64,000 bases of DNA, from contig QHXQ01000037.1 of the NCBI GenBank assembly GCA_003223935.1, positions 29,284-93,283 on the forward strand, in the 5' to 3' direction. Positions 1 through 64,000 of the stretch are shown in pieces. The number at the start of each line of letters is the position of its first letter. Positions within the stretch are counted from its first letter, which is position 1. The notes beneath the pieces were generated by a model. That model was not told the DNA's origin. It worked only from the letters and a program-made list of their open reading frames with translations, and ran no database searches. Origin of the DNA: Acidobacteriota bacterium (lineage in GTDB: Bacteria > Acidobacteriota > Blastocatellia > Pyrinomonadales > Pyrinomonadaceae). The translations under genes and the position numbers were made by a program.

Positions 1-10
1 GTTTGCTCAC

Positions 11-1420
11 ATGCGCTTTCGTCTCCCGCTCGTGGCGCTAGTCATACTCTTCTGCCTGCTTGGCGCGGGCGCGCGCAATCTGCACGCGCAGGACGTGGAT
101 GGCACGGGCGAAGACTCAGACGATCCGATCAAATTATATCAACGGGCACAGGCTGCACAGGCGCGCGAGCAACTTGAACGCGCGCTCGCGCTCTACGACC
201 AAGCGCTCAAGCTGCGCCCCGAATACCCGGAAGCCGAATATCAAAAAGGTGTGGTGCTCACTGCGCTCAAACGCTGGCCCGAAGCCGAAGCATCTCTGCG
301 CCGCGCCGTCGAATTAAGAAGCGAATGGGCGCTGCCGCAGACGGCGCTCGGGCTGCTCTTCGTCGGGCAGCAGCGCGACCGCGAAGCCGAACCGTTCTTG
401 CGCCGCGCGCTCGAACTCGACGCCGAGGATGAGACCACGCTCGTCACGCTCGCGCTCCTGCGCCTGCGCGCGGGCGACAAAGACGAAGCGCTTGCGCTCT
501 ACAAACGCGCGACCGAAGACGAGAACGCAGCCGCCGACGCTTGGGCTGCGCGCGGCAGTCTGGAACGCGCGAGCGGCGACGAGAAGAGCGCGGCAGCGAG
601 TTTGAAACGTGCGCTGCAACTCGATCCGAACAATACCCTTGCGCGTGAAGAGCGCGCCGACCTACGAGCCGCCGCAGGCGACTACGCGCACGCCATCGAA
701 GACTTACAAGTTCTGCTGCAAGCGCAAGCCCAATCGTCGCGCGCCAAGCAGTGGCAGCAGCGCATCGCCGGTTTTCAGTTGCTGGCCAAGCAACAGGCCG
801 CCAGCATATCGGACACCGGCGGGCAGATGAATCTTACGCCCGCGGCCGTTGATGCGGCCAACAGCGACGATCCGAAGATCGCGCGCCCCGCCCTCGAAGC
901 GCTCCTGCAAACCGATCCGAAGAACGCCCAAGCGCACGCGCGCCTCTGCACGCTTGAGCGCAAGAGCGAGCCGCAGTCCGCGCTCGCACACTGTCGCGCT
1001 GCGCTTGAGATCGAACCGAAGAACGCGGACTATGCGACCGCTTACGCGGCGGCGCTCGTGCAGGCGCGCCAGTTTGCTGCGGCCATATCGCTGCTGCGTA
1101 AAGTGCTTGAAGTCAAACCCGACAACTACGCGGCGCACGCCAACCTTGCCACCGCGCTCGACGAACTCAAGCAGTACGATGCTGCGCTCATCGAATACAG
1201 GTGGCTCAATCAAGCCAAACCCGATCTGACCGTCCTCTATTACTTAATCGGGCGCGATCTCGATCTAACCGGCGAGTTCACACAGGCGCTCGCCGCCTAT
1301 GAAACTTTCCTGCAACGCGCCGACGCGAACGTCAACAAAGAAGAGATCGAGCGCGTCAACCTGCGTCTGCCGGCCCTGCGCCGCGAGATCGCGCACAGCC
1401 CGAAGCGGAAGAAGGGATGA
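11..1420 (+). CDS. TPR-repeat secreted protein
   Basis: Signal peptide-like N-terminus, then repeated TPR motifs (e.g. LYQRAQAAQAREQLERALALYDQALKLRPEYPEAEYQKG). Confidence 0.85.
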   Translation: MRFRLPLVALVILFCLLGAGARNLHAQDVDGTGEDSDDPIKLYQRAQAAQAREQLERALALYDQALKLRPEYPEAEYQKGVVLTALKRWPEAEASLRRAVELRSEWALPQTALGLLFVGQQRDREAEPFLRRALELDAEDETTLVTLALLRLRAGDKDEALALYKRATEDENAAADAWAARGSLERASGDEKSAAASLKRALQLDPNNTLAREERADLRAAAGDYAHAIEDLQVLLQAQAQSSRAKQWQQRIAGFQLLAKQQAASISDTGGQMNLTPAAVDAANSDDPKIARPALEALLQTDPKNAQAHARLCTLERKSEPQSALAHCRAALEIEPKNADYATAYAAALVQARQFAAAISLLRKVLEVKPDNYAAHANLATALDELKQYDAALIEYRWLNQAKPDLTVLYYLIGRDLDLTGEFTQALAAYETFLQRADANVNKEEIERVNLRLPALRREIAHSPKRKKG

Positions 1421-2094
1421 ATATGAGCAGCAGGCAGCAGGCAGCAGGCGGTAAGCAGAAGGCAGTAAAGACCCAACTGCTTTTGCTGCCTACTGCCTAC
1501 TGCCTGCTGCCTGCTGTGCTTCTCTGCGTGTCGCTGTGTGGCGTGGCGGCGGCGCACGCGCAGCAGCAACCTGATGTCTTAGTGCCGGCGCCGCAAGCAG
1601 CGCCGCCGCCGATGCGCTACATCCCCGATGCCTTGCGCGCGCAGTTGAACGCGGCCCGCGACGCCAAAGAACGCACGCATCTCGCGCTCGCAGAAGCGGA
1701 CGCGCGCCTCGCCAACGCGGAGCAGCACACGACGGCGCAACAGTATGATCCGGCGGCGGCCGAGTTGGGCGTCTATGAAGCGATCATCACGGACTCGCTC
1801 ACATATCTACAGGGTGCCCGAAACGACGGCCACACGCGCGACCTCATCAAACTGCTGGAGCAGACGCTCTACAGACAGAGCAGTCGCATCGAGGCCATGC
1901 GGCGCAACACGCCGCCCCAATATGCGGGCAACGTCCGGGCCGCGTTCAACCACGCGCGCGACACGCGCAGCACTGCCTTGAACGCTTTTTACAGCACTAC
2001 AGTCATGCGTGAACCACCGCCGGACAAGAACAAGCCCGCGCCCAAGGGGCCGCCCATAGAGCCGGCGAAGATGAAACCCACCGACAAGCCATAG
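1417..2094 (+). CDS. hypothetical secreted protein
   Basis: ORF with hydrophobic N-terminal segment; 4-nt overlap with the preceding gene. The N-terminus is encoded by a heptamer repeat, so the start is uncertain. Confidence 0.6.
   Translation: MNMSSRQQAAGGKQKAVKTQLLLLPTAYCLLPAVLLCVSLCGVAAAHAQQQPDVLVPAPQAAPPPMRYIPDALRAQLNAARDAKERTHLALAEADARLANAEQHTTAQQYDPAAAELGVYEAIITDSLTYLQGARNDGHTRDLIKLLEQTLYRQSSRIEAMRRNTPPQYAGNVRAAFNHARDTRSTALNAFYSTTVMREPPPDKNKPAPKGPPIEPAKMKPTDKP
1428..1517. repeat. heptamer inverted tandem repeat (AGGCAGC family)
   Basis: cagcagg x3, cggtaag, cagaagg, cagtaaa ... gctgcct, actgcct x2, gctgcct. Confidence 0.9.
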
Positions 2095-2113
2095 AGAAAG
2101 CAAAAGACAAAAA

Positions 2114-2707
2114 ATGAAATTCGCCTCGTGCAATCAACGTCCGCTCGTCACCGTGCTGCTCACAGTTGCGCTCATCGTTTTCGTTCTGCCCGTCAGCGCG
2201 GCGCAGCGTGATCATCTGACGCCGGCCGAAGCCGATCTCGTGCGCGACGCCCAAGCGATTGACAAGCGCACAGAGGTGTTTATCAAAGCGGCCGAGCGAC
2301 GCCTGTTGCTGCTGACCGATCCGCCAGCGGCGCAGGCACTGCAAGCGAAGCAGGCGAATAAGAAAGATAAAGATAAGGACAAGGACAAAGAACTCTGGGG
2401 CGAGTTGCCGACGGGCACACGCGCGCAACTATTAAACGATCTGGCGGGCATCTTCGACGAAGCGATCACAAACATTGACGACGTGGCCGCGCGCGACCCG
2501 AAGAGTTCGCTCCTGCCGCACGCGCTGAAGAATCTCGCCGCCGCCGCCGCACGCTTCCGCGCGCAGTTGTTACCGATGCGCGACAGCGCAGCCGACGATG
2601 AACGGGCCGCGCTCGCCGACGCGCTCAACGAGTTGCAAGAGATCATTGACGCGGGCCAAAAACTGCCGGCCGAGACCGAGACGAAGAAACCGAAACCTCA
2701 AAGCTAA
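2114..2707 (+). CDS. hypothetical secreted protein
   Basis: ORF with signal peptide (VTVLLTVALIVFVLPVSAAQ), collinear with upstream genes. Confidence 0.65.
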   Translation: MKFASCNQRPLVTVLLTVALIVFVLPVSAAQRDHLTPAEADLVRDAQAIDKRTEVFIKAAERRLLLLTDPPAAQALQAKQANKKDKDKDKDKELWGELPTGTRAQLLNDLAGIFDEAITNIDDVAARDPKSSLLPHALKNLAAAAARFRAQLLPMRDSAADDERAALADALNELQEIIDAGQKLPAETETKKPKPQS

Positions 2708-2843
2708 AAGTTCAGATTTGAATCTCGAAGTTTAAATTTGAACTTGGCCTTTCGTTGAACTAGCGCGGGCCTTTGGGCGTAGAATAAGACGCGCTAGTTG
2801 GTAGCGCGAGGCCGCAGAGAGAAAGGACTCTGAAAACAAGTTT

Positions 2844-3419
2844 ATGGACAATCGTTACTATCCCGGCGTCGAGGCCGACGTGCCGCAGTTGATTGCTGAG
2901 TTGCGCAATATCTTCGATGCCGCTTACGAATTGCAAACCATGCAGGTCTCTGCGACGACCGTGCTGCAAGCGCGTAAGTCCGGGACGCTGCGCGACATCA
3001 CGGGTCTTTCGACCGCGCTCACAATCAAGCTCACGCCAGAGCATGGCGGCACGCGCGTCGAGATCGGCATGCAGAAGTGGTTAGACAAGGCGGCGGTCGC
3101 GGCCGTCGCCGTGATGCTCTCGGCCGGCGTCCTGCTAGCGCTGCCCGCGCTCGGCGCGTACTGGCAATACCGTGTGACCGAAGACGCTTGGAAGATCATC
3201 GAGGCGCACATCGCGCGCAAAGCGGGCGGCTACATTCCGCCTATGCCCGGTCGCTGTGGCACGTGCGGCGCGGTCGTCACTTCAAACTCGGACTACTGCG
3301 CCACGTGCGGCGCAGACCTGCGCATCGGCGCGACCTGTGAGTCCTGCGGCGCACAGCAACGCGACACCTCTGCACGCTTCTGCAATCGCTGCGGCAAACC
3401 GCTCGCGGGCAAAGCGTGA
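2844..3419 (+). CDS. double zinc-ribbon membrane protein
   Basis: One TM segment and C-terminal CGTCGAVVTSNSDYCATCGADL / CESCGAQQRDTSARFCNRCGKPL zinc ribbons. Confidence 0.75.
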   Translation: MDNRYYPGVEADVPQLIAELRNIFDAAYELQTMQVSATTVLQARKSGTLRDITGLSTALTIKLTPEHGGTRVEIGMQKWLDKAAVAAVAVMLSAGVLLALPALGAYWQYRVTEDAWKIIEAHIARKAGGYIPPMPGRCGTCGAVVTSNSDYCATCGADLRIGATCESCGAQQRDTSARFCNRCGKPLAGKA

Positions 3420-3472
3420 CGCTGCTTTTGCCCGCATCATATATTGTGCCGGCTGACTGATCAGGTTTAGAG

Positions 3473-4111
3473 ATGAATAAACATCGGCTCAACACATCGT
3501 TTGGTTGTTTACTGTTCGCATGTCTGCTGGGCGGCGCAGTGCAAGCGCAATCGGGCCGGCATCAACCGCCGCCACACGCGGAAGCGCCCGTGCCGACGCC
3601 GACCCCCGAACCGCCCAAAGTGAAACCGCCGCCACCGGAGCAGATTCACGTACTCGTCACGAACTCAGTGCCGGCGTCGGTCAGCATCTCCTCGTTCGAC
3701 GTAAGCCTCGTGGCAGATACGTTGCTCCAACGGCTGAACGCCTCGGATGCGCTGAAGGTTGAGACCGCAAATAGTATGAGCCGCGACGGGGCCCACAAGC
3801 GCGCGAAGGAAGAGAAGGAACGCTTCATCATCTGGTTTCAACTGCGATACGACGGCTTCAACAACACGCTGTCTCCGAACCCTGAAGATTTGCGCATCGA
3901 GTATGCCATCTATCAACCCGGCACGGGTGCAAGCAAAGCAGGCGGCACAGTGTTTCTGCGCACAGTCCGTACAGTGCCCGTGATCGGCAGTGGCGCTTCC
4001 TGCTATCCAAATCTTTACGGCCTCAACGGCTCGCTCACAATCGGCGCACTGGAAACCGCCGACCGCATCTTCGATGCCCTCTCCGTCCCAAGCCCACCGC
4101 TTTGTAAGTAA
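3473..4111 (+). CDS. hypothetical secreted protein
   Basis: ORF with signal peptide and Pro-rich linker; no family recognised. Confidence 0.6.
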   Translation: MNKHRLNTSFGCLLFACLLGGAVQAQSGRHQPPPHAEAPVPTPTPEPPKVKPPPPEQIHVLVTNSVPASVSISSFDVSLVADTLLQRLNASDALKVETANSMSRDGAHKRAKEEKERFIIWFQLRYDGFNNTLSPNPEDLRIEYAIYQPGTGASKAGGTVFLRTVRTVPVIGSGASCYPNLYGLNGSLTIGALETADRIFDALSVPSPPLCK

Positions 4112-4119
4112 AAGAAAGA

Positions 4120-4150
4120 GGTCAGTACCGCCTGCGGTAGCGGGCGTGTC
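4120..4150. repeat. half copy (one arm) of the palindromic element
   Basis: GGTCAGTACCGCCTGCGGTAGCGGGCGTGTC at the end of a convergent intergenic gap. Confidence 0.85.
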
Positions 4151-4162
4151 ATGACACATATT

Positions 4163-5713
4163 TCAATCATGTCGGAGCGCTTTGACCGGATCGATGCGTG
4201 CGGCGCGGGCCGCCGGGTAGAGTGCGGCGATGATTGAAATGACGATGGCGAAGGCGATTGCGCCGAGCCAGAGGTAGGGCGGCAGGGCGAAGAAGTTGAT
4301 GAACGAGACGTTGCGCGGCTGTAGGAAGAAACGATAGGCGAGCCGGTTCGCTACGACATCAATGCCCCAAGCAGCGAGCGAGCCGATGATGCCGCCCGCA
4401 AGGCCGATCAGTCCCGCTTCAACGAAGAAGATCAACTTGATCTCTCGATCCTCCGCGCCAACGGCTTTCATGATGCCGATCTCGCGCGTGCGTTCGAGGA
4501 TGGCCATGATCATCGTGTTGGCGATGCCGAACGAAGCGACGAGCAGCGAGATACCACCGAGCAGGCCGAGCGCAGAATTGACGATCAAGAAGAACGTGCG
4601 AATCTCTTCCAACTCATCCACGATTGAGAAGCTGCTGAAGCCGAGCGCGGTGAGTTGCTTGCGCACATCGGTCAGCACATCTGGATCGTTGACGCGCACG
4701 ATCACCGATGGGTAGCCTTCCGCTTGCTGCGCGCTGAGTGCGCCGCTCTCGCGCGCCAGTTGTAGCGCGACCTCGTTTAACGGATCGCGGTACTGATGCG
4801 AGAGTTCTCGCGCCGTCGCGAGCGGAATGTAGAGGCGTGCCGCCGGCATCAGCCCGCGAAAACGCGCTTGCCGGCCGACGCCGCCGCTCTCAACCTCATC
4901 CTTCAACACGCCCGCGATGCGAAACGTCCGCACTGTCAACCGTGCGTCCTGCGCATTCGTCTCTGCATCATCGCCGAGCGGCAAACCGAAGAAACTCAAC
5001 TCATCCTCGTTCGCTTTGCGCTGCTGCTTACTTCCCTGCTTAGCCTGCTCGTCCTGTGGTGCTGCTGCCGGTTGCTTTGGGTTGCGCTCTGCGCCGAGCG
5101 GTGCAAGCAACTCGACGGTCTGCCCGACCGCGTCGGCCGCCTTTGCGAAACCGAAGTCGCTGATGAAACGACTATCAACTACGACCTCATCCGCTGTCGG
5201 GTCGCTGATCATGTGACCGGCCGCATAAGACTTGAAACGCGAGGCCGGATTGGGCACGAGCGCGCCGCCGATTGATTGCGGCTGCGTGCGCCCGTTGGCG
5301 CGCACGTAAGCTGTGAACTCGACCGTCGGCTCGACCGCTTCGACGCCGGGAATGCGCGCGATCTCTGCGAGCGCCGCATCATCGAGCGCGCGCTTCGGTG
5401 CTTGTTCCGGCTGCTGCGGTCGCGTGCGACGGACGCCTGCGCGCCGGTCTCCTTCCCCGCCGCCACCTTGACCGCCACGATTGAAGACCTGCGCGACCAA
5501 CTCCGATACGTCCTGCCCGGTCACAGTGATCTCGTTGAACAGGTCTAGGTCTTTGAAACGCTGCACGGCGTTGCGCTGAAGGCCAAGTCCGAACGAGACC
5601 ATCGTGACGATGACCGTCACGCCGACGACCACGCCAATCGTCGTCAACGCCACGCGCAGCTTCGCCTCGCGTAAGTTTCTGAGCGCGAGCTTGAGAATGT
5701 CGAAGAAGATCAT
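4163..5713 (-). CDS. ABC transporter permease, MacB/FtsX-like
   Basis: N-terminal LALRNLREAKLRVALTTIGVVVGVTVIVTMVSFGLGLQ and C-terminal FtsX-type three-TM region (ERTREIGIMKAVGAEDREI). Confidence 0.9.
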   Translation of the reverse strand: MIFFDILKLALRNLREAKLRVALTTIGVVVGVTVIVTMVSFGLGLQRNAVQRFKDLDLFNEITVTGQDVSELVAQVFNRGGQGGGGEGDRRAGVRRTRPQQPEQAPKRALDDAALAEIARIPGVEAVEPTVEFTAYVRANGRTQPQSIGGALVPNPASRFKSYAAGHMISDPTADEVVVDSRFISDFGFAKAADAVGQTVELLAPLGAERNPKQPAAAPQDEQAKQGSKQQRKANEDELSFFGLPLGDDAETNAQDARLTVRTFRIAGVLKDEVESGGVGRQARFRGLMPAARLYIPLATARELSHQYRDPLNEVALQLARESGALSAQQAEGYPSVIVRVNDPDVLTDVRKQLTALGFSSFSIVDELEEIRTFFLIVNSALGLLGGISLLVASFGIANTMIMAILERTREIGIMKAVGAEDREIKLIFFVEAGLIGLAGGIIGSLAAWGIDVVANRLAYRFFLQPRNVSFINFFALPPYLWLGAIAFAIVISIIAALYPAARAARIDPVKALRHD

Positions 5714-5723
5714 CGGCGGATGA

Positions 5724-5797
5724 GTTCAAAGTTTAAGGTTCAAAGTTCCAAGTTAAAGTACGTGGCGGGCTGGTTAAAGTTCAAGGTTCGGGTTCAG
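5724..5797. repeat. heptamer tandem repeat, direct orientation (GTTCAAA family)
   Basis: gttcaaa gtttaag gttcaaa gttccaa gttaaag ... gttaaagttcaaggttcgggttcagg. Confidence 0.8.
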
Positions 5798-5872
5798 GTC
5801 AGTACCGCCTGCGGTAGCGGGCGGGTCTCTGTCGCTGCTCAGACCCGCCCGCTACCGCAGGCGGTACTGACC
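5797..5872. repeat. palindromic intergenic element, perfect 32-bp inverted arms, 12-nt loop
   Basis: GGTCAGTACCGCCTGCGGTAGCGGGCGGGTCT ... AGACCCGCCCGCTACCGCAGGCGGTACTGACC. Confidence 0.95.
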
Positions 5873-5873
5873 T

Positions 5874-6755
5874 TTAATTCAACATCGCCAATTGCAGTCG
5901 CATCTTTTTCAGTTCCACCTGCACACGTTCGGCGTCGGGCGCGTCGGGCATACGGCGCAAGTAAGTTTCGACTTCGCGGGTCGCTTCGGCGTAGCGGCCG
6001 AGTTGCGCGAGCAGCATGCCGCAGTCGCGATGCTCCTCGTGCGCTTGCGGCGCGACGAGCAGGATGCGTTCGACTGTGGCGAGCGCGCGGCGGTAATGAT
6101 GCGTCTGCGCGTAGATGGCTTTCAGATTGCGGAGCAAGCGCGTGAGAATTTCACGCGGGCGCGCCGGGCGCAGGTGCGCTTGGGCGAGCGGCACTTGCCC
6201 GTCGTAGAGCGTGTCGAGTTGCTGTTGACAATCTGCTTCGCTGCTGATGCGCCCGTTGAACGGATCGACGAGTAAGCCGCGCGCGTCCTCTGTTGCGCGG
6301 GCGCGCACGATGAAATGACCGGGCAAACCGACCCCTTCGATGTGCAACCCCGCGCGCCGGCCCAACTCCATATAGACGAGCGAGAGCGTGATCGGAATGC
6401 CGCGTCTTGCGTCGAGCACGTAGGAGAGCAGACTGTTGCGCGGGTCATAATAATTTTCTTGATTGCCCGTGAAACCAAGCTCGCGGAAGACGAAATCGTT
6501 GAGCGCGGCGATGGGTGCGCGCTCGCGCTCGCCGACGCGCGCACGCGCTTGCAGGCCCAACTCAAGCAACTGCGCGCGATAATGTGCCACATCAAGACCG
6601 GGCTGCTCTTCCGCCGCGACGACGAGCGCCGCCTGCGCCAGATCAATCGCCGCTTCAGGCCGCGCCACCAATGCCGCGAATTCGCGCCGCGCCCCTTCGG
6701 CCTGTAGTTTATTTGCAGGAGTCATAAAGGAAATGATGAGCGATGAATGATGCAT
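5874..6755 (-). CDS. SirB1/transglutaminase-like protein with TPR
   Basis: DARRGIPITLSLVYMELGRRAGLHIEGVGLPGHFIVRA is the SirB1-family core; C-terminal TPR. Confidence 0.85.
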   Translation of the reverse strand: MHHSSLIISFMTPANKLQAEGARREFAALVARPEAAIDLAQAALVVAAEEQPGLDVAHYRAQLLELGLQARARVGERERAPIAALNDFVFRELGFTGNQENYYDPRNSLLSYVLDARRGIPITLSLVYMELGRRAGLHIEGVGLPGHFIVRARATEDARGLLVDPFNGRISSEADCQQQLDTLYDGQVPLAQAHLRPARPREILTRLLRNLKAIYAQTHHYRRALATVERILLVAPQAHEEHRDCGMLLAQLGRYAEATREVETYLRRMPDAPDAERVQVELKKMRLQLAMLN

Positions 6756-6814
6756 GATGAATTAAAAAACATTTGCCTGTCGTCCATCATTCATCATTCA
6801 TCATTCATCATTCA
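6732..6814. repeat. heptamer inverted tandem repeat (CATCATT family)
   Basis: aatgatgagcgatgaatgatgcatgatgaatt ... (catcatt)x4. Confidence 0.9.
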
Positions 6815-7500
6815 AAAACGTGATGCACGGCGTCGGTCGTCCAATCAGACAGGCGCGGGGTGACAACGTCTGCACCGGCGGCGCGGAGTTGCGCTTCGCT
6901 GACGGTGTTGGTGACGCCGAGCGTGCGCATGCCGACGGCGCGCGCGGACTCGATGCCGGGCGGCGCATCTTCGATGACGAGACACTGGGCGGGCGCGAGC
7001 GCGCGTTGGCGTTGCGCGCGGCGCTGTTCGTTCAGCCGTGCAAGCGCGGTCGCATAACATGCGGGGTCGGGCTTGCAGGCGCGCACGTCTTCGGCACTGA
7101 CGATGACGGCGAACTGGGCCGCGAGGTTTGCGCGTTCGAGCACGTGCTCGATGTCGGCGCGGGGCGACATGCTGACGACGCCGAGTTGATAGCGTCGGGC
7201 CGCGGCCTTGATGAAGGTGACGACGCCGGGAAAGAGCGGCAATTCGTCTCGGATCAACTCGCGGTGGCGTTGCAGTTTGCGCTCGACGGCGCGACCGAGC
7301 GTCTCTTCGTCCGGCGCGCGGCCGGCCTGCTTGAAGACGAAGCGCATGAACGTCACGTCGTCCATGCCGAGCGCCTCGTAATAGACGGCTTCGGTGAGTG
7401 CGACACCTTCGGGCTTGAGGACTTCCTGCGCCGCTTTTAGTTGCAGCGGCTCGTCGTCAATGATGATGCCGTTGAAGTCGAAGCAGATGGCTGCGATCAT
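6808..7500 (-). CDS. HAD family hydrolase (beta-phosphoglucomutase-like)
   Basis: MIAAICFDFNGIIIDDEPLQ ... VIEDAPPGIESARAVGMRTLGV. Confidence 0.85.
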   Translation of the reverse strand: MIAAICFDFNGIIIDDEPLQLKAAQEVLKPEGVALTEAVYYEALGMDDVTFMRFVFKQAGRAPDEETLGRAVERKLQRHRELIRDELPLFPGVVTFIKAAARRYQLGVVSMSPRADIEHVLERANLAAQFAVIVSAEDVRACKPDPACYATALARLNEQRRAQRQRALAPAQCLVIEDAPPGIESARAVGMRTLGVTNTVSEAQLRAAGADVVTPRLSDWTTDAVHHVFE

Positions 7501-7540
7501 GTAGCTTGCCGCTCTCACACCTGAAATTTGAAATTTGAGA

Positions 7541-8455
7541 TCAAGCCGAGCGCGACTCGTTTGCGCCATCGGCGGGCGCAAGCTGTTTTTGTGTGGCTTT
7601 GAGCAGACGCTCATTCTGTTCGGCGAAGAGCGTGGGCAGACGTTCGCTCTCCAACACGTCGAGCCGGCGCAGGAGTTCCGCGAGCGACAACTCGTTCTTC
7701 AGATTAACTTGATAATCCAGATCGGCGCGCAGGCGATCCTTTCCGCCCTGCCGGTTCTGCGACATCATGATGATCGGCGCTTGCAGTCCTGTGATCATAC
7801 CGAGCACAAGATTCAGCAGCACGTAGGGGAACGGATCGAAGCCTTTATCGCGCAACAGCAAAGTGTTCATCATCACCCAAAGGGCCAAAAAGCCGATGGC
7901 CGCGCCGATGAACTTCCAACTACCGCCAAACTCTGCGATCAGATCAGCCATCCGATCCGCCAAGGTCAGACGCGCATCGGCCTCTTCGTTGACGTTGCGC
8001 GAGGCGCGTTGGCGCAGCAGTTCGTCTGTGCGCCGCAGACGGTGCGAGATAGCGCTGACCATCTCCAACGCGACATCCGGGTTGCGCCGCACAAAGTTGA
8101 TGAAGTCGTCGCGCTTGAGGACGGCCAAGCGCGCTTGCTCGCTCACAGCCGCAGAGGCCGAGCGCGGCTTGCCATCAACGATTGACATCTCACCGAAGAA
8201 GTCGCCCCGCGCCAACTCTGTCAGTGTCACCTCGTTGCCGTCTTCATCTATGATGAAGATGCGCACGCGCCCATCCTCGATCAGATACATGGCGTCGCCC
8301 GCGTCGCCTGCACTGAACAACAGCGTGCCCGCAGGCAGCGCGCGCACATCGAGCAAGTCGCGCAAAGCCCGCGCCGCCTCGTCGTCCAAAGACGCAAACA
8401 ACGGCACAGAGCGCAAAGACTCAAGCGTCATCACGGGGGAAACGTTTGTCTGCAT
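7541..8455 (-). CDS. cyclic nucleotide-binding domain + DUF1003 protein
   Basis: cNMP-binding core (GDFFGEMSIVDGKPRSASAAV) followed by DUF1003 two-TM region (LALWVMMNTLLLRDKGFDPFPYVLLNLVLGMITGLQAPIIMMSQNRQ). Confidence 0.85.
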   Translation of the reverse strand: MQTNVSPVMTLESLRSVPLFASLDDEAARALRDLLDVRALPAGTLLFSAGDAGDAMYLIEDGRVRIFIIDEDGNEVTLTELARGDFFGEMSIVDGKPRSASAAVSEQARLAVLKRDDFINFVRRNPDVALEMVSAISHRLRRTDELLRQRASRNVNEEADARLTLADRMADLIAEFGGSWKFIGAAIGFLALWVMMNTLLLRDKGFDPFPYVLLNLVLGMITGLQAPIIMMSQNRQGGKDRLRADLDYQVNLKNELSLAELLRRLDVLESERLPTLFAEQNERLLKATQKQLAPADGANESRSA

Positions 8456-8474
8456 GAGTTCACCTCAAAATAAA

Positions 8475-8544
8475 GGGATGAGGGATGAGTGATGAAAAAA
8501 GACAAGCGCCTTGTTTTTATTATTCATCCCTCATCCCTCATCCT
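8475..8544. repeat. heptamer inverted tandem repeat (GGGATGA family)
   Basis: gggatga x2 gtgatga ... tcatccc x2 tcatcct. Confidence 0.9.
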
Positions 8545-9222
8545 TTGTTCTATTTTTCCGTCCTTCATCTGAATCGTGCGGTCGGCGAAGCGTGCGGCGA
8601 GTTCGCGGTCGTGCGTGACCATGAGCACGGTCAAACGGTCGCGTTCGACCATCGTGCGCAGCAAGCTGAGCAGTTCATGCGCGCGGGTCGAGTCGAGATT
8701 GCCGGTCGGCTCGTCCGCGAGCAGGACGCGCGGCCGGTTCGCCAACGCCCGCGCAATCGCCACACGCTGTTGCTCGCCGCCCGACAACTCCGCCGGGCGA
8801 TGCGCTGTGCGCTCAGCTAACCCTACGCGCTCAAGCAGCGCGCGCGTGCGCTCGTCGCGCGCGCGGCCGCGCACGCCGCCGAAGGCGAGCGCGAGCGAGA
8901 CGTTCTCGGCGGCGGTCATCGTTGGGATCAGATTGAAGTTCTGAAAGATCATCCCGACTGCATGCCGCCGGTAGCGCGCCATCTCGCGCTTCGAGAACGG
9001 CGCAAGCGAGCGGCCATCAAACACAACCTCGCCGCTTGTCGGCTGATCCAGCCCGCCGATCAGATTCAGCAAGGTTGATTTGCCCGACCCTGAAGTCCCT
9101 TGCAACGCCACGAACTCACCCTCGCGCACCTCGACCGACACACCATCGAGCGCCACAACCGTCGTCGCGCCCATCTGGTAATGCTTTGAGACCGCACGCG
9201 TCTCCAGCAATGCTTCGCTCAT
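8524..9222 (-). CDS. ABC transporter ATP-binding protein (LolD/MacB-like)
   Basis: Walker A GTSGSGKSTLLNLIGG, signature LSGGEQQRVAIARAL, Walker B LLADEPTG. Confidence 0.93.
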   Translation of the reverse strand: MSEALLETRAVSKHYQMGATTVVALDGVSVEVREGEFVALQGTSGSGKSTLLNLIGGLDQPTSGEVVFDGRSLAPFSKREMARYRRHAVGMIFQNFNLIPTMTAAENVSLALAFGGVRGRARDERTRALLERVGLAERTAHRPAELSGGEQQRVAIARALANRPRVLLADEPTGNLDSTRAHELLSLLRTMVERDRLTVLMVTHDRELAARFADRTIQMKDGKIEQRMRDEG

Positions 9223-9276
9223 AAACGATCAAACCGCCGCGTGTCGAATAACACGCGGCGGGCTGAAATTCAAGAA

Positions 9277-9344
9277 CAGTTTTCGGTTTTCAGTCAACAG
9301 CCGCGTTCGGTTCGCTGAAAACTGAAAACCGAAAACTGAAAGCT
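9277..9344. repeat. heptamer inverted tandem repeat (CAGTTTT family)
   Basis: cagtttt cggtttt cagtcaa ... ctgaaaa x2 ccgaaaa ctgaaag. Confidence 0.9.
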
Positions 9345-9349
9345 ATCTT

Positions 9350-9871
9350 TCAGACTTCTTTGTACTCCGAATCCACATCCTCGTCGGCGAAGGCGACGCG
9401 GTAGTTAGGCGACTGTTTCTGTTTGGTGATGAGTAGGTCGTCTTTGGTCTTCAAGAGATCGGCGCGGTTATAGACCGATAACTCGAAGTTGTAGCCGTGT
9501 GTGATCGCGTCTTTCGGGCAGGCTTCGACGCAGAAGCCGCAGAAGATGCAGCGCCCGTAGTCTATGTTATAGACCTTCGCGTAGCGTTCATCCACGCCGA
9601 TGCGCTCTTCGGGCGAACGCGGATCGTCGGCCGCGATGATGTAGATGCAATCGGACGGGCACGCCGCCGCGCACAGAAAACATGCGACGCACTTCTCGCG
9701 CCCGTGCTCGTCCACGTGCAAGAGGTGCTGCCCGCGATAACGCGGCTGCACCGTGACCGGCTCATCCGGGTACTCGACCGTCCACTTCTCCTTCGGAATA
9801 TAAGAGAAGGTCACGCCCATGCCCTTGATGATCGCCTTCGTTGATTCGATCACATCGCTGATGATGGACAT
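9350..9871 (-). CDS. nuoI: NADH-quinone oxidoreductase subunit I (NuoI-like, 2x[4Fe-4S])
   Basis: CVACFLCAAACPSDCIYI and CIFCGFCVEACPKDAI motifs. Confidence 0.88.
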   Translation of the reverse strand: MSIISDVIESTKAIIKGMGVTFSYIPKEKWTVEYPDEPVTVQPRYRGQHLLHVDEHGREKCVACFLCAAACPSDCIYIIAADDPRSPEERIGVDERYAKVYNIDYGRCIFCGFCVEACPKDAITHGYNFELSVYNRADLLKTKDDLLITKQKQSPNYRVAFADEDVDSEYKEV

Positions 9872-9883
9872 AAAAGACTCCGT

Positions 9884-9957
9884 AGCTGTCAGCGTTCAGC
9901 TATTAGCGTTCAGCCTTTGTTCGTAGCTAAAGCTGAAAGCTGACTGCTGATAGCTTA
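9884..9957. repeat. heptamer inverted tandem repeat (AGCGTTC family)
   Basis: agctgtc agcgttc agctatt agcgttc agccttt ... gctgaaa gctgact gctgata. Confidence 0.85.
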
Positions 9958-10401
9958 TCCCACCAATTCTAGTTGACTGAAAAAGTAAGAGATTTCAATG
10001 CGCGCGTTCTCTTCCGAGTCTGAGCCGTGAACGGCGTTCTCGCCGACCGATGCGCCGAACTCTTTGCGCAGCGTGCCCGCATCCGCCTTCGCCGGATCGG
10101 TCGCGCCCATCAGGTCGCGCCAAGCTTTGACCGCGCCCGCTTTCTCTAACACCGTGACGACGCATGGGCCGCTCGACATGAACTCCGTCAGACCCGCGAA
10201 GAACGGCCGCTCGCGGTGCACCGCGTAGAACCCTTCCGCTTCTTGTCTCGTCATGTGAATCAACTTCAACCCGTGTAACTTGAACCCGCCGTCCGTGATG
10301 CGCTGAATGATTGTGCCGACTTTTCCGGCCCGCACCGCGTCGGGCTTGATGATACCGAATGTTAGATTGCCGATCTGTTCTACCATTGCGCTCCCCAGCA
10401 A
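9955..10401 (-). CDS. ndk: nucleoside diphosphate kinase
   Basis: TFGIIKPDAVRAGKVGTIIQRI, NAVHGSDSEENARIEISYFF. Confidence 0.95.
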   Translation of the reverse strand: MLGSAMVEQIGNLTFGIIKPDAVRAGKVGTIIQRITDGGFKLHGLKLIHMTRQEAEGFYAVHRERPFFAGLTEFMSSGPCVVTVLEKAGAVKAWRDLMGATDPAKADAGTLRKEFGASVGENAVHGSDSEENARIEISYFFSQLELVG

Positions 10402-10410
10402 AATTTAGTC

Positions 10411-10767
10411 TCAAATTCTCCAGCTAACTCTGACTCTGCTTGGCGAAATCACGCTGAAGCAGTGTAGAAACTCCGTTACGTGATCGCGAAAAGCGTCGGC
10501 CACAATTTCCGCTTTCGCCTCTGCCGACAGCCCGGCCAAGCGAAGCAACACCACGCCGCCTGTGCTTAGACGCCGGGCGCGAAAAATCAATTCGCCGAAA
10601 TCCTTATCGGCTGTCAGCAACAGCGCGGCTCTCTCGTTGGCCCGTTCAAGCACCGTCTCGTCGGAGATACCGCGCTCCATTTCGGCGATGTATAAGACTT
10701 CATGTCCATCCAGCCGCAGCCGTTCAACGATCTGCCGATCCACATTTTCATCAGCCAGCAGATTCAT
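10411..10767 (-). CDS. DUF5615 (PIN-like) putative toxin
   Basis: MNLLADENVDRQIVERLRLDGHEVLYI ... LLLTADKDFGELI; start overlaps the upstream DUF433 stop. Confidence 0.82.
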   Translation of the reverse strand: MNLLADENVDRQIVERLRLDGHEVLYIAEMERGISDETVLERANERAALLLTADKDFGELIFRARRLSTGGVVLLRLAGLSAEAKAEIVADAFRDHVTEFLHCFSVISPSRVRVSWRI

Positions 10768-10988
10768 GCGGCTTTCTTAGGCGGCGGACTGAGAGACTGC
10801 GCCGCATACGATAACGCGGCCGACACGGCTTCCCGCGTGAGACGCGGATGCGCTTCGAGTATCTGATCAACTGTCTCCCCGGCAGCAAGCTTTTCAAGGA
10901 TCAATTCGACTGTAATGCGCGTGCCCGCGATGACCGGCTTGCCCATCATCACATCGGGATCAATTTGAATCAGATCATCATTCATCAC
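10764..10988 (-). CDS. DUF433 putative antitoxin
   Basis: IQIDPDVMMGKPVIAGTRITVELILEKLAAGETVDQILEAHPRLT is the DUF433 signature. Confidence 0.87.
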   Translation of the reverse strand: MMNDDLIQIDPDVMMGKPVIAGTRITVELILEKLAAGETVDQILEAHPRLTREAVSAALSYAAQSLSPPPKKAA

Positions 10989-11029
10989 GGTTCAGATTGT
11001 AACGCACGACGCACCCACTGAGATTACCT

Positions 11030-11914
11030 TTAAGCCACAGCCTTCGCGCCGAGCGCGTCTTTCATCGCTTGGCCGATGTCGGCGGGTGATTGGACGACGC
11101 GGATGCCGGCGGCTTCGAGAGCTTTCATCTTCTCGGCGGCTGTGCCTTTGCCGCCTGCGATGATCGCGCCGGCGTGGCCCATGCGGCGACCGGGCGGTGC
11201 GGTCTGGCCGGCGATGAAAGCGACGATGGGTTTGGTCACGTTATCTTTCGCGTACTCGGCCGCTTCCTCTTCGGCCGTGCCGCCGATCTCGCCGATCATG
11301 ACGATGCCTTCGGTTTCGTCGTCCGCTTGAAAGAGCGCGAGCGCGTCACGGTGCGTTGTGCCGACGACCGGATCGCCGCCGATGCCGATGGCAGTTGACT
11401 GACCGAGACCGAGCGCGGTCAACTGTCCGACTGCTTCATAGGTCAACGTGCCGGAGCGCGAGACGACGCCGATGCGTCCCTCTTTGTGTATGTGACCGGG
11501 CATGATGCCGATCTTGCATTTGCCGGGCGAGATGACGCCGGGGCAGTTCGGGCCGATGAGGCGCGTACTCCTATCTTGCAAATAACGTTTGACCTTGACC
11601 ATGTCGAGCGCCGGAATGCCTTCGGTGATGCAGACGACGAGTGGGATGCCTGCGTCTGCCGCTTCGAGGATCGCATCGGCCGCAAACGGCGGCGGCACAT
11701 AGATGACACTCGCGTTCGCGCCCGCTTCGCTCACAGCCTGCGCGACGGTGTTGAAGACGGGGATGCCTTCGTGCGTCGTGCCGCCTTTGCCGGGCGTGAC
11801 GCCGCCGACAACGTTCGTCCCATACTCGACCATCTGTACGGTATGAAACGTGCCCTCTTTGCCCGTGATGCCCTGCACGACGAGGCGCGTCGTTTTATCA
11901 ACCAGAACGCTCAA
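11030..11914 (-). CDS. sucD: succinate--CoA ligase subunit alpha
   Basis: [45 protein letters not shown] ... [23 protein letters not shown]. Confidence 0.96.
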
Positions 11915-12000
11915 CGCTCTTGCTCCTCAAGATACCATTTTATTTGCTTGATTGCCGGCGCAGTATAACACGCCATCATTTTTAATTCAGAATGCACTGC

Positions 12001-13404
12001 TTATGCCAATTCCACTTGCTCGCCGTATTGTGCCGCGTCAACGCGCCAGCCGTAATGTTGGCGTATGTGTTCGGCCATGGCTTCGGCGGCTTGCGGTTCG
12101 CCGTGCGTGGTGAAGGCGCGGCGTGGGGGCGCGGGCATGTCTTTGAGCCAGCGCAAGACCTCTTGCCAGTCGGCGTGCGCGGAGAAACCGCCGATCTGTT
12201 CGACATGACATTGCACGGGCACTGTCTGTTTGAAGATGGAAACTTCGCGGTCGCCGCTCAAGATGCGCCGGCCGATTGTGCCCGCCGCTTGATAGCCGAC
12301 GAAGATAATGGTCGCGCGTGCGTCCGGCAAGTAGCGCACGGCATGATGCAGGACGCGCCCGCCCGTCATCATGCCGGAAGCGCTGATGATGATGCGCGCG
12401 CCGCGTTCCTCGTTCAAACTCTTCGACTCTTCACGCGATGAAACGGTCAACATCGAATGCGTGCGCAGAGGATGTTCGCGGCGCGCGAGCACGGTGGCAT
12501 AGTCTTCGTCCTGTTCTTCCGTGCGATGACTGTAGGCTTGCGTCGCGGCGGCGGCCATCGGCGAATCAACGCGCACTGGTAGGATAGGGATTCGTTTTTC
12601 GTCTTCGAGTTCGCGGATGATGTAGATGAGTTCCTGCGTGCGCCCGATGGCGAAGGCTGGGATCAGGATGACGCCGTCGCGCTCGGCCGTCTCATTGATA
12701 ACGCGCGCGAGTTTGTCTTTCGGGTCTTCCGCGTCGTGCAGACGGTCGCCGTAGGTTGATTCGACGAGCAGGTAATCACACTGAGGCGGCGGCACGGGAT
12801 CGCGTATGATCGGTTGATTGTAATGGCCTAGATCGCCGGAGAACAGCACGCGCCGCCCCTTGCCGTCTTGTCCTGCGTCTGCGATTTCAACTAACACAAG
12901 ACTTGAGCCGAGAATGTGGCCGGCGATGCGAAAGCCCGCGTTGAAGCCGGGCGCAACGGCGACTGCCTCGCCTGTGTTCGGTTCGGGGTGGACGAGTTTC
13001 AGAGCTTCGCGCGCATCGTCTTCGGTATAGAGCGGGAGCGCGGGCGTGTGGCTCGTCAGGTTGTGGCGGTTGCGATAGTCTGCGTCTTCTTCTTGGAGGC
13101 GGGCGGCGTCGGGCAGAAGGATTTTCAAGAGGTCGGCTGTGCCGCGCGAGCAATAGATGGGGCCGTTGAAGCCTTGCGCGACGAGGCGCGGGAGATAACC
13201 CGTGTGGTCTATGTGCGCGTGCGTGATGAGCACGGCATTGATGCTTGCAGGATCAAACGGCGGGTCTTGCCAGTTGCGCTCGCGCAGTTCTTTCAAACCT
13301 TGAAACAGCCCACAATCAATCAACACACGATGGCCGTCTGATTCAAGCAGATACTTCGAGCCTGTGACCGTGCCCACACCGCCCCAGAAAGATAGCGTTG
13401 CCAT
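12001..13404 (-). CDS. MBL-fold beta-CASP RNase-like metallohydrolase
   Basis: THAHIDHTGYLPRLV, beta-CASP region and RNA-specificity motif (GYQAAGTIGRRIL, GGFSAHADWQE). Confidence 0.92.
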   Translation of the reverse strand: MATLSFWGGVGTVTGSKYLLESDGHRVLIDCGLFQGLKELRERNWQDPPFDPASINAVLITHAHIDHTGYLPRLVAQGFNGPIYCSRGTADLLKILLPDAARLQEEDADYRNRHNLTSHTPALPLYTEDDAREALKLVHPEPNTGEAVAVAPGFNAGFRIAGHILGSSLVLVEIADAGQDGKGRRVLFSGDLGHYNQPIIRDPVPPPQCDYLLVESTYGDRLHDAEDPKDKLARVINETAERDGVILIPAFAIGRTQELIYIIRELEDEKRIPILPVRVDSPMAAAATQAYSHRTEEQDEDYATVLARREHPLRTHSMLTVSSREESKSLNEERGARIIISASGMMTGGRVLHHAVRYLPDARATIIFVGYQAAGTIGRRILSGDREVSIFKQTVPVQCHVEQIGGFSAHADWQEVLRWLKDMPAPPRRAFTTHGEPQAAEAMAEHIRQHYGWRVDAAQYGEQVELA

Positions 13405-13423
13405 TGCATCCTCCGAATCAACA

Positions 13424-13497
13424 GGTCAGTACCGCCTGCGGTAGCGGGCGGGTTGTATCGTTACTAAGACCCGCCCGCTACCGCAGGCAGTACTGAC
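13424..13497. repeat. second copy of the palindromic element
   Basis: GGTCAGTACCGCCTGCGGTAGCGGGCGGGT ... ACCCGCCCGCTACCGCAGGCAGTACTGAC, one arm mismatch. Confidence 0.93.
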
Positions 13498-13933
13498 TCC
13501 ATGGCGTACGCGCGCGCCGATGACCGAAGAGAACTAACAGCGCGGGTACGAGCAGGACAAGGTTGCGCCGCGCGGTCGAGACGCCGAGTTGACTGGCAAC
13601 GAGCCGGCCGAAGCAACCGCATTCGAGCGGTTCCCCGTGCTGCACATAGACGTAGAAGAGCGCGTAAGCGGCAAAGCCGACGAGCAACAACGCCGCCAGC
13701 GCAGCACCGAGGCGGACAGTGCGGGGCGTGATGAGCAGTAGGGCGGTCGTCAGTTCCGCCGCGATGACGAGGACTGTCGCGGGCCAAGCCCAACGCGCGC
13801 CGACCAGATTCGCCACGTTACCGGCGAAGTCCGCGAGCGTATAAAGCTTCGCACCTGCGGCGAACAGAAACAGCGCCGCCAGTCCAAAGCGGCAGAGCAA
13901 GACAAGAATTTTAAACCAACGAAACTGAGTCAC
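13478..13933 (-). CDS. MauE/DoxX-like membrane protein
   Basis: Four-TM ORF, RFGLAALFLFAAGAKLYTLADFAGNV ... GEPLECGCFGRL. Confidence 0.75.
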   Translation of the reverse strand: MTQFRWFKILVLLCRFGLAALFLFAAGAKLYTLADFAGNVANLVGARWAWPATVLVIAAELTTALLLITPRTVRLGAALAALLLVGFAAYALFYVYVQHGEPLECGCFGRLVASQLGVSTARRNLVLLVPALLVLFGHRRARTPWSQYCLR

Positions 13934-13945
13934 GATTGCTCGGCT

Positions 13946-15115
13946 TCAAGCGGCTTGTTTGGCTAATGCGACAACCTTTTCGGCGGCGTCCTTCATGCCA
14001 TCGGCGACGGTGAAGTTCAGGCCCGACTCGCGGATCACGCGCTGCCCCTCTTCGACGTTCGTGCCTTCGAGCCGGACGACGACGGGCACTTTGACACCCA
14101 ACGTCTGCGCCGCACCGACCACGCCGCGCGCCACCATGTCGCAGCGCACGATGCCGCCGAAGATGTTGATCAAGACAGCCTGCACATGCTCGTCCGCGAG
14201 CAGAATCTTGAATGCGGCTTCAACTCGCTGTTGTGAGGCACCGCCGCCCACGTCCAAGAAGTTTGCCGGCTCGCCGCCCGCGAGTTTGATGATGTCCATC
14301 GTGGCCATCGCAAGGCCCGCGCCATTGACCATGCAGGCGATGTTGCCGTCGAGCTTGATGTAGTTGAGATCAAACTTCGAGGCTTCAATCTCAAGCGGTT
14401 CTTCTTCGTGCAAGTCGCGCAGCGCGAGAAAATCTTGATGGCGGAACAAGGCGTTGTCGTCGAAGTTGACCTTCGCGTCGAGCGCGATGAGCCGCTTGTC
14501 TTTGGTCAAGAGGAACGGGTTGATCTCAAAGAGAGATGAATCGGTCTGCTCATAGGCCGTGTAGAGCGCCTGCATGAACTTCGCCGCTTGATTGATCAAA
14601 TCAGAGGGGAGACTCAGACCGAAGGCGAGTTTGCGCGCTTGAAACGGACGGAAGCCGATGGCCGGATCAATCGTCTCTTTCATAATCTTTTCCGGCGAAT
14701 GCGCCGCGACCTCTTCAATATCCATGCCGCCCGCCGACGAAGCCATGAAGACGGGCCGGCCCGTCTGCCGATCAAGCACGATGCCCAAATAAAACTCCTT
14801 ATCAATCGGCAAGCCTTCTTCGACGAGCAACACGCGCACCTCGCGCCCCTCCGGCCCGGTCTGATGCGTGACGAGTTTCATGCCGAGCATCTGGCGCGCG
14901 ATCTCCTGCGCTTCATCAGCCGAGCGTGCCAACTTCACGCCGCCGCCCTTGCCGCGCCCGCCCGCGTGTATCTGCGCCTTGACGACGACCACGTCCGTGC
15001 CCAACTCCTTCGCCGCGTGATACGCCTCTTCCGGCGAACGCGCCACCAAGCCGCGCGGCACCGCCACCCCGAATTTCCGCAACAACTCTTTCGCCTGATA
15101 CTCGTGAATCTTCAT
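13946..15115 (-). CDS. sucC: succinate--CoA ligase subunit beta
   Basis: [22 protein letters not shown] ... [12 protein letters not shown] ... [15 protein letters not shown]. Confidence 0.96.
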
Positions 15116-15130
15116 CGTCAGCCCTCGCGT

Positions 15131-15213
15131 CAGCAGTGGTCAGTGGTCAGTGGTCGATGGTCAGCGAAATCAGTTTTATTACTGATCCCTGACCACCGAC
15201 CACTGACCGCTGT
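15131..15213. repeat. heptamer inverted tandem repeat (CAGTGGT family)
   Basis: cagtggt x3 cgatggt ... ctgatcc ctgacca ccgacca ctgaccg. Confidence 0.9.
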
Positions 15214-15474
15214 CTTTGCGTGGAACGCTGCCGAGTGTAGTCGTATCAAGCGCGCGACTGCAAGCTGACAAGAAATGATGCGCAGAGATCAAGCCGCCGC
15301 GGGCGCGGCGCATAATGTCGCGGCCCATGTTAAGGCCGGCCGACACAATTCATCGGCCGCTCATCACATTTTTGCGTCTGCACAATTCAAACCCGCGCAC
15401 GCCTGCGGTAAACTTTGTTGCGTCGCAGCCGTATCTTAATAGTTCCAGCCTTTGACCTCTTGAGGAGTTGACCC

Positions 15475-17514
15475 ATGAAACGATCCGGTAGTTCCCTTTT
15501 CGCTTCCCTGTTGACCGTCTTGCTCGCGGCGTCTGTGCTCTGTGCGCAGACCTCCATGCACGGTCTCGACTTGAGCGCCATTGATAAGAATGCGAACCCG
15601 TGCGTTGATTTTTATCAATACGCGAACGGTAGTTGGCTCGCCGCTAATCCGATTCCGGCCGCCTTCTCGGCTTGGGGCGTGGATAGTGTGCTGTCGGAGA
15701 AGAACCGCGACGTGTTGCACGAAGTGCTCGAAGCCGCAGCCAAGAACACGAGCGCGCCGAAGGGCAGCAACGAGCAGAAGGTCGGCGATTTTTATGCGAG
15801 TTGCATGGCTGAAGATCAGATCAACGCCGCCGGCCTCGCGCCGCTCAAGCCTGAACTGCAACGCATCGCGGAGATCAAAGAGGCGCGCGCGCTCGAAGCC
15901 GAGATCGCACACCTGCACAGCATGGGCGTCAACGCGCTCTTCCGCGAAGGCTCGACGCAAGACGCGAAGAACAGCGCCGAAGTCACTTATGAAATCCTGC
16001 AAGGCGGCCTTGGTTTGCCTGACCGCGACTACTATCTGAAAGATGACGATAGATCGAAGCACATACGCGAAGAGTATGTGAAGCACGTCGCCAAGATGTT
16101 CGAATTGCTGGGCGACGATGCGACGAAAGCTGCGGCGGAAACGCAGACCGTCATGGGGCTTGAGACGAAGTTGGCCGCCGCTTCGATGACGCGCGTCGAG
16201 CGGCGCGACCCGAACGCGGTCTATCACCGGCAGACCTTCGCGCAGTTGCAGACGCTCACGCCGAACTTCGATTGGGCCGCCTTCTTCAAAACCGTCGGCG
16301 TGCCGCCGAAAGCAGACATCAACGTCGCGCAGCCCAAATTCTTTGCAGAGGTCAACCGGCAGTTGACCGCGACGCCGATTCCTGATTGGCAGACTTATTT
16401 GCGCTGGCATCTGATTAACGTCTCGGCGAGCGCGCTCGCGAAGCCGTTCGACGATGAAGATTTCAACTTCAAAGGCAAGGTCTTGACGGGCGCGACCGAA
16501 CAGTTGCCGCGTTGGAAGCGTTGCGTCGCCGCGACCGACCGCAATCTCGGCGAGGCGCTCGGCGAGGTTTACGTCAAACGTGCCTTCCCGCCCGAAGCGA
16601 AAGCGCGCTCGCTCGCAATGGTGCAAAATCTGATCGCGGCGCTGAGGAGCGACATCGGCACGCTCGCTTGGATGAGCGACGCGACGCGCAGACAAGCGGT
16701 CGCCAAACTCGAAACCTTGATCAGAAAGATCGGCTACCCGGACAAGTGGCGCGATTACTCCGCGCTCCAGATTGATCGCACATCGTATTTGGCGAACGAG
16801 CTGCGCACCGGCACGTTCGAGGAGCGGCGCGATCTGCACAAGATCGGGCAACCTGTGGACAAGCTGGAGTGGGGCATGACGCCGCCCACGGTGAACGCTT
16901 ACTACAATCCGCAGATCAACGAGATCGTCTTCCCGGCCGGCATCCTGCAATGGCCTTTCTTCGATCCAACGGCCGAGGATGCGTTCAATTACGGCGCGAT
17001 GGGTTCGGTCATCGGCCACGAGATGACGCACGGCTTCGACGATCAAGGCGCGCAGTTTGACGCCGCAGGCAACTTGAAGAACTGGTTCACGGAGGAAGAT
17101 TTGAAGAACTTCCACGTGCGCACCGAGTGCGTCGTCAATCAGTTCAATCAGTTCGAGGTTGAGAAGGGTTTGAGCGAGAACGGCAAGCTCGTCGTCGGCG
17201 AATCGGTCGCAGACTTGGGCGGTCTGGTTATCGCTTACGCCGCTTGGCAGAAGTCGCTCGAAGGCAAACCGCGCCCGGCAAGCGTTGACGGATTCACGCC
17301 TGAACAGCGTTTCTTCCTCGCCTATGCTTATTCTTGGGCGACCAACATCCGGCCGGAACGCGCGCGCCTGCTCGCGCAGACCGACCCGCATCCGCTCCCG
17401 AAGTTCCGCGTCAACGGCCCGCTCGCCAACTTCCCCGCCTTCGCCGCCGCCTTCCAGTGCAAAGAGGGCGACCCGATGGTGCGTGCGGAAAAGGATCGTT
17501 GCGTGATCTGGTAA
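15475..17514 (+). CDS. M13 family (neprilysin-like/PepO) metallopeptidase
   Basis: Zn motif VIGHEMTHGFDDQG, GESVADLGGL, C-terminal RAEKDRCVIW. Confidence 0.95.
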   Translation: MKRSGSSLFASLLTVLLAASVLCAQTSMHGLDLSAIDKNANPCVDFYQYANGSWLAANPIPAAFSAWGVDSVLSEKNRDVLHEVLEAAAKNTSAPKGSNEQKVGDFYASCMAEDQINAAGLAPLKPELQRIAEIKEARALEAEIAHLHSMGVNALFREGSTQDAKNSAEVTYEILQGGLGLPDRDYYLKDDDRSKHIREEYVKHVAKMFELLGDDATKAAAETQTVMGLETKLAAASMTRVERRDPNAVYHRQTFAQLQTLTPNFDWAAFFKTVGVPPKADINVAQPKFFAEVNRQLTATPIPDWQTYLRWHLINVSASALAKPFDDEDFNFKGKVLTGATEQLPRWKRCVAATDRNLGEALGEVYVKRAFPPEAKARSLAMVQNLIAALRSDIGTLAWMSDATRRQAVAKLETLIRKIGYPDKWRDYSALQIDRTSYLANELRTGTFEERRDLHKIGQPVDKLEWGMTPPTVNAYYNPQINEIVFPAGILQWPFFDPTAEDAFNYGAMGSVIGHEMTHGFDDQGAQFDAAGNLKNWFTEEDLKNFHVRTECVVNQFNQFEVEKGLSENGKLVVGESVADLGGLVIAYAAWQKSLEGKPRPASVDGFTPEQRFFLAYAYSWATNIRPERARLLAQTDPHPLPKFRVNGPLANFPAFAAAFQCKEGDPMVRAEKDRCVIW

Positions 17515-17555
17515 ACTGCGCGGTATGTTTTTGCCGTTGACAGACTGAACAAAAC

Positions 17556-17595
17556 AAAAGAGCCTGTGCCGCGAATCTGAGGCACAGGCTCTTTT
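17556..17595 (+). terminator. Rho-independent-type terminator after the M13 peptidase
   Basis: AAAAGAGCCTGTGCC - loop - GGCACAGGCTCTTTT, perfect 15-bp arms ending in T4. Confidence 0.85.
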
Positions 17596-17614
17596 CATCA
17601 AGGAGGCGCACAGG

Positions 17615-17887
17615 ATGGATTGGAAAGTTTTGCTGAGCACGTTCGGCGTGATCTTTCTCGCCGAGATGGGCGATAAGACGCAACTCGCGGCGATGACTTT
17701 GGCGGCGGACACGAAGCGACCCATCGCGGTCTTCGTCGGTGCGGCGCTCGCGCTCGCCTGTGTCTCGGCTTTGGGCGTGGCGGTCGGCGCGGCGCTCGGT
17801 CATTACTTACCGAAAGAGTGGATCGAGCGTGTGGCGGCGGTCGCCTTCATCGTCATCGGCGTGTTGATGCTGGCAGGTAAATTTTGA
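17615..17887 (+). CDS. GDT1/TMEM165 (UPF0016) family membrane protein, single-repeat form
   Basis: FLAEMGDKTQLAAMTLA hallmark. Confidence 0.88.
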   Translation: MDWKVLLSTFGVIFLAEMGDKTQLAAMTLAADTKRPIAVFVGAALALACVSALGVAVGAALGHYLPKEWIERVAAVAFIVIGVLMLAGKF

Positions 17888-17905
17888 AGCGTGGAGGCAC
17901 GAACT

Positions 17906-18334
17906 ATGAGTGAAGTCGTCGTCACGTCGCTAGTGAAGCTGCAAAACGAGGTGCGCTACGGCGCAGCACAGCACACGTTCATCACGGACGAACCCTTGAG
18001 CGCAGGCGGCGAAGATGCGGGCCCCGATCCTTACACGCTGCTGCTCGCCGCGCTCGGCAGTTGTATCTCGATGACTGTCACGCTCTACGCGCGGCGCAAA
18101 GCTTGGCCGCTTGAGCGCGTCACGGTGCGTCTGCGCCAGCAACGTATCCACGCGCGAGATTGCGTCGAATGTCAGCCCAAGACGGACAATTACGTTCATC
18201 GCATTGAGCGTGGCGTCGCGTTCGAGGGCGCGCTGACCGATGAACAGCGCACACGCTTGCAAGAGATCGCGCACAAGTGTCCGGTGCATAAAACGCTCAC
18301 GTCGGAGATCGTCGTCGCAGAGTGGCAAGATTGA
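17906..18334 (+). CDS. OsmC family protein
   Basis: GPDPYTLLLAALGSCISMTVTLYARRKAWPLERV ... CPVHKTL. Confidence 0.88.
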   Translation: MSEVVVTSLVKLQNEVRYGAAQHTFITDEPLSAGGEDAGPDPYTLLLAALGSCISMTVTLYARRKAWPLERVTVRLRQQRIHARDCVECQPKTDNYVHRIERGVAFEGALTDEQRTRLQEIAHKCPVHKTLTSEIVVAEWQD

Positions 18335-18373
18335 CGCGGGCCGACGAAGCGGGCAAGGTCTTGAGTTGGCTCA

Positions 18374-18763
18374 CTAGCCCACTAGAAACCGGCGCAGCAT
18401 TCCATCCAACTGCTCGAAGTCAACGGGTCTGGTGAGGTAGTCGTCACATCCTGCCTCTAGCGCCGCCTCTTTCATTCCGTAAGTGTCGTAAGCGGTGAGC
18501 GCAATGATCGGGACGTTCTGGCACAGGTCTCGACACTGGCGGATTCGTTTGGCTGCCTCTAACCCGTCCATCTGCGGCATGTTCAAATCCATCAGAATCA
18601 AGTCGGGGCAACGGCGCTGCACTAGCTCTAACGCTTCCCGTCCGTTGGTCGCTTCAAGCACACTATAATCCCTCAGTTCCAACAGGCGCTTGAGTGTCAG
18701 CCGCGCATCGTCGAAATCGTCCACCACCAAGACAGTTAGACAGGCCGTTTCTTTCTGCATCAT
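18374..18763 (-). CDS. single-domain response regulator
   Basis: VLVVDDFDD, DLILMDLNMPQMDG, ALTAY, YLTRPVD receiver landmarks. Confidence 0.92.
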   Translation of the reverse strand: MMQKETACLTVLVVDDFDDARLTLKRLLELRDYSVLEATNGREALELVQRRCPDLILMDLNMPQMDGLEAAKRIRQCRDLCQNVPIIALTAYDTYGMKEAALEAGCDDYLTRPVDFEQLDGMLRRFLVG

Positions 18764-19039
18764 AAAGCGAGCAGCCTCATTATGGATTTAGTATGTAATC
18801 AGGGGGATGAAGAGGGATACGAGATAACAGCAGTTATAGCAGACTTCCACTAAACCGGCAACACAGGTTCAGCCCGCTTCCTGCGAACGTCTTGACTTGC
18901 TACTCCGTCTGGCCTATAAGCCATCCGGCACAGACGTTCGCCCGACAAGTTCAGCGAACCGATTCGCTGAGCCAAACTTCCGGTTACAAACAGGTACGAC
19001 TAACAATTTGCCGGCTAAGGTAAGGAGGTTCATTCCCCC

Positions 19040-19762
19040 ATGAATCGTCGGTCAGCTATCGCGTTGACGCTGCTCTGCTCTCTCTGCTTGTTTTATCAAA
19101 CGCTCGCTCAGACCAAAGCGCAAGCCCCGCAGCAGACTAAAGCGCCGGTTGTGCAGACGGCCGCGGCCAATAATTTTGCGCTGTCCGCTCTTGAACAAGA
19201 GCTGCTTGATGAGATCAATCTGGCGCGCACGAACCCGCAGCAGTACGCAGGCTATCTCGAACAACTAAAACCTTATTTCAAAGGCAACATCTTTCAGTTG
19301 CCGGGGCGGGGCGGACTGATCACGCAAGAAGGCACGAGCGCGCTGGAAGATGCGATCCGCGTCCTGCGCCAAACGAAGCCGCTCAATCCATTCACGCTCT
19401 CACGCGGCATGAGTCTCGGCGCGAATCTGCTGGTGCAGGACGCAGGCCCGAAAGGCTTGACCGGTCACAAAGGCACGGACGGCAGTTTCTGTGAGCAACG
19501 CATCGAACGCTTCGGCACGTGGCAAGGCTCAGTTGGCGAAAACCTCTCCTATGGCAAAGAGACTGCGCGGCAACGAATCATGACGCTGCTCATAGACGAC
19601 GGCTTCACAGACCGCGGCCATCGCACACGCCTGCTCAGCCCGGACTTCAAAGTCGCTGGCGTCTCCTGCGGCGACCACGCCCAACTCGGCGTCATGTGCG
19701 TCATCACCCTCGCCGGCGGCTACACGGATCGCGCCAATCAAGGCGCAGCCCAAAAATTTTAA
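19040..19762 (+). CDS. secreted CAP/SCP-domain protein
   Basis: LDEINLARTNPQQYAGYL ... GENLSYG ... GHRTRLLSPDFKVAGVSC. Confidence 0.88.
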   Translation: MNRRSAIALTLLCSLCLFYQTLAQTKAQAPQQTKAPVVQTAAANNFALSALEQELLDEINLARTNPQQYAGYLEQLKPYFKGNIFQLPGRGGLITQEGTSALEDAIRVLRQTKPLNPFTLSRGMSLGANLLVQDAGPKGLTGHKGTDGSFCEQRIERFGTWQGSVGENLSYGKETARQRIMTLLIDDGFTDRGHRTRLLSPDFKVAGVSCGDHAQLGVMCVITLAGGYTDRANQGAAQKF

Positions 19763-19788
19763 GGCAACTGCTTACGCCAAGACCGCAC

Positions 19789-19822
19789 GGGCGCGCCGAT
19801 CATCAGGATGATCGGCGCGCCC
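19789..19822. terminator. strong hairpin after the CAP gene
   Basis: GGGCGCGCCGATCATC-AG-GATGATCGGCGCGCCC, 16-bp arms; no clear T-tract. Confidence 0.6.
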
Positions 19823-19868
19823 GCTTGATGACCCACAGGAAAGCATGCGTATCAAGCAACAGCTTCAT
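19803..19868 (-). pseudogene. truncated VapC/PIN-domain toxin remnant
   Basis: MKLLLDTHAFLWVIKRARRSS*; matches the PIN toxin N-terminus and then stops. ATG overlaps the antitoxin stop (ATGA). Confidence 0.75.
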
Positions 19869-20110
19869 GGCATATACTCGGCGAAATCTTCCAACGGCTC
19901 ATTAAAATCGTCCGTCATAGTAATCAAGCCTCTGGCGCTGCCACTCCGCCGCCGCCGTGCTTTGGCGGCTGCAATCGGCACCAGTCTCAGGACAGGTTGA
20001 TCATTCTCGGTAATTACGATCTCCTCGCCCGCAAGCGCAGTTTGCAGCAAACTTGCAATTTGTGCTTTCGCTTTCTCAAGTTCTATTTGATACATCGCCA
20101 CCTCCAACAA
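19865..20110 (-). CDS. Phd/YefM-type antitoxin
   Basis: MYQIELEKAKAQIASLLQTALAGEEIVITENDQPVLRLVPI. Confidence 0.85.
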   Translation of the reverse strand: MLEVAMYQIELEKAKAQIASLLQTALAGEEIVITENDQPVLRLVPIAAAKARRRRSGSARGLITMTDDFNEPLEDFAEYMP

Positions 20111-20179
20111 AAACTATCGGCAGTTATGCTCTTGCACATCTTTTCTACTTTTAAGACAGCATCCGAAAACATTTTCTTA

Positions 20180-20716
20180 TCAGATTGACGAAGGCCGAAG
20201 CAACTCGATTCCGACAGTACAATAGCGTGCAAGTATGTCTTCACCAAAACACCATTCTGGCGGCATTGCGCTGCGTAGCTTAGCACTGTTGAGCATACGA
20301 TCTTCTTCGCGTGTTACGATGGCAGCCCGGCAATATTTCTTGAACATCTCGTAAATAACTGCTTTATCGCCGGTTTCAAGATTCAACACCTTTTCTGCAA
20401 GTAGCGCAAGCGGGATAGTGTGCTCGTGGGTCAGCCGTTTACCAAGCTCATTTGGATATTGGGCGGAAACTAAAGCAGCGGCGGCGGTGTGTGGCAAATA
20501 GCGGATGTCATACTTCACGGCATCGGGGATAACGATGCCAGTTGCAACATCTACAGCGTCAGCCGTCCATCGCCAAGCAGCTACTTTAATCAGATGAACA
20601 GCCAATCTCCGCATACTTGGGGTTCTATTCGCAAGCTCATACGCATGAACTACAAGCGCAATCAGTTCATCTGTATGTTCGGTGGTAAGAGGCTTCCATG
20701 TTCGTATCTTTGCCAT
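20180..20716 (-). CDS. uncharacterised protein with HEHxIP motif
   Basis: ORF MAKIRTWKPLTTEHTDEL ... LTHEHTIPLALLAEKV ... VTREEDRMLNSAKLRSAMPPEWCFGEDILARYCTVGIELLR, in visibly AT-richer DNA. Confidence 0.6.
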   Translation of the reverse strand: MAKIRTWKPLTTEHTDELIALVVHAYELANRTPSMRRLAVHLIKVAAWRWTADAVDVATGIVIPDAVKYDIRYLPHTAAAALVSAQYPNELGKRLTHEHTIPLALLAEKVLNLETGDKAVIYEMFKKYCRAAIVTREEDRMLNSAKLRSAMPPEWCFGEDILARYCTVGIELLRPSSI

Positions 20717-20809
20717 AGCCTTCAATTTTAGATAGCAAAGCAGCCCAATAATTAGACCGTGCCCTCGTTGATTCACAATTCTTCAGAGAAACAGACCAAC
20801 CCTTTCAAG

Positions 20810-23050
20810 CTAGCCACGTGCTCTTACAATCACGACCGTCTGATCGTCGCCGCGTTCGCGTCCGCCTGACCAGTGTTCGATCTCGTCGAAGATGGCGCGA
20901 CGCAGTTCGTCGGCTGAGCGCGTGCGATGTTGTAGCGCGAACTGCAAGAGGTGGGCTTCGCCGTATTCTGCGCCGTCGGCGTTCTGCGCTTCGCTGATGC
21001 CGTCGGAGAAGATGAGGAGCAGATCGTTGGGTGCGAGCGTGACGGCCGCTTCTTCGTAGCGGGCGAAGTCGAACGCGCCGACGACTGTGCCGCCTACGTC
21101 GAGACGTTCGTGTGTGCCGTCGGTGCGGATGAGGAAGGGCGCGTTGTGGCCTGCGTTGGTGTAACGCAGACGGCGCGTGCGGTCGTCGTAGAGCGCGAGG
21201 AAGAGTGTGACGAAGCGGTTCGCGTCCGTTGACTGTTCGAGTTGCGTGTTGATGTTGGCGACCATCTCTTCGACCGCGCAAGCATTATCCACACCGGTCA
21301 CACCGCACGGCGCTTCAACCTCACCGGCCTGTCCGGCGACGCTCGCCACAGCCGCGCGCTCGGCGAGACGCAGACGTTCGGCCAGTATCGTCGTCTGCGC
21401 GCGCAGAGATGCTTGCAGGTTTGACATGACGAGCGAGGCCGATAGCCCTTTGCCCGACACGTCGCCCAAGGCGAGCGCGATGAAGCCGTGTGCGATCTCG
21501 ACGTAATCGTAGTAGTCGCCCGCCACGCCGCGCGCCGCCCGACACTCGGCCGCGATCTCTGCGCTCGCAAGCTCCGGCACGGCGCGCGGGAAGAGTTGCG
21601 CTTGCACTTCGGCGGCGATCTCGATCTCGCGCTCCAAGCGTTCACGCTCGACGCGCTCCGCAAGCAGCACTTCGATGTTCGCGGCCATGTCGTTGTAGGC
21701 GTGGGCGAGTTCGCCGAGTTGATCGTGCGAGCGAATATGGACGCGATGCGAGAAGTCGCCGCGCTTGATGTACTCGGTCGCGCGATAGAGCTTATGGACT
21801 GTGCCGGTGACGGCGCGCGTCATCCAACCGGCGGCAGAGAGCGCGAGCAGTTCGAGCACGAGAAAGACGATGGCGACGGCGAGCAGGATGTTGCGCCAGA
21901 CGATGTCGAAGTAGCCGCCGCTGCCGAGCACCTGTTTGAACAACTGCGCGCGCGTCTGCTGCATGAGAAACGCGATGTGCGGACTCTCTGTGCCGTTGCG
22001 CCAGTCGGTCGTCGCGAGCACAACCCACGTGTAACCGTGCGGCAGTGGGTCGCCCAGTTGATCTGCGCGCTGACCGAAGTTGGGCGAAAAGTTTGCGTTG
22101 CCGTTCGAGCGCACGCGTATGCCTTTGTCGTCGGCATTGATCTGCACCTCTTCAGAGCCGATGAAGAACGGGTGCAGTTCGATGCCTGTGCTTTCGTTGA
22201 GCTGGCGCATGAGCGCACGACTCACGGGCACGGTCAAGAGCAACGCGAACGCGCGCCCGTTTGCCTCGCGCCGCACGAGCGCACGCACGGCGGGCGTGCC
22301 GTACACTTCACTCGTCTGTGCGGGCGGCACGAACGTAAACCCGCTCCATTCGTTCTTGCCGCGCAGCCATGCGGGCAGAGGCGCAGCCGCCGAGACTTGA
22401 TCGCTCCCGCCGCCGCGCGTCTCTTCTGTCGTCGGCTCGCTCGTGAAAGTGGCCGGCGCATGCTCGCCTACTTGCAACAGATCATTATCGCCTGCACTTT
22501 GCCAGACGGCCACGCGCGCGCCCGGCGAAGAGGCTTGCAGCAGCATGTTCTGTTCATCGAGCCACGTCTGCGTGTGGTGCGCGTCCGTATTGGCGGGCAA
22601 GCGCGCGAAGGCGTCTGCGAGCGTGCGCGCGTTGGCGAGCGCTTGCCGGTTCGTCTGTTCAACCTGCGCGGTCACTGTGCGCGAGAGGCCAGAGATGGAG
22701 ACGCCGAGCGTGAAGATCAGACCGAGCGCGGTGAGCAAAAGGATCGGCGTCAGACCGATGAAGAGATAAGTGATCACCAAGCGCCGCCGCACGCGCCAGA
22801 ACAGACGCCGCTTCAACCAGAGCAACATCTGCCCGCCGTAATAACCGAGCGTCGCCGCGACGAGACAGAAGGTGATGAGATCAAAGACGGCGCTGACGAA
22901 ACCGTTGCGATACAACAGCGTGTCGCGCACGAACGAACGGAGCACGAAGCAGACGCCGGCCGCAATCGCCACGCGCGGCATCAAGCGCCGCAAACGCGCG
23001 CGCAAGTCTCGTCCGCTCATCTGCTGTTCCATCTCTGTGCCGTCTGTCAC
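20810..23050 (-). CDS. HAMP-containing SpoIIE/PP2C-type serine phosphatase
   Basis: Two TM segments, HAMP-like region, then GDYYDYVEI ... ALGDVSGKGLSASLVMS ... YTNAGHNAPFLI. Confidence 0.9.
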   Translation of the reverse strand: MTDGTEMEQQMSGRDLRARLRRLMPRVAIAAGVCFVLRSFVRDTLLYRNGFVSAVFDLITFCLVAATLGYYGGQMLLWLKRRLFWRVRRRLVITYLFIGLTPILLLTALGLIFTLGVSISGLSRTVTAQVEQTNRQALANARTLADAFARLPANTDAHHTQTWLDEQNMLLQASSPGARVAVWQSAGDNDLLQVGEHAPATFTSEPTTEETRGGGSDQVSAAAPLPAWLRGKNEWSGFTFVPPAQTSEVYGTPAVRALVRREANGRAFALLLTVPVSRALMRQLNESTGIELHPFFIGSEEVQINADDKGIRVRSNGNANFSPNFGQRADQLGDPLPHGYTWVVLATTDWRNGTESPHIAFLMQQTRAQLFKQVLGSGGYFDIVWRNILLAVAIVFLVLELLALSAAGWMTRAVTGTVHKLYRATEYIKRGDFSHRVHIRSHDQLGELAHAYNDMAANIEVLLAERVERERLEREIEIAAEVQAQLFPRAVPELASAEIAAECRAARGVAGDYYDYVEIAHGFIALALGDVSGKGLSASLVMSNLQASLRAQTTILAERLRLAERAAVASVAGQAGEVEAPCGVTGVDNACAVEEMVANINTQLEQSTDANRFVTLFLALYDDRTRRLRYTNAGHNAPFLIRTDGTHERLDVGGTVVGAFDFARYEEAAVTLAPNDLLLIFSDGISEAQNADGAEYGEAHLLQFALQHRTRSADELRRAIFDEIEHWSGGRERGDDQTVVIVRARG

Positions 23051-23110
23051 TGTCTCTTCGTCGCGCTACTGTTGACGATGCAAGAGCAACAAGTGTTACA
23101 CGAATAAGAA

Positions 23111-23178
23111 CAGTTTTCAGTTTTCAGTTTTCAGCCTTTATTATCATCTTAAAACTGAAAACCGAAAACTGAAAACTG
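23111..23178. repeat. heptamer inverted tandem repeat (CAGTTTT family)
   Basis: cagtttt x3 cag ... aaaactg aaaaccg aaaactg aaaactg. Confidence 0.9.
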
Positions 23179-23181
23179 TAC

Positions 23182-24162
23182 TCAATCATCACTCAAAGCC
23201 TGCACATGCGCGCGCACGGTTGCGCCGAGCGTTTGTAAGTTGTAGCCGCCTTCGAGACAGGAGATGATGCGCCCCTGACAGGCGTGCGCGGCCCAAGCTT
23301 TGACCGTGCGCGTCAGCTCGATGAAATCTTCGTCTTCGAGGCGCAACTGGCCGAGCGGGTCGCCCGCGTGCGCGTCGAAGCCGGCGGAGATGATGACGAG
23401 GTCGGGGTTGAACTTCGCGTCAATCTCTGACAAGGCGGCGGCGAACATGCTGCGCTGCTCGGCGGCGGGTGTGTGCGCGCGCACGGGCACGTTCAAAGTG
23501 TAACCGCGTCCGCGTCCCTGTCCGGTCTCGCCGCGCGCGCCCGTGCCCGGATACCAAGGGTATTGATGCGTGGAGAAGAAGAAGACCGTGGGGTCGTCGT
23601 AGAAAATCCCTTGCGTGCCGTTGCCGTGATGCACGTCCCAATCAACGACGGCGACGCGCTCGATCTCCGGATAACGCGATTGCGCATAACGCGCGGCGAC
23701 AGCGACCGTGTTGAAGAGACAGAAGCCCATTGCGCGTTCGCTCGTCGCATGATGACCGGGCGGGCGCGCGGGCAAGAATGCGTTACGCGCCTCGCCCGAC
23801 ATGACGGCATCAACCGCGCGACACGCGCCGCCCGCCGCATGCAGCGCCGCATCGAGCGAGCGCAAAGAGACGATTGTGTCTGCGTCCAAGTAACCAAGCC
23901 CTTCGCTGACGGCGCGCTCGACCCGTTTGAAGTGCTGCGGCGTGTGCGCCGCTTGCACCGTGCCGCGCGCTGCGGCCGGCGCTTGGAGTTCAAGCAACTG
24001 TGCCCACAGTTCTGTATCTTTGCGCAGGGCGTCCATCACGACCGCGTAGCGTTCGGGACGTTCGGGATGACCGGGGCCTGTGTCGTGTTGTTGAAAGACT
24101 GGGTGATGGACGAGCGCGGTCTTCATGCGGGCGATTATGCGTGGCGCGTGCTGAGAGGTCAA
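23182..24162 (-). CDS. histone deacetylase-like/acetoin utilisation family deacetylase
   Basis: [51 protein letters not shown]. Confidence 0.93.
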
Positions 24163-24382
24163 ACCCGTCTGCTGTCAGCATGAAATCAATACGCATGCAA
24201 GTGTGTTTGCAGGCAAGTCACATAGTTAAATCGCCCGCCGAGCGGTGTCTAAAGCTTTAATTTTTCGTGCCGTCGCGCGGTTTGCGCCTGTGCGGAACAC
24301 GAGTTGCAAACTTATTCAATTGAATTGGGGACGCTCTCCCGTAAGGACGTTTTTGCGTAGGTCATTCATGGAGGGATTCGAG

Positions 24383-24805
24383 ATGAAGAGATTACTCGTA
24401 TCATTTATCTGTCTCGTGCTGCTGTTGGCCACACTCGTGCCCAACTTGTCAGCACAGGAACGCCATCGCCATCGTTCGCGCTTCGGGCGCAAGGCCCGCA
24501 CGGCGGCGATTGTGGGCGGCGGCGCTTTGGTCGGCGGACTGATAGGCGGCGGCAAGGGCGCGGCCATCGGCGCAGGCGGAAGCTCGCTCTATGCGTTTAA
24601 TCGCAAGGCTGCGCGCAGACACTTCAAACCGCGCACGCGCACGGCCGGCACTGTGGCCGGCGGCGCGCTACTCGGCGGAGGCATCGGCGGCGCAGTCGGG
24701 CATGGCAGGGGCGCGGCAGTCGGCGCACTGGTCGGCGCGGGTGGTGGTGCACTCTACCGGCACAAACAACGCCGCAGCAGTTATTGCCGCACACACCGTT
24801 GCTAA
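24383..24805 (+). CDS. glycine-zipper protein
   Basis: AIVGGGALVGGLIGGGKGAAIGAGG and VAGGALLGGGIGGAVGHGRGAAVGALVGAGGGALY; RBS GGAGGG precedes the ATG. Confidence 0.75.
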   Translation: MKRLLVSFICLVLLLATLVPNLSAQERHRHRSRFGRKARTAAIVGGGALVGGLIGGGKGAAIGAGGSSLYAFNRKAARRHFKPRTRTAGTVAGGALLGGGIGGAVGHGRGAAVGALVGAGGGALYRHKQRRSSYCRTHRC

Positions 24806-24971
24806 ACTTGAACGGCGCAAGGGAGTGAGCGCAAGACGCGCGCTCACTCTCTTCACGTTTACCATGATGCTAGAATCGGATGCACGACCCCGGCACACAG
24901 ACCAAGATGTGCCCAGACACACCTCGCGCAGTTGATCGTTAACTTCCAACTCGCGCAGGAGATCAATTTTT

Positions 24972-25607
24972 ATGTCATACGATGAGGAGCAACAGAAGCG
25001 CAGCCGCGTGGTGGTCGAGACGCCGAACGCACGCCGCGAGGAATACTATGCGCGCACAAGCCGTGTGCCGGAGCGCGCGGGCTATTCGACCGGCGTCGTC
25101 GCCGTCGTCGCACTCTTGGCTATCGCGGCGACCGCTTTGATCATGTTCTTCCTGATGAATCGCAGCGACGCAACCAACACGAACGTGAGCGTCGCCACCG
25201 CGCCGACGCCCATTCCGACGGTGCCGACGCCTCTGCCGCCACCGCCCGCGACGCCCATCATGGTGCCGCCCGCACAGCAAGCGCCGCCCGTTATCGTGCA
25301 GCCACCGCCCACAACCACGACGCAACCCGCGCCCGTCATCGTCACACCGCCCGCGCCGGCAACGAACGCAGGCGCTGCCCCTCAGCTTGACGACGCGACC
25401 ATCGAAGCAAACGTCAACAAAGCATTGACGGACGACGCAGACCTCAAAGATGCTGGCATCACCGTCACCGTCATCAACGGCCGCGCCACGCTCATCGGTT
25501 CAGTCAAGACGCCTGAGCTAAAGACGCGCGCCGAACGCCTCGCCCACGGCATTAAAGGCGTCCGTGTCGTTGACAGCAAGATCATGGTCGAAGGCACACC
25601 GCAGTAA
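24972..25607 (+). CDS. BON-domain membrane-anchored protein
   Basis: Single TM, Pro-rich linker, C-terminal BON (DATIEANVNKALTDDADLKDAGITVTVINGRATLIGSVKTPE). Confidence 0.82.
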   Translation: MSYDEEQQKRSRVVVETPNARREEYYARTSRVPERAGYSTGVVAVVALLAIAATALIMFFLMNRSDATNTNVSVATAPTPIPTVPTPLPPPPATPIMVPPAQQAPPVIVQPPPTTTTQPAPVIVTPPAPATNAGAAPQLDDATIEANVNKALTDDADLKDAGITVTVINGRATLIGSVKTPELKTRAERLAHGIKGVRVVDSKIMVEGTPQ

Positions 25608-25610
25608 AGT

Positions 25611-25725
25611 AGAAAGGCGAAGGGCGGAAGAAGAAAGCGTGGCCACGGCTGCAACGTGCATCTGAAAAAATCAGATTACAGCGAAGCTGTGTCCTAACTT
25701 TCTCCTTCCGCCCTTCGCCTTTGCT
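25611..25725. repeat. heptamer-like inverted repeat (AAGGGCG family)
   Basis: agaaaggcgaagggcggaagaagaaag ... ctttctccttccgcccttcgcctttgct. Confidence 0.75.
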
Positions 25726-25902
25726 TCAATATCCTTCCGTGTGTTCGCGCAGCCACTCGTCTAGTTCATCGTCGCTAGGTTCGCGGCCGAGTTCGGCGCG
25801 CAGGCGGGCGCGCAGATAATCGCGTTCCTTGCGGGCGGTCTGGGCGAGCGATTCATCTGTGCGCGGCGCGTCTGCCGGTTCATCATTCGCTTTTGCTGAC
25901 AT
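25726..25902 (-). CDS. small hypothetical protein (58 aa)
   Basis: Read manually: MSAKANDEPADAPRTDESLAQTARKERDYLRARLRAELGREPSDDELDEWLREHTEGY*. Confidence 0.5.
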   Translation of the reverse strand: MSAKANDEPADAPRTDESLAQTARKERDYLRARLRAELGREPSDDELDEWLREHTEGY

Positions 25903-25929
25903 CTCTTCCCTCCCCCGCGCTGCTCCTAA

Positions 25930-26364
25930 CTATTCTGCCGGCTGCGCCGTGATCTCAACTGCGCCGGTCGCAAGCATCGTCTCGACGCACAGGTTCGCGC
26001 TTTCGCATTCGATTAGCAACCTACGCCGCGCTTCGTCCGTGTAAAACTCAACCGCTACGATCTGACAGCCAACGGGCGCAGGCGCGATGCGCGCGAGCGG
26101 CGTGTGCGTGTCCGTCTCATAGAGCGCGCGCACGTCCGCACGCAAAGCCGCGCGTTCATCCTCGGCAACATTCAACTCGGCGAGCGCCGTGCGTTCAAGC
26201 GTGAGCGCCATCTCGCCGTCCAAGAGGATCGTCCAGATGAAACCGATGTCGAGGACGAAGTGCGCCGCTTCGTCTGCGCCGAAATAGCCGAGCACGGTCG
26301 CGCCGACGACGTGCGCGATGACGTGATCCTGATGCGTGTTGGTTGGGGCCGGTGTCCAATCCAT
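25930..26364 (-). CDS. hypothetical protein
   Basis: ORF on the coding strand between annotated genes; no family recognised. Confidence 0.55.
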   Translation of the reverse strand: MDWTPAPTNTHQDHVIAHVVGATVLGYFGADEAAHFVLDIGFIWTILLDGEMALTLERTALAELNVAEDERAALRADVRALYETDTHTPLARIAPAPVGCQIVAVEFYTDEARRRLLIECESANLCVETMLATGAVEITAQPAE

Positions 26365-26398
26365 TGAATGATCTTAATTGCTGCTGTGGTCGAGAACC

Positions 26399-27691
26399 TC
26401 AATCGTGGGCCGCCGTATCCGTCAGCTTGTAGCGCAGCAGCGCGCGCGCTTTGCAGGCTGCAAGCACGACGGCGAGCAGGCAGCCGACGCCGCCGACGAT
26501 GACAGAGAGTTGCACGCCGACGGCTGCGGCCAACAAGCCCGCTTCGAGTTCGCCGAGTTGCGGCCCGCCCATGAAGAAGATCATGTTGACCGAAGTCATG
26601 CGCCCACGCAGCCGGTCGGGTGTGACGAGTTGGCGCATGGTCTGTCTAAGCACTGTGCTCACCGTGTCGCCCGCGCCGACGCACGCGAGCATCAGACACG
26701 AGAACCAAAAAAGATGCGACCAACCGAACAACACTGTGGCTGCGCCGTAAGCCGCGATTGATATAAGCACCGTCGCGCCCGGTTTCTCAAGTCGGCTGCC
26801 GAAGCGCGCCATCGCCAGTCCAGCGATGACTGCGCCGACGGCCGGCGATGCAGCCAACACGCCCAACCCGCGCGCCCCGACGCCCAGAATTCTGTCCGCG
26901 TAGATCGGCAACAGGGCCGTCGCCGATGCAAAGAACGTGGCCACAAAATCGAGCGTCATGGACTGCACCACGACCGGCGTGCGCCAGACAAACTTCAAGC
27001 CTTCAGTGAGCGCGGCGAAACTTACGCGCCCTTGCGCCTGCGTCTCATCGCTTGCGCGGCCGCGCGCGCGCAACATCAACACCGCGCCGATCACCGCGAG
27101 GAACGACGCCGCGTTCACGCCGTACACAATCGCCGGCCCCCACTTCGCCAGCACAAGCCCCGCGAGCAGTGGCCCTGTGACCATCGCGATTTGAAAAGCG
27201 ATCAGGCCGAGACTGACCGCGTTCGGAAAGACGCGCGCCGGCACAAGCTGCGGCAGCAGTGCTTGCCGCGCTGGGTTGTCAAAGGCTGTCGCCGCCGAAG
27301 CGATGGCGGTCAGCAGATAGATCGGCCAGACGGCATGTAATCCTGCGGCCGTGATCGTCGCCAGCACGCACGCGCTCACAAGCATGGTTGACTGCGTGAT
27401 CACCATCAGCCGCTTGCGGTCGAACGCATCCGCGACCACACCACCCATGAGCGAGCATAGGACGATGGGCACAACGCGCACGAGACCGACGAGGCCCAAC
27501 GCGACCGATGATTTCGTCAACAGATAGACGTGCCAGTTGATCGCCACGAGTTGCATCTGCGAACCCGTGAGCGAGATAAACTGCCCCGCCCACAACAGAC
27601 GGAAGTCGCGATGGCGCAGCGCGGCGAATGAAGACGGCCGAGTGTCTGAGTTGTCTATGCTTGGTGTTGAACTAAGCCCCTTGACTGACAC
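26399..27691 (-). CDS. MFS transporter (enterobactin exporter/MFS_3-like)
   Basis: FAALRHRDFRLLWAGQFISLTGSQMQLVAINWHVYLLT; twelve-TM pattern. The longer ORF start runs through a hairpin, so GTG at 27691 is preferred. Confidence 0.87.
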   Translation of the reverse strand: MSVKGLSSTPSIDNSDTRPSSFAALRHRDFRLLWAGQFISLTGSQMQLVAINWHVYLLTKSSVALGLVGLVRVVPIVLCSLMGGVVADAFDRKRLMVITQSTMLVSACVLATITAAGLHAVWPIYLLTAIASAATAFDNPARQALLPQLVPARVFPNAVSLGLIAFQIAMVTGPLLAGLVLAKWGPAIVYGVNAASFLAVIGAVLMLRARGRASDETQAQGRVSFAALTEGLKFVWRTPVVVQSMTLDFVATFFASATALLPIYADRILGVGARGLGVLAASPAVGAVIAGLAMARFGSRLEKPGATVLISIAAYGAATVLFGWSHLFWFSCLMLACVGAGDTVSTVLRQTMRQLVTPDRLRGRMTSVNMIFFMGGPQLGELEAGLLAAAVGVQLSVIVGGVGCLLAVVLAACKARALLRYKLTDTAAHD

Positions 27692-27723
27692 GCGCGCAAG
27701 TATAGCCCAACCTTGTACGGACA

Positions 27724-27773
27724 GATAAAGAGCGGCGCGACTGCCGAACATTACAGTCGCGCCGCTCTTTATC
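27724..27773. terminator. strong hairpin, perfect 20-bp arms
   Basis: GATAAAGAGCGGCGCGACTG-CCGAACATTA-CAGTCGCGCCGCTCTTTATC. Confidence 0.7.
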
Positions 27774-27807
27774 CGTTTGCGTCGCACGTGCGCGTGGCTT
27801 TACTTAC

Positions 27808-27939
27808 CTATTCATTCATCCTGATGTTGGTCACCTTGCCATCTCGGAGCAGCAAGGTCACCGGCATACCTTTGAACTGGTAGTGCCACAACTCAAAGTT
27901 GCCGTCGTAGTTAGTGAACCAAGGCTCTATGTTGTTCAT
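27808..27939 (-). CDS. small ORF, possible fragment of a SmpA/BamE-like domain
   Basis: Read manually: MNNIEPWFTNYDGNFELWHYQFKGMPVTLLLRDGKVTNIRMNE*. Confidence 0.35.
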   Translation of the reverse strand: MNNIEPWFTNYDGNFELWHYQFKGMPVTLLLRDGKVTNIRMNE

Positions 27940-28116
27940 GCTCCAAGATGTGAGTAAGGTTAGGATAAAAATTAGGGGCGTTGTGACTACGGTTTGGCCG
28001 GCGCGCTTGTCGGGCAGCAGCCAAGATTCATCCTAAAGATGCGAGCGCATGGTCGTCAAGAAAATTTATCAAGGCGGTTGTGCTCGCTTGCGGCTGCTCG
28101 ATTGGACAAACAAACA

Positions 28117-28148
28117 GCCCTGAAACTCTCCGTAAAGAATTTCAGGGC
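28117..28148 (-). terminator. terminator-like hairpin downstream of nrdJ
   Basis: GCCCTGAAA ... TTTCAGGGC; on the minus strand it is followed by TGTTTGTTTG. Confidence 0.65.
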
Positions 28149-28175
28149 CGGTTGTACTTGGTTAATTGGGTTAAC

Positions 28176-30776
28176 TTACTTGCACTTTGAATAACCGCAG
28201 TCACGGCAGAAGTCGCAGCCCGAAGCATGTTCGAGTTGCCCGCGACATTCTGGGCACTCGCTGATGAGCGAGAAGTTGCGGTTGGCTGTGGCGGTGTCGG
28301 GCACGGCGACGCTAATCTGCGGCTGTGCATAGGCGGCGGCGCGCGCCGAGTCGGGTTGATTCTGCAAGCGTCGGATCGAGAGCATGATGCACTCCGCGAC
28401 AGCCTGTTCGGGACTGGTCAGCAAACGCTCGTTGAACCAGACCGAGTGTGTGCCCGTGACCTTGTTGAGACTGCGCGCGACCTCTCTGGCTTCAAAGCCG
28501 CCGCGCAGCATCTTCGACGCGAGCAAGCCCACGCCGCCGGAGATCGGCCCCGTCGCAAAGACTTCGAGGATGTCGCGCCCATCGTTGTTGACCGTCACAT
28601 AAAGATTCTGCCCGTCGAACGGAATCTGCCACGTGTAGCCGCGCAACTCACGCGGCCGTTCGGCGCGCACAGCTTGCGCTGCCACGTTGAGATCGTTGTC
28701 GCTGTCAATCGCGGCCACGCCCGTCGCAGTCAAGCCCGTCGCTTCGTCGCCCGCCGGCTCGGTCTCAATTTCCGGCGCAACCATCTCCGCCTCAGTCGTG
28801 ATGGCCGGATCGCAAGCGACTTCGCCTTTCGGCTCTTGCCCCTTCACGGTCGAGAGCACTTGCGAATCGCGCGAGCCGTCGCGGTAATAGCTCACAGCCT
28901 TGCAACCCAACTCACGCGCGAGCCGATAGAGATGATCGACCGACTCGACCGTGTCGTCCGCCGCGCCGTTGCAGGTCTTCGACACGCCGTTGTCCACATG
29001 ACGCTGTGCGGCGGCGAGCACATGCACGTGTTGCTCTGCGCCGATGTCCATCGCCGCGATGAAATAGTCGGGCAACTCACGTTCATGCGCGACGACATAT
29101 TCGGCCGCCCGATCAATCGAAGCTTGATCGGTCTGATCCACATCCATGCCGAGCGCGTTCGCGGCGAGCGTGTGCACGTATGTGCGTTTGCCGAGCGTGT
29201 CTTGGCGCACGTAAGCCCAAGAGAAGTTCGGCTCGACGCCCGAAGAGGTTTCGGCGACGAGCGAGATCGTGCCGGTCGGCGCAATCGTCGTCGTCTCGTA
29301 GTTGCGCGGCGTGAGCATGTCGGCGGGGATGCCGATCTCGTCGCGCAAGAATTGATCGTAAGACTCTTTATTCGGCTGGTACTCGGCGAACACACCTTTC
29401 TCTGCGCCGAGTTGGCACGACTCCAACCACGCCTCGCGCCGGACGAAACTCATCAACTCGTCCATCAGCGCAATAGACTCAGGGCTGCCATATTTGACCT
29501 TGAGTTGCAGACAGAGATCAGCGAAGCCCATGATGCCAAGCCCGACAGGGCGCGTCCGCTTCACCACGTTGTCAATCTCCGGCAACGGCCAAGAGCACAC
29601 GTCAATCACGTTATCGAGAAAATGCGTTGACCAATGCACGACCTCAGCCAGCCGCTCCCAGTCAACGCGCGTCGCCCCGTCATAGAACTTCGCCACATCA
29701 ATCGAGCCGAGGTTGCAAGAGTTGTTGAAATGGAGCGCCTGCTCCGCGCACGGATTGGTCGCATAGATCGGCCCCATTGACTCGATCATATGGTTGCGCC
29801 GGTTCACCTCGTCAATGAAGATGACGCCCGGCTCGGCGTAGCGATGCGCCGACGCGACGATGCGATTCCAAATGTCCGGCGCATAGACCATGCCTGCTTG
29901 CGGCGGCTCTTCACGCGTGCAATCGAAGAGATCAGCTTCAACGAATGCTTGTTTGTCGCGGAACGTAACGGTCGAACCATCTGCGCGGCGATAGATGGCA
30001 TAAGGGCCGTTCTGGACGGGATCGAAGATCGGCTCGTCCCAAGGCTTGCCATCAAAGCTCAGTTGATACCACTCGCTGTTATCCACCGCCTCGAAGAAGC
30101 GGTCGGTTACGGTCACGGAGATGTTGAAGTTCGTCAATGAATGCTGATCGTTCTTCGCATGAATGAAGCGCAGCACGTCTGGATGATCCACGCGCATGAT
30201 GCCCATGTTTGCGCCGCGACGGACGCCGCCCTGCTTCACCGTGTCGGTCGTCGTGTTGAAGATGTTCATGAACGAGACCGGACCACTGGCGACACCATGC
30301 GTTGAACGCACCATCGCGCCGACCGGCCGCAGCTTCTCAAACGTGAAGCCTGTGCCGCCGCCGGTTTGATGAATGATGGCGGCATCGGTTACAGACTTCA
30401 TGATGCCCGCAATCGAATCCGGCACGTCGAGCACAAAGCAAGCTGCGAGTTGGCCCGCAGGCTTGCCCGCGTTGACCAGACACGGCGTGTTCGGCACGAA
30501 CTCGCGCCTGAGCATGACGCCTGCCATCGCCTCGTAGAACTCATCGCGCTTCTGCTCGTCGGTCTCCGCCATCGCAACATGCCCGACCACGCGACGCGTC
30601 ACGTCCGCCCACTCTTCAAGCGGTTGCCCCTGCGCGTTCTTCAAAGAGTAACGCTTGCTGATCACTTTGCGCGCGTTGAGACCCAACTCGCTCGGTTGCA
30701 GTTGACTTTTGGCCGGGGCAGTAGCGGCGGCGATGGGATTCCCTTGAGAGGCGTTTGGCTCGATCACTGTGCTCAT
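28176..30776 (-). CDS. nrdJ: vitamin B12-dependent (class II) ribonucleotide reductase
   Basis: [45 protein letters not shown]-terminal zinc-finger [25 protein letters not shown]. Confidence 0.95.
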
Positions 30777-30963
30777 CTTTTTCTGCCTTTCCCGCGCCCG
30801 GCGGCACCCTTGCGCGAGTCTTGTCTGATTGTTCGTTTGGACTTCGGCTGTGGTCTCGAAAACTGCGGCTGGTTGACCGGCGGGGTGACAGATTTCCTGC
30901 CCGCAACGCAGCCCCCTGCGTCGCGGCCGTCGCTTCAGAACCGCCCGGCCTCAAGCGGTGCGC

Positions 30964-30992
30964 AGTATACATACCTCCTTAGTGGCTGTCAA
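30964..30992 (-). promoter_or_regulatory. sigma70-type promoter for nrdJ
   Basis: Minus strand TTGACA-N17-TATACT (TGTCAA at 30987-30992, AGTATA at 30964-30969). Confidence 0.8.
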
Positions 30993-30999
30993 TAGCCAA

Positions 31000-31015
31000 G
31001 CCCAATATATTGTAG
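31000..31015. promoter_or_regulatory. NrdR box-like palindrome
   Basis: gcCCAATATATTGtag containing perfect CAATATATTG (31003-31012), just upstream of the -35 of nrdJ. Confidence 0.7.
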
Positions 31016-31203
31016 CATACTTTCTTTTCAGTCCCATACAGTGGGGCTTTTAAGAGTTTACCTTAACCAACGAACTGGCGATTTGAGACATCAAAAGCGT
31101 GTCGAGTCAGCATGCAAAATAAGTTATCGTCGGCATTTGCTCGGTGACGAAAAGCAAAAACTGCGCGGTGAGATAAAACGCAAATTTCAGATCGAACATT
31201 CAG

Positions 31204-32151
31204 ATGATCAAGGGTGAGATATTGAACGAAAGGAAGCAGACGAACACGGACATACTCGTGCGCGCAACGGCCGCCGATGGCGCGGTGCGCTGCATGGCTG
31301 CGATCACGACGAATCTGGTGGCCGAAGCAGCGCGCAGACATGAAACATCGCCGACCGTCGCGGCGGCGCTCGGGCGCACGTTGACCGGCACATTGCTGTT
31401 AGGTGCTGGCCTGAAAGAGTTGGATCGTTTGACGGTGCAGATTGTCTGCGATGGCCCCGTCGGCGGGATCACGACGGAAGTGAATGCGCGCGGCGAGGTG
31501 CGCGGTTACGTGCGTCATCCAGAAGCGAACCCGCCATTGAATGCTGGCGGCAAGTTTGATGTGCGCGCGGTCATCGGGCAAGGCATGTTGTATGTCACTT
31601 ATGAGTCGGGCTTCGACATTGGTTTGTACAAAGAACCTTATCGCGGTTCCGTGCCACTCGTCTCCGGCGAGATCGGCGAGGACTTCGCATACTACCTCGC
31701 CAAGTCGGAACAGATTCCGTCGGCGGTGCTGCTCGGCGTGTTCATGCGCGCGGATGAAGCCGGTAAAGCGTTCGTCGAAGCGGCCGGCGGACTGATGATT
31801 CAGATGATGCCGGGCGCAGACGAAGCGACTGTCGCAGCGATTGAAGCGGCCGTTGCGCGTGCGCCGCATACGACAACGCTGATTCGTGATGGCGCGCGCC
31901 CCGTTGATCTATTGCATGCTGTGCTTGGCGACTTGCAATTCGAGGTGCTCGAAGAACGGCCCGTTAGTTTCACGTGTTCATGTTCATATGAGCGCGCGGT
32001 CTCGCTGATCGCTGCGATTGAGCGCAACGAGTTGGAGTTGATCCTGCGTGAAGACAAAGGCGCGGCGTTGACCTGTCACTTCTGCAACGAGACGTACCGG
32101 CTCGATGAAACCGCGCTGGAAGGAATCTTGGCCGGCAGCGTTAGCGATTAA
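31204..32151 (+). CDS. hslO: Hsp33 redox-regulated chaperone
   Basis: Hsp33 fold motifs and C-terminal CSCSYERA ... CHFCNETY zinc-binding cysteines. Confidence 0.95.
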   Translation: MIKGEILNERKQTNTDILVRATAADGAVRCMAAITTNLVAEAARRHETSPTVAAALGRTLTGTLLLGAGLKELDRLTVQIVCDGPVGGITTEVNARGEVRGYVRHPEANPPLNAGGKFDVRAVIGQGMLYVTYESGFDIGLYKEPYRGSVPLVSGEIGEDFAYYLAKSEQIPSAVLLGVFMRADEAGKAFVEAAGGLMIQMMPGADEATVAAIEAAVARAPHTTTLIRDGARPVDLLHAVLGDLQFEVLEERPVSFTCSCSYERAVSLIAAIERNELELILREDKGAALTCHFCNETYRLDETALEGILAGSVSD

Positions 32152-32183
32152 AGGATCGCTTGGTAGAGTTAATCGTCTAATGA

Positions 32184-32225
32184 AAAACGCGGGGCGTTGA
32201 TGATTGAATCAACGCCCCGCGTTTT
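32184..32225. terminator. bidirectional terminator between convergent genes
   Basis: AAAACGCGGGGCGTTGAT-GATTGA-ATCAACGCCCCGCGTTTT, perfect 18-bp arms. Confidence 0.9.
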
Positions 32226-32247
32226 GATCTGAGCAAAATCCTGTTGC

Positions 32248-33075
32248 TTACTGTTTCGACATGAGCAGGTCGTAGTTCCCTGCTTGCCGATTGTGTTCGT
32301 CGAGCGTGCCCATGACGTCGGAGGTGTCTTCGAGCATCTGTTTGGTCATGGCGATGGAGTCGCTCAGTTGCTCGAAGTCGAGCGCGGAGACGCGCTCTGG
32401 CGTCGGCAGCGTGACGACTTGATCGTTGACCAAGCCGAAGAAGTTTTCAATGGACTGAAGTTGTCCTTCGACGAGTTTGACCGAGCGTTCGAGTTCACCG
32501 AAGGCGGCCAAGCGGCGTTTGAGAATCTCGACGTTCGCCTGTTGAATCCGGCGCGCGCGGTCATCCGGCGCGTTCTCGACCGAGCGCTCGGCCTGCGCGA
32601 GTTGATTCGCCACCGCTTGCTTATTGATCGAGCGCAGATGATTTTTGCGGCGGCGATAGACGTCGAGCAGGTCAACGAAATCTTCCCAACGTTGTTCGAG
32701 GCTCTGAATGTTTGCGGGCACGTCTTTCGCGCCGGTGAACTTGGTGTAGTTCTCGAAAATCTGTTTCTTGAGCCACTTCAAATAGAGCACCGCTTCACGC
32801 TCGCGCGGATCGAATGTGTCGATCAACTTCTCGCGCTGGCGGCGGCGCATCTCGTAGAGCTGTCTGCGCTGGCGCTGATTGACGAGCCGACGATAGAGCG
32901 AACTTGAAGGGATGGTCGCCAGATACAGACCTTCGGCGACAAGCGCGAGACCGAGCGGAATCACCGACGGGATGAAGGCGGCGGCCACGGCGAAGCCGGC
33001 CAAGCCCCAGAAGTTGACTGGTTCTTTCGCGGCCTCTTTCAGGTATTGCAGATCGATCTTTTTGATGTCCGCCAT
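32248..33075 (-). CDS. coiled-coil membrane protein of unknown function
   Basis: Hydrophobic segment near the N-terminus then long coiled coil; adjacent to pspA-like gene. Confidence 0.65.
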   Translation of the reverse strand: MADIKKIDLQYLKEAAKEPVNFWGLAGFAVAAAFIPSVIPLGLALVAEGLYLATIPSSSLYRRLVNQRQRRQLYEMRRRQREKLIDTFDPREREAVLYLKWLKKQIFENYTKFTGAKDVPANIQSLEQRWEDFVDLLDVYRRRKNHLRSINKQAVANQLAQAERSVENAPDDRARRIQQANVEILKRRLAAFGELERSVKLVEGQLQSIENFFGLVNDQVVTLPTPERVSALDFEQLSDSIAMTKQMLEDTSDVMGTLDEHNRQAGNYDLLMSKQ

Positions 33076-33174
33076 AACGTTTTGCCAATTGCTTGCGAGC
33101 CAACGTGCGCTCGCTCTGCGCTGCGATCTTACTCCCTAACCAACCAACGACTTGCGTTCACGGCTGCGATTAAC

Positions 33175-33927
33175 TTACATCGTGCGCCCGCTATTGTCCT
33201 CCGCGCCTTCGGTCTGAGCGGCGGGGAGTTGGCCTTGCTGCGGCGTGGTCGAACCGGGCAGCAGACCCATCTCGCGTTTGTACTCAAGCAGCTTGTCTTG
33301 CAACTGCAAGTTCATCGCTTCCTGTTCGATCTCGTGCAACTGATTATCAACCGAGGCTGCGCCGAGTTGCATCTTGGCTTCGGCTGCGGCCGAGCGCCGG
33401 TCAATCTTGTCGCGCATCTCATTGAAGGTCGAAGCGTCGTCGCCGAGTTGGAAGGTCTCCATCGTCTGCGCGAGTTGCTCTTGCAGCCGCGCCTGCTTCG
33501 ACTGATTGATGAGCTGCATCGCCTCGGCGGAACGACGCTGCATTTGCAGCATGTAGTTGTCGCGCGCCTTGAGCGCCTGCTTGGATGCCATCTCGGCGGC
33601 TTGCAGTTGCTGTTTGGTCTTTTGCAGATCGAGTTGCGCTTGTTGTAACTGGCCGATGTAAGCGGTGGCCATATCGTCGCGGCCGAGTTTGATGGCGGCT
33701 TTGATTTTCGAATCGTAGTCCACAACCTGCGTTTCCAACCGATCTTTGTTCTTGGCGAGCAGACGCTCGGTAGCCATGACCTGTGCGACCGAATTATTTA
33801 ACTCCGGCACGCGGTCGCGCATCTCGCGAATAGTCTGTTGTAGGACTAGCTCGGGGTCTTCGGTCCTCTCGATCACGCCGCCGAGCAACGCGCGCATCGA
33901 ACGTTTGAAACGGCTCCACAGGCCCAT
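33175..33927 (-). CDS. PspA/IM30 family protein
   Basis: MGLWSRFKRSMRALLGGVIERTEDPELVLQQTIREMRDRVPELNNSVAQVMA. Confidence 0.9.
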   Translation of the reverse strand: MGLWSRFKRSMRALLGGVIERTEDPELVLQQTIREMRDRVPELNNSVAQVMATERLLAKNKDRLETQVVDYDSKIKAAIKLGRDDMATAYIGQLQQAQLDLQKTKQQLQAAEMASKQALKARDNYMLQMQRRSAEAMQLINQSKQARLQEQLAQTMETFQLGDDASTFNEMRDKIDRRSAAAEAKMQLGAASVDNQLHEIEQEAMNLQLQDKLLEYKREMGLLPGSTTPQQGQLPAAQTEGAEDNSGRTM

Positions 33928-34101
33928 CGTCTTTAGCTCCTCCGAGCGGTTCGCGCGTTCGGTTTTGCCCGCGCGAACATTCAATTTCAGCGTGCCTAAC
34001 AGGCCGCGCCTACCGTTGTACGTCCGCCCGCACCGCGCGGTTGCATTTTCAGCGCCGCCTTGGATGTGAGTATAACAGGCCAACGCGGAACAGGGAAGAA
34101 C

Positions 34102-34256
34102 GGTAGGCGGAAAGCAGAAGGCAGTAGGCAGCAGGTAGTTCAAGACAAAAAAGAAGGCCGTAGGTTGATGCGCGGCTCGACGAATTACGAAGCGCGTTCA
34201 ACCTACGGACTCTCGCTTTATTTTCACTGCCTCCTGCCTTCTGCCTACTGCCTACT
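34102..34256. repeat. composite heptamer inverted repeat (AGGCAGT family) with an inner hairpin
   Basis: ggtaggc ggaaagc agaaggc agtaggc agcaggt ... CCGTAGGTTGA/TCAACCTACGG inner ... actgcct cctgcct tctgcct actgcct. Confidence 0.88.
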
Positions 34257-35537
34257 AAACTCCCCTATGTCCCGTCGGTAGTGCATGCCATCCCAGTTGA
34301 TGAGGCTGATAGCCTCGTAGCAGTGTGCGAGGGCGCGTGCGAGCGTTGGGGCTGTAGCAGTGACGCCGAGGACACGGCCGCCGTTCGTGAGCCATGAGCC
34401 GGCGGCGGTGCGGCGTGTGCCGGCGTGGAAGAGTTGGACGTCGTACTGTTGTGCGGCTTCATCGAGACCCGCGATGCGCGCGCCGGTTTCTGGTTGTTCG
34501 GGGTAGCCGCGTGCGGCGAGGACGACACAGGCTGAGGCATCGCTTGACCAAGCAACGCGCGTTGCGCCTAAGTTGCCATGCGCGACGGCGGCGAAGATGT
34601 CTGCGAGGTCACTTTCGAGGCGCACGAGGATGGCTTGCGCTTCCGGGTCGCCGAAGCGGACGTTGTATTCGAGCACGCGCGGGCCTGCGGCTGTGAGCAT
34701 GAGGCCGATGAAGAGGACGCCGCGAAAATCGAGCCGGTCGGCCTGCGCGCCTGCGAGCGTCGGTTCGACTATTTCGCGGACGACGTGCCTGAGCGTCGCC
34801 TCATCGAGCACGTCGGGCGCGGTGATCGCGCCCATGCCGCCGGTGTTGGGGCCTGTGTCGTCTTCGCCGACGCGCTTGTGATCGCGCGCCGCAGGCATCA
34901 GCGCGTAATCCTTGCCGTCAGTCCAAAGCAGTAGCGACGCCTCGCGCCCGACGAGCGCCTCTTCGAGCACGACGCGGCGTGCGGCTTCAAGGCCGACGCG
35001 CCCTTGCTCCATCAACTCGATGACGGCCCGTTCAGCTTCGGCGCGCGTGCGCGCGACCACGACGCCCTTGCCCGCCGCTAGGCCATCGGCCTTGACGACG
35101 ACCGGCGTCTCTTCATCGCCAAACTCGCCGCGCCGCAGTATGTCGCGCGCCTCTTCGGCGCTCTCGGCCACGCGGAAGCGCGCGGTCGGGATTGCGTGCC
35201 GCGCCATGAACTCTTTGGCGAAGACTTTGCTCGACTCAAGCTGTGCGGCGGCGGCGCTTGGGCCGGCGACGGTGAGACCGCGCGCCGCGAACTCATCAAC
35301 TAATCCGGCCGCGAGCGGTGCTTCGCTGCCGACCACAGTCAGATCGATCTGCTCGACTTCAGCGAAACGCGCGAGGGCCGCGATGTCTGTGGCTTTGATG
35401 GAGACGCAACGTACGTTCTGCGCGATGCCGTCGTTGCCGGGCGCGCAGAAGATTTGCCGTTTGGCGCGCGCGCTTCGTTGCAACGCCCAACAGAGCGCGT
35501 GCTCACGTCCGCCTGAGCCGATGACGAGAATCTTCAT
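34245..35537 (-). CDS. purD: phosphoribosylamine--glycine ligase
   Basis: MKILVIGSGGREHALCWAL ... KADGLAAGKGVVVA ... NTGGMGA ... EYNVRFGDPE. Confidence 0.97.
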   Translation of the reverse strand: MKILVIGSGGREHALCWALQRSARAKRQIFCAPGNDGIAQNVRCVSIKATDIAALARFAEVEQIDLTVVGSEAPLAAGLVDEFAARGLTVAGPSAAAAQLESSKVFAKEFMARHAIPTARFRVAESAEEARDILRRGEFGDEETPVVVKADGLAAGKGVVVARTRAEAERAVIELMEQGRVGLEAARRVVLEEALVGREASLLLWTDGKDYALMPAARDHKRVGEDDTGPNTGGMGAITAPDVLDEATLRHVVREIVEPTLAGAQADRLDFRGVLFIGLMLTAAGPRVLEYNVRFGDPEAQAILVRLESDLADIFAAVAHGNLGATRVAWSSDASACVVLAARGYPEQPETGARIAGLDEAAQQYDVQLFHAGTRRTAAGSWLTNGGRVLGVTATAPTLARALAHCYEAISLINWDGMHYRRDIGEFSRQ

Positions 35538-35845
35538 GGTGTGGTTTGTTCAATTCATCGAGGCTGAGCCGTGCGATCAAGCGGCGGATGCTGGCACGGG
35601 CGCAAGAGCGTGTCAAGCGTGCGTCCGAAAACGTACCGGAAATCCTTGACACAATTTTGTGATGGCTATACTTTGCACGAGCAAAGGACGGCGTTTAGTT
35701 GGCGTTCATGTACGCGAGCGTCGTCCAAGCGAAACAGCGGGCAGCCGTAAGCACCCTTGCCGGTTCTGCCAAATTTTTTGCATCTTCCTTCGAGCGCGCC
35801 CACCTTTGTTCAGCTCCGAGGGGACAGCGAGTAAGGGAAATGATC

Positions 35846-36214
35846 ATGGCACAAGCACAAGCAACCAGCAGAACCAACGGAGAGTGGGGTCGGGCCGAGA
35901 TGGAGTTCCAAGACCGCGCGATTCGCTGTATTGATTGCGACGAAGAGTTCATCTGGACGGCCGGCGAGCAACTCTTCTTTCACGACAAGGGACTGAAGAA
36001 TGAGCCGAAGCGTTGCAAGCCTTGCAAGCAGGCGAAGAACGAACGGCTCGCCGCGATTGCCGCCGCGCAAGCCAACGGCATGCGCCAACGAATTGAAGTC
36101 TCAGTCACTTGCGCCCAATGCGGGCAACAGACCACCGTCCCGTTCTACCCCTCGCAGGGTCGCCCCGTCTTTTGCCGCATCTGCTTCCAGGCCAGTCGCG
36201 GCTTTGAAGATTAG
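35846..36214 (+). CDS. zinc-ribbon (CxxC) domain protein
   Basis: RCIDCDEEFIWTAGEQLFFHDKGLKNEPKRCKPCKQAKNER and a second CAQC ... CRIC pair. Confidence 0.8.
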   Translation: MAQAQATSRTNGEWGRAEMEFQDRAIRCIDCDEEFIWTAGEQLFFHDKGLKNEPKRCKPCKQAKNERLAAIAAAQANGMRQRIEVSVTCAQCGQQTTVPFYPSQGRPVFCRICFQASRGFED

Positions 36215-36325
36215 GCGCGCTTGAGGACCGACGCCGCTAAGGCGCGGTCGCAACCCGACATAATCTAAAATGCTCCCGCCCGGCACCCCTATGCCGGCCC
36301 ATGTCTTTGTGTCTCGCTTCACGTC

Positions 36326-38431
36326 CTATTGCTCAAGATGATAAGGCACGCTCGTCACGATGATGCCCTTCTTGAAGAGGAGCGAGCCTTTCAAGAGCAG
36401 CGAGCTTTGGTTGTGCAACAGGTGCTGCCACCACCTTGCGGGCACGAACTCCGGCAAGATTACCGTCACCATCCCGCCTTCGTTCTGCTGGCGCAGCCGA
36501 TTGATGTAGCGCAACAACGGACGCGTCAACGAACGATAAGGCGAAGCCAGCACGACCAAGTTGATCCCAGCGCCCCACTGCGTCCACTTATCGCGCAACT
36601 TCTGCGTCGCCGTCTCATCAATGTCCACATAGACGGCCGTGACGCGATCCGGCGCAATCGCCTTCGCGTATTCGAGCGCCGCGATGACGCCGCGATGCAC
36701 GCCTGAGATCGGGACGACGACCGTGTTGGGTAATGGGCGTAGCTCCGACAATCCTTCGGTCGAGAGTTGCCGTGCGACCAGCAAGTAATGTCTGTGGATG
36801 GAGCGGAACATCACGACGAGGAGCGGTATGACGACCACGACGATCCACGCGCCGTGTATGAACTTCGTCAGGATGAAGACGCAGAGTACGACGAACGTAG
36901 CAATAGCGCCGAGCGCGTTAATAAAGATCGACTTCTTCCAGTGCGGGCCTGACGTAACATCGTCGGCGACAAAAGGCGACTCACGTTCCGTCTCGACGGC
37001 CAGTGTGGCATCGGGCAACGGGCGCACGTGCGCCGTTGCGGCCGCGTCGCTGCTTTGCTGCGCGCCCGTCACAGCACCTGTACTGGATGGAGTTGGCCCT
37101 TGCGGCTCGCGCGGCGCGTCGTTCGGTCTGCGCCCCAATAGCTCGCGGCGCTCCTTGAGCCAGTGCTTGACCATCCCCGACTGCGAGAGCGTGAATGAGA
37201 GGAAGACGCCGACGGCGTAGAGCGGAATCAGCCGGCTCGTGTCGCCGCCGAAGGCGACCACGAGGATTGAAGCGAAGACGGCGAGGATGATGATGCCGTT
37301 TGAGAAGACGAGCCGGTCGCCGCGATTGGCGAACTGGCGCGGCAGGAAACGATCACGCGCAAGCAACGAGGAGAGGCGCGGGAAGTCTGCGAATGAAGTG
37401 TTGGCGGCGAGCACGAGAATCGCGGCCGTCGTTCCTTGCACGAGGTAGTAGAACCAGCCCATCGGGCCCGTAAAAATGTTGCGCGCAAACTGCGAGATGA
37501 CGGTCTCGTTCGCGTGCGGCTGCACGCCGTAGAGCCAAGCCATCACGCTCGTGCCGAGAAACATGATCGTCAGCAGCACCGCCATCCAGACGAGCGTCGT
37601 CGAGGCGTTCTTCGCTTCGGGCTGTTTGAACGCGGGCACGCCGTTTGAGATCGCTTCGATGCCGGTCAGCGCAGCACAGCCGTTCGAGAACGCGCCGAGT
37701 AGCAGGAACAGTGTGAGCGGTTGCACGTGATAGCCTTCGGCGAGCTTCATCGGCTCAGTGCTTGGCGGCGGCGCGCCGTAGAGCTTGTAGTGCAGTAGCC
37801 CGTAGCCGATCATGAAGAGAAACGAGACGACGAAGGCGTAAGTTGGAAAAGCGAAGATCGCGCCCGACTCGCGCACGCCGCGCAGGTTGGCGACGGCGAT
37901 AAAGGCGATGAAGAAGAGACACAATGCGACCTTGTGATCGTCGAGCCAAGCGAAGCGCGTCCCCTGCGCGGCGGACGTGAGCGCGGCCACGCCCGCAGAG
38001 ATCGAGACCGATACAGTCAACACATAGTCAACCAACAAAGCCGCGCCCGCGATGAGGCCGGCGTTCGTGCCCAAGTTATCTTTGGCGACGATGTACGCGC
38101 CGCCGCCTGAAGGGTAAGCGTGAATCGTCTGCCGGTAGCTGATGGTGACGATGACTAAGAGCGTGGCGATGCCGAGCGAGATCGGCACGACGTAATGAAA
38201 CGTATAAGCCTGACCGTAGGCGACGGCGACGGCGAGCACGAGCAGAATTTCTTCCGTCGCGTAAGCTGTGGATGAGAGCGCGTCCGATGAAAAGACCGCG
38301 AGCGCAGTCTTCTTTGAGAGTCGTTCGTGTATCGCTTGCTCTGTGCGTTTAGCGCGGCCGACGAGCAGGCGCTTAATGGCTGTGGCCAATGTCTTCAAGT
38401 CTCCTTGTTCCGCCGCCGCCGCAAAAAGCAA
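36326..38431 (-). CDS. kimA: KimA-type potassium transporter (APC superfamily)
   Basis: SSDALSSTAYATEEILLVLA, SYRQTIHAYPSGGGAYIVAKDNLG, LHNQSSLLLKGSLLFKKGIIVTSVPYHLEQ resemble B. subtilis KimA (YdaO). Confidence 0.9.
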   Translation of the reverse strand: MLFAAAAEQGDLKTLATAIKRLLVGRAKRTEQAIHERLSKKTALAVFSSDALSSTAYATEEILLVLAVAVAYGQAYTFHYVVPISLGIATLLVIVTISYRQTIHAYPSGGGAYIVAKDNLGTNAGLIAGAALLVDYVLTVSVSISAGVAALTSAAQGTRFAWLDDHKVALCLFFIAFIAVANLRGVRESGAIFAFPTYAFVVSFLFMIGYGLLHYKLYGAPPPSTEPMKLAEGYHVQPLTLFLLLGAFSNGCAALTGIEAISNGVPAFKQPEAKNASTTLVWMAVLLTIMFLGTSVMAWLYGVQPHANETVISQFARNIFTGPMGWFYYLVQGTTAAILVLAANTSFADFPRLSSLLARDRFLPRQFANRGDRLVFSNGIIILAVFASILVVAFGGDTSRLIPLYAVGVFLSFTLSQSGMVKHWLKERRELLGRRPNDAPREPQGPTPSSTGAVTGAQQSSDAAATAHVRPLPDATLAVETERESPFVADDVTSGPHWKKSIFINALGAIATFVVLCVFILTKFIHGAWIVVVVIPLLVVMFRSIHRHYLLVARQLSTEGLSELRPLPNTVVVPISGVHRGVIAALEYAKAIAPDRVTAVYVDIDETATQKLRDKWTQWGAGINLVVLASPYRSLTRPLLRYINRLRQQNEGGMVTVILPEFVPARWWQHLLHNQSSLLLKGSLLFKKGIIVTSVPYHLEQ

Positions 38432-38479
38432 GAGGCGCGGAGCATCACGCCCCGCGCCTCGCAGTAAAACTCGCGGCAG

Positions 38480-38695
38480 CCTTGCCCTTCTCTTTCACGC
38501 CTACGAGGTTAGCTGACGGGCTTGGACGGAGAAGTGTCCTAAGCGCGCGTGCGCCATCATGACTGAAAGCGCGCTCGCGCTATACGCCCCGCGACCTGCA
38601 CGAACGGACAGGTCGTGTGGTTCCCCCGCGTCGAACAGGACGACTGTCTTACAGCCCCATCCGACTTCGGCAGACAAACTGTCAACGGCGACGAA
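38480..38695 (-). ncRNA. c-di-AMP riboswitch (ydaO/yuaA class)
   Basis: Minus strand reads CGCCGTTGACAG ... GACGCGGGGGAACCACACGACC ... GGTCGCGGGGCGTATA ... CTTCTCCGTCCAAGCCCGTCAGCTAACCTCGTAGGCGTGAAAGAGAAGGG; the CCCGTCAGCTAACCTCGTAGGCG segment is the hallmark 3' conserved block. Confidence 0.93.
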
Positions 38696-38725
38696 TCTTA
38701 CGCCTGAACGATCAAGCAAAGCAAC

Positions 38726-40711
38726 TCAGCCGCCGACATGCACGATGGGCCGGCGCTCCGGGTCTTCTTCGGCCTGCCTGAGCACTTCGCGCGTGACCGG
38801 CGCTGTGTCGCCTTCACCGAAGATGATGTACCGGAATAGATACTTCAGGGGATTGCCCTCACTCCAGCCGAAATAGACGTGCGGCATCTTGCCGGTCGTA
38901 TCGCGTAGGTGGAGCAGAAGCGCGGCAATAGCGTTCGGCACGGCCGCACTTTCGGTGCGCAACACGCGAAAGCCGTCCACGTCTACGCCGCGCACGCAGA
39001 GTTTGCCCGAAAACTCCGATGCGTCGCCCGTCTTCACTTCAAGAAACAGGATTGGATCGCGCGTCGGAATGTGATTATCCTCGCGCTTCTCACGCTCTTT
39101 GAATTGGTATTCGCTCACGTCACCGCGATCGCAACGATTGGTCACGATGCGTATTTCGTCGCGCTTGCGCGCCACCTCTTCGACGAACGCCCGCGCCTGC
39201 TCATCCAACTCGACGCGCTCAACGCGCAACTCGGTTGTGCGCATGACGCGCGACAGAAACGACGTGAAGATGATCGTGCCGATAAAAAACGAAGCGATCT
39301 TGATCCCTTCAGGCCGTTCGATGACGTTCGCGACGGTCGTGTAGGCGAAGACGAGCGCGATCAGGGCGAACGCCCAAGTCAGCCCGCGCTGCCCCTTGCG
39401 CCAAGTCGAGAGCGTCACCGCGACAGCCGCCGAACTCATCAACACAAGGACGCCCGTCGCATACGCGCCGCCTTGCGCATCCACGTCGGCGTGGAAAATC
39501 CACGTGACGGTGAACGCGACCGCCATGTACACCAGCACGAGCGGGCGTTGCGCACGCGCCCAGTTCGGAGCCATGCCGTAGCGCGGCAGATAGCGCGGCA
39601 CGATATTCAAAAGACCGGCCATCGCCGACGCGCCCGCGAACCAGAGGATCAGGATCGTGCTGATGTCGTAAGCCGTGCCAAAGCCGTTGCCGAAGAATTG
39701 ATACGCGAGATAGGCGAGCGCGCGCCCGTTCGCTTTGCCGCCAGCGTCCACGCCCTCGATGGCGGGGCGAAACTGTTCTGGCGGAATGAGCGTCGTCGTC
39801 ACAAGGCTGCTCGCGATCAGATAGACGCTCATAATGAGCGCGGCGGTGATGAGCAGATGGCGCGTGCCGCGTATGCGCCCCGGCGGTCGTTCCTCAGTGT
39901 CCGTCGGCTCGCCTTTGATCAAAGGCATGACCGCGACGCCGGTCTCAAAGCCCGACAAGCCGAGCGCGAGTTTTGGAAATAACAACAGCGAGACGCCGAT
40001 GATCAGAAGCGGATTGCCGTGCACGCTCGGCGCGGTAAACAGCGCCCCGCGCCAGCGCGCTAACACTTCCATATGGCGCGCGATCTGATAGACGCCATAA
40101 CCAACGACGATCCCGTTCAGCAACAGGTAAGCGCCGACGAGCAAGACGGCGATGCCGATGGCCTCTTTGAACCCTTTGAGGAAGATCGCGCCCAGCAGCG
40201 CGATGAGCGCGAGCGTCAGGTAGATGCGATGCGCGAAGAAGGCCGGCATGTAAGGATTCTCGATCAGGTGCGCGGTGGCGTCGGCCGCCGAGAGCGTGAT
40301 CGTGATGATGAAGTCTGTGGCGACGAAGCCGAGCAGGACGAGGACGAAGAGTTTGCCCCGCCAGCGCGTCAGCAGATGTTCAAGCATCGCAATCGAGCCT
40401 TCGCCGTGTGGGCTTTCGACGGCGACGCGGCTGTAGATCGGGTATGCGCCGAAGAGTGTGAGCAGCACGAGGATCAAAGTGGCGATGGGCGAGAGCGCAC
40501 CGGCGGCGAGGAAGGCGATGCCCGGTTGATAACCGAGCGTCGAGAAATAGTCCACGCCAGTCAGACACATCACCTGCCACCAAGCATGCGCCCGATGGCG
40601 TGCGTGCGCCGCTTGCTCATGCGGCCCTTCAGGCAGTTCAGTCGTACCTTCATACAACCAACGCTTGAACGGGCTGAGCCTCTTTTTGCGCGGGGCGGTT
40701 AGCCCAACCAT
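38726..40711 (-). CDS. APC family permease with cytosolic C-terminal domain
   Basis: [60 protein letters not shown]; multi-TM. Confidence 0.85.
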
Positions 40712-40930
40712 CGGCGGCCTCCGAAGCTAAGCAGAGTTGGCAGGAGCTTAAACTGAAACGTGTCTGAGCCTGAACAGAGTGACCGGCCGGCGCCGCGCCC
40801 GGACAGCATTGTGCGGCCGGCGTTGTACCCGCACAATACACGCGCCCGGTCTCACAGTTCAATTTCACTGCAACTTGCTGCGGTTCAATATACCAATTTT
40901 GTTTCCACGTCAAAGCACATGCCACATATT

Positions 40931-41013
40931 GAGTCGAGAGTCTGGAGTCGAGAGTCTGGAGTTAAGAACTTTTATCTTCTGACTCCAGACTCTCAACTCC
41001 AGACTCCTGACTT
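40931..41013. repeat. heptamer inverted tandem repeat (GAGTCTG family)
   Basis: gagtcga gagtctg gagtcga gagtctg gagttaa ... ctgactc cagactc tcaactc cagactc ctgactt. Confidence 0.92.
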
Positions 41014-41229
41014 TCTTACTTGTCACTCGTCACGGCTTTTGCTAGATTCTGGAACGTACATGCCTTTGGCACTGTTTGAGGGGTGCAGTTTGTGCGTGTT
41101 GCTGAACCCTTTCCAGCCGGAACAATTAGCCTGCAAAGAGCGACCCGTAGGTCTCTTGCGCGATTAAACGAGCACAGGTGAATGCACGCATGCCCCGTGC
41201 GGGGGACGGCTAACGACTGATCTGTTTTT

Positions 41230-44200
41230 ATGACCTTGCCCGAAGACAGCGTGATCAATCTCTCCGACGCGCGGCAGCGTGCGCGCCGGCGCTCGACAGA
41301 CGCGACCGAACAGTCGCTCGCCGCCCAACTCGAAGCGGCGCGCGAACGACTCGACTGGGGGCAAGCGGGCGAGGCGGAAGCGCGCGCGCGCCAACTGATC
41401 AAGGCCACGCGCTACGACGAGACGGTGCTCGCGCAGTCGCGCATCATGCTCGCCGCCGCACTGGAGATGCAGGGTCATTATCGCGACTCGCTCGACGCCG
41501 TACAGATGTACGAAGAGCCTGCGGCGCGCAAAGGACTCGACGCGGAAACATCCATCGCCGTGCGCGTGCAACTCGGCGTCGCTTACAACTACGCAGGCGA
41601 TCATCCCAAAGCCATCGCGCTTCTTAATGCGACGTTGCGCGAAGCGACCGAGCTTGGTTCAAGCGTGCAACTCGGCGCGCTCTATGCGGCGCTGTCGCGC
41701 GTCTATCGCTCGATCAACGAGTTCCCCATCGCGCGCGACAACTCGCGGCGCGCGCTCGAACACTACCGCAACACAGGCGACTGGCGTGGTATGGCCGAAG
41801 CTTACTTCGGTATGGCTTTGAGCGATTTGCAAGAGGGCGCTTACGAGTCGTCGCTCGAAAACAACGAGCAAGCCCTTAAACTCGTCGGTGATCATCCCGC
41901 GCCCTATCTCTTAGGCCGCATCTACGCGAACATGGCCGGCGTCTGTTGGTTCTTGAAGCGCCCGCACGATGGCATCCGCCATCTCGAAAAGGCCGTTGAC
42001 TATTACGAGCGCACAGACCACAAGACGAATGCCGCCGTTGGCTACAACAATCTCGGCATCAACCTGATCCTCGTCGGCAACTGGGCGCGCGCCCAAACGA
42101 TGCTTGAACGCGCGCTCGCGCTCGCCACAGAGTTCGACGAGCGCGGCGCGAAAGTGCCGATGATCCTCGACTCGCTCGGCGAGTTGCACATGCTGCGCGG
42201 CGACATTGAAGCAGCCCGCGAGTATCTTGATCGCGCCGTGCAGATCGCCAACGAGAACGGCAACAAGTGGTACGCGGGCCAAGCCTTGCGCACCTTAGGA
42301 CGCGTGCATCTAGCGTTGAATGAAAGCGCGCAAGCGCGCGACTTTGCTGAGCAGGCGCTCGCGCACACGGAGCGGATCGGCGACCGCTACGGCGCAGCCG
42401 ACGCGCGTCTGTTGCTCGCCGAAGCATACCTGCGCAGCGGCGACGAACGCGCTTGCCTCGCCGAATTACAACACCAAACCGATCAGACATCCGAAGCCAC
42501 TGATGACCTCGCCATCGCCGGCGAAGCGCAACGCCTGCACGGTCTCGTCGCGCTCGCGCAAGGCGACACGACGCTCGCCATACATCATTTCGGCCGCAGC
42601 GTCTCGATCTTCTCGATCCTTGGCGACCGCTATCGCACCGCCGTTGCGCTCTACAATCTGGGCCGCGCCTACGCACACGTACAACCCGAACGGGCCGCCG
42701 AACACTTCGCGCGCGCGCTCCAAACTTTTCGCGAACTGGGTGCGCGCCTCGACAGCGCGCGCGTCGAAGAATCTATCGCCGCGCTCGACCAGCAAGCGCC
42801 GGAGCAACGGCACGAAGTTTCTGCGGTCGCGCAACTGCTGACGCTCAGATTGGCAGAAGCAACCGCTTCGCGCGAACTGCTGCTGCGCGAGTTGGCCGCA
42901 GCGCTGCATCAAGAGACCAACGCGCGGCGCGTCCTGATCGCGGAGTTGGACGAGACGGGCAGCATTCGCGTCGCCGCCGCGCACGGCACGCCGCAACACG
43001 ACAACACGGAACTGGCCGAAGAGCTTTGTCGCGCGAAGAACGAGAGCGAGCGTGAACAGATCGCGCAAGCGCACGATGCCACCGTCATCATGTTGCGCCC
43101 GACCAACGCCGTGCCCGCGCTGCTCTACGTCGCGCCGCGCGGTGCCGCGACCCTGCCGGGCGGCGCGCCGATTGATTCGCTCTTGCGCGTCGTTGAACTC
43201 GGCATGAACGTCTGCGCTTTGCGCGCGCGCGTCAGTGCCGGCGGCGGCGCGCAGGAACAGAACACCTACACCGGCTCAAGCCTCATGCCCGGCTTCATCC
43301 ACTCAAGTCCAGCAATGACGCGGCTCGTCGAAGAAGTCCACAAGATTCGCTCATCGGATGTGACTGTGTTGGTCACCGGTGAGTCAGGCACTGGCAAAGA
43401 ACTGGTCGCGCGAGCGATTCATGCTCTGTCATCGAGACGCAATAAAGTGTTCGTCCCGTTCAACTGCACGGCTGTCCCCAAAGAGTTGAGCGACGCTTAT
43501 CTGTTTGGCTATCGCAGGGGGGCGTTCACGGGTGCGGTCTCGGATTCGCCGGGTGTCATTCGGGCGGCGGCAGGCGGCACACTTTTCCTTGATGAGATCG
43601 GTGATCTCCCGCTCGACGTGCAACCGAAGCTCTTACGCTTTCTACAAGAGGGCGAGATTCAACCATTGGGCGAGCAGCGCCCGATCAAAGTTGACGTGCG
43701 GATTATCGCGGCGACGAACACCGATCTGGAAGAGATGGTCAAGGACGGACGCTTCCGCGAAGATTTATATTATCGCCTAAACGTGATTCGGTTGCGCGTG
43801 CCGCCCTTGCGAGAGCGTCGTTCTGAGATTCCGACCATCGTCAACTATTACGTCAATCACTATGCCGCGAAGTTTGGCCGCAGCGACCTACAGATCACGC
43901 CGCAGACTGTTGACCTGTTGATGGTCTGCGACTGGCCCGGCAATGTGCGCCAACTCTGCAACGAAATCCAGCGCGTCGTGGCGCGGGCCGAAGATGGCAC
44001 GACGATCACGCCCGAACATCTCTCGCCCGAACTCAAACGCACCTCTGCGCCCGTCGCCCCGCCCGCGTCGGCCGGCGTCGCGACGCCCATGCAAGCCAAC
44101 GTCACCGGCATCGCCAGCCGTCATACCACGCTCGCCGATGCCCAAGCCGAACTCGAACGCCAGATGATCGCCGCCGCCCTGCGCCGCCACAACGGCAACA

Positions 44201-44289
44201 TCTCCCGCGCCGCCCGCGAACTCGGTCTCACGCGTCGCGGTCTCTACCTCAAACTCGAACGCTATTCCTTGAACGCCGCCAGCGCCTGA
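41230..44289 (+). CDS. TPR-GAF-sigma54 AAA+-Fis transcriptional regulator
   Basis: N-terminal TPRs; VTGESGTGKELVARAIHALS, RRGAFTGAV, GTLFLDEIGDLPLDVQPKLLRFLQEGE; C-terminal Fis HTH. Confidence 0.93.
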   Translation: MTLPEDSVINLSDARQRARRRSTDATEQSLAAQLEAARERLDWGQAGEAEARARQLIKATRYDETVLAQSRIMLAAALEMQGHYRDSLDAVQMYEEPAARKGLDAETSIAVRVQLGVAYNYAGDHPKAIALLNATLREATELGSSVQLGALYAALSRVYRSINEFPIARDNSRRALEHYRNTGDWRGMAEAYFGMALSDLQEGAYESSLENNEQALKLVGDHPAPYLLGRIYANMAGVCWFLKRPHDGIRHLEKAVDYYERTDHKTNAAVGYNNLGINLILVGNWARAQTMLERALALATEFDERGAKVPMILDSLGELHMLRGDIEAAREYLDRAVQIANENGNKWYAGQALRTLGRVHLALNESAQARDFAEQALAHTERIGDRYGAADARLLLAEAYLRSGDERACLAELQHQTDQTSEATDDLAIAGEAQRLHGLVALAQGDTTLAIHHFGRSVSIFSILGDRYRTAVALYNLGRAYAHVQPERAAEHFARALQTFRELGARLDSARVEESIAALDQQAPEQRHEVSAVAQLLTLRLAEATASRELLLRELAAALHQETNARRVLIAELDETGSIRVAAAHGTPQHDNTELAEELCRAKNESEREQIAQAHDATVIMLRPTNAVPALLYVAPRGAATLPGGAPIDSLLRVVELGMNVCALRARVSAGGGAQEQNTYTGSSLMPGFIHSSPAMTRLVEEVHKIRSSDVTVLVTGESGTGKELVARAIHALSSRRNKVFVPFNCTAVPKELSDAYLFGYRRGAFTGAVSDSPGVIRAAAGGTLFLDEIGDLPLDVQPKLLRFLQEGEIQPLGEQRPIKVDVRIIAATNTDLEEMVKDGRFREDLYYRLNVIRLRVPPLRERRSEIPTIVNYYVNHYAAKFGRSDLQITPQTVDLLMVCDWPGNVRQLCNEIQRVVARAEDGTTITPEHLSPELKRTSAPVAPPASAGVATPMQANVTGIASRHTTLADAQAELERQMIAAALRRHNGNISRAARELGLTRRGLYLKLERYSLNAASA

Positions 44290-44404
44290 CGCTCCGTGTT
44301 AGAATCAGCAACCGCGAAGCGTGAAGGCTGGTGCTCTCGCTGCGCACCGGGCTGTGATGTAGCTCGATCACGCATTTCAACTTTGAAGGAGAATTCAAAC
44401 GAAG

Positions 44405-45796
<1,392 letters not shown>

Positions 45797-45800
45797 TATT

Positions 45801-47249
45801 ATGGGCACACTCAACATTGATCGTTATCACGCGACGATGGGCGATGCGTCGTACAAGGATGCGACCCGGCTGCATGAACGACCGCTGAGCGAGTCGGAGG
45901 CGACCTTTTATGTGACGCAGCGTAAGCTCCCGTTCGCGCCGTGTCTGGGCCATGAGCGTCTGGTGCGGCTGCTCGTTGATAGCGGCATAGATCGCCCGCG
46001 CATCCGTTTTCTCGAACAGGATCGCGGGGGCCTAGAGCGGTTCGCGCACGCGATTGAAGATATGACGTTCGTCGGCGCGGTGCGTTGTGTGCGGCCGGGC
46101 ACGATCACGTTTGCGGGCGAGCCGTTCGCAGACATCACGGGCGCGTTTGGTTTGACGCAAGCGCAGGAGATCAAGTTTGAGCATGCTTTCGATCTGCCGA
46201 TGACGACGGCGAGCATCGCGATGGAGTTGCGCATGGCTGCGGGCGAACGCTGGCTGTCGGACTTCAGCTTGCGGCGCAACGGCGACATCGAGCGCGCGGT
46301 CGAAGTGGCCACTTATGCTTTCATCGGCGGCTTCAACGACACGTCGAACATGGAAGCGGCGCATCGCCTAGACATCCCTGCGGTCGGCACGGAGGCGCAC
46401 TATTGGCAACAGGCTTTCATCGAATACATGGACGAGCCTGAGATAGAGCCGCGCACGGGCCAACCCAAACATTTCGAGCAGGTCGCCTTTGAACGCTGGC
46501 TCGACACGAGTCCACAGGGCACGACGCTCTTGCTCGACACGATTGACGTGCGCATGGGCGCGGTGCACGCGGCGATGGCCGCAACTTCGAGCGACACGCG
46601 TCGCCGTGCCTTCAAAGGCTTCCGCGTTGATTCGGGTGATCTCATTGAACTGGGCAAGTGGTGTCTGGAATTTTTTGAAGCGAACGGCTTGCACGGGCTG
46701 ATGCCGATCTTGACGGGCGATCTGACGGTCGAGCGCGTGCGCGAGATCGTCGCGGAGTTTCCGCAAGCGGCGGGCTTCGGCGTCGGCACGAAACTGTCGG
46801 GCGAAGTGCAGCGCATCGCCGGGGTCATCTTCAAGCAATGTCTGATTGACGGCCGCCCGACGCTCAAGGCGTCAAACACGCCGGAGAAATCAACGCTGCC
46901 CGGTCGCCTGCAAATCTTTCGCGGCGTGGATGCAGAGGGCAACTACGTGGCCGATGTCGTCGGCTTGGACGATGAAGAGATTGAGATCGCGGGCGCTTGT
47001 GTGGTCGAGCGTCTGCTCGTGCCCTTCTGGGAGCGCGGACGCTATGAGCCGATCCCTTCGATCACGAAACAGAAAGCCTTCGTCGAAGAACAACGCGCGC
47101 GCTTCTGCGACATCGAACACTATCCACACACCTTGAGCGAACGCCTACGAACTTTGCGCGACGAACTGACGCGCCGCATGCGCACGGACGATTCTGGCTG
47201 GCAGCGCATCTTGCGCGCCACAGAGCCGGTCGGCAGCGCGCGCGAATAA
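45801..47249 (+). CDS. pncB: nicotinate phosphoribosyltransferase
   Basis: GTEAHYWQQAF, LLLDTIDVRMG, FRVDSGDLIELGKW, FGVGTKL. Confidence 0.93.
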   Translation: MGTLNIDRYHATMGDASYKDATRLHERPLSESEATFYVTQRKLPFAPCLGHERLVRLLVDSGIDRPRIRFLEQDRGGLERFAHAIEDMTFVGAVRCVRPGTITFAGEPFADITGAFGLTQAQEIKFEHAFDLPMTTASIAMELRMAAGERWLSDFSLRRNGDIERAVEVATYAFIGGFNDTSNMEAAHRLDIPAVGTEAHYWQQAFIEYMDEPEIEPRTGQPKHFEQVAFERWLDTSPQGTTLLLDTIDVRMGAVHAAMAATSSDTRRRAFKGFRVDSGDLIELGKWCLEFFEANGLHGLMPILTGDLTVERVREIVAEFPQAAGFGVGTKLSGEVQRIAGVIFKQCLIDGRPTLKASNTPEKSTLPGRLQIFRGVDAEGNYVADVVGLDDEEIEIAGACVVERLLVPFWERGRYEPIPSITKQKAFVEEQRARFCDIEHYPHTLSERLRTLRDELTRRMRTDDSGWQRILRATEPVGSARE

Positions 47250-47377
47250 CCGGAGGCTGGAATCGTCGCGCTGAAACGTCGTATGATGCGCGCGACGTTT
47301 AAGCGGGCTTCGCGTCAGAAGCAGACGCGCTCCACTCTCGTCCGTGATCAGTTGCACAGCCGACAGGAAGATTCAAC

Positions 47378-49063
47378 ATGAAGCAGACCCCGACGCTCGC
47401 CATCATCTCGCTGCTCATCATCTTTTTAATCAATCAACAGACGCATGCGCAGACGCCCGCGAGTCTCGCTGCCGTGCGTGAGGGCAACGTCTCAACGCAT
47501 ATCGCCAACGAGTCTGCGCCGCAGACGCGCCGCCACATCCTGCCGTTGCGCGCAGGCGAGACGACGGCAGGCTCGCGCGTCACGCTCGCGGCCGATGCGC
47601 CGCTCGACGATTACGCGGACTATCGCAAAGGCGATCAGTTCTACGTCCTCGTGCCCCGCGCCGAGATGGCCGAACTGCGCGGCGAACTCGCGGGGCGCGG
47701 CTTCACCGCGACGCACCTCGCGCGCCAACATGGCGATGTGCTGCTCACGTTCCAACTGCAAGCAGACACGGAAGCGCGCGTCACACAGAAGTTCAACCGG
47801 CTTGAGATCAACTTCATCACGCAACCGGCAAACAGCACGAATGATCATCACGACGCGGCGCAGGACACAGCGCCGCAGACGGTCGCATCGGGCAACGACC
47901 ACGAGTTGATCCAGCAACTACTGAGACGCATTGAAGAGTTGGAAGGTCAAGTTAAAGAACTGAAAGCGGGCGCTGCCGCGAACACGGCGCTGCCGATGCC
48001 GGCGGCGCAAGCATCTGTGCCGACAGAGGAGACGAGCGAGGCGGAGAAGGCGCAGGCCGTCCTAGATGAACACGGGCACGAGGGTGGCGCTGGCCCGCAC
48101 ATGCAGATTCAGGGCTTCGCCGACATAGACTTCCGCGCCAGTAATCAGAAGGGTACGACCAACGCTTTCAATCTCGGCCAACTCGATCTGTTTCTCACCT
48201 CGCGTCTGTCTGAACGCTTCAGCGTCTTGAGCGAACTGATCATCGAAGCGCAACGCGACAACACGTTCCGCTTCGAGATTCACCGGCTGCTCTTACGCTA
48301 CGCGCCCAACGATTTCTTCAACGTGAGCGTCGGGCGCTATCACACCGCGATTGGCTACTACAACACCGCCTATCATCACGGCTCTTGGTTCGCTACGGCC
48401 GCCGACCGCCCCTTCCTCTTCGCCTTCGAGGGTCAGGGCGGGCCGCTGCCGCTACATAACACGGGACTATCGGCCACAGGGCGCATCCCGTCCGGCTCGC
48501 TCGGTCTGCACTACATCGCAGAGATCGGCAACGGGCGTGCGGTGCGCTCGCCTGCTGATCGCTCGGTGCAGTCGGCCGGCGACGAGAACAACGGCAAGGC
48601 TTTTAATCTCGGCCTGTTCGCGCGCCCCGATTGGTTGGCGGGTTTGCAAACCGGCTTCTCTTTCTATCACGACAAGCTCACGCCTCTGAATGCGCCGAAC
48701 GTTAGTCAAGAGATCATGGCCGGACACGTCGTCTATCGCAACCCGCGCTACGAGTGGTTGAACGAAGCGGTCTTCATTCGCCACGCACCGGCCGGCTCGT
48801 CGCAGGTCTTCTACACGCCCGGCTTCTACACGCAGTTTGCGCGGCGCTTCGGCAAAGCGACGCCTTATTTCCGTTACCAATACCTGAACGCGCCCGCAGA
48901 TGATCCGATCCTCTCGGCGACGGGCCGGCGCAATGGCCCTTCGGCGGGCCTGCGCTACGACGTGACCACTTACGCCGCGCTCAAGCTGCAATACAACCGC
49001 ACGCAGCGCCGCGCACAACGGCCGCTTGACGAAGTGATCGCGCAACTCGCATTCACGTTCTGA
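47378..49063 (+). CDS. porin-like outer membrane protein
   Basis: Signal peptide, coiled-coil, and beta-rich C-terminus ending in LAFTF. Confidence 0.7.
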   Translation: MKQTPTLAIISLLIIFLINQQTHAQTPASLAAVREGNVSTHIANESAPQTRRHILPLRAGETTAGSRVTLAADAPLDDYADYRKGDQFYVLVPRAEMAELRGELAGRGFTATHLARQHGDVLLTFQLQADTEARVTQKFNRLEINFITQPANSTNDHHDAAQDTAPQTVASGNDHELIQQLLRRIEELEGQVKELKAGAAANTALPMPAAQASVPTEETSEAEKAQAVLDEHGHEGGAGPHMQIQGFADIDFRASNQKGTTNAFNLGQLDLFLTSRLSERFSVLSELIIEAQRDNTFRFEIHRLLLRYAPNDFFNVSVGRYHTAIGYYNTAYHHGSWFATAADRPFLFAFEGQGGPLPLHNTGLSATGRIPSGSLGLHYIAEIGNGRAVRSPADRSVQSAGDENNGKAFNLGLFARPDWLAGLQTGFSFYHDKLTPLNAPNVSQEIMAGHVVYRNPRYEWLNEAVFIRHAPAGSSQVFYTPGFYTQFARRFGKATPYFRYQYLNAPADDPILSATGRRNGPSAGLRYDVTTYAALKLQYNRTQRRAQRPLDEVIAQLAFTF

Positions 49064-49084
49064 GAGGAGTCATTCTAGAGAGCG

Positions 49085-49582
49085 ATGCGCAAAGGATTCT
49101 GGCTCGCAAGTCTGTTGCTGTTGTTCGTCGGCGGTAGCTCCTTCGTCTCGCCGTCGCCCGTCGCTGCGGTCGAATCGTCCGACGTGGCGCTCATCGTCAA
49201 TCAAAAGAACTCGACGCAGGACATCTCGTTCAGCGCCTTGCGCAAATACTTCATGGCCGAGCGCACACAATGGCCCGACGGCACGCGCGTCGTCATCGCC
49301 ATGCGTGCGCCTGCTGGTCAGACCGAACGCAGCGTCGTGCTTCGTTCGATCTACAATTGGAATGAAGACTACTATCGCACCTATTTTCGGCAAGGTCAGT
49401 TCAACGAGAGCATCCAGTCCGTGCCGAAAGAGTTGAACACGACTTACGCGATGATCCAGTACGTGCATTACACGCCGGGCGCGCTCGGCTATGTGCGCGC
49501 AGATCAGGTTGACTACTCGAAGGTCAACGTCTTGAGCGTTGATGGACGCAAGCCCGGCGACGCGGGCTACCGGCTCAAGTGA
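49085..49582 (+). CDS. PstS-like substrate-binding protein (short)
   Basis: [44 protein letters not shown] ... ALGYVRADQ. Confidence 0.75.
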
Positions 49583-49596
49583 CGAATCGGAATGGC

Positions 49597-51864
49597 ATGA
49601 ATCGAACGCTGCATCATTACAAGATCACTCTGCTGTTCGCGCTGATCGGGCTGTTGGTCGTAGCCGTCGGTTGGTATGTCATGCGCGATCTGATGCGTAC
49701 TAACGTGCAGGTGGAGCAGTTGTACGCGGGCACGGCGCGCGGGCTTGATCTGATCGGCGACCTGCAATACCAGACGCAGGAAGTCCGCCGCATCGTGCTC
49801 TACACGTTCACGACGAGCGATCCGAACCTGCAAATTGAGTACGCGGATCAATCGCACGAAGCCGAGCAGCATATCACCGACATTATCGCCGCCGAAAAAC
49901 AGCATCCGCGCTCGGAGCAGCACCAGCAACTCATCAACAAGTTCGAGCAGGACTGGCACGCATATCTTGAGACGCGCGACGACGTGCTCGGCACGATCCT
50001 GCAAGGCAATATCAAAGAGGCGGTCAAGCTCGATCAGCGCACGAGCATCCCGGCCTTCAATCAGGTGCGCGCAGACTTGCAGAGCATCAAGCAGCTTTAC
50101 AAGACTGACGCCGAAGCGCAACTGGCCGAGGTCGGGCAGTCGTTCAACCACACGGTCTATAAAGTCTTCACGATTCTCTTCGTCACGCTGCTTCTGGCGA
50201 TCATAGCCATCCGCATGATCCAACGCGGGCGCGTGCTGCGTGCGTTGGAACGTGCCAACGGCGAGTTGTCCGCCGCGCTGCTTGAGTTGCAGGAGACAGA
50301 GATGGCGCTGCAAGAAGCGAAGGAGGCGGCCGAAGCGGCGAATCAAGCCAAGAGCACGTTCCTCGCCAACATGAGCCACGAGTTGCGCACGCCTTTGAAC
50401 GCCATCATCGGCTACAGCGAGATGCTGCAAGAGGAGGCTGAGGACGGCGGGCAAGATGAGTTCGTGCCCGATCTGAAAAAGATTCAAGTCGCGGGCCGCC
50501 ATCTGCTCACGCTCATCAACGACATACTCGATCTCTCGAAGATCGAAGCAGGTAAGACTGAGCTTTATCTTGAGACGTTCAGCCTGCCTGCGCTCGTCGA
50601 AGAGATCGAAGCGACGATTCGCCCGCTCGCCGCGAAGAACGATAACGAGTTGCGCGTCCGTGTTGATGATAACCTCGGCACGATGCGCGCCGACCTGACC
50701 AAAGTGCGTCAATCGCTTCTGAATCTGCTCTCGAACGCTTGCAAGTTTACGAAGCAAGGCGCGGTCACGTTCGATGTGGCGCGTGAGCGGCTGAACGGGC
50801 GCGACTTCGTCGTCTTCCGCGTCGCAGACACAGGCATCGGCATCAGCGACGAGCAGATGCTCAAGTTGTTCCAACCCTTCTCGCAAGCCGATGCTTCGAC
50901 CACGCGCCAGTTCGGCGGCACGGGCCTCGGTCTCGTCATCACCAGAAAATTTTGCGAGCTGATGGGCGGCGGCATCACCGTCGAGAGCGAGCGCGGCAAA
51001 GGTTCAGTTTTCACGATCAAACTGCCGGCCGTCGTGCGCGACCCACGCGCACCGCAACCTGCGGAGATCGAACCGGCGGCCGAATCTATGCCCGCAGACG
51101 CGAGCACTGTGCTCATCGTGGACGACGATCCGGCGGCGCGCGAACTGTTGCAGCGCACGCTCAACAAGGCTGGCTTCCGCGTCGAGTCGGCTGCGAATGC
51201 CGAAGACGGCTTGCGGCTCGCGCGCGCGCTCCATCCCGATGCCATCACGCTCGACGTGATGATGCCCGGCATGGACGGTTGGGCCGCGCTCGCCGTTTTG
51301 AAGGCCGATCCAGAATTGGCCGACATCCCCGTTATCATGTTGTCCATCATTGACGACAAGAACAAAGGCTACGCGCTCGGCGCGGCCGACTACATGACCA
51401 AGCCGATTGACCGCGAACAACTCGTCTCGATCCTCAACAAGTACCGGCACGCGGACGCCCCTTGTCCGGCGCTCGTAGTCGAAGACGACGACGTGACGCG
51501 CATGCTTCTGCGCCATTTGCTCGAACAAGAAGGCTGGCAAGTACGCGAGGCCACGAACGGGCGGGCGGCGCTCGCAGCCGTCGCCGCCGAAACGCCGCGC
51601 CTCATCCTGCTCGACCTGATGATGCCTGAGATGGACGGCTTCCAGTTCGTCGAAGAACTGCACCGCCGACACGCGCGCCATGCGATCCCCATCGTCGTCA
51701 TCACCGCGAAAGACATCACGGTCGAAGACCGTCTGCGCTTGAGCGGCTACGTCGAGAAGATTCTGGAGAAGGGCGCGCTCGACCGCGAAGAGTTGTTGCG
51801 CGAAGTGCATGAGCTAGTGCAGGCTTGCGTGCGCAATCGCGGCGCGGTCAAAGCGATTTCATAA
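49597..51864 (+). CDS. hybrid histidine kinase (4HB-type sensor, HisKA, HATPase, two REC)
   Basis: [26 protein letters not shown]-box [15 protein letters not shown], two REC domains. Confidence 0.93.
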
Positions 51865-51896
51865 AACACATTCGAGTTTGAGGGGAATGCTGTCAT

Positions 51897-52274
51897 ATGC
51901 CGAAGCTTTTGTTGGTTGAAGATAACGAGATGAACCGCGACATGCTCAGTCGCCGTCTGGCGCGCAAAGGTTACGACGTGCTGCTCGCCGTGGACGGCAG
52001 CGAAGGTCTTCAGAAGGCGCGAAGCGATGCGCCCGATCTGATCTTGATGGATATGAGCCTGCCCGTGCTCGACGGTTGGGAGGCGACGCGCCAACTCAAA
52101 GCCGACGACGCAACCAAAGCGATCCCCATCATCGCTCTAACCGCGCACGCCATGTCGGGCGACCGCGAGCGCGCGCTCAGCGTCGGCTGCGATGATTACG
52201 ACACCAAGCCGATTGAGTTGCCGCGTCTGTTAGAGAAGATCGAGGCGCTATTGCAACGAGCCACGAGCGCATGA
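51897..52274 (+). CDS. single-domain response regulator
   Basis: LLVEDNEMNRDMLSRRLARKGY ... DLILMDMSLPVLDG. Confidence 0.93.
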   Translation: MPKLLLVEDNEMNRDMLSRRLARKGYDVLLAVDGSEGLQKARSDAPDLILMDMSLPVLDGWEATRQLKADDATKAIPIIALTAHAMSGDRERALSVGCDDYDTKPIELPRLLEKIEALLQRATSA

Positions 52275-53875
52275 GTAGTGAGCCAGACAACGAACGGGCA
52301 GCGAGCGAAGCGGCGCTTGAACGCGCGGCGCTGCTCGCGCACATACGCCATGAGTTGGCCTCACCGATCAACGGCATCATCGGCTACACCGAAATGCTGC
52401 TTGAAGACGCGGCCGAGCAATCCACCGATGATCTGCAAAAAATCCTCACGGCCGCCCGCCAACTGCACATACGAGTCAACGAGTTACTGCATCCTGATCG
52501 CACCTCAGCCCAAGACCTCGACTTGGACGCCTACGGTGCACACGTCCGCCATGAACTGCGCACGCCCATCAACGCCATCAACGGCTACAGCGAAATGTTG
52601 ATCGAAGATGCAACTGACGCAGGTCAGACCGCACTCGTCGCGGATTTAGAGAAGATACATGCGGCCGGTCGGCGGCTGCTCACACTGATCGAAGACATCG
52701 TGCACTTCTCCGATCTCGAAGCGGGCGCACGCGACCTGAACCCGACGGATGCCGATGTCTCTTCGATGATCAAGAGTCTGGCCGGCACACTGCAAGAGTT
52801 TGCCGACGCGAGCCGCGCGCAGGGAGAACGGAGCGGCTTGATCCTTGTCGTGGACGACAGCGCGACGAATCGCGACATACTCACGCGCCGACTGAGCCGC
52901 GAAGGTTACGAAGTGGTCTGCGCGGCTGACGGGCCGGAAGCGTTGCAGGTCGTTCAACAACGCAAGTTCGATCTCGTCCTGCTCGACATCATGATGCCTT
53001 ACCTGAACGGCTATCAAGTGTTGGAACGGCTCAAGGCGACGCCTTGGCTGCGCGACATTCCCGTCATCATGATCTCCGCGCTCGACGACATCGCCAGTAT
53101 CGTCCGTTGCATCGAACTCGGCGCGGAAGACTACTTGCCGAAGCCGTTCAATCCCGTGCTACTGCGCGCGCGCGTGGAAACGTCTTTGGAGAAGAAGCGC
53201 CTGCGCGACCGCGAGCAGGCTTATCTTGAACAGTTGCGCGCCGAGCGGGCGAAGTCTGAGCGACTATTGCTGAACGTCTTGCCCGCGCCGATTGCCGAGC
53301 GTCTGAAGGAGCAAGAGGGCGTGATTGCGGAGAGCTTTGCGGAGGCCACGATCCTCTTCGCCGACGTGGTCGGCTTCACGCAGATGTCCGCGCGCGTCTC
53401 GCCCGAAGAGTTGGTGCATCTCTTGAACGAAATCTTCTCCGCGTTCGACCGGCTCGCGCACCGGCATCGCTTGGAGAAGATCAAGACCATCGGCGATTGC
53501 TACATGGTCGTCGCGGGTCTCCCGATGCGGCGCGCGGATCACGTCGCAGCGATGGCCGAGATGGCGCTCGACATGCAAGCGGCGCTTGCGCAGTTCAACG
53601 AGACGCGCAACGCCGCGCTCAACATCCGCACCGGCATCAACACAGGCCCCGTCGTCGCCGGCATCATCGGCACGGCCAAGTTCGCCTACGACCTCTGGGG
53701 CGATGCGGTCAACACCGCGAGCCGCATGGAGTCGCACAGCGTACCCGGTCGCATTCAAGTGACTGCGGCTACCTACGAACGTCTGCGCGACAAGTATGTG
53801 TTTGAAGAACGTGGCCCCATCACTATCAAAGGCAAAGGCGAGATGCTCACCTACTTCCTCGTCGGGCGCAAATAA
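52271..53875 (+). CDS. HisKA-HisKA-REC-class III nucleotide cyclase
   Basis: Two H-box copies (IRHELASPINGIIGYTEMLLED, VRHELRTPINAINGYSEMLIED), REC, then ATILFADVVGFTQMSARVSPEELVHLLNEIFSAFD. ATG overlaps the upstream stop. Confidence 0.9.
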   Translation: MSSEPDNERAASEAALERAALLAHIRHELASPINGIIGYTEMLLEDAAEQSTDDLQKILTAARQLHIRVNELLHPDRTSAQDLDLDAYGAHVRHELRTPINAINGYSEMLIEDATDAGQTALVADLEKIHAAGRRLLTLIEDIVHFSDLEAGARDLNPTDADVSSMIKSLAGTLQEFADASRAQGERSGLILVVDDSATNRDILTRRLSREGYEVVCAADGPEALQVVQQRKFDLVLLDIMMPYLNGYQVLERLKATPWLRDIPVIMISALDDIASIVRCIELGAEDYLPKPFNPVLLRARVETSLEKKRLRDREQAYLEQLRAERAKSERLLLNVLPAPIAERLKEQEGVIAESFAEATILFADVVGFTQMSARVSPEELVHLLNEIFSAFDRLAHRHRLEKIKTIGDCYMVVAGLPMRRADHVAAMAEMALDMQAALAQFNETRNAALNIRTGINTGPVVAGIIGTAKFAYDLWGDAVNTASRMESHSVPGRIQVTAATYERLRDKYVFEERGPITIKGKGEMLTYFLVGRK

Positions 53876-53889
53876 GGATTTAGATTATT

Positions 53890-64000: not shown

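Follow-up and report, generated by a model that had tools for sequence, protein, structure and literature searches.

A c-di-AMP riboswitch precedes a kimA homologue in an Acidobacteriota genome and very likely acts as an OFF switch for potassium uptake

The stretch of DNA analysed here, 64,000 nucleotides from an Acidobacteriota bacterium (hereafter the window), carries on one strand the gene for an un-named permease (UP661), a c-di-AMP riboswitch aptamer, an intrinsic terminator and kimA, in that order (Table 1). Analysis of the whole window with cmscan at the gathering thresholds gave a single Rfam match, RF00379, whose score is well above the family's gathering score of 38 bits. The match covers model positions 1-134 and the aptamer is thus complete and full-length; its conserved core blocks are intact across the full model, and the same aptamer was recovered when the genome was searched with RF00379. 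It is 200 nt long, compared with the 134 positions of the model, because of insertions in its loops. The minimum-energy fold of the leader, computed without pseudoknots, did not recover the aptamer as such.

Table 1. Features of the kimA leader and its flanking genes, with the second riboswitch of the genome
Feature	Position	Strand	Basis or remark
UP661, un-named KimA/KUP-like permease, 661 aa	38726..40711	minus	profile, fold, most K+-site residues
Possible -35 element TTGCTT, spacer 18	38719..38724	minus	weak consensus match; putative
-10-like element TAAGAT of leader promoter	38695..38700	minus	position conserved across loci
c-di-AMP riboswitch aptamer (RF00379, ydaO/yuaA leader)	38483..38682	minus	cmscan 66.4 bits, E 3.4e-13
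CCUCGUAG, aptamer 3' strand, candidate antiterminator partner of 38464-38457	38501..38508	minus	sequence; putative
CUGCGAGG, base of terminator left arm, complementary to 38508-38501	38457..38464	minus	sequence; putative
Intrinsic terminator stem-loop, 13 pairs, loop of 3, GC-rich	38432..38460	minus	expression platform
Shine-Dalgarno-like AAGGAG	38401..38406	minus	sequence
kimA, K+/H+ symporter, 687 aa from TTG 38389	36326..38389	minus	phmmer, contact residues, homologous starts
Second c-di-AMP riboswitch of the genome	L005 7282-7099	minus	RF00379 64.6 bits

An earlier note on this DNA had placed a c-di-AMP riboswitch at 38480-38695, between two permeases and before a kimA homologue. Our analysis confirmed the riboswitch: the ydaO/yuaA blocks are present on the minus strand within 38300-38900, the RF00379 match that the note had proposed as a test was obtained, and both flanking genes are as it described them. 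The interval does hold the aptamer; its limits were refined to those in Table 1, and the expression platform lies just 3' of it. Neither of the two absences that the note had named against its reading, of an RF00379 match and of a diadenylate cyclase in the genome, was found, because RF00379 matches and the genome encodes a cyclase. That this aptamer would bind c-di-AMP and switch is what we infer from its membership of the RF00379 family.

The terminator lies directly 3' of the aptamer and is followed by a U-rich tract that runs to about 38422; the two make up an expression platform between aptamer and kimA. A terminator-like hairpin is also found 3' of the aptamer in most of the loci of related genomes. 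RNA duplex prediction found eight base pairs between CCUCGUAG and CUGCGAGG, a candidate antiterminator. In this GC-rich context the duplex is no stronger than chance, as 23% of shuffled left arms pair equally well, and in 54 loci the mean shuffle fraction was 0.55, with a value below 0.05 at one locus only. Because the pairing is no better than shuffles here or across the relatives, it is kept as a candidate.

Comparison of the loci also revealed a TANNNT element whose last nucleotide lies 10-12 nt 5' of the aptamer; 38 of the 57 loci have it, the window's included, whereas other positions gave a mean of 2.9 loci and a maximum of 12. The conserved position of this element makes it probable that the leader is transcribed from a promoter of its own. 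TAAGAT alone is a weak match to the sigma-70 consensus (shuffle fraction 0.23), as is the promoter taken as a whole, and the possible -35 element lies directly 3' of the UP661 stop codon.

The gene downstream of the riboswitch is a kimA homologue, as had been claimed. Its product matched B. subtilis KimA (PDB 6s3k/8b70/8b71) with 520 bits (E 8e-155, phmmer); the match to 6s3k consists of two stretches, 18-428 and 498-700, and includes both the membrane and the cytosolic domains. Pfam AA_permease_2 was matched as well. The open reading frame caller gave kimA as 36326-38431, with a TTG start at 38431 that coincides with the terminator. Homologous KimA proteins begin with VATSIKRLLVG (L084), VATSVKRLLVG (L092) and MAVSIKRLLVG (L050), and these starts, together with the Shine-Dalgarno-like AAGGAG, place the kimA start at TTG 38389; since the relatives start at the equivalent position, KimA is about 687 amino acids long. 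Residue roles were taken from published work on KimA (PMC6994465, PMC10284832) and mapped through the B. subtilis KimA alignment, which revealed identity at 19 of 19 contact positions. These comprise the K+/H+ residues D36, Y43, D117, Y118, T121, S125, T230, E233, N237 and Y377 and the c-di-AMP contacts R337, V457, L461, P479, V506, H579, N580, Q581 and S582. Among the mapped residues, differences are confined to F565, R587 and W592, which belong to the cooperativity network. Since the c-di-AMP pocket is kept, c-di-AMP probably inhibits the transporter directly as well, as judged from these residues.

The upstream gene, UP661, matched no Pfam or NCBIfam family, and no PDB chain was matched by sequence or profile. 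Alignment of UP661 with the KimA profile by hhalign gave a probability of 96.4% (E 1.1e-9), with about 21% identity in the aligned part. The predicted model of UP661 (pLDDT 72.5) had KimA as its top three PDB matches in Foldseek (E 1.9e-13 to 1e-10, TM about 0.5), and general APC-fold transporters ranked after it. The equivalents of KimA D36, Y43, T121, S125, Y377 and R337 are invariant in 20 UP661-family sequences. KimA T230 and E233 map to UP661 S253 and E256 in hhalign but not in MAFFT, and the residues of the C-terminal c-di-AMP pocket of KimA are not evidently present in UP661. Elsewhere in the window, at 40930-41013, a long hairpin between two genes triggered only sub-threshold eukaryotic miRNA models; it is probably a dispersed inverted repeat.

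The UP661 family is present in 50 of the 60 related genomes. Its members lie directly upstream of an aptamer and co-directional with it in 12 of the 57 loci, and directly downstream of one in 12 of 57 (in one case after a 104-aa open reading frame). Deinococcus, Thermus and Streptomyces plasmids also carry family members, annotated there either as 'amino acid transporter' or as 'APC family permease'; a mechanosensitive channel, TMEM175 and CorA are among their neighbours. RF00379 was found in none of six regions around plasmid-borne relatives (Deinococcus, Granulicella, Streptomyces, Arthrobacter), and the riboswitch link is therefore not universal in the family. In the genome of the window, no RF00379 match lies upstream of UP661 even at E 10. 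Because 12 of the 57 aptamers have a member of this family as their next gene, the family is probably one of uncharacterised K+ importers, and for UP661 itself K+ import would be the most parsimonious function. On profile, predicted fold and residues, UP661 is probably a second K+ importer beside KimA that is annotated as an amino acid transporter. We lean slightly towards the wider view that UP661 founds an un-named KimA/KUP-like branch of K+ importers that is widely distributed across Acidobacteriota, Deinococcota and Actinomycetota and mis-annotated as amino acid transporters; in Acidobacteriota, c-di-AMP riboswitches would have this branch as one of their major direct targets.

Judged from the nearest named relatives of its KimA, the genome probably belongs to subdivision 4/Blastocatellia. 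The earlier note had also stated that no disA or cdaA gene lies in the window, and none was found there. The rest of the genome (assembly G000) contains exactly one DAC-domain gene, which encodes a CdaA-type diadenylate cyclase with a CdaA_N domain (DAC domain 142-145 bits) and is followed by YbbR/CdaR and then GlmM, the order CdaA-CdaR-GlmM. Exactly one more RF00379 copy is present, before kdp genes. On its 5' side lie the C-terminal part of kdpD, kdpE and mgtC; on its 3' side lie a small open reading frame, a 795-aa APC permease, two unassigned genes and then kdpA, kdpB, kdpC and the N-terminal part of kdpD, a locus that extends to L102 5031. Thus kdpD is split into two genes on opposite sides of the riboswitch locus. 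Here kdpA was called by Pfam, and kdpB, kdpC and the N-terminal part of kdpD by inspection of reading frames. The assembly is 88% complete and absences in it are therefore soft.

A total of 57 copies of RF00379 were found in 34 of the 60 related genomes, and a diadenylate cyclase in 58 of 60. All 57 loci were retrieved and oriented for comparison of neighbours. Apart from the UP661 family, KimA occupies the first place 3' of the aptamer at 13 loci and KUP (PF02705) at one, and several loci continue with kdpA or genes adjacent to it; other aptamers precede solute-binding genes, ABC genes and FAD-NAD enzymes. These targets (KimA, KUP and Kdp among them), together with the spread of the aptamer and the cyclase, support the suggestion that c-di-AMP would control K+ uptake in this lineage. 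The KUP gene (L067 3790-5721, minus strand) lies directly 3' of its aptamer in the row aptamer-UP661-aptamer-KUP, the UP661 gene just upstream having an aptamer of its own. An unexpected type of target was seen at L054, L070 and L080, where the aptamers lie directly 5' of FAD-NAD(P)-binding (PF13454) genes.

Among the 57 aptamers, twelve (L051, L053, L055, L057, L058, L060, L061, L068, L075, L078, L081 and L083) form a separate class, whose region runs from roughly 160 nt upstream to 175 nt downstream of the aptamer. Most of them lie after a cytochrome-oxidase operon (UbiA/COX3/DUF420), and at 11 of the 12 the downstream genes are convergent, with no sense gene; the exception is L057, where an M28 peptidase gene in sense orientation follows a strong terminator. 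A promoter-like element and a 3' tail are both conserved in the class; the tail is made up of a hairpin with a U-tract, GUCUUCUC and, at its end, a strong terminator. When a covariance model was built from this tail, it gave strong matches (83 bits or more) in about 30 same-family genomes among 116 relatives, one per genome, and no strong match in the 88% complete assembly of the window's genome. Judged from these features, the class looks like a candidate free-standing c-di-AMP-responsive regulatory RNA, which is put forward as a lead and not as a result.

The aptamer, the terminator, the order and identity of the genes, the conservation of residues and the presence of a cyclase were established directly. 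We consider it very likely that the c-di-AMP (ydaO-class) riboswitch in the kimA 5' leader is a transcriptional OFF switch for K+ uptake. Ligand binding, the direction of switching, the antiterminator, the use of the promoter and inhibition of the protein are the steps that we infer, as follows. Transcription would begin at the promoter in the gap 3' of UP661, and the nascent leader RNA would fold the aptamer. The ligand would be made by the CdaA of the genome, and its level should go up under K+ sufficiency. With c-di-AMP bound, CCUCGUAG would be held in the aptamer, the GC-rich hairpin would form and the polymerase would stop before kimA. With c-di-AMP low, CCUCGUAG would be free to pair with CUGCGAGG, the terminator would be disfavoured and kimA would be made. 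The ligand probably also acts on the KimA protein directly, through the kept pocket.

The reading of the leader as a unit with its own promoter has to be weighed against an arrangement in which UP661 and kimA form a two-gene operon and the riboswitch is an internal attenuator of read-through, with no leader promoter of its own. The two genes are co-directional, only 43 nt separate the UP661 stop from the aptamer, and at the 12 of 57 loci given above the gene next upstream, read in the same direction, is UP661. The -10-like element, however, is fixed in position at 38 of the 57 loci, some of which have an unrelated upstream gene, and we regard the operon arrangement as rather unlikely.

The direction of switching is a separate matter. 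Sequence gives no certain direction and the antiterminator is without statistical support, points that would also suit a genetic ON switch in which the ligand prevents termination; yet an aptamer separate from a complete terminator is the layout of an OFF switch, and in the members that have been studied c-di-AMP leads to termination (PMC9337991, PMC6488665, PMC10117811), which makes an ON switch very improbable. Slightly less probable again is a decayed or repurposed aptamer that no longer senses c-di-AMP. The highest-scoring relatives reach 87 and 96 bits, above the 66.4 bits found here, but the core blocks are intact over the whole model, terminator and kimA are intact, the cyclase is present and 34 of the 60 relatives have RF00379, in 57 copies. 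The OFF switch in the kimA leader remains our preferred reading.

The riboswitch and KimA are of known kinds; this instance adds a member from an uncommonly studied phylum, and we make no claim that the class is new to that phylum. A Bacillus-type circuit, in which c-di-AMP shuts K+ import at the RNA level and probably at the protein level, would in this way be extended to Acidobacteriota, a major phylum of soil. The association with riboswitches also gives the UP661 family, which lies outside curated libraries, a testable function in K+ import.

In comparison with known systems, UP661 resembles the KimA/KUP K+/H+ symporters in profile, in fold and in the invariant equivalents of several KimA residues listed above; unlike these, it falls outside every Pfam and NCBIfam model. 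In B. subtilis, kimA and ktrAB are under c-di-AMP control (PMC10284832). The leader described here shares with that of B. subtilis kimA (ydaO) the aptamer family, a terminator-type platform and the target gene, and KimA shares the K+ and c-di-AMP contact residues. It differs in its GC-rich Acidobacteriota host, in its long loop insertions and in having an un-named KimA-like permease, UP661, as neighbour of kimA. One published list names six phyla with predicted c-di-AMP riboswitches on K+ transporters, Acidobacteria not among them, and the same paper reports the pairing of riboswitch and kdp as apparently restricted to Bacillales (PMC6488665). In B. thuringiensis, termination before the kdpFABC operon is promoted by c-di-AMP (PMC6488665); the second riboswitch of our genome likewise precedes genes of this K+ importer, whereas here the small open reading frame, the APC permease and the two unassigned genes intervene before kdpA-kdpB-kdpC and the riboswitch adjoins KdpE and a two-part KdpD. 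In the tandem c-di-AMP riboswitch of Dehalobacter, the 3' nucleotides of the aptamer are proposed to pair, without ligand, with the left shoulder of the terminator (PMC9337991), and rpfA of Streptomyces is a studied c-di-AMP OFF switch (PMC10117811). The layout in the window, a complete aptamer, a separate terminator and then the gene, is that of B. thuringiensis kdpFABC, Streptomyces rpfA and the Dehalobacter tandem riboswitch.
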